From: a virus
Reading direction: 5' to 3' (one strand)
Virus record (IMG/VR): IMGVR_UViG_3300025767_000055
Location: 1 to 37,677 of that record
Length of the DNA stretch: 37,677 nucleotides
In this document: positions 1 through 37,677 of the stretch, piece after piece
How positions within the stretch are numbered: the first letter of the stretch is position 1
Layout: every line of letters begins with the position of its first letter
Made by a program: the position numbers and the translations under genes
The notes under the pieces: generated by a model
Told to the model about the DNA's origin: nothing
What the model saw: only the letters and a program-made list of their open reading frames with translations
Databases searched by the model: none

Positions 1-1030
1 AATTAATAGTCTTAAATACTTTAGACATGCTTACATTAGGATTAAACACAAACTTTACTGATGAATCTTTAATAACTCCATAAAATTCATTTCTTTTAAC
101 ACTTGTATCATAATGTCTATAAATAGCGCCATTATGGAATGTATAAAAATTATTTTTTAAGCTGGTCCCCATTGTAGGTTTATAACTATAAAAACTTGTC
201 CATCCTTTAGGACCTTCGTCAAAAGACAATGTATCGTAACTGCCACTTCCTACGGGCTGTAAAGATAATGTATAATTTTTATTATATATATCCCACATCC
301 CCTGCGCCTTACCAGTCAGCCCTTGGTTATTATCTAACGTACTTAAATTATCTCTAAAGTAATCAGACATGCCGTAATTTGAAATCTCTGTTATACCGTC
401 ATTAGATAATCTTAACACAGCGTTTCTATCTTTATCTGTAAAGTATTTTCTATAACCATAAACAGCAAAACTTTCTGGATTTCTACTAATACCATATTCA
501 CCGCCGAATGCTTGAACTTGTCCTATTACATTTGGTCCAGTGGTAACAGTTGCGTTTCCTTCAGCAGAATATATTGCATCTTTATCAATTAATGCTCTAC
601 TTACTTTATTTTCTTGAAATACAATTAAGTTTGTATCTTCAGCATAAAGCTTTTGTATTGAGCCGTTAGCTGGGTCAACACTTTTAACAATATCTTCACC
701 TATTGAAAATACATTAGTGTTATTAATTCCTGTTCTTGAATTAAATATTCCAGAATAAATCATAGAATTAATTCTATTTGAAGAATTAGGCTCTTCTTCT
801 ACAAGATAAGCTTTTACACCATATCCTGCGGTAGTATTATTATAACCACCACGTATTCTAGCTTCTTCAATACTCCAGTTTTTACTGCTAGCAGGATCTG
901 CAGGCGTTGGAGATGAACCAATTGGGTACTGTGTACCATTACATCCGTTCCATACTGGAGCGCCTGAGCTACTAACTGTCTTTCTTAAAATGAAGCTATT
1001 AAAATACTTTACTTCTATTATTGCAGGCAT
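1..1030 (-). CDS. Tail nozzle / stabilization-type protein (3' end cut by window edge)
   Basis: The reading frame opens with ATG at 1030 (MPAIIEVKYFNSFILRK) and stays open to the window edge, so about 343 residues are visible and the C-terminus is missing. Recognisable stretches are VFQENKVSRALIDKDAIYS, YGYRKYFTDKDRNAVLRLS, GITEISNYGMSDYF and GMWDIYNKNY. These are of the kind I recall from the beta-propeller tail nozzle proteins of podoviruses (T7 gp12, P22 gp10 and crAss-like stabilization proteins). It follows the 1394-aa gene by 33 bp and probably works with it at the end of the short tail. It is inferred to be a virion protein. The family is recognised from memory of motifs, not from a search. 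Confidence 0.6.
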   Translation of the reverse strand, partial: MPAIIEVKYFNSFILRKTVSSSGAPVWNGCNGTQYPIGSSPTPADPASSKNWSIEEARIRGGYNNTTAGYGVKAYLVEEEPNSSNRINSMIYSGIFNSRTGINNTNVFSIGEDIVKSVDPANGSIQKLYAEDTNLIVFQENKVSRALIDKDAIYSAEGNATVTTGPNVIGQVQAFGGEYGISRNPESFAVYGYRKYFTDKDRNAVLRLSNDGITEISNYGMSDYFRDNLSTLDNNQGLTGKAQGMWDIYNKNYTLSLQPVGSGSYDTLSFDEGPKGWTSFYSYKPTMGTSLKNNFYTFHNGAIYRHYDTSVKRNEFYGVIKDSSVKFVFNPNVSMSKVFKTIN

Positions 1031-1063
1031 ATATTATTATTACTTATTTATAGTATAAATTAC

Positions 1064-4000
1064 TTATTGGTTTTTTCTATTAGGCTGAGCAGTTTGTTTA
1101 ATTTTCTTACCATTAGAATCAAATTGAGCAGTCCATCTTCTATCTTGATCAGTATAAGTAGAAGTTGTAGTTTGACCTATTCCATTTGTGTGAGAATTTG
1201 AATTACCATATTCACTGTTTATAGATCCATCTGTAGCGGCACAATACGAATGAAAACCTCCCGCTGTTTGATTTAATCCATTAGCTGTAGTTAATGGAAT
1301 TGTTAAATTAGGATCTTTATATAGTTGTGTTATATATTTAAAATGCCATTCCCTTGCATATACTTCTGTTGCTATTGGTTGTGTATTTTGTGCAGTAGTT
1401 CTATTAGCTTGTCCACTTGAAATCCAATAAGAAAAAGAAGTTGCTGTGCCATAGGCAGATGGATAATAAAAATCACCAAAAGTTATTTGTGTTTGAAATT
1501 TACCAGAAAACATTTCTGTACTATGATAAATACTTCCGCTTGGTGGACATACACCTTGGTTAAGTATTGTTCCAGTTACTGTTATTGGCACACTTGTGCT
1601 ACCACTGCTAGCAATTCCGTATGGAAAACCTACTATCAATCTATAATCACCAAATTTATCTGGTGTTGATTCATAACCCTGATCTTTACCTATAGCAAAT
1701 GTTCTATTTGCTTTTGCTGATAAGCTAGACGAGTTTTGACTTGATTTTGCCTGTACAAAAACATTAGCTACATCTGTTGAAAATAAAGTATTACTACTAC
1801 CCTCTGGAGTTCCTTGAAGATTAAGAGAACTTGTTTCATTTTTGTTTAATAAAACCCCTTTATTACTAACTGAATTAGTATCATTAGGCAAGATTGCGGG
1901 ATAATCACTTTTTTGTTGCCCTCCAAATTGTATAGGTAAACCTTCAATATCAACAGCTTGTACCCAATTATCATTTCCCGCTAAACTATCAGCGGCAGAG
2001 CGATATTGTAAATATGCAGGCCATTTTAAATTTAAAGTATCATTAGTGTTAGATGAATTAAAAGAATATTGATTTAAAATAAAATCAACACTTATAAAAC
2101 CGGTCCCAGCGGATAAATCACAATCATCTTGATCACAGCTTACTTTAGCTTTAGAATTAAAATTGCTATTTTTCATTTCCCCCTGACTAAATCCGCCAAT
2201 GTTTGTACAATTAGATGGCCCTGTAAATCTTTTTTGTTTATAGCTTTCTACTAAATCAGTATCTAATTCTAAATCAAGCTCTCCTTGGTTTCTACTTATT
2301 GGTTCATTAGCTGATGCATTGGTTTTATTAGCAACCCAATAAATTCCATAAGCTTGGTTTTGAATAGCTATTACTGATGGAATATAAGGAAAAATAGTAT
2401 TGTTAAATCCACAATTAGTAGGTTCTTCACCAAATATAATATTAGTAGTACAGGTAGTAGATAGGCCACCTGCGTCGGATAATTTTATAACTGCAGAAGT
2501 AACGCCGGAAGCTTCCCCAGATGATTCAGTCATAACCCCAGTAGTGGGGTTAATAGACAAAGTATTTAAGCTAGGTGTTGTTGAAACAAGTTCCCATGTT
2601 AAGTTTTCTGTTTGTTTATTGCCCGCCGCAATAGACCCATTAACTCCTGTAAAAGTCGCAACAGTAGTTTCGCCTTGTTGTACACTTGTTGAGGCATTGC
2701 ACGGCGTTATTGTAGGCGCAACATTTGTTAATGAACCTGTTGCTGTAAGCGTGGAATTTATCCCACCTCCTAGAACACCTAAAGTAAATGTATATGATTC
2801 CTTAGTAGAACCATTAACCCCGTAATAAAAATTACTTGTTGTTTTTAAATACCATCTATTAGGGGTACCTGGTACTTCAACTAATTCCCAACCAGATCTA
2901 GGAGTCCCAGTACCATCAACAACACTATTTAATGTTACTACAGATGAATTTATAGGCTGATCTGTAATGTCTAAAGGAGCAAATTCTCCCGTAACTGCTG
3001 TACCAATAGGATCAGCTTCAGATTGAGAAAAGTTCCATAAATCTAAACCAGTAGCTTGGTTTGTTCCAGTTGCAATTGCTTCATTTAAATCAGATATTAA
3101 TCCAGTTGTTGAAGTTTCCCAAAATATATCTAATCTTGATTCTTCTGGATTTGTTTCATAAATACCTAATAATATATTGTAATTTCCCCCGCTGTGTACA
3201 TTAGCCCCAATTGGATTTGCTAAATTACTTTGAGTTAATCTAGCTAATGAAGGATTTGATGCAGATTGATAAATATCCACATAATTAGTGACACTGCCCA
3301 ATAAATCATCTTCTTCTCCTATTGTAGATACAGTATGTGATTCTCTACCAGGATAATACTGTTCATTAAAAGTAGGCCCTCCTGATAAAACATTATCTGG
3401 AGTTACTCTACCAAAAAGCTGCACGGAACTTCTATATTGTTTTTGATTTGGACCAACCTCATTTAAATCTCTTGGTACTTTATTAATATTATCATTTAAA
3501 AGAGTAATATAAGCAATGGTATTTTTTGGATCGTCTAAATTACCACCAGGATCTTCATTTAAAATACCTGGTAAATAAACATTGTAATAATCTTGTTCTG
3601 TTTGTTTTACAACAATTTTATAAGAATACCATCCTAATGGATTATAATTAGATGAATTAGAAGTACCATTATATAATCCTGGCCAACCGGTTTGTAGGTC
3701 TGCTGGATTATTAGGTATAATACTATTAAATAATACTTTTAAAGCATCTCCAGGCCATGTAGCTGGGACATTATCTGTGGAATCCTTATATGGATGATAA
3801 TATGTTGATCCACCAAAAGAGCCTGAGGCCCCTCCAATATCACCATCATTTACTATAGATAATATTGTTGATGAAGATCTGCCGTATTTATCAGATAAAA
3901 CCACACCAACTTGGTAGTTCCTATTTTGTTTTATAGTATGTGTGGGGTATTCAACAATGCTTGTGGTGTTTGTTGAAACGTTCCCACTGGTAACATTAAA

Positions 4001-5248
4001 GGAAGATTTGTTAAATGCTCCTACATTATAATCTAAATATTCTGGAGGTGTATGTTTATCTTGAAAATTACTATATACAATTCTATTGCTTATTATTTCT
4101 TGGCCTAATGCTCTTACAGGTATTTTATCATATACTCTTATTATATCGGAATCAGGTAATGTTCTAAAAGGCTTTCTTGCTTGATAATTGTATTCAAAAA
4201 CAGAAGTTGTTGTTTCTTTAATTTCTTCTTGTGTAATAACATCTACCACTTGAACAGCAATTTGATCTGATTCTTTGTAAAGAATTTCTATTTCTGTTAT
4301 TTTAAAGTCATTAAATGTATTGCTACCAATTGTCGGCAATGGAATTTGAAGTAAAATATTATCTACCTTATTTTCCATAAATTCAACAATAGTACTTCTA
4401 TATGCCGCATTTTCTGCTTCAGTATTACCACTAACATTAGTATCTTCTACTAAAAAATAACCGTCTTGTTTTGGTATAAAGGCTGGTTGAGTAAAAGGAG
4501 CAATTATAGAATGTTCACCATCATCAAATATATATCTATAACTAAACCTAACAAATTTATCCTCTAAAAAATCAGGATCCCCTGCGTATTGAGCATCATA
4601 ATTTGGATTAGCAGTAACGCCATCAGGAAGCAATAAACTAGTTTTATCTAGCATTGTAGTTTCCCATATAGAATTAACTTCTCTGTATAATTCAATGGGC
4701 TCATAAGGGTTTAACTTTGCTACAGAGATTTGATCTTCCGTTGTATAATAACCAGGAACTTGAGTAGCAGAGGTGATATTTATTTTTCTTGGTTGATTTC
4801 TATTGTCAGTCCAAAATAATAAATTTTCTAATATATTAACTCCATATACTGTATTGGTAGTTGAAAAATTTAAAAAACTTCCCTCTACAAGTTTAGCTGT
4901 ATCTCCGTTTAATACATTATAAGAATATATAAAGTTTTTTGCAGAAGGACTATATGTTGGTTGAAAGCTAGGATTAGGATCAGTATAATTAGTCAAAAAT
5001 ACATATATAACATTATTTGTAGCATCTGTAAATTGGCCTATTGTAACCAAATCATTTACTCCAGTTATAACCCTAAAGTCTACTGCTTTTTTATTACCTA
5101 AAACGTTTTGTAATGCACCTACATCAGCACCTTCTGATTTACTAACTTGTATATTAATTCCTTCACGATATTCCCCAGATGGTATTAATCTATCATCTAG
5201 GTCTTGATTCATTTTGGATTTAATAAAAGCATTTTTAACTTCTGCCAT
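1064..5248 (-). CDS. Large tail nozzle / stabilization protein with Ig- or cadherin-like insert
   Basis: This 1394-aa protein begins MAEVKNAFIKSKMNQDLDDR, a start I recall from marine and crAss-like tail stabilization proteins. Residues about 1-700 hold propeller-like segments (FSYRYIFDDGEHSIIAPFT, NRIVYSNFQDKHTPPEYLDY, VGVVLSDKYGRSSS, YKIVVKQTEQDYYNVYLPG). Around 740-940 are beta-sandwich repeats resembling cadherin or Ig-like domains (SINPTTGVMTESSG, AVIKLSDAGGLSTTC). The C-terminal 450 residues are rich in Ser, Thr and Asn and end NGKKIKQTAQPNRKNQ. It lies 6 bp after the 409-aa connector gene. A structural role in the tail nozzle is likely; the insert may bind the cell surface. The shadow frame at 2400-2825 on the plus strand is not coding. 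Confidence 0.65.
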   Translation of the reverse strand: MAEVKNAFIKSKMNQDLDDRLIPSGEYREGINIQVSKSEGADVGALQNVLGNKKAVDFRVITGVNDLVTIGQFTDATNNVIYVFLTNYTDPNPSFQPTYSPSAKNFIYSYNVLNGDTAKLVEGSFLNFSTTNTVYGVNILENLLFWTDNRNQPRKINITSATQVPGYYTTEDQISVAKLNPYEPIELYREVNSIWETTMLDKTSLLLPDGVTANPNYDAQYAGDPDFLEDKFVRFSYRYIFDDGEHSIIAPFTQPAFIPKQDGYFLVEDTNVSGNTEAENAAYRSTIVEFMENKVDNILLQIPLPTIGSNTFNDFKITEIEILYKESDQIAVQVVDVITQEEIKETTTSVFEYNYQARKPFRTLPDSDIIRVYDKIPVRALGQEIISNRIVYSNFQDKHTPPEYLDYNVGAFNKSSFNVTSGNVSTNTTSIVEYPTHTIKQNRNYQVGVVLSDKYGRSSSTILSIVNDGDIGGASGSFGGSTYYHPYKDSTDNVPATWPGDALKVLFNSIIPNNPADLQTGWPGLYNGTSNSSNYNPLGWYSYKIVVKQTEQDYYNVYLPGILNEDPGGNLDDPKNTIAYITLLNDNINKVPRDLNEVGPNQKQYRSSVQLFGRVTPDNVLSGGPTFNEQYYPGRESHTVSTIGEEDDLLGSVTNYVDIYQSASNPSLARLTQSNLANPIGANVHSGGNYNILLGIYETNPEESRLDIFWETSTTGLISDLNEAIATGTNQATGLDLWNFSQSEADPIGTAVTGEFAPLDITDQPINSSVVTLNSVVDGTGTPRSGWELVEVPGTPNRWYLKTTSNFYYGVNGSTKESYTFTLGVLGGGINSTLTATGSLTNVAPTITPCNASTSVQQGETTVATFTGVNGSIAAGNKQTENLTWELVSTTPSLNTLSINPTTGVMTESSGEASGVTSAVIKLSDAGGLSTTCTTNIIFGEEPTNCGFNNTIFPYIPSVIAIQNQAYGIYWVANKTNASANEPISRNQGELDLELDTDLVESYKQKRFTGPSNCTNIGGFSQGEMKNSNFNSKAKVSCDQDDCDLSAGTGFISVDFILNQYSFNSSNTNDTLNLKWPAYLQYRSAADSLAGNDNWVQAVDIEGLPIQFGGQQKSDYPAILPNDTNSVSNKGVLLNKNETSSLNLQGTPEGSSNTLFSTDVANVFVQAKSSQNSSSLSAKANRTFAIGKDQGYESTPDKFGDYRLIVGFPYGIASSGSTSVPITVTGTILNQGVCPPSGSIYHSTEMFSGKFQTQITFGDFYYPSAYGTATSFSYWISSGQANRTTAQNTQPIATEVYAREWHFKYITQLYKDPNLTIPLTTANGLNQTAGGFHSYCAATDGSINSEYGNSNSHTNGIGQTTTSTYTDQDRRWTAQFDSNGKKIKQTAQPNRKNQ

Positions 5249-5254
5249 TTAATT

Positions 5255-6484
5255 TTAGTGTTTAATCCATTTAGATTTACCTCTCATTACTTGAGTTATT
5301 TCTTCAAGCTTTATGTTCGATAATCTTATTTTAGTATTTCTAATTTTTGTGCTTTTATCTTTCTTTAAACGATTTACAATGTACTCAGGTACATTCATAC
5401 GCCCATGCATAATTGCATGCAACACATAAGCATATATTGCATCCTCAGCTAATTTTGGGATACGCATATCAGCAGTATAAGCTAATCCATCAGAAATATA
5501 TTCTAATATAATTACCGCATTAACTAAGTCACTTGAAAAAGAAAACTTACCTTCTCTTTCGTTTATTGTAAACCATCCGTTAACTTGTGATGTTTCAGGA
5601 TCAGTTCCGTATCTTTGACCATAAAAACCTCCGGGTCCCCACGCGCCCCACCAATCAATATCTAATCCAGCACTAATGTCTGCAACATTAAAACCTCCAT
5701 TAATTAATTTTTTATTAGCAGTACCCCATCTTTCTTCTGTGGCATATTGACTAGCCAATAAATTGTCGTCATAATTATCTTGTAACGGCAAACCATCATC
5801 ATCTTGTGGTAATAAAGAGTATGGGTTTGATGTTAATGTTGTAGGATATATAATGTGCTTAACACCTAAAGAATCTACCCATGAGCATTTAACATAATTT
5901 ACATAGTCTTGCGGAATTGGAACAGATAAACTTGCAGGAACTTGTAACTCTTGTGACTTAATACTTTTTAAAGTATCATAACTAAGTTCTTGTAATCCAC
6001 GCTTTACATGAAATATTACATCTGTTCTTTTAACGCTTTGTATTAGCTTTCCAGTGCCTACATAAGCAACCATAAAGTTATTTATAACATCATTTACGCT
6101 TAAATATGAATAGTTATTATAATTCTCTTGTACAGTAGTGCCAAAAGCATCTTCATTACCGTAATTACCACCTGTTTCAGATTTTAATTGTACAACAACA
6201 AAGCTATTAGTAAGAGGTGCTGCGGCTAATGTTATAGTATTTTTAGTTACCGTGTATTCTGCCACATACTCTGCAAAACTACCAGGTAAACCTGTTTGGC
6301 TTAAATAAAGAACAAAGTTGTTCAAAGCATAAGCATTAATAGTAGGACTATAACTTCCAAATTTTAAATCCGTATCAAATGTGCAAACAAAACTTGTTTG
6401 TCCTTCTGTAACTAAAAACCCTTGAGCTCCGCTATAATATTGTCTATTTGTTTCGGTTATTAAACCGCCATCAGGTTTTGCCAT
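5255..6484 (-). CDS. Putative head-tail adaptor / tail connector protein
   Basis: This 409-aa protein starts MAKPDGGLITETNRQYYSG. Residues about 20-105 form a predicted beta domain (LNNFVLYLSQTGLPGSF, ITLAAAPLTNSFVVVQL). Its core (YVGTGKLIQSVKRTDVIFHV, GLQELSYDTLKSIKSQEL) and helical C-terminus (AEDAIYAYVLHAIMHGR, RNTKIRLSNIKLEEITQVM) look like connector proteins that stack beneath the portal in short-tailed phages. Its place between the capsid-associated genes and the nozzle genes supports this. The exact counterpart (T7 gp11-like or a crAss ring protein) cannot be fixed by eye. It starts 6 bp after the 251-aa gene and has no visible ribosome binding site, as elsewhere in the window. Confidence 0.55.
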   Translation of the reverse strand: MAKPDGGLITETNRQYYSGAQGFLVTEGQTSFVCTFDTDLKFGSYSPTINAYALNNFVLYLSQTGLPGSFAEYVAEYTVTKNTITLAAAPLTNSFVVVQLKSETGGNYGNEDAFGTTVQENYNNYSYLSVNDVINNFMVAYVGTGKLIQSVKRTDVIFHVKRGLQELSYDTLKSIKSQELQVPASLSVPIPQDYVNYVKCSWVDSLGVKHIIYPTTLTSNPYSLLPQDDDGLPLQDNYDDNLLASQYATEERWGTANKKLINGGFNVADISAGLDIDWWGAWGPGGFYGQRYGTDPETSQVNGWFTINEREGKFSFSSDLVNAVIILEYISDGLAYTADMRIPKLAEDAIYAYVLHAIMHGRMNVPEYIVNRLKKDKSTKIRNTKIRLSNIKLEEITQVMRGKSKWIKH

Positions 6485-6490
6485 TGCTTA

Positions 6491-7246
6491 TTAACTTTTT
6501 TTATTTATTTCTTCTGCTTGAACTTGCTGTGCAGCAATTTGTACAATTTGTGGATCTCTTATTACAATACCAGCATATATTAATATTTTTAATATCACTT
6601 CCGTTTGCTCTGATTCGTGCAATTCAAATTGAACAGAGCCATTTGGCTGTGTTGTAGCGTCGTATGTATTTTTGTTATATATATATTGCCCTAAGTTACC
6701 AGTTGTAAAACCCCAAACAACATTATTAGGCTTTCTAACATAATCAACCTGAATATTACTTATTATAGTTGTGGGTTTAACAAAAAGCTTTTGATTCTCG
6801 TATAAATATACGGGCCAATCTATTGAGGGTTTTGTTATAGGTGATTTATCAATGTAAGTAAATTCACCTCTTTGAAGTCTTTGTAGTTCTACTTCATTGT
6901 CATATGTTACAGTACCAAGCCTATAAAAAGATACAGTGGCTCCATAGCCATCAGTTGTTGGTAATGTAAAATAAGTATTAGTGGGTGTAGTATTATTATA
7001 TACCGCATCACCAAATGTTTTAAATATAGATATTTTTTCATCTAAGTTAGCAACTCTGTCCGCATAATCTGTATCTGTTTGCTGAACACGCAATTGTTGA
7101 TTCAAGTCTTCAAAATACTTTTCAAATATTTCAAGTTGAACTTGTGTGCCAATCTTATTAAATTCAGCAGGAGTCATATATCCTCTCTGTTCTTTATTAA
7201 GTATTAGCAACACTGTTTGATATACAGTATTTACGTTTATTGCCAT
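6491..7246 (-). CDS. Putative connector / ring protein
   Basis: This 251-aa protein begins MAINVNTVYQTVLLILNKEQ and continues RGYMTPAEFNKIGTQVQLEI, a pattern I recall from connector or ring proteins of crAss-like and marine Bacteroidota podoviruses. The N-terminal third is helical and the middle is beta-rich (LPTTDGYGATVSFYRLG, VDYVRKPNNVVWGF). The last 40 residues form a helix (IQIAAQQVQAEEINKKS). It is the first gene after a stem-loop at 7274-7296 and starts the connector-nozzle series. A virion location is inferred from context; no enzymatic motif is visible. Confidence 0.55.
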   Translation of the reverse strand: MAINVNTVYQTVLLILNKEQRGYMTPAEFNKIGTQVQLEIFEKYFEDLNQQLRVQQTDTDYADRVANLDEKISIFKTFGDAVYNNTTPTNTYFTLPTTDGYGATVSFYRLGTVTYDNEVELQRLQRGEFTYIDKSPITKPSIDWPVYLYENQKLFVKPTTIISNIQVDYVRKPNNVVWGFTTGNLGQYIYNKNTYDATTQPNGSVQFELHESEQTEVILKILIYAGIVIRDPQIVQIAAQQVQAEEINKKS

Positions 7247-7273
7247 TTTGTATTTTTTATTATTTACAGCAAA

Positions 7274-7296
7274 TAAGCCACCATAATAGCGGCTTA
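7274..7296 (-). other. Stem-loop between the head and connector genes
   Basis: The minus-strand transcript contains TAAGCCGC, a 7-nt loop, then GTGGCTTA, which pair over 8 bp with one G-T pair. Only a broken run of U follows (TTTGCTGTAAATAATAAAAAA in DNA terms lies downstream). It may be a weak terminator or an RNA-processing or stability element setting the ratio between head and connector genes. Confidence 0.4.
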
Positions 7297-7319
7297 CCTA
7301 CTATAAAATATATTACATG

Positions 7320-8159
7320 TTATTTTAGTTTTTTCTCTATTGATCTAAAAACTTCTGTGCCTTCATCTGTTTTAAAGAAAGCTGCCATAGCTGAGTATGG
7401 ATTTTCATCAAACGGAACAGTCATTAGTTTGCGATCATTTGCACCCCACATAAATGTTCTTTGATCCTGAGATATTTTTATGATTCCTTCTTCAGTAGCT
7501 CTAATTGCTACGTTACGAAGTTGAACGTTATCATCACTGGCTAATTCCATAAATAAACTAGGATTACGTTTTGCGAATAATAATAAATCTCTTTTTATTT
7601 CTTTAGAACCCATTATAGATACAGTAGAACCAATTTCAACTCTTAAAATAGCTTCTGCTTGATCTATATCCATATTCTTAGCTGCATTTAATGCATCAAG
7701 TTGTAATTCTAAATCAGTTAATTCATCTGCAGCCTCTAAAACAGCATCAAATTCTTCAAATACTTTACCTTTTTTAGGATGAAATATTGATAATAATTTT
7801 TGTAAATTTTGTTTTTCTTTAGGTACTGTTAGTGTACCGTTTTGAAAAATAATGTGACCTAAAGTAGCCTCACCTTTTTGTTCGCTAACAAATACAGAAT
7901 TTTGATTTGTTGCGTATCTTATTTCTTTTTGTTCCCCTAAAGTAGCATCAAACCATAATAATGGAAACCTACTAGTATGTTTAGAAGCTAATGTATACGT
8001 TAATGGGCTATGAGCTCCAGTTAAATAATAACTTCTATCTTTTATTTCCCATTCCGGTTTAGCGGGAGTTTTAACTTTTTTTTCTATTACTGTTGTGTTA
8101 ACAGTTTCTTCTTGTTGTGGGATGTCAATAACATCATCCACGATTTTCTTTTTTGCCAT
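7320..8159 (-). CDS. Conserved head-associated structural protein of unknown function
   Basis: This 279-aa protein carries motifs WEIKDRSYYLTGAHSPLTYT, FPLLWFDATLGEQKEIRYAT, QKGEATLGHIIFQNG, DIDQAEAILRVEIGS and IKRDLLLFAKRNPSLFMELA. I recall this family directly downstream of major capsid genes in marine Bacteroidota-type phages, but know no assigned function. The N-terminus (about 45 residues) is charged and probably flexible. The rest alternates beta and helical stretches. It follows the capsid gene after a terminator hairpin and so may be made at lower level than the capsid protein. Candidate roles are capsid completion or head-tail joining; this is inferred from position only. Confidence 0.5.
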   Translation of the reverse strand: MAKKKIVDDVIDIPQQEETVNTTVIEKKVKTPAKPEWEIKDRSYYLTGAHSPLTYTLASKHTSRFPLLWFDATLGEQKEIRYATNQNSVFVSEQKGEATLGHIIFQNGTLTVPKEKQNLQKLLSIFHPKKGKVFEEFDAVLEAADELTDLELQLDALNAAKNMDIDQAEAILRVEIGSTVSIMGSKEIKRDLLLFAKRNPSLFMELASDDNVQLRNVAIRATEEGIIKISQDQRTFMWGANDRKLMTVPFDENPYSAMAAFFKTDEGTEVFRSIEKKLK

Positions 8160-8182
8160 GATATAATATAATTAAATAATTT

Positions 8183-8225
8183 AAAAAAAGGTTAGCCGGA
8201 GAAGTTAATCCCCGGCATTACCTTT
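8183..8225 (-). terminator. Rho-independent terminator after the major capsid gene
   Basis: Read on the minus strand, AAAGGT-AAT-GCCGG, a 12-nt loop, then CCGGC-TA-ACCTTT forms helices of 6 and 5 bp around a small internal loop, followed at once by a run of seven T. It starts about 12 bp after the capsid stop codon at 8237. This is the clearest terminator in the window. Read-through would feed the connector and tail genes. Confidence 0.8.
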
Positions 8226-8236
8226 ATAGTAATTGA

Positions 8237-9682
8237 TTATGCAGAAGCAGTAAACAATACAAAGTTGTTAGCCGCTTGTACAACTAAACATCTTTCAGAA
8301 AGGAAGTGAACTTCCATTGCATCAAGATCAGAAGTATAAGCTCCACCAACAGAACCAGTTAACCAAGATTTCATTCTACGATCGTCAGCTTGTGAAGCTC
8401 TATAACGTACGTGTAAGAATGGTCTACGGATATTAGTTCCAAGAATTTGATCGTATACAGTTGAAGTACCAGCAGGTACAAGTACACCATCAATACCAGA
8501 TCCTACTTCACCAGCGCCATTAGTAGCACCACGAGTAGAAGCATCGTTTAAGTATTTCCAGTCAGTCTTATAGAAATCATAAGATCCTCTACGGAAACCA
8601 GTGAATCCAAGATTCAATGCCATTTCTTCAGAGTTTTCAAATAATCCATAAGCAGTTCCACCGTTTGCTCCAGCAGAAAGACCAGCTAACATATCATCAA
8701 AATCAAGAGACGTTTGGCGATTTAAGAAAAGCATGTTTTCTTCAATAGCTCCTTGAGTATCTAAATTTTTAAGAATGTTATCAAAAGATCCAAGACCACC
8801 AACAGCAGTAAAGTTATTAATAACGTTACCTCTTGCTTGAATAGCAGCAAAAAGACCTTCAGTTCCTTTATAGCCATCAGCTCCTAATGTAGATGTTCCA
8901 GAAACTAATTCTCCTTCAACTACAGACATTTCAAGATAATCTTCAAAACGTAAACGAGTTTCAGATTCAGCTTTTAAATACCATAAATATCCAGATGCTC
9001 CAGCTTCAGTAGCAACTTCAACCCATCCGATTTGAGCAGTATCAGATCCAGAGATAGAATACTTTTCTTTAATAATGATAGGTGAATTACTATACTGAGT
9101 AAAAGAAGGAGTTACCGATTTAATATCAGAATCAGTTGTTCCTTTTTTGTATTCAGAACCATATACAAAGATTTTAAGTGCTCCTGCTGTTGCAGAAAGA
9201 GCAGTCATATCAGCCACTGTATAAGGCTTAACTGTAATAGTAGCTAGAGTAGCAGAAGTGTTTACACTATCTGTTACAAAAACTTTAAGATCTTGCCCAG
9301 TTGCAGGATCAACCACTACTAATGTTTGATTTTTAGAAATAACGTTAGCTACAAAACCAGGTCCAGCTGTTGCGTCTAATGCAAAAGTTAAAGTAGTTTC
9401 AGTTGCTTTAGTTACATCGTTGTATGCAATATGCAATCTATTTTGTTCTGACCATACTACTTGATCAGAAGTCATTGGCATTTCAGCACCTACCATACGT
9501 AAGAATCCAGAAAGTGTACGGTTTCCGTAACGCTCTACTTCTGCTTCATAAATCTCAGGAAGATACTGTTGTGCGAAATCATTGGTTCCATTTGTGAAAT
9601 CCAAATAGTTACTCTCAAGAAGTTGTTGCTTCTGTGAGGGTTTAATTGACCCGTATTCGGGTGCTACAGCTACTGTTGCCAT
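8237..9682 (-). CDS. Major capsid protein (HK97-fold, inferred)
   Basis: This 481-aa protein is the likely shell subunit. Its features are an N-terminal segment with YLPEIYEAEVERYGNRTLSG, acidic and hydrophobic segments such as LRFEDYLEMSVVEGEL (E-loop/spine region type), and a C-terminus HFLSERCLVVQAANNFVLFT, which I recall from crAss-like and related capsid proteins. Its length fits that group (about 490 aa). Position supports the call: portal, scaffold-like gene, then this gene, then a strong terminator. The gene visibly uses more G and C at third positions than its AT-rich neighbours, fitting very high expression. It is a likely client of the phage GroEL/GroES encoded at 20200-22006. No decoration or protease domain is seen. 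Confidence 0.8.
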   Translation of the reverse strand: MATVAVAPEYGSIKPSQKQQLLESNYLDFTNGTNDFAQQYLPEIYEAEVERYGNRTLSGFLRMVGAEMPMTSDQVVWSEQNRLHIAYNDVTKATETTLTFALDATAGPGFVANVISKNQTLVVVDPATGQDLKVFVTDSVNTSATLATITVKPYTVADMTALSATAGALKIFVYGSEYKKGTTDSDIKSVTPSFTQYSNSPIIIKEKYSISGSDTAQIGWVEVATEAGASGYLWYLKAESETRLRFEDYLEMSVVEGELVSGTSTLGADGYKGTEGLFAAIQARGNVINNFTAVGGLGSFDNILKNLDTQGAIEENMLFLNRQTSLDFDDMLAGLSAGANGGTAYGLFENSEEMALNLGFTGFRRGSYDFYKTDWKYLNDASTRGATNGAGEVGSGIDGVLVPAGTSTVYDQILGTNIRRPFLHVRYRASQADDRRMKSWLTGSVGGAYTSDLDAMEVHFLSERCLVVQAANNFVLFTASA

Positions 9683-9693
9683 AATTTTAATTT

Positions 9694-10869
9694 TTAATTG
9701 TTAAATTTTTTTGTTTTTACTTTTAGTTTCGAAGAATCAGCACCGCTTATAGCTCTAACTTTTAAACCTTGTATGTAGACATCACCTGGTGATTGTCTAG
9801 GTGTAGCGTCAATGTTTTTGGAGCTATTTACGACTTCCTTAACAGCATCTGCTTTACCCTGTTCATAAAAATGGTTTGCAATTTTGTCTACATTTTCAGC
9901 GGCATACATAGCTTTATGATAACCTTTGGTGTCAACAACATCTCCTTTATCATTCAAGAACTTCTTGATTAGATTGTTTATATTTGACTGGTTTTCAGCA
10001 ACTTGATTAGTGTTTTGAACATTATATCTAAATTTCTTTTCTCCAATAGCGAAATCAAAACCTTTGAAATCATTGTTAAAAAGTTCTTTAGTATTGTTTT
10101 TAAAACTTTCATGTTGTTGTTGAGCTATGCCCTGCTCTTCATTATATCGATTAAAAAACTCCATCGCTTTTTGTTGTTCTTGGGTAGTACCAGGTCTCAA
10201 CTTGATTTCCTCGTAATATTTACCTTTAAGATCTTCTAAATGCGTTTTTGCTTTTGCAACCTCTTCTTTAAAAGCGAGTTTTTTCTTTCTGATGTCTCGC
10301 TCATCATCAATATCTTCATCCCAGCTAAAAGCATCTTCTATTAAAAAAGAAACTTCTTCTGCATCTAAATGAGGCCGGGTTGTTTTATAATATTCTTTTA
10401 ATAATGCAGTGTTATCTATGTTTGAATAATCAGCATTAAGGCGAACGTAATCTTCTACGCTTCCACCTGTTTCTTCCATAAATGAAACAAGTTTTTCAAT
10501 ATTTTCAGGTAATTGTTTTCCAGTAGTTTCTTTGTTTTCAATTGCTTCATTAACTTCTTCAGTTAACTTAGTCGCTTCTTCAACAACTTCTTCTTCTGTA
10601 ATTTCCTGAATTACTGTTACTTCTTCTTCATTAACCTCTTCGGCAACGACTGTGGGCTCTTCGTTTCCTTCGACCACTTCTTGCAATCCCACTTCGGGTT
10701 GTTCTGTGCGTAACACGCTTTCATCTGCGCTTTGCTCTTGAATGGCATCTTCTTCTTTTTTAGGGGTTAAATCAACTTTAATAAGATCAGCATTCTGTGC
10801 TAATTTTTTTATTGAAGGTTTTTTCTTTTGTATTTTAAAATCCCCTTCTTGTTTTACTTGTTCTGACAT
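9694..10869 (-). CDS. Putative scaffolding protein
   Basis: This 391-aa protein lies between portal and major capsid genes, the usual place of scaffold genes. It has a lysine-rich N-terminus (residues 1-40), a long very acidic stretch (about 40-115, for example EEVNEEEVTVIQEITEEEVV), helical charged middle regions likely to form coiled coils (KKKLAFKEEVAKAKTHLEDL), and a basic tail (SSKLKVKTKKFNN). An acidic, helical protein with a basic C-terminus that docks on the shell is typical of phage scaffolds. There is little sequence conservation in such proteins, so the call rests on composition and position. It starts 31 bp after the portal gene. Confidence 0.6.
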   Translation of the reverse strand: MSEQVKQEGDFKIQKKKPSIKKLAQNADLIKVDLTPKKEEDAIQEQSADESVLRTEQPEVGLQEVVEGNEEPTVVAEEVNEEEVTVIQEITEEEVVEEATKLTEEVNEAIENKETTGKQLPENIEKLVSFMEETGGSVEDYVRLNADYSNIDNTALLKEYYKTTRPHLDAEEVSFLIEDAFSWDEDIDDERDIRKKKLAFKEEVAKAKTHLEDLKGKYYEEIKLRPGTTQEQQKAMEFFNRYNEEQGIAQQQHESFKNNTKELFNNDFKGFDFAIGEKKFRYNVQNTNQVAENQSNINNLIKKFLNDKGDVVDTKGYHKAMYAAENVDKIANHFYEQGKADAVKEVVNSSKNIDATPRQSPGDVYIQGLKVRAISGADSSKLKVKTKKFNN

Positions 10870-10900
10870 GATATAATAATATAAAATTGGTTAATAAATG

Positions 10901-13312
10901 TTACCTAGGCGTAAATTGTTCTAGGCCAAATCCACCCAGGCTGTCGTTACCGGATGATTCAAAGTTCTTAGGTAATAAATCATTTTGTCTTTGATCTATT
11001 AATTCAGACTGTTGAGTTCCTTGTATACGAACTCTTTTATCTTTTCTGTCTTCAATCTGTCTTTCTTTTTGTGTATCAGCTTGAGCTTTAATTTGAGCTA
11101 ACTGCATTTGATAATTAAATTCTTCCGCCATTAGTTCACGTTTAATTTGAGCTTCAGTTTGTAATCTTTGAATTTCAAATTGTGATTTAGCTTGCTCAAT
11201 ACTTACTTTTTCTTGAGTTAAAGCTTGTTGCTTTTGTACTTCTGCTAACGCAGCAGCTTCTGAGGCTTGAGCATTTGCTTGTGCTTGTGCTTGAATATTA
11301 GCAATTTGCTGTGCCTCTGCTGCTTCTTGTTTTTTCTTTCTTTTAAACTTAAGTAATTGATTGGCTAATTTTAAGTTTTTAATCTCTCTAATATCTATTG
11401 CATCTTCAAGATCAATACCACCAGATTGTAAAGCTACTTGTATGTTTTGTTCAAGCTGTGCTTTTTCTTCATCATCAGGTTCTAACTCTAAATAAATACC
11501 AAAATCATGTAAATTAAGGTTTGAAATTTCTTCTAATGTTTTAACATTAAATGTTGAAATACTATTTTTTAAAGCGTTAGCTGTAAGTGGAAAGCTTAAA
11601 GCATCTGCAATTCTTAAAGAAATATTTTCACATACTCTTAAATATATATACATTCCACCTTGTAATATATGTCTTGTAGCAACATTAGATGCATTAGCAG
11701 CCATTTTTTGCAGACCAACTAAAGCGTTTTTGTCTGGATTACTTCCATCTACTGCTTCATTAAGGCCAGTTACGTCACGTATCATTTGTAAATAATACTG
11801 ATATGTATTTATTAAAGAAGTTATTTTGCCTTGACCAGATGAAGTTGCTAATTCTTGTACAGGTATTTTACCTCTATTTAAATCACCGTCTTGAGTTAAT
11901 GATCTACCAACAATACTACCCGTTTGAAAATACATATTCAATGCTTCAGCAGGATTATAATTAGTTCCGTTACCAAGATCTACTTCCGCTAATCCATCCA
12001 TATCTAAGAATACACCATCAGGAACTATTCTTGACATAACTTGCTGTAGTTTTAAATGAGTTAATTGAATCATATCAGCAAAACTTGTAACTCTGCTAAC
12101 TATTGACTCAATTTTACCTTTATACATTCTTGGTGCAGCAATTGTATAATTCATTTTAACTTTAGTAGTATCAGCATAAGGTCTAGTCATATGCTCAGCT
12201 AATCTCCAGTCTAGCATTGTATTAGTCCCTAATACTTTAGCACCAGAATATAAAACTTCTATACTTCTTGACACTCTTTTAAAGTTGTCATTTTCCGGCG
12301 GATTAAATTCATCTGTTTTTTGAATAACTTTTTCTAATCCACTTTCAGTTTGTTTTATTTTAAATACTTGATTATTATATGTCTTGTATTCAAAGTAGAG
12401 TACTTGAACAGTATTACTATCATAATTTCCCCAGCCAGTAACATATTGGCTGTTGCCAGGCATGTTTTGAATATTTTTTAATTCTTCTTCAGATATATTA
12501 GGAAATTCTTTTTTTAATTCTGGAATTGTTATTGCTTTAATTTCCCCAGCATAATAAATATCTTCAAAATTAGGATCTTCTGTATATGAATAAACTAAAT
12601 AGGATGGGTCTACATAATCAACAGTAATACCGTTGCTTTTATTAAAGCTTGTTTTTGCTGCACCAATACCAATAACAGTTAAATCGTAATTTACTCTTCT
12701 TTTAATTGATTCATATTTATTAAAATCAAGTACATTATTAATAGCTTCTTCTTCTGCTATTTCAATAGCCTCCTTATAACTAGTTTGTAACATTATTTCT
12801 AGTTCTTCTGGCGTTTCTGGCAATTGATCTGCGGGTATAGATGAATTAGAAAAATCTTCTCCTAATATTTGATTACCAATTTGCTGAAGTTCTTGTGTAT
12901 ACATGTCACGTAATACAGCTTTAGCATAATTTGTTTTTTTCTCAATAGATGCTGGATCTTGAGCATACGCTTTTATTTCAACTTCTTTTTCTGATATACC
13001 ATTTACTAAAATATCTACAAACTTTGGTATCACAGGAACTGGTTTCCAATCTAAATTAAGATAAGATAAATCACCATTAATAGATAATTCATCTTTATAT
13101 TTTTGTATTGATTGTTCACCTCTTGCGTATAATCTTAATGAATGAAAATTATTCCAATTAGTTAAATATCTATTACCGCTAGTTCTACCTTGATCAAACC
13201 ATTCTTGTTCTATAGCGTGTGCTACTTGAGTACCATATTCTAAACTAGATTTTTCAGCATCGCTAACTACTTGGCTAGGAAAAGAACTATTAGTATTTGT
13301 TTGTATATTCAT
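10901..13312 (-). CDS. Portal protein
   Basis: This 803-aa protein would form the dodecameric DNA entry channel. The N-terminal half has segments typical of podovirus portals (LTNWNNFHSLRLYARGEQS, NLDWKPVPVIPKFVDILVNG, RRVNYDLTVIGIGAAKTSFN, VDYVDPSYLVYSYTEDPNFE). A stem/clip region follows (SRIVPDGVFLDMDGLAEVDL, IRDVTGLNEAVDGSNPDKNA). Residues about 655-760 are an Ala/Gln-rich helix (ANIQAQAQANAQASEAAALA), as in portals with a long barrel. The length matches crAss-like portals. The gene starts directly after the terL stop with no gap, and the scaffold and capsid genes follow. Confidence is high from combined sequence character and order. Confidence 0.82.
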   Translation of the reverse strand: MNIQTNTNSSFPSQVVSDAEKSSLEYGTQVAHAIEQEWFDQGRTSGNRYLTNWNNFHSLRLYARGEQSIQKYKDELSINGDLSYLNLDWKPVPVIPKFVDILVNGISEKEVEIKAYAQDPASIEKKTNYAKAVLRDMYTQELQQIGNQILGEDFSNSSIPADQLPETPEELEIMLQTSYKEAIEIAEEEAINNVLDFNKYESIKRRVNYDLTVIGIGAAKTSFNKSNGITVDYVDPSYLVYSYTEDPNFEDIYYAGEIKAITIPELKKEFPNISEEELKNIQNMPGNSQYVTGWGNYDSNTVQVLYFEYKTYNNQVFKIKQTESGLEKVIQKTDEFNPPENDNFKRVSRSIEVLYSGAKVLGTNTMLDWRLAEHMTRPYADTTKVKMNYTIAAPRMYKGKIESIVSRVTSFADMIQLTHLKLQQVMSRIVPDGVFLDMDGLAEVDLGNGTNYNPAEALNMYFQTGSIVGRSLTQDGDLNRGKIPVQELATSSGQGKITSLINTYQYYLQMIRDVTGLNEAVDGSNPDKNALVGLQKMAANASNVATRHILQGGMYIYLRVCENISLRIADALSFPLTANALKNSISTFNVKTLEEISNLNLHDFGIYLELEPDDEEKAQLEQNIQVALQSGGIDLEDAIDIREIKNLKLANQLLKFKRKKKQEAAEAQQIANIQAQAQANAQASEAAALAEVQKQQALTQEKVSIEQAKSQFEIQRLQTEAQIKRELMAEEFNYQMQLAQIKAQADTQKERQIEDRKDKRVRIQGTQQSELIDQRQNDLLPKNFESSGNDSLGGFGLEQFTPR

Positions 13313-15520
13313 TTAAAGTATAATTTTTGAGGTACCACCATCATTATTGTATTTTTTAAAACCTAAATTAAAACTTGGTCTTATTGTTTTATTAATAGGT
13401 GTATACCTATTTTTATTACAAGCCATTATAGCAAGACCGGAGCTAATAGAAGCATCATGAGCAGTTCTTTTGTTTATATTGAATCTAGCCCAATCGTTTA
13501 ATGTTCTTTGAAAATACATATCTCCATAGCCTTCACCTAAAAATCCTACATAAGTTTCAATGTACGATTCAATTGCTGCTGCGTGAGCTTGTTTTATATC
13601 TTCACTAGAGTTTGGTATTCCACCTATTTCCTTTTCAGTTACAGATAATTTATTCCAAATTTTATCCGGTCTATTCATTGAAAACCCTCTGTAACCTCTT
13701 CTTTTTAAATAATATAATAGTCTTGGTTTGTTATTCTCTGCTAATATTGGCATTCCATAAAATACCAAAGCCATTAAAACATCTTCAAAAAATATTTCAG
13801 CAGTTTGTGGTCGGGCAATGTATTCTAAAAAGAAATGGTTTGGCGGAACATCTTCCATTGAAAATTTAGTTAAACCATGTAGAGATCCATTAGATGCTCT
13901 TGTATCAACTGTACCCGATATATCATAACTATCACAGCCAAATGCTCCTAGGTCTTCATTGCCAGGATGTTTCAATCCATTCTTTATTATCACTCGGTTT
14001 TGAAGGTTTTTATTAGGAACCCAAGAAACTTTAAATCTACCTGTTTTATTTGGTACAAATATTACCCTTGTATCTTTTAATCCATTCTCCCATTGAAAAC
14101 TTCCTGTAGTAACTACAGATGTGTTTCTTAAATCTTCGTTATAATCTACTTGCTCATATATTTTTGCTAGATTAAATAAAGATTGTTTTGTTTCATCCCT
14201 AAAAGCATGTTGCTCTGTTCTGGGAAATTGACGATAAAATTCATTTAAACCGTCTTGATCACTTTTTAATCCTTCAACTTCGTTGTCCCAGTGCTCAATA
14301 ACTCCAATGTCAATCCATTGTCCATCAACTCCTTTGATCGGTTCTTCTGGAGTTTCGAATACAGGTAATCCATAAGTATCAATGAATCCTTCGAAGTTCC
14401 ATTCCATAGGTATGAACAAACTATATAGTCCTGAGCTAGTCTGTCCATTGCGGTTTCTTTTGGTAACATTTGATTCGTCATAAAGTTTTTTAAAGTTATT
14501 TCCTCCTTTATCTAAAGCATTTGATGTTGAACCCATCATACACTTACCTATAATTTTACTACCTAATCTTAATGTTGTTTTTGTAACCCTCCAGTTGTTG
14601 AGGATATTATCTGGCCTCTCCCATTTCCCTGATTCGTCGTGTACGAGGAGCCTAAGTTTCTCCCCATCATATGAGTTGTCTCCTGTATTCTTCCAGTCGA
14701 TTGTTGTGTCAAGCCCTTCAAGTTCTTCTCTGGTCTCTTTGGCAGTGATGGACTTACGGGTAAGTTTTGAGGCGGGGACACGATACGCGAGTTCAGTCTT
14801 GGGACGGTCCATTCCGTCCTGTATTGGCTTAAAAAAGAATGGATAGTTAACGGATATTGGAACAACCTTGTCTGTAAACATCTTTTTAGCATCAGCCCCT
14901 GTTTTACTGAGTATGCCGAAACGGGCATCAGAAGTGCTTGTGGCCTGATTAACTGTCTCGGAACTGGACATAAAACTAAATCCCGATCTTCTATTCTTAA
15001 GGTAACACATCCCGTATGCTCTTGTATCGGCTTTGCAAGCTTCCCAAAAGATGAAGAAAATTCTGTTTGCTTCCCTATAATCTGGTCTCCCCACATCAAT
15101 CTTGGTCCACTGCAAGTACATGTAATGAGTGCCAGTAATATAAGTTGGAACTTTATTATTATAGAACCAATGCCCCTCATCACGTTTTGTAAACTCATCA
15201 TCAATATACCCATACCATTTATTTTTAAAATTATCAGGGTATGTTTCCCAATCAAAAACAGTTTTTATTCTGCTTAAATCTTTAGGATATTCACTTGCCA
15301 CCCATTTATTTTCAGTATTAATAACATCTTTAGGTACAAGGGGCAAAGCTATTCTTAGATTTTGTATTTCTAATATCTCGCCTATTTTGCCTGTTTTACT
15401 AATAACTACAATATCGTGTTCTTTATTGTAACCATATTCCCATTTACCATATCGATTATTTTTATTTATAATCTTTTTCTTTATGGGATCAACTGTTTTT
15501 ACAAGAGTTTGCTCGTACAC
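13313..15520 (-). CDS. terL: Terminase large subunit (packaging ATPase and nuclease)
   Basis: This 735-aa protein packages DNA into the prohead. A deviant Walker A lies at KNRRSGFSF (175-183). Walker B is LRLLVHDE (289-296; D295, E296). In the C-terminal RNase H-like nuclease, candidate metal ligands are D530 and D533 in FGCDSYD, E579/D580 in IFFED, and D689 in TAHDAS. The start is GTG at 15520, read as TAGTG with the stop of the 90-aa gene, implying translational coupling. Codons between about 14240 and 15125 are far more GC-rich than the rest (hand counts about 38-55% against 25-30% per 60-base line, with a dip at 14461-14580), which marks a mosaic gene. The long open frames on both strands in that segment are by-products of its composition. 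Confidence 0.85.
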   Translation of the reverse strand: MYEQTLVKTVDPIKKKIINKNNRYGKWEYGYNKEHDIVVISKTGKIGEILEIQNLRIALPLVPKDVINTENKWVASEYPKDLSRIKTVFDWETYPDNFKNKWYGYIDDEFTKRDEGHWFYNNKVPTYITGTHYMYLQWTKIDVGRPDYREANRIFFIFWEACKADTRAYGMCYLKNRRSGFSFMSSSETVNQATSTSDARFGILSKTGADAKKMFTDKVVPISVNYPFFFKPIQDGMDRPKTELAYRVPASKLTRKSITAKETREELEGLDTTIDWKNTGDNSYDGEKLRLLVHDESGKWERPDNILNNWRVTKTTLRLGSKIIGKCMMGSTSNALDKGGNNFKKLYDESNVTKRNRNGQTSSGLYSLFIPMEWNFEGFIDTYGLPVFETPEEPIKGVDGQWIDIGVIEHWDNEVEGLKSDQDGLNEFYRQFPRTEQHAFRDETKQSLFNLAKIYEQVDYNEDLRNTSVVTTGSFQWENGLKDTRVIFVPNKTGRFKVSWVPNKNLQNRVIIKNGLKHPGNEDLGAFGCDSYDISGTVDTRASNGSLHGLTKFSMEDVPPNHFFLEYIARPQTAEIFFEDVLMALVFYGMPILAENNKPRLLYYLKRRGYRGFSMNRPDKIWNKLSVTEKEIGGIPNSSEDIKQAHAAAIESYIETYVGFLGEGYGDMYFQRTLNDWARFNINKRTAHDASISSGLAIMACNKNRYTPINKTIRPSFNLGFKKYNNDGGTSKIIL
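14240..15125. other. GC-rich mosaic segment inside terL
   Basis: Hand counts per 60-base line give 45% (14281), 47% (14581), 47% (14641), 48% (14701), 55% (14761), 47% (14881), 43% (15001) and 45% (15061). Flanking lines give 25-28% (13321, 14461, 14521) and 33% (15121). The terL frame runs straight through, with codons such as CTC, GTC, CCC, GCC and ACC replacing the A/T-ending codons used elsewhere. It covers the Walker A and Walker B motifs and the linker to the nuclease. It looks like a segment taken by homologous recombination from a phage with different base composition. Confidence 0.65.
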
Positions 15521-15792
15521 TATTTAGATCTTTTTTCAGCAAAACCGCTAAAACTTTCTTTTTGTTTTATTGGTTTATCTTCTATTAGATTTTTTTCAGC
15601 TTCAATGCGATTTAAAATTTCAAAAGCATCAAATATTGCAAGCTTTTTTGTGGCTGCAGCATTTTTTAATCTATCGGCAGATATATCATCTTCTGTACCA
15701 GTAACTATTTTTTCTTCAGCTACTTTAATTAACTCCTCAACTGCTTTCTGCCCAGCTTGGATTATACTTAATTTCGTCTCCTTTGTATTCAT
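15520..15792 (-). CDS. Putative terminase small subunit
   Basis: This 90-aa, mostly helical protein sits directly before the large terminase and shares one base with it (TAGTG). The conserved-looking core is SADRLKNAAATKKLAIFDAF followed by EILNRIEAEKN, a pattern I recall from small proteins found before terL in marine phages. Small terminases are short helical proteins that recognise the packaging site, so position and fold agree. No clear helix-turn-helix can be proven by eye. Its start lies 56 bp inside the preceding 201-aa gene; no other Met exists further in, so the overlap is probably real. Confidence 0.5.
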   Translation of the reverse strand: MNTKETKLSIIQAGQKAVEELIKVAEEKIVTGTEDDISADRLKNAAATKKLAIFDAFEILNRIEAEKNLIEDKPIKQKESFSGFAEKRSK

Positions 15793-16342
15793 ATTTAATT
15801 ACAATATCATTTGATTTCATGCAATATAATCTTTCGTTATCTATAACAAAATCATATTCGCTGTTTGGAGTATAACCTACAAGGTCTCCAGGATTGATTT
15901 TAAGCTTGTTTAAGGAGCTATTGTCATACTTTAGTATACCAATAAGCTTTTGTTCTTTTTGAAGCGAAAATTTATCTTTATTTTTTAGCGGTGCAACGAA
16001 GCATCTATCACCAAAACTTTTCCAGTCTTTATTATTTTTATATAAATAAATTTGGTCTGCAGCACAAAAATATAAATTGTCTTTAAAAAGAGATCTACTG
16101 TCTTTTTGTTTACCTCTAATGTCATAGAATCTTCTAAACACATTGTGATGTATTACAACAGTATCACCAACTTTTATATCTGTTTTATATGCTAATGGTA
16201 TCGCGACCACTTCAGCTATATTATTTACAAATTTCCAGCTTTCTATTTTAGTATTTACTATTAAGCTTTTGTCACCAACTTTAATGCTATTATCGTATCT
16301 TTCACCTACAGGCTTAACGATAAAATCATATATACTTTTCAT
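15737..16342 (-). CDS. Tandem Cpn10/GroES-like protein beside the terminase
   Basis: This 201-aa protein appears to contain two copies of a GroES-like beta fold. The first half has an aligned pattern of AEVVAIPLAYKTDIKVGDTV, then VIHHNVFRRFYDIRG, then FCAADQIYLYK. The second has CFVAPLK, LIGILKYDNSSLNKLKINPG, then DLVGYTPNSEYDFVIDNERL and SNDIVIKYEY. Each resembles the Cpn10 sequence of an entry strand, a (K)xGD turn, a barrel strand and a final DI-x-V strand. I recall similar phage proteins annotated as co-chaperonins. It overlaps the upstream gene by one base and the small terminase by 56 bp. The function may be a co-chaperonin or a head protein using the same fold. The tandem reading is an inference. 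Confidence 0.45.
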   Translation of the reverse strand: MKSIYDFIVKPVGERYDNSIKVGDKSLIVNTKIESWKFVNNIAEVVAIPLAYKTDIKVGDTVVIHHNVFRRFYDIRGKQKDSRSLFKDNLYFCAADQIYLYKNNKDWKSFGDRCFVAPLKNKDKFSLQKEQKLIGILKYDNSSLNKLKINPGDLVGYTPNSEYDFVIDNERLYCMKSNDIVIKYEYKGDEIKYNPSWAESS

Positions 16343-16569
16343 TAATATTCAAGATCGTATTCAACGGATATTGCCATATTAGAATTAAATTTCTTCCATG
16401 GCATTACCTCGTTGTTTTTCTTTATATAAATGTTATAAGAATTATCTTGTTCATTAAAAAGAATATAAGCTATTTCATGGCCACCATATACTTGTTGGCC
16501 AACAGAATAATGCATTGCTTCATTCTTGTAGTCAGAACCAATACTTATTTTTCTTATAACAGAACTCAC
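16342..16569 (-). CDS. Small conserved phage protein, unknown function
   Basis: This 75-aa protein begins MSSVIRKISIGSDYKNEAMH and has a predicted beta-rich body: YSVGQQVYGGHEIAYILF, then NSYNIYIKKNNEVMPWKKF. It shares single bases (TAATG-type junctions) with both neighbours, so the three genes 16829-15737 are translationally coupled. I recall similar small proteins near terminase genes in marine phages but know no function. No membrane segment or catalytic motif is visible. Confidence 0.55.
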   Translation of the reverse strand: MSSVIRKISIGSDYKNEAMHYSVGQQVYGGHEIAYILFNEQDNSYNIYIKKNNEVMPWKKFNSNMAISVEYDLEY

Positions 16570-16829
16570 TATTCAGTATCTTTAACTATTTCTGTGTAAG
16601 TACCAGTTTCAATGTCAATACTTATTGCACCATATTCTTTTTCAAGGTCTGCTTTATATTCTTCAATAGAATTATTAAGTTCAGCTTGCTTATGCAACAA
16701 AAGATGCTTTTGAGTTTCAACATACCCAATGTCTCTTAAAAGAGTGTTTAATTCTTTTTGTTGATCTTGAACTTTAGTTAATTGTTCTTTTGTAATTTGG
16801 TTTTCTACTTTTTCTTCTACTTTTTTCAT
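16569..16829 (-). CDS. Small coiled-coil phage protein
   Basis: This 86-aa protein is a charged helix from about residue 5 to 65 with heptad-like spacing (QLTKVQDQQKELNTLLRDIG, HKQAELNNSIEEYKADLEKE), ending in a short beta tail YGAISIDIETGTYTEI. That tail is a pattern I recall from marine phage proteins near holin and terminase genes. The coiled coil suggests an oligomer. It begins the small coupled set that leads into the terminase genes, 25 bp after the holin gene. The function is unknown. Confidence 0.55.
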   Translation of the reverse strand: MKKVEEKVENQITKEQLTKVQDQQKELNTLLRDIGYVETQKHLLLHKQAELNNSIEEYKADLEKEYGAISIDIETGTYTEIVKDTE

Positions 16830-16854
16830 TTGATTAAATTTAATTGATTACTAT

Positions 16855-17235
16855 TTACTTTGTTTTGTCTTTTAATTTTTCATAGGTTCTTAAACCGCCT
16901 AATCCTAGCATACCTAAAAGTACGGTCATAAGGTGTTCCATTTGCAGTGCGGGTGGTATCTCTTCAGGCTGTAACACCCAAATAAATAAATCACGTATAA
17001 CAAAATTATATGCTAAAGCAAATCCACAAATCCATCCAATAAATGGACGCCAACCTGCGACAAATATACTGCGATGGCCAGCCTCTATTTCATTTATTTT
17101 GGTTTGTAAAGATATTAATTCATTGGGATCTAATTCTTTACCCTTAATAGCTTCTCTTATTTCCCAGGCTAAATTACCAGCAACAGATTTATTTCCACCA
17201 CCACCTTTTAATAAGCCTAGTAATAAGTTCCACAT
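16855..17235 (-). CDS. 3TM-type holin
   Basis: This 126-aa protein has a hydrophobic N-terminus MWNLLLGLLKGGGG, a soluble helix (about 20-53), then the signature GHRSIFVAGWRPFIGWICGF with WRP at 62-64 leading into a membrane segment (about 64-89). After a short loop (QPEEIPPALQ) a second segment follows (HLMTVLLGMLGLGGLR, about 101-116), and the C-terminus is charged (YEKLKDKTK). This arrangement fits the 3TM holin family known from gene transfer agents and phages. It would make membrane lesions that free the endolysin or trigger lysis. The M15 peptidase gene lies about 1.4 kb upstream in the same operon. Confidence 0.75.
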   Translation of the reverse strand: MWNLLLGLLKGGGGNKSVAGNLAWEIREAIKGKELDPNELISLQTKINEIEAGHRSIFVAGWRPFIGWICGFALAYNFVIRDLFIWVLQPEEIPPALQMEHLMTVLLGMLGLGGLRTYEKLKDKTK

Positions 17236-17238
17236 ATA

Positions 17239-17619
17239 TTATGCTTTTTTAGATCCTGATTTAACTTCACGCTTTGTTTTCTTGTATTTAGGCTGTTCAA
17301 TAGTTGCTCCTTTAACAACAGACGATGATGATGATCCGATTAAAGACTTAGGTTGTACTGTTCCTTTTACAAATTTATCTTCTGAGCTTCTTCCTGATTC
17401 TGTTACTCCTGTAACTGTTTTACCTACTGGCTGTCTTTTTCCGCCGCCTGTAGTGCCAACAAATGCTTTGCCTTCATAGGGTCTAATAACACTTTCAGTT
17501 GATTTACTCCATAATCCTTTTTCAAAACCTTCAGGCGCGCCCGGGTCCACAAAAGGTTTTATTTTTTTATCTTTAGGATCTGTAAGATTAAAAGGTGATT
17601 GTGGTAATTTAAATGCCAT
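17239..17619 (-). CDS. Small basic Ser/Lys-rich protein, unknown
   Basis: The frame is open from 17688, but the start MAFKLPQSPFNLTDPKD at 17619 is chosen because it lies 5 bp after the stop of the upstream gene; the earlier Met would overlap that gene by 65 bp. The product is 126 aa, low in predicted structure, with a Gly/Lys segment (FVGTTGGGKRQPVGKT), a serine run (SSSSS) and a basic C-terminus (KYKKTKREVKSGSKKA). MAFKLPQSPF-type starts are common in small marine phage proteins near lysis genes. The function is unknown; a flexible, possibly virion-associated protein is one guess. Confidence 0.5.
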   Translation of the reverse strand: MAFKLPQSPFNLTDPKDKKIKPFVDPGAPEGFEKGLWSKSTESVIRPYEGKAFVGTTGGGKRQPVGKTVTGVTESGRSSEDKFVKGTVQPKSLIGSSSSSVVKGATIEQPKYKKTKREVKSGSKKA

Positions 17620-17623
17620 TGTT

Positions 17624-17947
17624 TTAGTTTTTAGTTTTAGTTTTGTTATACGCTTCTCTTTCCCAAGGAAGATTTTTATCACCTTCATTCATTTTAGATC
17701 TTGGGTATCTTTTACCTTTCCAAAATACAGCAGAATCATTATAATCTAAATCACCTCTTTTCATTTGATCTATATGAACTTTTTCGTGATCTATAACTTC
17801 TTGTATTTGTTTAGGATTATCTACATTTTTATTTATAAGTATAGAGCCATTTCTATCCGCCTTACCCAATACACCATCTTCCAAGTCCACATTGTAGATT
17901 GGAGTGTTATCAATAGTGTAAGGTTTATTATTTAGTTTGAACGGCAT
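17624..17947 (-). CDS. HEXXH mini-protein, possible small zinc metallopeptidase
   Basis: This 107-aa protein contains HEKVH at residues 54-58 inside VIDHEKVHIDQMKRGDLDYN, the zincin HEXXH signature. Downstream comes KRYPRS and a PWEREAY motif (94-100) whose glutamates (E97, E99) could give the third zinc ligand. It starts MPFKLNNKPYTIDN, and a short N-terminal beta region precedes the helix. Its size fits minimal gluzincin-like folds. It overlaps the upstream 56-aa gene by 20 bp. Partners could be a virion protein needing maturation or a cell-wall or host target; no signal peptide is seen. The metal-site reading is by motif only. Confidence 0.55.
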   Translation of the reverse strand: MPFKLNNKPYTIDNTPIYNVDLEDGVLGKADRNGSILINKNVDNPKQIQEVIDHEKVHIDQMKRGDLDYNDSAVFWKGKRYPRSKMNEGDKNLPWEREAYNKTKTKN

Positions 17948-18098
17948 TGTTATAGGGAAACATTTGATTTAATGCATCTTTTCTTTTACCACATCCACAA
18001 GGGATATTTAAACCTTCTGACACTTTATCAACTATTGTTTTAATTCCAGTAGCAGTTGTAATTTTTTCAACAGTATCACCTAATCCTTTACTTTCCAT
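17928..18098 (-). CDS. 56-aa conserved small protein with CGCGKRK motif
   Basis: This short gene reads MESKGLGDTVEKITTATGIK, then a helix, then NIPCGCGKRKDALNQMFPY, and stops inside the start of the next gene. The GLGDTxEKxT...TGIK start and the CGC-KRK-x-LN-x-(L/M)FPY end are a combination I recall from tiny proteins in marine and flavobacterial phages. The two cysteines three residues apart could bind metal or form a disulfide. The 20-bp overlap with the HEXXH gene indicates coupling. The function is unknown. Confidence 0.65.
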   Translation of the reverse strand: MESKGLGDTVEKITTATGIKTIVDKVSEGLNIPCGCGKRKDALNQMFPYNNAVQTK

Positions 18099-18104
18099 AA
18101 TATT

Positions 18105-18302
18105 TTATTTTGAACAATGTTTGCTCATCCAAGAACCTTTCATTTGCATTGGAGATTTAGAACCATACATAGAAGGTCCTTCACCTGCACCCATTTCTAA
18201 TGCTTTTTTCTTTTCGTAATTACCAGCTTTTGTATCTCCAGCTTTATAATCCGCTATTGCATTTCTTGAATAATCTTGAATAACTTTTGCTTTACTTTTC
18301 AT
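18105..18302 (-). CDS. Small Lys/Met-rich protein, unknown
   Basis: This 65-aa protein has a basic helical N-terminus (MKSKAKVIQDYSRNAIADYK) and a low-complexity tail GPSMYGSKSPMQMKGSWMSK followed by HCSK. The serine, methionine and lysine-rich tail recurs in style in its neighbours (the 72-aa and 91-aa products), which suggests a set of small basic, possibly virion-associated proteins. It is separated from the upstream gene by 21 bp and the downstream gene by 6 bp. The function is unknown. Confidence 0.5.
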   Translation of the reverse strand: MKSKAKVIQDYSRNAIADYKAGDTKAGNYEKKKALEMGAGEGPSMYGSKSPMQMKGSWMSKHCSK

Positions 18303-18323
18303 TGTTTTAGTTTTATATATTAA

Positions 18324-18599
18324 TTAACATTTCCACCTGCGTCTTGCAGCACAAATTCTTTTCTCTGGTGTTTTAGAACAGTTTATACTATGCATTTTCA
18401 TTTGTCCTTTTGATCTGGCACAATATGATGTTCTGCGTTTACCTCCACCCGGTTGCGGTGCTTTTAAATCGCCGCCAGTTTCTTTATTATATGCTTTACG
18501 ACCAGCTGCAGTCATTCCTGCACCTTCTTTCGCTGTTAAAAAATGCCTACCTTTTCCTTTAGTAGTTTTTCTAAGCTTTGCTAATGGTGATTCATACAT
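18324..18599 (-). CDS. DUF6321-like small basic protein
   Basis: This 91-aa protein carries LTAKEGAGMTAAGRKAYNKE, then TGGDLKAPQPGGGKRRTSYC and a C-terminal ICAARRRWKC. The pattern of a GRKAYN helix, a TG-x-(D/N)LKAP loop, a KRR-x-S(F/Y)CAR segment and paired cysteines (C60, C74, C83, C91) matches what I recall of DUF6321 proteins in marine phages. Four cysteines and many basic residues suggest a small zinc-binding or nucleic-acid-binding protein. Its biochemical role is not known. It follows the M15 peptidase stop almost directly. Confidence 0.65.
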   Translation of the reverse strand: MYESPLAKLRKTTKGKGRHFLTAKEGAGMTAAGRKAYNKETGGDLKAPQPGGGKRRTSYCARSKGQMKMHSINCSKTPEKRICAARRRWKC

Positions 18600-18600
18600 A

Positions 18601-19056
18601 TTAAAATAATTTATAAATAGTTGTTCCTTGTTCTTTGTAAGCTTTTAAAACTTGTTTTCTATTTTGGTCGTCTGACACAAAACTAACATGCACCCAAGCT
18701 GGATTATCATTACCTCCAAATTCCCAAATTAAATTATCAAAACTTAAATTGTCTTTTATGTAATGAAACATTTCAGCGTTTGTTTTATGTCCAAAAACAT
18801 CATCAATGTCAATAGCTCTACCCTCACAGTGTTGTGATCTTTCAGATCCTCCAATTGCACTGTTTAATCTTGCACATCGAAAAAATGAGTTAACTCTAAT
18901 TGGTCCACCGACCCATTCTCTAAGTGGTTCAAATACCTTATTAGCAACTAAAGACATATTTGCAAGCTCATATTCATCAGGAATATTCACGATACCTTTT
19001 CTTGTGGCTGTTGAAGACCTAATTGCTTCATTATAAGATATATGCTTACTTATCAT
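18601..19056 (-). CDS. M15 family peptidase, probable endolysin
   Basis: This 151-aa protein is a zinc peptidase that should cut peptide links in peptidoglycan. The M15 signature SQHCEGRAIDID (74-85) gives zinc ligands H76 and D83. The third ligand is H123 in AWVHVSF. E112 in LIWEF may be catalytic, and the preceding VNSFFRCARLNSAIGG (55-70) is the substrate-side motif. The N-terminus (ISYNEAIRSSTA) is typical of phage peptidase M15A proteins. It lacks a signal peptide, and a 53-aa one-helix membrane peptide is encoded immediately before it, so it is the likely endolysin. The start lies 1 bp after the upstream stop. Confidence 0.85.
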   Translation of the reverse strand: MISKHISYNEAIRSSTATRKGIVNIPDEYELANMSLVANKVFEPLREWVGGPIRVNSFFRCARLNSAIGGSERSQHCEGRAIDIDDVFGHKTNAEMFHYIKDNLSFDNLIWEFGGNDNPAWVHVSFVSDDQNRKQVLKAYKEQGTTIYKLF

Positions 19057-19057
19057 A

Positions 19058-19219
19058 TTACTTATTTTTCTTTTTGTTTACTAGCTCTAGCCATCTATGT
19101 ACGGTATAGCCAATAGTGACTAATAACAATATTATTTTCAATGCTGGTTCTATGTTTGTCATGCTTAATGCAAGCGTCCCTGCATTCATTGCATAAAGCT
19201 TAATATCAATTACTCCCAT
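19058..19219 (-). CDS. 53-aa one-helix membrane peptide, possible holin or pinholin-like
   Basis: The start is set at MGVIDIKLYAMNAGTLALSM (19219), which overlaps the upstream stop by 14 bp; the frame is open to 19273, but that longer start would overlap the upstream gene by 68 bp. Residues 25-41 (PALKIILLLVTIGYTV) are one membrane helix, followed by HRWLELVNKKKNK with a basic tail expected to stay in the cytoplasm. Short proteins with this IGYT-x-x-(R/K)W ending are common next to M15 endolysins in marine phages. It could be a holin, an antiholin, or a regulator of the 3TM holin further down. Confidence 0.6.
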   Translation of the reverse strand: MGVIDIKLYAMNAGTLALSMTNIEPALKIILLLVTIGYTVHRWLELVNKKKNK

Positions 19220-19424
19220 TGCCCTTAATATAAGTTTTATGCGTAATAGGTCCTGCAGAATATGGGGGCTCATCCATACTTAGCTTCATACCGTTTTTAC
19301 CACTGCTAGAACCTTTTCCCATAGGAAAACCTGTAGTATCTAAAGGACCGTCCCATAGAGCATTAGCTCCGGTCATCCCGTGGTTTTCAATTTTTTGTAC
19401 TGCTGGTGTTTTTTTAATTTTCAT
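19206..19424 (-). CDS. Small Gly/Lys/Met-rich protein, unknown
   Basis: This 72-aa protein (MKIKKTPAVQKIENHGMTG start) is low in predicted structure, with GPLDTTGFPMGKGSSSGKNG and MKLSMDEPPYSAGPITHKTY. It ends overlapping the membrane peptide by 14 bp. The composition resembles other small accessory proteins of this operon. I do not recognise a family with confidence, and no catalytic or membrane motif is visible. Confidence 0.5.
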   Translation of the reverse strand: MKIKKTPAVQKIENHGMTGANALWDGPLDTTGFPMGKGSSSGKNGMKLSMDEPPYSAGPITHKTYIKGNGSN

Positions 19425-19436
19425 AATTTATATTTA

Positions 19437-19754
19437 TTAATCTTCGTAACCTTCAATTCTTGCTTTAATAACATCAGCTCTGGTAATTTCTCCATCACCA
19501 TTTTGATCTTTAAAATATAAAGGAGCTCTATTACCTAAACTCATTTGTCGTTGCTCTGGGCTACCATAAATGTTTTGTGCCGTTTGAGAAATTGCATCGT
19601 TAAATACAGGCTGAGCGTTACCCATTGTATTACTAGGTGCAGGTGGCGCAGGAGGTACCATTGATGTTTGAACTGGCATTCCAGTCATAGGGTCTATCAT
19701 TTTAGTAGGTGCATTTCCAGCTGTAGCTTTCATGTCTTGTTCGTATGTTGGCAT
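19437..19754 (-). CDS. Small protein with a canonical EF-hand calcium loop
   Basis: This 105-aa protein has a Pro/Met-rich unstructured N-terminal half (PMTGMPVQTSMVPPAPPAP) and a C-terminal loop DQNGDGEITRAD at residues 83-94, followed by a helix VIKARIEGYED. D83, N85, D87, the G at position 6, I90 and D94 match the 12-residue EF-hand or dockerin-type calcium loop. A single loop suggests either a calcium-bound dimer or a structural clip in a virion. It begins 2 bp after the winged-helix gene. Marine calcium levels would keep the site filled outside the cell. Confidence 0.55.
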   Translation of the reverse strand: MPTYEQDMKATAGNAPTKMIDPMTGMPVQTSMVPPAPPAPSNTMGNAQPVFNDAISQTAQNIYGSPEQRQMSLGNRAPLYFKDQNGDGEITRADVIKARIEGYED

Positions 19755-19756
19755 AA

Positions 19757-20203
19757 TTATCTATTTTTATCTTTATTTACATTATTTATTGCGGTAATTA
19801 AAACAGTATCTGTATATGTTTTACCTTTCATTATTGGATTTCTTCTTTCATTTGTTGGTATATCATCTAAGCCAAGCATAATGCGATACATCCTACTTAT
19901 TAACTGTTTACCTTTAAATGATACTTTATATATATGATATTTTTGTGTTGTGTGATTTCTTTTACGCCACACCACAATCCAATCGTTTTTTAATAATTTA
20001 TTCCAACGTTTATTATCCCAACTATACGAATACGTACCCATCTTATAATCGTTCCTGTTAAACAGGTCTATACAATCAAGATAAACAAGTAATTCAAGAT
20101 CTGCATCAGTAAGGTTGTTGTTCTTGCAAGCCCACTTCCTTATTATTCGATAATGTTTTAACAAGTTCAATTCTTTAATATCACTTGCTTCTAGCCTTTT
20201 CAT
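19757..20203 (-). CDS. Winged-helix (MarR-like) protein
   Basis: This 148-aa basic protein resembles a winged helix: helices LLKHYRIIRKWACKNNN and LTDADLELLVYLDCIDLF, a segment RWNKLLKNDWIVVWRKR like recognition helix plus wing strand, a wing YHIYKVSFKGKQLISRMYR, and a C-terminal region MLGLDDIPTNERRNP. MarR-type regulators show the same order of elements. It overlaps groES by 4 bp (ATGA), so it is made with the chaperonins. It could regulate late transcription or act as an accessory DNA-binding protein. Fold-level confidence is moderate and the target is unknown. Confidence 0.5.
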   Translation of the reverse strand: MKRLEASDIKELNLLKHYRIIRKWACKNNNLTDADLELLVYLDCIDLFNRNDYKMGTYSYSWDNKRWNKLLKNDWIVVWRKRNHTTQKYHIYKVSFKGKQLISRMYRIMLGLDDIPTNERRNPIMKGKTYTDTVLITAINNVNKDKNR

Positions 20204-20463
20204 AGAACAACAACTACGTCTTGTAGTTTAATAACTTGGTATGTTTCTTTTTCAATTTCTATTTTATGTCCTGCATGCCGATCATAAAATATAGAATCAC
20301 CTTCTTTAACACCTTCTACCTCAGTACCAATCGATAATATTTTAGCTTCAACATATCTAATATCATCTCTGTGATTCTCCGCAAGAAGTAAACCGCCTTT
20401 TGTTTTAGTCGTACCTTCTTTTACTTTTTCTATTATTAAATTTCTACCTATTGCTTTCATCAA
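20200..20463 (-). CDS. groES: Phage co-chaperonin GroES (Cpn10)
   Basis: This 87-aa Cpn10 caps the GroEL ring. The mobile loop reads EGTTKTKGGLLLAEN with GGLLL at 23-27; E. coli GroES has GGIVL at the same positions, the tripeptide that binds GroEL. The barrel includes VEAKILSIGTEVEGVKEGD (38-56) and it ends QDVVVVL, matching the DI-x-x-(V/I) final strand. Between SIG and VKEGD there are only about five residues where E. coli has about fourteen, so the roof hairpin is nearly absent, as in T4 Gp31. The gene overlaps the groEL end by 20 bp and lies after groEL, the reverse of the bacterial operon order. It is probably dedicated to the phage GroEL, but may also work with the host ring. Confidence 0.88.
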   Translation of the reverse strand: MMKAIGRNLIIEKVKEGTTKTKGGLLLAENHRDDIRYVEAKILSIGTEVEGVKEGDSIFYDRHAGHKIEIEKETYQVIKLQDVVVVL

Positions 20464-22006
20464 TTCTTAAATTATTAATTATACAATCAGTAGATAATAT
20501 AGTAGTAGCAACTGAAGCTGCATTTCTTAATGCACTTTTTGTTACTAGCAAAGGATCAATTATACCAGCTTTTATTAAGTTACAACTTTCTCCTGTAACT
20601 ACATTAATACCCCATCCTTTTTTGAGGTATGGACCATAGACAATTCCCGCGTTGCTAAGGATTGTTTTGTACGGGGCTTTAATAGCGCTGAGTAAAACTC
20701 CTCCGCCTTTGTAACTAATATCAATGTTATCAGATGCATTATGCAAAGCAATACCAGCACCGGAAACAACCCCTTCTTTGATAGCAGCTTTTGTAGCACA
20801 TATTGCATCTTCGACACGATCTTTCTTTTCTTTTAATTCAACTTCAGAGTTTGCGCCTACTTTTACTATTGCTATTTTAGCTGATAATCTAGCTAATCTT
20901 TTTTCAAGTTTAACAATTTCGTTAGGCTTAGTGGTTTTTAATAAATCTTTTTTAATACTATTAATTACTTCTTCCACTTCTTCTGACATTTTATTAACCT
21001 GAAGAATTGTTTCTTCATCGGTAGTAATACTTTTTATACAAGTACCTAAATGCTCTGGTTGTATTAGATCGAGATCGTCTCCTAAATCTTCGTTAATTAT
21101 AGTAGCTCCTGTAAGCATAGCCAGATCATCTAATATCTCTTTCTTGCCTACTCCATATGTAGGAGCATTGATTATATTTATTTTTATATTACCTTTTACT
21201 TTGTTCATTGCTAATGTTGAAATAACTACTGGCTCAACATCTGCAATTATTAATAAAGGCTTATTGTTTTTAATAACGTGCTCTAAAACACCTTGTATTT
21301 GTCTAACATTATCGACTGGTGATTCGATTAGCAATACTAGCGGGTTATCTAATTCAGCCGCACGCTGTTGTTGACTGGTTACAAAATGGGAGTTTGTTAA
21401 TCCTTTATTATATTGTACGCCATCTACAACTTCAAACTTTGTTTCTGCATCTTCAGATGTTTCCATCATAACTACACCTGTTTCTCCAACAGATCTAAAT
21501 GCATCAGCAATAATTTTACCTAATTCAGGATCATTGTTTGTAGATATTGTTGCAATATTATCTATCATGTTTCCTGTAACCGGTAATGCATTTTTTTCTA
21601 AATACTTTACAACTTCTTCAGTTGCTTTTTCAATACCGTCTTTTAATTCTCTTGTGCTTATAGGGTCTTCTAAATCTAACTCCTTGTAAGCTTCCGTAAG
21701 TATCGCATGGGCCAATACGGTGGCCGTTGTTGTACCATCTCCAGCTTCTCTTACAGTTTTACGAGCAGCTTCTTTTAACAGCGTAGAACCCATGTTTTCA
21801 ACCGGGTCTAATAGTATAATACTGTCTGCTACTGTAACACCATCTTTTGTAATTAATGGTTTTCCGCTACCGTCTTCAAGCATCACACATTTACCGCTAG
21901 CCCCTAATGTAGAGCTAACGGCTTTTGTGAGTTTTGTGATACCTTCAAATACTTTATCTTTTGCTTCTTTTCCAAAGCTAAGATTTTTGACTATTAAGTC
22001 TGACAT
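20444..22006 (-). CDS. groEL: Phage chaperonin GroEL (Cpn60)
   Basis: This 520-aa group I chaperonin folds proteins inside an ATP-driven double ring. ATPase motifs are kept: ITKDGV with D55, GDGTTT at 89-94 with D90, and RVEDAICATKAA with D400, equivalent to E. coli D52, D87 and D398. GIIDPLLVTKSALRNAASVA near 481-500 matches the C-terminal equatorial region. It departs from bacterial GroEL at TLGASGKCV (E. coli TLGPKGRNV), at the apical site KGLTNSHF (E. coli RGYLSPYF), and in lacking a GGM-repeat tail (it ends NNLRIDESNR). The gene lies 31 bp after the 96-aa gene and overlaps groES. The E. coli comparison is from memory. Probable clients are the major capsid or other large virion proteins. 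Confidence 0.93.
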   Translation of the reverse strand: MSDLIVKNLSFGKEAKDKVFEGITKLTKAVSSTLGASGKCVMLEDGSGKPLITKDGVTVADSIILLDPVENMGSTLLKEAARKTVREAGDGTTTATVLAHAILTEAYKELDLEDPISTRELKDGIEKATEEVVKYLEKNALPVTGNMIDNIATISTNNDPELGKIIADAFRSVGETGVVMMETSEDAETKFEVVDGVQYNKGLTNSHFVTSQQQRAAELDNPLVLLIESPVDNVRQIQGVLEHVIKNNKPLLIIADVEPVVISTLAMNKVKGNIKINIINAPTYGVGKKEILDDLAMLTGATIINEDLGDDLDLIQPEHLGTCIKSITTDEETILQVNKMSEEVEEVINSIKKDLLKTTKPNEIVKLEKRLARLSAKIAIVKVGANSEVELKEKKDRVEDAICATKAAIKEGVVSGAGIALHNASDNIDISYKGGGVLLSAIKAPYKTILSNAGIVYGPYLKKGWGINVVTGESCNLIKAGIIDPLLVTKSALRNAASVATTILSTDCIINNLRIDESNR

Positions 22007-22037
22007 AATTTAATTGAATTTAATTTGATTGTAATTT

Positions 22038-22328
22038 TTATTTGAAAGTCTTTACAACTTTAGGACCATTTAAGAAAGTAATCTTTTTAGCGTAATGCTC
22101 AACTGTTGAATCAATTGCCATTTCAGCTCCTTTAATTGTTTCTCTTCTGGTTACGTCATGCCAAGTGTCTTCTTGTTTAAGGTCTTGGTATTCAGTTTGG
22201 TAAAAACCATTAGGCAATTGGACAATACGCCAGTTTCCTTTTTCAGCCATATGTTTCCATAAAGCTTTGGTTTCTTCGGTAATTTGTGGTTCACTACTCC
22301 ACGAATGAGTGCGGTAATAAAAAGTCAT
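22038..22328 (-). CDS. Small conserved phage protein upstream of groEL
   Basis: This 96-aa protein is the first gene of the chaperonin transcription unit. It has GNWRIVQLPNGFYQTEYQDL, then EDTWHDVTRRETIKGAEMAI and DSTVEHYAKKITFLNGPKVV. The QLPNG(F/Y)YQ-x-E and ETWHDVT(R)RE motifs with an acidic-basic helix recur in marine phage small proteins that I recall, without known function. The leader is A-rich (AACTAAAACCAAAACCAA), with no Shine-Dalgarno, typical for Bacteroidota. Its fixed place before groEL could mean a co-translated helper, but that is guesswork. Confidence 0.55.
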   Translation of the reverse strand: MTFYYRTHSWSSEPQITEETKALWKHMAEKGNWRIVQLPNGFYQTEYQDLKQEDTWHDVTRRETIKGAEMAIDSTVEHYAKKITFLNGPKVVKTFK

Positions 22329-22404
22329 TTGGTTTTGGTTTTAGTTTGGTTTACGTTAATTTATTTGTACTAAAGGTAAACCTTCTTTAGTGTTTGGTTT
22401 ATAG

Positions 22405-22438
22405 TATATTATCACTTGTTTTTTTTATTTTTTAACAA
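22405..22438 (-). promoter_or_regulatory. Probable promoter of the chaperonin unit
   Basis: The 139-bp gap 22329-22467 is the largest in the late region apart from the divergent control region. On the minus strand it reads TTGTTA, a 21-bp A-rich spacer, then TGATAATATAC, about 77 bp before the 96-aa gene. GATAATATA is shared with the early-region elements (TGGATAATATA). The AACACG half is not seen at the matching distance, so this may be a variant used by a different holoenzyme or by the host. Confidence 0.5.
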
Positions 22439-22467
22439 ATTAGTAAAAGCTATCTTCAAATCTTGCA

Positions 22468-25400
22468 TTATTCGTTGTATAGTTGTGTAACTTCCCCAGA
22501 ATCTAATGCTCTATTAAATATTCTTACTTGGTCAATTTCTCCAAGTAAATTAAATCCCCCCGCCGGATGTGCTCCTAAAAATGTTCCTACATTACTTGTC
22601 TGTCTATATGGAATTGCACCTTTATAAACTCCATCAAAATATCCTTTATAGGAACTTGAACCATCAGAAGTAACAACTATATGATGCCAACTTGAATCTA
22701 TTGGTCCTAAATCAATATTACTTCCCCCTCCATTTATTAAAGCATATCTATTCGCAATAGTCCAATTAGCGTGTATTTGAAATGTAGAATTTGTTGTTTC
22801 TGTTGAAAATGCTGCATCAGTATTAGCATTTGGTGCTTTAATCCAAAATGAAAGACCAAAGTTTTTAGTATTAAGTATTGTATCAACACCCGAAGGTGGC
22901 TTTACATAAGTTTGATTTACCCCATTAAACACCGCTGCTTTATCAATATACCCTGTACCATAGTTTTCAGTTCCACTCCAAGTTCCATCATTACTACCAG
23001 TAGAATCTGTAGCATCATCCTCAAACTTGTAGAAAGCTACTTCACTACTATCTCCAAATGGGTCTGATGCGTTTCTTGTTACACCGTTAGGGTTAAATAC
23101 TTCTTCTGCGAATGCTAGGAAGATGAAAGTAGCCCCGCTGTTATTATAATGAACATTAGTAAATGTAAATCCATTAGATGAAAAGATTATACCATCCGCA
23201 GTACCTTCAATTGCATTTGAATCAGCCATTAGGAATTTATCTCTTGGATTTGTTGTGTTTCTGACGTTGTCAAGTATCAACCAAGCGCCTGTACTGTCTT
23301 TTCTTTTTACCATAACAAAAGCAGGTCTAAACCCTGTTACAATACTATTTCCTGCTGTTCCAGTTCCAACGTAAGAACCTATTTTGGAGTATCCATCTAC
23401 GCTGTGGAAGGCATAGGCTATTTTAGTCGTTCCGTTTGAATTAGGGCCATATACGTCTGGGCCAAGACCAAATACAGCGTCTGAATTTAAAGATGTCACA
23501 AATCTTTGGTCTACTCCTGCAAATACTTCAGCACTTGTACTTTGTAAAGCTAATATATAATTTAAAGTTAAATCCTTATGCCATACATCCCAATTGTCAT
23601 AAGTTGAAAGATTAGCAAGGCCTTTTGTTATAATCATATCAGGCGTTTTACCTAATCCGTGTCCAATAGTTTGATTAGAAAGTCCATTCCCTGTATAACT
23701 TACAATACTAAACCCTGCATCTACATTAGCAGCTACTGTACTTGTTATTGTACCTTCAGTATTCTGGGTTAAATAACCTGGTTTACCAAATGTTACATTG
23801 CTAGATGCACCATTATAATTACCACTTAAATCTACTGCATCTGTTTGTAATGGATAAGCCGCAATACAGCCTGCACCTGCAGGATAGTTTAATGTATTAT
23901 TACTTGCTGCTGGTTCCGCATATAGATCAGATACCTTTAAAGCTGATAACGCTGTATTGAATATACGTACTTGCTCTAATTTGCCTTCAAAAAATTCATC
24001 TGGAGCAGTATCATTTGTATCTCCAATTAAAAAAGGTTCAGAACTTGTAGATGTTGTTGAAGTATTTGATAAAGTACCTGAAAGCTGACCGTTTAAATAT
24101 ATTTTTTGAGTACTAGAATCTCTAACAAGAGCAACGTGTGACCATTGGTTTAAGGGGGTAGTTCCTGTAGATATTAATTGGTTGAAACCTGCTCCAGTAC
24201 TAACCAATCCAAAAGTTATTTTTTCAGTTGAACCTGTTCTGTATGAGTAAAAATTTCGATTAGCAGTCGTTCCACCATATTGTGATAATGGTGCGCCATA
24301 ACCTGTATTAGTTGTTGGGTATATCCAAAAAGAATATGTAAAATTATCAGTAGATAAATCTAAAGGTTGTGTTGACGAAATATAACTACTACTTCCATTA
24401 AAACCAGTTGATAAATTAGCTAAAGGTGCTTTCCAGTTCCAAGCTACATAATCTTGACCGTTCATATTTGTACCTTGATAAGTATTATCAGTACCACGAT
24501 ATGCAGTAAATCCATTTGATAAAAATGCAGAAACACCACCGTTTATTGAATAAGTACTTGCACTTGCTTCACCGTTACTAGTGTTACTATGCAATGCTTT
24601 GGCTGCACCTGTTCCTCTTACAGAATCATATAAATAATGATTTACCGCTACATCTCTATTCTTTACCCACACTAAATCAGGCTGAAATCCTACAGATGTA
24701 ATGTTTTTTGTATTTCCACCGTTTGTTCCATCCCCTGTATATATAACAGGATTAAAATAATCTGTAGGTACAATAGTAGGAATACACTCTACTTCGTTAT
24801 AAAGTGTTTCTACTTCGTTTGATGTTATTGCTCTGTTGAATATGCGTACTTGGTCTATTGAGCCATTCCAGTAATAAACAGGATTTGAATTTCTTGCTAC
24901 ACCAATAACAAAAGAACCTCCATTTGTTCTGCTTATTGTTGCTGTACCTGTATCTTCACTTACTCCATCAACATATAAAACTATGTTGTTAGAAGCATCA
25001 ACAGTTAATACACAGTGATGCCAATTACCATCACTTATATCAGTAGTACCTTGAAAACTTGTGTTGATGTCCCCTAAACTAAAAACCCCTGATAAATACT
25101 CTGATTTTAACCAAAAGTCGCCAAAAGAAATAAAACAGTGATTTGAAATAGATGTTTTAACCCAAGCAGAAACTGTAAATGCTCCTGAACTTGGAATAGG
25201 GCTTGAAGAAGGTAATATCTTACTACTACTCCCATTAAACTCCCCTGCATTACCAAACTTACCTGCTACGTTGAAATTAACATTAGTAGGTGTACCATCA
25301 TAAGAACCTGTTTCGTCTGTAGCATCAGACATTTTATAATATGCTACACAAGAAGGTAGGTTTATATAACTATTAGATGCAGTTGCAACTGTTTCATTAT

Positions 25401-26691
25401 AAAGGCTTGTTACCGCTCCTGCTGATAGAGCTGTGTTGAATATGCGTACTTGGTCTATTGAGCCATTTAAATATCTTCCAGTAACTGAATAATACCCAAT
25501 ACTGTGTTGAGTGGGAGTAAAATTTGAAACCGCAAAACCAACAGAGCCATAATATTGCCCGTTTACATATAAATATGTATTAGTAGGATTTGTAACAACA
25601 CTCAACATATACCAAGTATTAATTGAAGGGGTAAATGGAGTTATAAAGGCACCTGTCCCTGTATATACATACAAAAGAAAACTATTATTAGTAGAAAAAT
25701 AAGTTAAACTTATTTGTTGAGAAGCATCATCAGCAAAATATATTTGACTTTCTCCAGAAGGCAAAGAGTTCATATTAACCCATAAATTAATACTTTTTAC
25801 ATTGCTAATAGAAGGCAAATTTATTCCATTATTTGTCCCGTTAAAACTTGCAGCCTGACCGAACACGCCAGTTGCATAAGATGGTGTCCCATACCAAGCA
25901 CCATCATAATCAAAGGTTACATTAGTAGCAGTACCGTTATAAGTTCCTCCTGTATCGTTTGCATTTGATTCTAGTTCGTATAAAGCAATACCGCTTCCAT
26001 CTGAAAAAATATCAGTAGTAGATTTTGTAGAACTTGCAGAAGTTTCTCCGTAAAGAGTTGTTACTTCTCCTTGGGATAATGCTTTGTTAAATACACGAAA
26101 TTGGTCTATTTTGCCGTTGAAACGAACCGAACCACCTGTATTTCTATAACCTAACGTTGGTTCTATACTACTCTCTAATAACGTTTTGGTTACAGTTCCT
26201 TGTGATGCACCATTTATAAATAATTCACTTAAACCATTGTTATATGTAACGACAATATTATACCAAGTATTTGTTGTAATTGTAGTTGTTGATACTAAAT
26301 AAGAATAACTTGTATTATAAATTGTCCAAACTATTTTACCTACTCCTTGACCATTTGAGTTTATACCTAAATCTACATTGTTTGAAGTATTAGAACAAAA
26401 TAAATATTGAACAGTACTTATGTCATTTGCATTAATCCACATAGAGATAGAAAAAGCTCCTGTAGCGTCAATTACATTAGTATTTAAAGAACTCGGTAAA
26501 TTAACACCACTACTACTCCCATTAAATACCCCACCATTATCTATATACCCTGTTCCAGGTATAGACGTAGTAGCATTATTTAACTGATATGTTGCAATAG
26601 ATTCTAATGGACTACCATCTAATATTTGAACTGTATCTGTTGTACAAGCTGCCCCCGCGTTATTTGATTTAATTAATCTATTTCCAAACAT
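22468..26691 (-). CDS. Tail protein with five LamG lectin-like domains
   Basis: This 1407-aa protein is a probable receptor-binding protein. LamG / concanavalin A-like domains lie at about 50-216, 240-432, 445-632, 765-925 and 1200-1407. Each ends with a variant of IDQVRIFNxALSxxxVxxLYxE, and each opens with a YxLxxxAxDxxGxYxG-type strand. Between them are two copies of a module I recall from marine phage tail proteins: about 640-755 (VGFQPDLVWVKNRD, QDYVAWNWKA) and about 960-1195 (NQTIGHGLGKTPDMIITKG, SIVTGFRPAFVMVKRKD). The N-terminus MFGNRLIKSN resembles that of the 266-aa adhesin (MFGQGLVFGG). LamG domains often bind glycans, which suits adsorption to a polysaccharide-coated cell. DNA repeats show recent duplication. 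Confidence 0.8.
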   Translation of the reverse strand: MFGNRLIKSNNAGAACTTDTVQILDGSPLESIATYQLNNATTSIPGTGYIDNGGVFNGSSSGVNLPSSLNTNVIDATGAFSISMWINANDISTVQYLFCSNTSNNVDLGINSNGQGVGKIVWTIYNTSYSYLVSTTTITTNTWYNIVVTYNNGLSELFINGASQGTVTKTLLESSIEPTLGYRNTGGSVRFNGKIDQFRVFNKALSQGEVTTLYGETSASSTKSTTDIFSDGSGIALYELESNANDTGGTYNGTATNVTFDYDGAWYGTPSYATGVFGQAASFNGTNNGINLPSISNVKSINLWVNMNSLPSGESQIYFADDASQQISLTYFSTNNSFLLYVYTGTGAFITPFTPSINTWYMLSVVTNPTNTYLYVNGQYYGSVGFAVSNFTPTQHSIGYYSVTGRYLNGSIDQVRIFNTALSAGAVTSLYNETVATASNSYINLPSCVAYYKMSDATDETGSYDGTPTNVNFNVAGKFGNAGEFNGSSSKILPSSSPIPSSGAFTVSAWVKTSISNHCFISFGDFWLKSEYLSGVFSLGDINTSFQGTTDISDGNWHHCVLTVDASNNIVLYVDGVSEDTGTATISRTNGGSFVIGVARNSNPVYYWNGSIDQVRIFNRAITSNEVETLYNEVECIPTIVPTDYFNPVIYTGDGTNGGNTKNITSVGFQPDLVWVKNRDVAVNHYLYDSVRGTGAAKALHSNTSNGEASASTYSINGGVSAFLSNGFTAYRGTDNTYQGTNMNGQDYVAWNWKAPLANLSTGFNGSSSYISSTQPLDLSTDNFTYSFWIYPTTNTGYGAPLSQYGGTTANRNFYSYRTGSTEKITFGLVSTGAGFNQLISTGTTPLNQWSHVALVRDSSTQKIYLNGQLSGTLSNTSTTSTSSEPFLIGDTNDTAPDEFFEGKLEQVRIFNTALSALKVSDLYAEPAASNNTLNYPAGAGCIAAYPLQTDAVDLSGNYNGASSNVTFGKPGYLTQNTEGTITSTVAANVDAGFSIVSYTGNGLSNQTIGHGLGKTPDMIITKGLANLSTYDNWDVWHKDLTLNYILALQSTSAEVFAGVDQRFVTSLNSDAVFGLGPDVYGPNSNGTTKIAYAFHSVDGYSKIGSYVGTGTAGNSIVTGFRPAFVMVKRKDSTGAWLILDNVRNTTNPRDKFLMADSNAIEGTADGIIFSSNGFTFTNVHYNNSGATFIFLAFAEEVFNPNGVTRNASDPFGDSSEVAFYKFEDDATDSTGSNDGTWSGTENYGTGYIDKAAVFNGVNQTYVKPPSGVDTILNTKNFGLSFWIKAPNANTDAAFSTETTNSTFQIHANWTIANRYALINGGGSNIDLGPIDSSWHHIVVTSDGSSSYKGYFDGVYKGAIPYRQTSNVGTFLGAHPAGGFNLLGEIDQVRIFNRALDSGEVTQLYNE
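24834..24867. repeat. 34-bp direct repeat, copy 1, in LamG gene
   Basis: These 34 bases are identical to 25434-25467, exactly 600 bp away. They encode the end signature of a LamG domain (NGSIDQVRIFN). More diverged forms occur near 22501, 23945 and 26085 at the ends of the other LamG domains. Confidence 0.9.
25434..25467. repeat. 34-bp direct repeat, copy 2, in LamG gene
   Basis: Identical to 24834-24867. The 600-bp interval equals one 200-residue LamG unit, which points to duplication or gene conversion of whole domains in frame. Confidence 0.9.
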
Positions 26692-26695
26692 ATTG

Positions 26696-27250
26696 TTAGA
26701 TTATAGGATCTGGTTGTGGGTTAAAATTAAATGTATATCTTAATACTTCTTCTACGGTAGCCAATGCAGCAACTTCTAATTCAAAAGAATCTGATTTAGT
26801 AATTACATCTGCTCTTTCAGTTTTAATAGAATCTGGTATTACTATAGCTCTTTCAGCTAGCCTTGTAACATACCAATCTGTAGGTTTTAATAATTCTCCT
26901 GCTTTAGTTTTAATTTGGGTTTTAATATCTGACTTTAGTTTGTCAATATCGTATACTGGAAGTGTTTCCCCTGTCGGTTCCATATCCTCTCCAATTACCT
27001 CATAAGTGGCATTAAAATCAATATCAATTACAGGATAAGTAAATACTTTTTTTTCGCTATCAAACTCAATAGAACCTAATTTTTGACTTATACTATCATA
27101 GCTTGGCTTAACAACATCATAAAAACCTTCGGCTTCTATAATATCTTTACTTGCCTTATCGAAAGCTGTATAATACTTTGTTGCACTTTTATAGGTTTTA
27201 GGTAATCTCCTCCAAGTACTAATACTCCCATTAAAATCTTTTGCTTTCAT
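26696..27250 (-). CDS. Tail fibre assembly-like chaperone
   Basis: This 184-aa protein has an N-terminal domain (MKAKDFNGSISTWRRLPKTY, VIDIDFNATYEVIGED) and a C-terminal part IKTQIKTKAGELLKPTDWYV, then TRLAERAIVIPDSIKTERAD. The (E/K)LLxxTDWYVxR...IPxxIxxxR pattern is shared with tail fibre assembly proteins and related chaperones that help fold or attach adhesins. It sits 4 bp before the LamG gene, the usual relation of such a chaperone to its fibre. It is likely needed for the LamG protein. The family match is by pattern only. Confidence 0.5.
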   Translation of the reverse strand: MKAKDFNGSISTWRRLPKTYKSATKYYTAFDKASKDIIEAEGFYDVVKPSYDSISQKLGSIEFDSEKKVFTYPVIDIDFNATYEVIGEDMEPTGETLPVYDIDKLKSDIKTQIKTKAGELLKPTDWYVTRLAERAIVIPDSIKTERADVITKSDSFELEVAALATVEEVLRYTFNFNPQPDPII

Positions 27251-27253
27251 ATT

Positions 27254-27601
27254 TTATATACTTTGTGATATTGATAAGAAAAATGTATTTGGTGCAATAC
27301 AAACAATTTGTATAAAGTTTGCAGCTCCTGCAGTGTTACTATATGTACCCGCTATTGTGGTTATAGTGTTAGTTGTTATATCAAATGTAAGAGATGAAGT
27401 ACCCCCGGAATCAGTAACAATTAAATCTTTAGTATCACCAATTTGCGCATTTGTAAAATTTATATCCACAGCAATACTAGATGTCATTGTAAACACCTGA
27501 GCAGCTGTGAAATCCATATCTACATCAGCAGCGGGAGTTAATGGAGTAGATGTTGTAAATTGATCACCTAATACACCGTATTTTATTTTAGTTAATGCCA
27601 T
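27254..27601 (-). CDS. MALT-type small fibre-region protein, paralogue B
   Basis: This 115-aa beta-rich protein starts MALTKIKYGVLGDQFTTSTP and ends FIQIVCIAPNTFFLSISQSI. The 128-aa product at 28781-29167 has the same plan, with start MALTQVTNELIADDSITHAK, an inner AAQVF / EAQVF-type segment and end FIQIMCVSPTEFWYSISQIA, so the two are paralogues. Similar proteins occur in fibre regions of many marine phages. It may be a small head of a fibre or a binding subunit. It has no signal peptide or catalytic motif. Confidence 0.6.
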   Translation of the reverse strand: MALTKIKYGVLGDQFTTSTPLTPAADVDMDFTAAQVFTMTSSIAVDINFTNAQIGDTKDLIVTDSGGTSSLTFDITTNTITTIAGTYSNTAGAANFIQIVCIAPNTFFLSISQSI

Positions 27602-27615
27602 GTTTTATTTATTAA

Positions 27616-27975
27616 TTATTTTGTTAAATCCCAAGAAATTGTTTCTTCATTCCATTGATAATCTTGTCCGTCTGTTGGATATGGTGTCGGTGGTTGCCAA
27701 TCAAAGTTTTCGTCTAATGCCCAAGAATTAAAAGGTTGTGGTGCAATAAAAACATCGTTTGCTTCGTCATAAGTGTAACCAATACCAGCGTATTGTTTTC
27801 TGAAATTATTGTTGTAAGAAGTTTGAACCCAAGTTGCACTTCCGAACAACCCATTTAAAAACACTTTTCCTTTGTCTTCTGATTCCGTCCCGTCAGATTT
27901 AAGAAGTACGTCATTGTTTATAACAAGTACTTGTGTAACAATATTATTTTCGTCAAGTTTTGCAAAATGTGCCAT
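27616..27975 (-). CDS. MAHF-type conserved marine phage protein
   Basis: This 119-aa protein reads MAHFAKLDENNIVTQVLVIN, then GSATWVQTSYNNNFRKQYAG and IGYTYDEANDVFIAPQPFNS followed by a tryptophan-rich acidic end (WALDENFDWQPPTPYP). I recall near-identical patterns in cyanophage and pelagiphage genomes close to tail fibre genes, so this family crosses very different hosts. It is a probable virion or fibre-associated protein. The role is unknown. It is followed by the MALT paralogue 14 bp downstream. Confidence 0.7.
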   Translation of the reverse strand: MAHFAKLDENNIVTQVLVINNDVLLKSDGTESEDKGKVFLNGLFGSATWVQTSYNNNFRKQYAGIGYTYDEANDVFIAPQPFNSWALDENFDWQPPTPYPTDGQDYQWNEETISWDLTK

Positions 27976-27978
27976 ATT

Positions 27979-28779
27979 TTATGTCGTATATGTTCCGCTT
28001 CCAGTAAATTTTAAAATCGTGTAATTGCTATCAGTTGTAACTATTGGATTTCCAGTTGTTATACCCGAATATCCAGCAGTCAGCATTCGTAAAATTACAA
28101 CTCCAGAGCCTCCTAAACCTCCAGAACTACCCCAGCCGCCGCCTCCGCCGCCGCCAGTGTTTGGCGTACCCGCCGCTCCTGCATTTTTACTTCCGTTACC
28201 ACCGCCGCCAAGACCACCAGTACCACCAGCGGTTTGACCACCGCCACCACCACCACCAGCGTAATAAGTGGCTACGCCAGTAATTGAAGATTGAATACCA
28301 TTTCCGCCATTTGCTCCATAATTAGAAGATGATTGATTGTTTCCTACTGCGCCAGCGCCTCCGCCGCCGCCGCCACCACCATTAAAAACAGTTCCTCCAT
28401 TATTTCCTTGCCCAGGCGTTCCGGTTCCGGCACTTCTTAATCCAGTATATCCTTTAGCACCTCCCCCACCAGAACCACCATTAACCGTAATGTTTGAATT
28501 ATAAAACGCACCAGCACCACCCCCTATTGAAGTGACAGTTGATATTCCAGTTATGCTGGTATTATAACCTGGCGATAAACTTCCTCCACCACCACCAACG
28601 GTTATAGTTAATGTATTATTTTGAGTAACACTTGAAAACGTAGATGCTAAATATCCTCCAGCACCACCACCCCCACCACCGGAAGCACCCCCACCAGCAA
28701 CTGATAAATATTCAATGTCATAAATTTCAAGTCTTGCTGCTCCAGCAATACCTCCAAAAACTAATCCTTGTCCAAACAT
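27979..28779 (-). CDS. Glycine-rich adhesin, long form
   Basis: This 266-aa protein starts MFGQGLVFGGIAGAARLEIY and then has poly-glycine tracts (ASGGGGGGAGGY, VFNGGGGGGGGAGAVG, AGGGGGGGQTAG, NTGGGGGGGWG) spaced by variable Asn/Ser/Thr loops, followed by GSGVVILRML and a C-terminal beta end ILKFTGSGTYTT. The layout matches glycine-rich tail adhesins such as T-even gp38, where polyglycine-II strands form a sandwich and the loops bind receptors. The MFG start resembles that of the LamG protein, which may mark a shared attachment point. The proline-rich frames on the other strand are mirror effects of glycine codons. Confidence 0.72.
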   Translation of the reverse strand: MFGQGLVFGGIAGAARLEIYDIEYLSVAGGGASGGGGGGAGGYLASTFSSVTQNNTLTITVGGGGGSLSPGYNTSITGISTVTSIGGGAGAFYNSNITVNGGSGGGGAKGYTGLRSAGTGTPGQGNNGGTVFNGGGGGGGGAGAVGNNQSSSNYGANGGNGIQSSITGVATYYAGGGGGGGQTAGGTGGLGGGGNGSKNAGAAGTPNTGGGGGGGWGSSGGLGGSGVVILRMLTAGYSGITTGNPIVTTDSNYTILKFTGSGTYTT

Positions 28780-28780
28780 A

Positions 28781-29167
28781 TTAAACTGCTATTTGTGATA
28801 TTGAATACCAAAATTCAGTTGGGCTAACGCACATTATTTGTATAAAATTTTTTAATGCAGCAGTATCATCGTATTCCCCAGCAATTAAATTAAATGTACC
28901 AGCAACACCACCTACTGTATAAGATATGGTATTAGTAGCTCCAGCGCCTGTTATTACAATTACTTTAGAAATACCTACAACAGGATTTGTTATATTTAAT
29001 GTTGTATTCTGATCTGGTGTTAATGAAAATACTTGAGCCTCATTAAAATTAACATCAATTGCAGCAGCCGCCGTTAAAGAATGTGAGGATGTAAATTCTG
29101 AGCCAACCTTAGCATGTGTTATAGAATCATCCGCTATTAATTCATTTGTTACTTGTGTTAATGCCAT
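28781..29167 (-). CDS. MALT-type small fibre-region protein, paralogue A
   Basis: This 128-aa beta-rich protein shares its plan with the 115-aa product at 27254-27601. It has a MALTQVTNELIADDSITHAK start, a middle IDVNFNEAQVFSLTPDQNTT and an end FIQIMCVSPTEFWYSISQIA. The ELIADDSI(T)HAKVGSEF stretch resembles the short shaft-type repeats of tail fibres. It lies 1 bp before the glycine-rich adhesin gene and 2 bp after the fibre assembly-like gene. It is possibly a fibre tip accessory protein. Confidence 0.6.
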   Translation of the reverse strand: MALTQVTNELIADDSITHAKVGSEFTSSHSLTAAAAIDVNFNEAQVFSLTPDQNTTLNITNPVVGISKVIVITGAGATNTISYTVGGVAGTFNLIAGEYDDTAALKNFIQIMCVSPTEFWYSISQIAV

Positions 29168-29169
29168 AA

Positions 29170-29514
29170 TTAAGGTTTTACAGGTTTAGTATCTGGAAAC
29201 GCATCTGTTGATGGCCAGTCTCTTAATTCTTGTCTATATACTAGTATTGTATCACGATTAGGATAATCTGGTGTTTGTGCTACATTATCTGTAGAACTAA
29301 GTTCATAATCTCTCCAAGCTTTTGCTTCAGCTTCTATTTCTTCTTGGCTTTTTACAGGTGCAGCAAAATTTGTTCCGTCATATGACCAACCTATTGCACA
29401 TTCAATAGATGTAACGTCAACCGTTGTGTCAGCTAGTGTGTCTCCAAATTCTGTTGTTGCTATAATTATATTATCTACAACACCGTTTTTTATTATTGCT
29501 ATTTTATTTTCCAT
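29170..29514 (-). CDS. Tail fibre assembly-like protein
   Basis: This 114-aa protein begins MENKIAIIKNGVVDNIIIAT, a beta start common in fibre-region proteins. Its C-terminal half is EEIEAEAKAWRDYELSSTDN, then DTILVYRQELRDWPSTDAFP. The RxxEL-xxTD...VYRQELRDWP-x-x-x-x-FP arrangement is typical of the tail fibre assembly / gp38-like chaperone C-terminus (normally RxYRQALRDIP). It follows the shorter glycine-rich adhesin by 9 bp and is a likely dedicated chaperone for it. Confidence 0.6.
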   Translation of the reverse strand: MENKIAIIKNGVVDNIIIATTEFGDTLADTTVDVTSIECAIGWSYDGTNFAAPVKSQEEIEAEAKAWRDYELSSTDNVAQTPDYPNRDTILVYRQELRDWPSTDAFPDTKPVKP

Positions 29515-29523
29515 AATTATATT

Positions 29524-30120
29524 CTATTCAAACCAAGTTACTCTTACAAAACCAGAACCTCCAGTGCTATTGTTGCCACCTGCGCTTCCGGAATTGTTTT
29601 TTCCCCGCCCCATTCCAGGCGTACTGTTAGTACCACCTCCAACTCCATAACCTAAAATACCAGACCCAGCTCCGCCAGCACCAACAGAGCTTCCCTGCGT
29701 CCCTCCAAAACCAGCTGTTAGTATATCGTATGGTTTTGAGGTGTTACTAGAGGTACCTCCAGGTCCTCCTAGCGCGACTATGTCAATTCCACCCGCTGAA
29801 CTTGCTGCAAAAGTAGTGTTACCTCCACCATTACTCGTACTACCACCGTTTCCGATAGTTACAATTACAGCGTTTGTATTTGTTAAAGTAACATATTGCA
29901 TTAACACCTCTCCTCCAACTCCACCAGAGGAGTTGCCAGTAGTGTTAGAGCCTCCACCTCCTCCTCCAACTATAAACAATCCTATTCTACCACCAGCATC
30001 TATTAACGCTTGACTTGGGGTAAATGTACCTGAGGTTATAAACTCTTGATATTTTGGTATTCCACCACCGCCGCCACCACCGCCACCTGGCGCGGGAAAA
30101 AAATCTGAAAAATTACTCAT
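29524..30120 (-). CDS. Glycine-rich adhesin, short form
   Basis: This 198-aa protein starts MSNFSDFFPAPGGGGGGGGG, then YQEFITSGTFTPSQALIDAG, a beta strand RIGLFIVGGGGGG, and further glycine tracts (SSVGAGGAGSGILGYGVGGG) ending GGSGFVRVTWFE. It resembles the glycine-rich adhesin fold of T-even gp38 and related tail tips. The GTFTPS and (V/I)GGGGGGS patterns are often seen in fibre tips. It lies between the 1040-aa fibre and the assembly-like gene. It is distinct in sequence from the 266-aa adhesin apart from glycine content. Confidence 0.7.
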   Translation of the reverse strand: MSNFSDFFPAPGGGGGGGGGIPKYQEFITSGTFTPSQALIDAGGRIGLFIVGGGGGGSNTTGNSSGGVGGEVLMQYVTLTNTNAVIVTIGNGGSTSNGGGNTTFAASSAGGIDIVALGGPGGTSSNTSKPYDILTAGFGGTQGSSVGAGGAGSGILGYGVGGGTNSTPGMGRGKNNSGSAGGNNSTGGSGFVRVTWFE

Positions 30121-30142
30121 AATTTATTTTTATTAATTTATT

Positions 30143-33100
30143 TTATTGTGGGCCTATAATAACCCAACCATTTGTTGCATCCGTATATACTAATTCAAAA
30201 CTTGCTACTGCATTATCTAATGTTAAATCTGCAGCCGTAGCCATAATATTATTACCATTTCTTGCAACGATACATGTAGCAACACCAGACAAGTTACTTA
30301 TTTTAATTGAATCGCCTGCAGCGGGTGATCCAGGTAATGTTAATGTTAAATCAGCTTTTAATACATATAAAGTATTTTTAGATGCATTTATTGATGTAGA
30401 TATTACACTTGTATTATAATTTGTAGGCGGTGTATTTACTAAAGAGGCTGAAGATATAATAACAACTTCAATTGTATCTCCAGTAACAGGTGCTTCTGTA
30501 AATGTTAATGTTGTTCCTGAAACTGCATAAGTAGATTTTTCTTGATACACACCACTTACATAAACACTAGTAAAATCCTCGTTTGGTGGAGCTGTACTTA
30601 AAGTGTAAGTTAAAGAGCCTGTGCTTACAAAGTCGTCAGTAGTTAATGTATTTGCTCCTGGTAATAAATTAGAAACAATAATAGACATTACCTCTATTGA
30701 TACATTTAAAGGTGGAGCAGCTACAAAATCTAAACTAGTACCTGTTACACTATATGTTTCTTTTTCTTGATAAATACCATTAATATATACATCTGTAAAT
30801 AAGTTAGATGCTGGCGCATTTGTTAATATAAACTGTTTCTGGGATCCTGTACCTATAAAATCATCTTTAACAATAGTACCACCACCAGATCCTGAAGCTT
30901 CAATAGTTACAATATTACTACCACCACTATCAGTTAAAGTAATCCCAGGCCCACCGCTTAATCTTACTGTATCTACTGTACCTACTGAACTAGTTAAATT
31001 TAAACCTACAACATTACCAACTTGTTGAGCGCTAGAAAAACCGTATAGTGTACCTCCAGGAATTGATGCCCAACTATTATCTCCTCTTAAAAATGTTGTT
31101 GAATCTGGTGTTCCTGTTGCAGAAAGTGAAGCGGTAAGAATTGGTTGAGTTGCCGTACCTGAATCTACTAAATTAACATAAGTGCTATTAGCAGTTGTTA
31201 AATCAGTAACACCACCTGGCGACCCATCAGCAGCAGCAGTAATTCTACCTTGCTGGTCAACTGTTATATTAGCGTTTGTATATGCACCTGGGGTTACAGC
31301 AGTGTCAGCTAAATCAATAGTTCCAGTTGTAGTTATAGTACCACCGTCTAATCCTGTGCCGGCAGTTATACTAGTAACAGCAGTTGTTAAATAAGTATTA
31401 GAATCAACGCTGCCATCCGCTTTTAAAAACTGCGTAGCAGTACCGCCCGATTTTATAATAGACGAAGCAGTTAAACTACCTGAAATGTCTGCGCTACCAG
31501 TAACCTCTAAAGCATCGCCTGAGCCGCTTGTTTTATTAATAACCAAGCCACTACCATTTCCCCCTTTGTTTATTACAACAGCATCACCTGATCCAGATGA
31601 ATGATTAACTGTTAAATCCCCAGAAGTTAATGTTCTAGTACCAAGGTCTACATTTTGTGTTGCTCCTGTATATGGAACATAACCTTGATCTACTATTTCT
31701 ACAAATCCATTTGATACAGTAAAATCGTCAGAATTAAATCCAGCCAAACCTCTAACAGCGGTAACACTTGTGCCTGCCGTGGCTAAATCAACATTACTTT
31801 GAACTGTTGTCCAATCAGTTAAAGCTCCCGTACCAGCAGCTAAATCTGTTTCGGCAATAAGTACATCACCAACTCTGACCGTTTCACCATAAAACGTTCC
31901 GTCCACTGTAACCGTATATGTCCAACCCTTAGTAACAGCTATCTGAGTGCCTCTGCTATCAAGAACTGGTGTATTTGTGGAAGCATCGTAAGCTCCTTGA
32001 TATATTAATCCTCCAACAACAGCATTGTCTACATATGTTTTTACAGCTAATTGAGAAGGTACTACTGTATCTGATGACACACCGCCACCTAAAGCAACAT
32101 CTTCTGATACAAACTGTATGTTTGCTGTAGATGTTTCAGTGTAAGGTATTAATCCTGGAGCATTAACCGTAACGTCACCTAATCCAGTTATAGGATCTAA
32201 TGTTATATTATTTCCAGCTATAAGAGATGTAACACCTCCTTGCGAAGTAGAATTTATTGTTACAATGCCCGTTCCACCAATAGGTGATATTGATATATCA
32301 TTACCAGCTACTATTTGAGTAACACCTGAATTAGAGGATATATTAAAAGTTGGGTATGTACCTGTAACAGTTGTATCACCACTTCCAGTTAAAACAACAG
32401 TTTGATCTGGTGCTGTATTTGTGATTGTAGAATTACCAGTTGCGTTATTTATAGATATGCCAGTACCGGCTATATTAGATAATACACCAGTATTGTTTAT
32501 AATAGGATTATCAGGATCAGTATTATCTACTGAAATACCTGTACCAGAATTAACAGAAGTAACTGTACCTCCGCCTGCTGGTGTAGCCCAAACATTATCT
32601 CCTCTTAAAAAGTTTAAATTTGTAGGTGTACCAGTTGCGGATAAATCCGCAGTTACCGTTACTGCCCCATTAGCAGCGGTATTAGGTGTAAGATTTATAT
32701 ATGTACCATCTGTTGTATTTATGGTAGTTACAGGTGTAAACCATTGATTGTCGCCTCTTAAATAATTACTATTACCTGGCGTACCTGTTGCGGACAATGC
32801 TGCTGTTAAGGTAACATCTCCCGTAGCAGAACTTAAACTTAAATCAATATATGTGGTATCAGTAACAAGCATGCCGGTAACCCCACTGTTTGTTATGGTT
32901 ACATTACCCGTTGATCCACTTAAAGAGATACCCGCGCCCTCAATGTTTGATAGCACACCTGTATTTGTTATTGTTATTGTATTGCCGGCATCTAAAACAG
33001 ACATTCCCGCACCACTATTAAAATTAACAGTACCCGCTATAAATCCAGTATTATCTGTTAATACTATAGATGAGTTAGCACCTAAAGCTTTACTAGTTAA

Positions 33101-33265
33101 AGTGTAACTATTTCCAGTAATAGAAGCGGCTAAATCACTAACTTTAAAAGATCTCGTTGGGTTACCTCTTACTGGGCTAGGATCATTAGGGTCATATGTA
33201 ACAGTACCTATAATAAGATCCGAATCTTTTGGTATTGCTTGAGGATAACTATATATTATTGCCAT
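30143..33265 (-). CDS. Tail fibre with repeated shaft modules
   Basis: This 1040-aa fibre starts MAIIYSYPQAIPKDSDLIIG, an anchor shared with the next gene upstream. The shaft has ISINNATGNSTITNT-type repeats and three LSATGTPxxxxFLRGDNxWATP modules (about 157-178, 208-229 and a further copy near 725). A middle part holds YIDLSLSSATGDVTLTA units. Near the C-terminus two copies of VYI(N/S)GVYQEK(E/S)TY(S/A)V(S/T)GT occur. The last 70 residues read NTLYVLKADLTLTLPGSPAA and end GWVIIGPQ. Such proteins are trimeric, receptor-directed fibres attached to the tail through the N-terminus. It ends 22 bp before the glycine-rich adhesin. Confidence 0.75.
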   Translation of the reverse strand: MAIIYSYPQAIPKDSDLIIGTVTYDPNDPSPVRGNPTRSFKVSDLAASITGNSYTLTSKALGANSSIVLTDNTGFIAGTVNFNSGAGMSVLDAGNTITITNTGVLSNIEGAGISLSGSTGNVTITNSGVTGMLVTDTTYIDLSLSSATGDVTLTAALSATGTPGNSNYLRGDNQWFTPVTTINTTDGTYINLTPNTAANGAVTVTADLSATGTPTNLNFLRGDNVWATPAGGGTVTSVNSGTGISVDNTDPDNPIINNTGVLSNIAGTGISINNATGNSTITNTAPDQTVVLTGSGDTTVTGTYPTFNISSNSGVTQIVAGNDISISPIGGTGIVTINSTSQGGVTSLIAGNNITLDPITGLGDVTVNAPGLIPYTETSTANIQFVSEDVALGGGVSSDTVVPSQLAVKTYVDNAVVGGLIYQGAYDASTNTPVLDSRGTQIAVTKGWTYTVTVDGTFYGETVRVGDVLIAETDLAAGTGALTDWTTVQSNVDLATAGTSVTAVRGLAGFNSDDFTVSNGFVEIVDQGYVPYTGATQNVDLGTRTLTSGDLTVNHSSGSGDAVVINKGGNGSGLVINKTSGSGDALEVTGSADISGSLTASSIIKSGGTATQFLKADGSVDSNTYLTTAVTSITAGTGLDGGTITTTGTIDLADTAVTPGAYTNANITVDQQGRITAAADGSPGGVTDLTTANSTYVNLVDSGTATQPILTASLSATGTPDSTTFLRGDNSWASIPGGTLYGFSSAQQVGNVVGLNLTSSVGTVDTVRLSGGPGITLTDSGGSNIVTIEASGSGGGTIVKDDFIGTGSQKQFILTNAPASNLFTDVYINGIYQEKETYSVTGTSLDFVAAPPLNVSIEVMSIIVSNLLPGANTLTTDDFVSTGSLTYTLSTAPPNEDFTSVYVSGVYQEKSTYAVSGTTLTFTEAPVTGDTIEVVIISSASLVNTPPTNYNTSVISTSINASKNTLYVLKADLTLTLPGSPAAGDSIKISNLSGVATCIVARNGNNIMATAADLTLDNAVASFELVYTDATNGWVIIGPQ

Positions 33266-33285
33266 TGTTCGTTTTTATTTTTTAA

Positions 33286-35736
33286 TTAAAAGCCCATGTC
33301 TATTGTAGCGGTATCTAATATAATACCGCTAGAGCCTTGCTTTAATATTATTGTTGCATTTTTAGTGACAGCAGCACCATTATATGCTAATGTTACATTA
33401 ATGTTTGAGCCTGCACTACCGCTTGAAGGCGTTGGAGTATATTTGCTTGCTGCCGCACCGCCTAATTCTAATACCCATCCTGTAGTTGATGTTACTTGTA
33501 TTATAGTAGAATTTGGTATCCCATTAGTAAATTGAGTAATTGGATCTGGAATAATGCTACCGCTAACCGCTTGAATTTCGCCTGTTACTGTTACAGGTAT
33601 GGTAGTATTTGCTGATACACTCCCTGTAATCGGTAAAGCTTTTGACCAAGTTGGGCCAGATGTCCAAGAATATCCGGCTGATAGTGATATAGTCGGTGTA
33701 AAGTTATAAGGTACCGGAGAAGGCCCTGTTACTGGAACAGGAGTGTTTATAGTAAACTCTTGAGGTCCCGTAATATTAGGAGTAACATCCAATGTTGCTG
33801 TAACGTCATTTACTTGAGCGGCTACAATACCTGTGATTGTTGTCGTTACTTGTGCCGGGCCGCCTGTTAATTGTCCTGCAGCATCATTTACAACTGGATT
33901 TTGTGTCCATACATACCCAGAGTTTAATGCAACTGTTGTAGTAAATGCATATATATTAGGACAATCTCCAGGGAAAATTGCACCAGTTTGAGCACCACCA
34001 ATAGTATATCCAGCAGCAGGTCCTGTTATTTGATTGTCTACAAATAATGTGGCGGTACATTGTGCTACGGCAGTTTGCTCAATAACACCTGTAATGGAGG
34101 TTGTATCAGTGAAACTAAATGTTGCATCTCCACTAGCATTATTAATAAAGGGGCCAGAGGTGAATTCATACCCTGCTGTTGTAGCTATTCCAGTAGTGAA
34201 ACTGTAACTAAAAGGATTAGTGGTTCCGGATTTAGTGTTACCTGTTTGATTTCCACTTAAAACAAATTGAGTTTCACTGCCATCGGGGGATGTTATACCG
34301 CTAGTGTCAACGTTTAATGTAACTGTAATTGCACTTGCTGGTATGGCTTCAACTGTACCACTTAAGAATGTTGTAACAGTTTGACTACCACTTATAGTTC
34401 CATTGGCATTAGTAATAGTCGGCCCTGAAACAAATTGATACCCTGCAGCTGGTGTTACTGTTGTAACAAAATCCCCACTATAATCATGAGGACATGGTCC
34501 TGTGCTTACAGCTCCCGCTACACTACCGCCTATTGTATACCAAGATGAATTACCTTGAATACTGTTTGCTATTGCAAGTGTTGCAGTACAAGTTCCTACT
34601 GGTATATCAGCTATAGTACCTGTCAATGTGTTATTAACTGTTAAATCCGCTGTAATTGATCCAGAGGGATTTGTTGCGCTAAATGCAGATGAGAAGTATT
34701 TACCTGATACTGGCGAAGCAGATACGGTAAATGCATAAGGCGTTCCAGCTACCCCAACTACTGTAGCTCCGTTGGCTGGTCCTGATAAAGTATAGTCTAC
34801 GCCTGCAGTTCCACCTGTAATATTGTTTATTAAATTTTGTGTAATTGTAAAATCTGGGTTTGATGCAATAACTACATATAATGTATTAGGGTCTTTTGTA
34901 GCAATAGCGGCATATTCTGTAGAATCCAAACTAACTATTTGATTTACTACCCCTGTAGTTGTATATGTATCTGTGTTATTTCTAACATCTCCATCATCAC
35001 CTGCATCTATATAATCTTTAACCAATTTTAACGATGCTACTGGTATTGTATTAAACTTAGTTGTTTTAACATTACCCGATGCAACATCGTGAAAAGGCAC
35101 ATAATCAACCTCATCTGCAGTACCTGCAACATGGTTTACTGTTATATAATTATTAGAGCCAACAATTTCAACACCTATTGTAGGATTTACGTCAACAGTG
35201 CCTGCTTGTAGCTTTAAACCATCACCTGGGTTAACAGATTCAACAGTACCTTCTAATAAATTAACAACATCTACCATTATACCATTAGAACCGTTGTCTG
35301 TAAACTGTATATTTGATCCAGCTAGTAAACCGACTATAGTTTGTGATGCATCTGAACCAGTTAATAGTATATTTGCATTATTCCCAGCTTGTACACTTCT
35401 AATTACATAGCTTACCGCTGCAGGAATATTTGGAGTAGCCCAAGTATTGTCTCCACGAAGGAAAGTTGTAACAGAAGGTGTGCCTCCAGCAGAAAGAGAA
35501 GCAGTAATTGAACCAGTTGTAGTGATTGGTCCGCCAACTAAGTCAATAAATGTAGTACCTACAGTATTTATCTGCGTTAATGTACCTCCACCGGGCACAT
35601 TTGAACCAACTAGTGCTACAATACTACCTATTGTGAATGATTTTGTAGGATTTCCTTTAGTACCTACGTCAGTTCCTATTAATAAATCCGATAATGCCGG
35701 GTTGGCTTCGGTAGGATAGCTATAAATTATTGCCAT
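33286..35736 (-). CDS. Tail fibre with five Ig-like repeats and a BACON-like end
   Basis: This 816-aa fibre shares the anchor MAIIYSYPTEANPALSDLLI and a LSAGGTPSVTTFLRGDNTWA module with the 1040-aa fibre. After a KDPNTLYVVI motif (281-290) come five related beta-sandwich repeats at about 295-378, 383-463, 470-553, 560-638 and 645-722. Each has a SGYxxTSGP-type central strand and ends in a TGxI or SGTV strand. The last domain (745-816) reads VTSTTGWVLELGG, then YTPTPSSGSAGSNINVTLAY and ATIILKQGSSGIILDTATI, a pattern close to BACON domains, which are thought to bind carbohydrates or mucin and were noted in crAssphage. It is a probable adsorption fibre. Confidence 0.75.
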   Translation of the reverse strand: MAIIYSYPTEANPALSDLLIGTDVGTKGNPTKSFTIGSIVALVGSNVPGGGTLTQINTVGTTFIDLVGGPITTTGSITASLSAGGTPSVTTFLRGDNTWATPNIPAAVSYVIRSVQAGNNANILLTGSDASQTIVGLLAGSNIQFTDNGSNGIMVDVVNLLEGTVESVNPGDGLKLQAGTVDVNPTIGVEIVGSNNYITVNHVAGTADEVDYVPFHDVASGNVKTTKFNTIPVASLKLVKDYIDAGDDGDVRNNTDTYTTTGVVNQIVSLDSTEYAAIATKDPNTLYVVIASNPDFTITQNLINNITGGTAGVDYTLSGPANGATVVGVAGTPYAFTVSASPVSGKYFSSAFSATNPSGSITADLTVNNTLTGTIADIPVGTCTATLAIANSIQGNSSWYTIGGSVAGAVSTGPCPHDYSGDFVTTVTPAAGYQFVSGPTITNANGTISGSQTVTTFLSGTVEAIPASAITVTLNVDTSGITSPDGSETQFVLSGNQTGNTKSGTTNPFSYSFTTGIATTAGYEFTSGPFINNASGDATFSFTDTTSITGVIEQTAVAQCTATLFVDNQITGPAAGYTIGGAQTGAIFPGDCPNIYAFTTTVALNSGYVWTQNPVVNDAAGQLTGGPAQVTTTITGIVAAQVNDVTATLDVTPNITGPQEFTINTPVPVTGPSPVPYNFTPTISLSAGYSWTSGPTWSKALPITGSVSANTTIPVTVTGEIQAVSGSIIPDPITQFTNGIPNSTIIQVTSTTGWVLELGGAAASKYTPTPSSGSAGSNINVTLAYNGAAVTKNATIILKQGSSGIILDTATIDMGF

Positions 35737-35746
35737 GTTATTTGTT

Positions 35747-36016
35747 TTATCTTTTTACTGGTTTAACTCTTCTAGGTTTACCAGCCGGTTGCCCAATTCT
35801 TTTCTTTTCTGCTATTTTCTTACTCTTTTCAGACGAAGACATCTCCGATGCTGTCTTAGGTGTTGCAGATGATACACGTTTTTTAGGTCTACAATAAGGT
35901 ACACCTCTTTTTTCTCCTTTACTTCTACCACAAGGCTCACCCGTGCGGACATCAATCCACTCTTCTTTAAACCAACGTTTAAGTGATGCACCTTTTTCAG
36001 TCTTCTTTACTGCCAT
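35747..36016 (-). CDS. DUF5872-like small basic protein
   Basis: This 89-aa protein has ASLKRWFKEEWIDVRTGEPC (residues 10-29), then RGVPYCRPKKRVSS and a lysine/arginine-rich tail GQPAGKPRRVKPVKR. The WF(K)EEWxDV...C...G-x-PYCRP-x-x-R(V) pattern is the one I recall as DUF5872, a small family in marine phages and some giant viruses. The two cysteines (C29, C42) might bind zinc. The high basic charge suggests nucleic acid contact, perhaps DNA in the virion. It shares one base with the 45-aa gene before it (TAATG). Confidence 0.6.
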   Translation of the reverse strand: MAVKKTEKGASLKRWFKEEWIDVRTGEPCGRSKGEKRGVPYCRPKKRVSSATPKTASEMSSSEKSKKIAEKKRIGQPAGKPRRVKPVKR

Positions 36017-36153
36017 TACTTTATGTTACCACCTCGTTTACGACATTTAGCAATATACCCAGAAGCATATGCCGATGGAAATACTCTATACTTAGCTTTA
36101 GCTTTTCTGTAACATGCATCTTTTAAGGATAAGGGGGATAATTTTATATTCAT
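36016..36153 (-). CDS. 45-aa conserved basic peptide
   Basis: This short gene reads MNIKLSPLSLKDACYRKAKA, then KYRVFPSAYASGYIAKCRKR and GGNIK. The CYxKxKxxYxVFPSAYASGxxxKCRK motif is one I recall from short proteins in marine phages and large DNA viruses. Its start and stop each share one base with the neighbouring genes, showing tight coupling. Two cysteines (C14 and C37) flank the aromatic core. A small nucleic-acid-binding or virion protein is possible; the function is unknown. Confidence 0.75.
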   Translation of the reverse strand: MNIKLSPLSLKDACYRKAKAKYRVFPSAYASGYIAKCRKRGGNIK

Positions 36154-36401
36154 TAGCTTTCTGCTTTAGTTCCGTCTTTACGGTGTTGAGGTTGAGTACC
36201 TCCTCTGTTGTGTGCTACACTTGTAAATCTACTAGTGTTATGATCAAAGTCTTTGCCATCTAAGTTTACACCATTCTTTAATGCTGCACGACGACGCTTC
36301 TGACTATCAGCCCTCTTAATTTCTCTGTCTCTTGAATTAGCATACTTTAAATCCCTAATTCTTTTACGACGTAATGCTTGTGGTGATAAATCCTGAGGCA
36401 T
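36153..36401 (-). CDS. Small basic protein with DFDHN motif
   Basis: This 82-aa protein begins MPQDLSPQALRRKRIRDLKY, continues with a very basic helix ANSRDREIKRADSQKRRRAA, then NLDGKDFDHNTSRFTSVAHN and RGGTQPQHRKDGTKAES. The pattern of a YANSxxR helix, then GKD(F/Y)DH-x-x-x-RF-x-SV and a GTK(x)ES end recurs in small phage proteins that I recall from Bacteroidota phages. It may be a DNA-binding or head-internal protein; no function is proven. It is the second gene of the late region. Confidence 0.6.
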   Translation of the reverse strand: MPQDLSPQALRRKRIRDLKYANSRDREIKRADSQKRRRAALKNGVNLDGKDFDHNTSRFTSVAHNRGGTQPQHRKDGTKAES

Positions 36402-36402
36402 A

Positions 36403-36498
36403 CTATAATACTGTTTCAGTACCCAAATATACGTTTGTCACAACTTCATCTCCTAGATAAACCGCAGCAACCACCTCATCACCCAAATTAAGTGCCAT
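36403..36498 (-). CDS. 31-aa repeat micro-protein, first gene of the late region
   Basis: The frame reads MALNLGDEVVAAVYLGDEVV, then TNVYLGTETVL and a stop 1 bp before the next start. The sequence is three copies of a 10-residue beta unit, LG(D/T)E(V/T)V-x-x-VY. Similar YLG-x-x-x-V repeats occur in phage virion proteins that build beta-helices or lattices. The start at 36498 has an A/T-rich leader (AAAGACAACAAT). No gene lies between it and the divergent early region, so it may be the first translated late product. It is short enough that chance is not excluded, but the internal repeat and tight spacing support coding. Confidence 0.55.
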   Translation of the reverse strand: MALNLGDEVVAAVYLGDEVVTNVYLGTETVL

Positions 36499-36885
36499 AT
36501 TGTTGTCTTTAATATATAACTTATATTCACATGTAAAAATAACTTCTTACAATAGTGTGACGTTAGCCCCCTATTATATAATCTTAACAGGCTATTGTCG
36601 CATTACGCTGTAATTTTTTGTAAGATATAGAGAGTTCTGGGGTTATACGCTAATATACTGATACCCAGTACTTTACGGAAACCATTTTCATTTCAACCCA
36701 CTCCCCTGGTTTTCAGGTAGTTATGGAAAAATGTTTTAGCTTTTTGTATTTTTGTGTGTAGCTTTTGGAAAATTACGTAGTGATTTGCTGTACTAATCTG
36801 TTGTAACCTCGCCTACACCCTGTTACCGTTTCGGTTTGTAACCTCAGCACTTGCTTCGAACCGATCTGTGTTTTTTACATACTAA

Positions 36886-36910
36886 ACACGGTATCATTTG
36901 GATAATATAG
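36886..36910 (+). promoter_or_regulatory. Bipartite early promoter-like element, copy 1
   Basis: AACACG followed by GTATCATT and then TGGATAATATA (one base of spacing is uncertain in my reading of this copy). No open reading frame begins before the next copy 79 bp later, so it may drive a leader transcript or act as a binding site for the same factor. Confidence 0.55.
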
Positions 36911-36964
36911 TTAGGCTCCGACCTCAACCACACCAATCAACAGTAGTATATTTTTTACAACCTT

Positions 36965-36997
36965 AACACGAACCTCTTTGGATAATATAAGTGTAAC
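36965..36997 (+). promoter_or_regulatory. Bipartite early promoter-like element, copy 2
   Basis: AACACG at 36965-36970, eight free bases, TGGATAATATAA at 36979-36990, then GTGTAAC. It lies 24 bp before the ATG at 37021. It is preceded by TTTTTTACAACCTT, which is almost repeated before copy 3 (TTAATTACAACCTT). Confidence 0.7.
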
Positions 36998-37020
36998 AAA
37001 TAATAATTAAAACTATAACT

Positions 37021-37170
37021 ATGTCTACTACTAAACAACTTAAAAAATTAATCTCTAAAGTATCAAATAAAAAATCTTTAAACCAAGAATATTCTATAGA
37101 ACTTGTTCTTAAAAAATTAAATAAAATATACTTAGCAGAGTTGGAGTATCAAGAGGAATTAAATAAATAA
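37021..37170 (+). CDS. 49-aa early peptide, unknown
   Basis: The frame reads MSTTKQLKKLISKVSNKKSL, then NQEYSIELVLKKLNKIYLAE and LEYQEELNK. It is a charged, helix-forming, lysine-rich peptide with no known family. It has a promoter-like element directly upstream and an A-rich leader (AATTAAAACTATAACT). The stop is followed by only 14 bp before the next element, so each small gene seems to carry its own promoter. Probable early host-directed or regulatory product, inferred from position. Confidence 0.65.
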   Translation: MSTTKQLKKLISKVSNKKSLNQEYSIELVLKKLNKIYLAELEYQEELNK

Positions 37171-37184
37171 TTAATTACAACCTT

Positions 37185-37217
37185 AACACGACCTCAACTG
37201 GATAATATAAATGTAAC
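37185..37217 (+). promoter_or_regulatory. Bipartite early promoter-like element, copy 3
   Basis: AACACG at 37185-37190, eight free bases (ACCTCAAC), TGGATAATATAA at 37199-37210, then ATGTAAC. The start codon of the next gene is 15 bp downstream, so the transcript leader is very short. Confidence 0.7.
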
Positions 37218-37231
37218 TAAAAACAAACAAC

Positions 37232-37363
37232 ATGAAAAATATTACAATTACACTTGAAACACACTTAAGTAAAAAAGAAATAAATAAAGTATTAGAAAGA
37301 ATGCTTTGGGATAGTGAATTTTCTTATGAGTTTGAAAATGCTGATTGGGAATTTACAAAGTAA
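37232..37363 (+). CDS. 43-aa acidic early peptide, unknown
   Basis: The frame reads MKNITITLETHLSKKEINKV, then LERMLWDSEFSYEFENADWE and FTK. The N-terminal half is a beta strand plus helix and the C-terminal half is acidic and aromatic (two Trp, three Phe, one Tyr), a composition seen in small phage inhibitors of host enzymes. No family is recognised. The TAA stop overlaps the first base of the next promoter-like element (AACACG from 37363), an economical fusion of coding end and control signal. Confidence 0.65.
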   Translation: MKNITITLETHLSKKEINKVLERMLWDSEFSYEFENADWEFTK

Positions 37364-37395
37364 ACACGATGCTACTTGGATAATATAAATGTAAC
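37363..37395 (+). promoter_or_regulatory. Bipartite early promoter-like element, copy 4
   Basis: AACACG at 37363-37368, eight free bases (ATGCTACT), TGGATAATATAA at 37377-37388, then ATGTAAC. It begins on the last base of the preceding stop codon and lies 15 bp from the next ATG. Confidence 0.7.
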
Positions 37396-37409
37396 TAAAT
37401 ATAACAAAC

Positions 37410-37544
37410 ATGAACACACTAACTAAAGTTGAACTATACATATTAGAAGATGCAATTATGGATTATTACTACTCTAGAGATAAGAATCCAAAGCACTTAG
37501 AATTACAAGCTAAAATAACAAATATGATTAAAAATGCTAAGTAA
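37410..37544 (+). CDS. 44-aa early peptide, unknown
   Basis: The frame reads MNTLTKVELYILEDAIMDYY, then YSRDKNPKHLELQAKITNMI and KNAK. It is predicted to be two helices joined by a RDKNP turn. No family is recognised. It is the third gene of the early series and has its own promoter-like element 15 bp upstream with an A-rich leader (AAATATAACAAAC). A helical hairpin of this size could be a protein-binding inhibitor, but that is not shown. Confidence 0.65.
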   Translation: MNTLTKVELYILEDAIMDYYYSRDKNPKHLELQAKITNMIKNAK

Positions 37545-37578
37545 AACAAGGCTTTGAGTAACATATATACACGTTACT
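37545..37578 (+). promoter_or_regulatory. Degenerate fifth element with inverted repeat
   Basis: AACAAG at 37545-37550, eight free bases, then TAACATATATA at 37559-37569 keeps the spacing of the other four elements but has changed core bases. It overlaps an inverted repeat AGTAAC ... GTTACT (37557-37578), a possible operator. It lies 44 bp before the next start. Confidence 0.4.
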
Positions 37579-37622
37579 ACAACACTACTACTAAAAATAT
37601 TAACAAATAAACAACAACCACT

Positions 37623-37677
37623 ATGAGTAATGAATTAAAACTAAAAATAGAAAAACAAAATGCAAGAACAGAAAGGG
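37623..37677 (+). CDS. Early gene cut by the window edge
   Basis: ATG at 37623 opens MSNELKLKIEKQNARTER and runs off the window, so only 18 residues are visible. The A-rich leader (AAATAAACAACAACCACT) matches the three genes before it. The charged, helix-forming start gives no family information. Confidence 0.5.
   Translation, partial: MSNELKLKIEKQNARTER

Follow-up and report, generated by a model that had tools for sequence, protein, structure and literature searches.

A rigid bipartite element at the right end of the window (the whole stretch of 37,677 nucleotides analysed here) is best explained, with a probability of roughly 0.58 by our estimate, as a class of sigma-type promoters that the host core RNA polymerase would read together with a phage-encoded sigma-70-family factor of ~250 residues. 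Judged by where it occurs in sequence databases, the motif appears to be private to one marine phage group and not to be a host promoter.

The window is a fragment of a phage genome. It covers the structural (leftward) arm and ~800 bases at the start of the rightward arm, and the replication block, a giant gene and the sigma gene lie outside this partial contig. Its source is a marine flavobacterial virus. Besides GroEL/GroES, the window encodes portal, terminase and capsid families also seen in elemo and in phages of the Pervagoviridae, which are classified outside Crassvirales; the polymerase hallmark of Crassvirales is missing in its relatives, and a match to the C-terminal domain of the crassvirus muzzle is present in the window itself (1.5e-6). 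By these protein matches, the window phage appears to be related to crAss-like phages. Its portal is 52% identical to that of MW202828, 43% to that of Flavobacterium phage elemoA, 42.5% to that of Maribacter phage Panino and 32–33% to those of phi38:1 and Calle. The portal tree splits motif-bearing phages from motif-less isolates and pairs the window with G028 (support 100/100), a genome with eight motif sites, the sigma gene and the sigma-like domain of the giant protein. Some of the contigs L126–L170 belong to the same phage group. The motif is absent from the isolates phi14:2, phi38:1, elemoA, Panino and MW202828, and the phage isolate collection has no member of the motif-bearing group.

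Geometry and placement of the element

The sequence-only reading had proposed a two-block pattern with exact spacing, with three full copies before ATGs and one further core copy upstream, and this is what the window contains. The core AACACG-N8-TGGATAATATA has exactly four exact copies, all on the plus strand at the right end (Table 1). A core scan allowing up to 3 mismatches gave 4 matches versus 0.20 expected for the 37.7-kb window, and neither strand of the window holds a further copy. Exact matches to the full pattern AACACG-N8-TGGATAATATAA-(A/G)TGTAAC lie at 36965–36997, 37185–37217 and 37363–37395; these 3 matches compare with 0 in 100 shuffles. Two details of the original description needed adjustment. 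The full copies lie within the proposed extent of 36886–37395, but the first copy starts at 36885; and the proposed core is real, but the element is longer, with a TTACA box at a fixed distance upstream. The claim that a copy stands in front of each early gene is true of three small ORFs (49, 43 and 44 aa) but not of a fourth ATG at 37623, whose ORF is cut by the contig end and which has no copy in front of it. Gene order is what suggests that these small genes are early. The stop codon of the second small ORF is the TAA inside the copy 4 element. No ORF lies behind copy 1, and copy 2 follows at a fixed 80 nt. This spacing (79–80 nt) is kept in four related contigs (L009, L026, L047 and L054). 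In the same contigs and in the window, the stretch corresponding to 36885–36964 also has a conserved GTTAGGCTCCGAC downstream of copy 1.

Table 1. Coordinates of the features discussed, numbered from the first base of the window
Feature	Position	Strand	Remarks
Portal protein	10901..13312	-	phrog_6547, 5.8e-140; used for phage placement
Terminase large subunit	13313..15520	-	phrog_6681, 2.5e-164
47-bp palindrome, TGTGACGTTAG...CTATTGTCGCA	36556..36602		between late (leftward) and early (rightward) blocks
Motif copy 1, AACACGGTATCATTTGGATAATATA	36885..36909	+	followed by GTTAGGCTCCGACC
Motif copy 2 with upstream TTACA box, TTACAACCTTAACACG-N8-TGGATAATATAAGTGTAAC	36955..36997	+	before ATG 37021
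Small ORF, 49 aa	37021..37170	+	behind copy 2
Motif copy 3, TTACAACCTTAACACG-N8-TGGATAATATAAATGTAAC	37175..37217	+	before ATG 37232
Small ORF, 43 aa	37232..37363	+	behind copy 3
Motif copy 4, TTACAAAGTAAACACG-N8-TGGATAATATAAATGTAAC	37353..37395	+	before ATG 37410
Small ORF, 44 aa	37410..37544	+	behind copy 4

A motif scan of IMG/VR returned 56 stretches, and the AATACG variant adds more among the matches listed. The related viral contigs contain at least hundreds of copies, located in the small-gene block of a single phage group. The consensus of 229 distinct sites spans ~40 nt and reads TTACA-N3-TAAA(C/T)ACGA-N7-(T/C)GGATAATATA-N2-TG(T/A)AA, or in short form TTACA-N3-TAAA(C/T)ACGA-N7-TGGATAATATA-N2-TGTAA; the search pattern imposes its own letters on this profile, but not the flanking blocks, the spacing or most of the further copies per contig. 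An identical 9-nt gap separates AAYACG from GGATAATA in 423 of 431 pairs, and ACA lies exactly 5 nt before AAYACG at 346 of 392 sites. The first C of AACACG is either C or T (59/41%), and TAATAT never varies among the sites, in part because the search pattern required it.

The placement of the copies is just as regular. In nearly all of 49 records they lie on one strand, usually 3–10 per record, versus 0–3 for a reversed control pattern. In the five long relatives G005, G019, G020, G039 and G043, almost all copies are confined to one 3–5 kb block of small genes, which runs divergently from the structural genes and lies ahead of the replication genes. The motif is not found equally within genes: 206 of 225 distinct sites in the related contigs are outside ORFs, and 155 of the 225 have a same-strand ATG ORF within 40 nt, as opposed to 4.9% of random positions. 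The TAA of the element is often the stop codon of the upstream gene. Moreover, some positions show lineage variants common to the copies of one genome (position 2: 0.70 versus 0.52), as expected of sites with a common reader. Geometry, position, strand and proximity to ATGs all speak for a promoter, and it is on this basis that we infer promoter function.

A sigma-70-family gene accompanying the motif

A Pfam scan of the proteins of G005 gave a match to Sigma70_r2. Among 34 records, the Pfam sigma family was detected in 24 of 29 that bear the motif and in none of the five motif-less isolates. When a profile built from 25 such proteins was applied to motif-bearing records of at least 50 kb, the sigma gene was found in 48 of 51, again with 0 of 5 for the motif-less isolates. 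The three exceptions are contigs cut off at the locus or short of it: G019 starts inside the primase gene, which is downstream of sigma in G005 and G028, while G053 and G055 end inside the motif block. Thus, the gene is present in 48 of the 48 records that reach the locus, and the proposal that a phage sigma-like factor reads the motif has become likely. Against PDB, the profile matched SigA, RpoD and FliA at 1e-12 to 1e-10 over regions 2 and 4, and the PHROG family "RNA polymerase sigma factor" was matched at 2.4e-22. The G005 copy scores 3.9e-5 for Pfam region 2 and 8.9e-4 for region 4, each just under the curated cut-off; other copies are above the region 2 cut-off. By these profile matches, the ~250-aa protein is a bona fide sigma-70-family factor. 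It is the presumptive cognate reader of the motif, and the genome from which the window derives presumably has the gene, as its nearest relative G028 does. One gain of motif and sigma together fits the portal tree; given such a possible single gain, their co-occurrence counts as about one event and is weak proof of function.

If the phage factor is the reader, its region 2 would sit on the GGATAATATA block, with TAATAT as the -10 hexamer (T-12 A-11 ... T-7), and its region 4 on the TTACAnnnTAAAYACGA block, around -40 to -24. Transcription would then start ~7 bases after TAATAT, at about 36995, 37215 and 37393, and each copy would drive a single small gene of the early block or a few of them. 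Some points count against this explanation. At some sites the ATG lies 5–7 nt after the motif, which would give near-leaderless mRNAs. In addition, sigma factors encoded by other phages tend to act on middle or late genes.

The sigma gene follows the motif block at a distance of 3–6 kb, on the same strand and behind an HTH gene, and in G005 no motif copy directly precedes it; therefore, something else must start transcription first. Candidates for this first firing would be the sigma-like domain of the giant protein (see below), weak use of TAATAT by the host holoenzyme, and a 47-bp palindrome. The palindrome (consensus TGYGACRWTAG...CTAWYGTCRCA, 46–48 bp, with an AT-rich centre) occurs two or more times per genome, for example at G005:C1:2512 and 56171 and at G020:C1:14991 and 21742. 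In relatives its second copy precedes the operon of the HTH and sigma genes, ~640 nt before sigma, and none of the five motif-less isolates has it. It may be an operator, a divergent promoter or an origin. A different palindrome, the perfect 16-bp GTGTCGTTAACGACAC, stands before at least six rightward genes of MW202828 (L065), a relative with neither the motif nor the small sigma.

On the late side, a de novo promoter search (EM) scored slightly above shuffles and was unconvincing, turning up T-rich TTATATTATATC stretches and hairpins. Hairpin-plus-T terminators together with TTATATTATATC are seen just before the ATG of a conserved late gene (G020:C1:52511, G043:C1:18542, G039:C1:53659 and 7320–8159 in the window), and a late signal may be hidden at these sites.

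A sigma-like domain in a giant protein

In motif-bearing phages, the structural block ends with a gene for a giant protein of 1755–3346 aa (2395 aa in G005), in which the first ~110 residues of a conserved segment resemble sigma region 2. Aligned with phage sigmas by hhalign, the domain gave an E-value of 0.0012, in register with region 2, and its four best PDB profile matches are sigma factors (E 0.06–0.28). An AlphaFold model of the domain has a pLDDT of 89 and a pTM of 0.81. With the 111-aa domain as a query, Foldseek ranked sigma factors in all ten top places, at E-values of 0.36 or worse, the best being RpoS region 2 (TM 0.55/0.62, probability 0.99). A fold search with a 307-aa segment produced no usable match owing to the uncertain placement of its two halves. 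The sequence and fold lines are each weak to moderate, but taken together they make homology of the modeled domain to sigma region 2 likely. The giant protein showed no recognisable sigma region 4. An HExxH-like stretch, LHEYFHA, lies before the sigma-like domain in the G005 protein (P0001); it is conserved in G020 (LHEYTHA) but altered in G039 (YHEISHN), and possibly marks a protease.

This domain is the only candidate identified here that could act before any phage gene is expressed. Conceivably, it enters the cell with the DNA and steers the host core polymerase to the early promoters, leaving the small sigma to serve later genes. Such a virion-delivered sigma would account for how transcription starts up when host-type promoters are missing, and the giant genes of elemo and phi38:1, which occupy the same place and share N-terminal similarity, are annotated as structural proteins. 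However, the domain was detected in 37 of the 51 motif-bearing records and not in the other 14, including G019, in which the giant ORF is complete, and a weak match also occurs in the motif-less MW202828. It thus tracks the motif less closely than the small sigma does. Together with the Foldseek E-values and the lack of a recognised region 4, this makes virion delivery rather improbable, though less so than any other alternative to the small sigma as reader. Taken one step further, the packaging of a polymerase would have been replaced by the packaging of a sigma: the ejected giant protein would capture the host core polymerase and fire the strict promoters at once, needing neither a polymerase of its own nor a host-type promoter, after which the small sigma would take over. 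We regard this scenario as speculative, with a chance of about one in five.

Other possible readers and known systems

The promoter of the primary sigma factor of Bacteroidota/Flavobacteriia is TTG ... TAnnTTTG, with TAnnTTTG read at -12 to -5 by the flavobacterial factor (PMC9723704). The phage motif had been claimed to be unlike this consensus, and indeed neither of its blocks matches: there is no TAnnTTTG -7 box and no TTG near -33. Moreover, host-type promoters seem to be missing from motif-bearing phages. Upstream of genes, TAnnTTTG occurs 5 times in nine such phages (window included) versus ~6 expected, and 50 times in five motif-less isolates versus ~8 expected; a first-order Markov background and mechanically called ORFs make these figures approximate, though the difference between the two groups is wide. 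None of the four F. psychrophilum sigma motifs considered (TAnnTTTG, TAnnTTGY, a CGT box and a sigma-54 type) resembles the phage motif (PMC9723704).

Strict motif matches are likewise absent from 257 Gb of bacterial and archaeal genomes (84,980 species), in which the relaxed pattern has three matches. The first belongs to a phage contig that carries four or more copies. The second (L292; contig QCKH01000009.1 of a single-cell genome of Prochlorococcus) resembles a Bacteroidota T4-like phage and combines one motif copy with a gene related to early genes of the motif-bearing phages; by sequence, a promoter–gene cassette seems to have moved between phages. The third is a single exact copy of the relaxed pattern on a bacterial chromosome (L293:323-356; CALSQD010000002.1, a Flavobacteriales MAG), ~100 nt before a TerB-family gene and beside ParA/ParB. 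It could belong to a host gene switched on by infection, or be a relic. This chromosomal match, together with the key -10 positions kept in TAATAT, is what a primary or alternative host sigma factor would have in its favour as the reader; but the 1.9-Mb genome in question has one copy only, even at up to 3 mismatches, and with the absence of strict matches and the dissimilar F. psychrophilum motifs we consider a host reader unlikely.

The motif had also been suggested to be read by a phage-carried RNA polymerase. The crAss-like phage phi14:2 packages a DFDxD polymerase that serves its early genes (PMC10136315, PMC10770324), and motif-bearing phages too have a giant gene at the end of the structural block. 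However, no DFDxD was found in ORFs of at least 400 aa in G005 and G028 or in the giant proteins of G005, G020, G039 and G043, whereas the same scan recovered DFDID in phi14:2, which speaks against a crAss-type polymerase in the giant gene. A Pfam search for T7-type polymerases had no match in 54 records; this is weak evidence, as the search had no positive control and the family was matched nowhere. Large RNA polymerase genes outside the window, suggested as something to look for, were not detected in the relatives examined closely. A polymerase too divergent for both searches is conceivable, but these results make a packaged crAss-type enzyme, or any other phage polymerase, a very unlikely reader.

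Least probable of all, and hardly credible, is that the motif is a repeated junction and not a promoter (an operator, a translation leader or a site of cassette-shuffling recombination): the spacer ACCTCAAC is identical at sites in several different genomes, which together with the T4-like contig and its early-region gene indicates that cassettes move with the motif, but the conserved blocks occupy -10-like and -35-like places with the spacer left free, copy 1 has no gene, and the RNA of the motif region shows no excess of structure over shuffles (z 0.26). Searches for Rfam families and tRNAs at the motif site found none.

On the reading as a sigma-type promoter, the element defines, for a large group of uncultured marine phages, a promoter class together with its probable sigma, and makes the early genes of the group findable by pattern alone. 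It also singles out a clade whose host-type promoters have dropped below detection. Should the virion deliver the giant protein's sigma-like domain, this would represent a new way to seize host transcription, with a bearing on how infection starts in crAss-related phages that lack a packaged polymerase. In the open-access literature we found no account of the motif, of a sigma factor encoded by this group, or of a sigma domain carried in the virion.

Phage sigma cascades, such as those involving SPO1 gp28 and T4 gp55, are among the closest precedents for the proposed reader. In these, as in the sigma-bearing group 2 jumbo phages (PMC7824862), a phage sigma redirects the host core polymerase to promoters unlike those of the host, and the same is proposed here. 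Their sigmas serve middle or late genes, whereas the only strict motif found in our group marks an early-type block; in addition, and unlike in those cascades, host-type promoters are missing altogether. Thermus phage P23-45 has an AT-rich early promoter motif for its virion RNA polymerase (PMC10770324). The resemblance lies in a strict motif that precedes the first genes and is limited to relatives encoding the reader, but that reader is a virion polymerase, whereas the motif-bearing phages have a sigma factor and no polymerase was found in them. They share with phi14:2 a related structural module, the divergent early/late layout and a giant gene after the structural block; phi14:2, however, has neither motif nor sigma, and they have no detected DFDxD polymerase. 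Like the promoter of the Bacteroidota primary sigma, the motif has two blocks at comparable positions before AT-rich leaders, but neither block matches and its spacing and letters are far stricter. Phage sigmas with promoters of their own are known; what is new is a sigma linked to an early-type block in phages whose host-type promoters have become undetectable.
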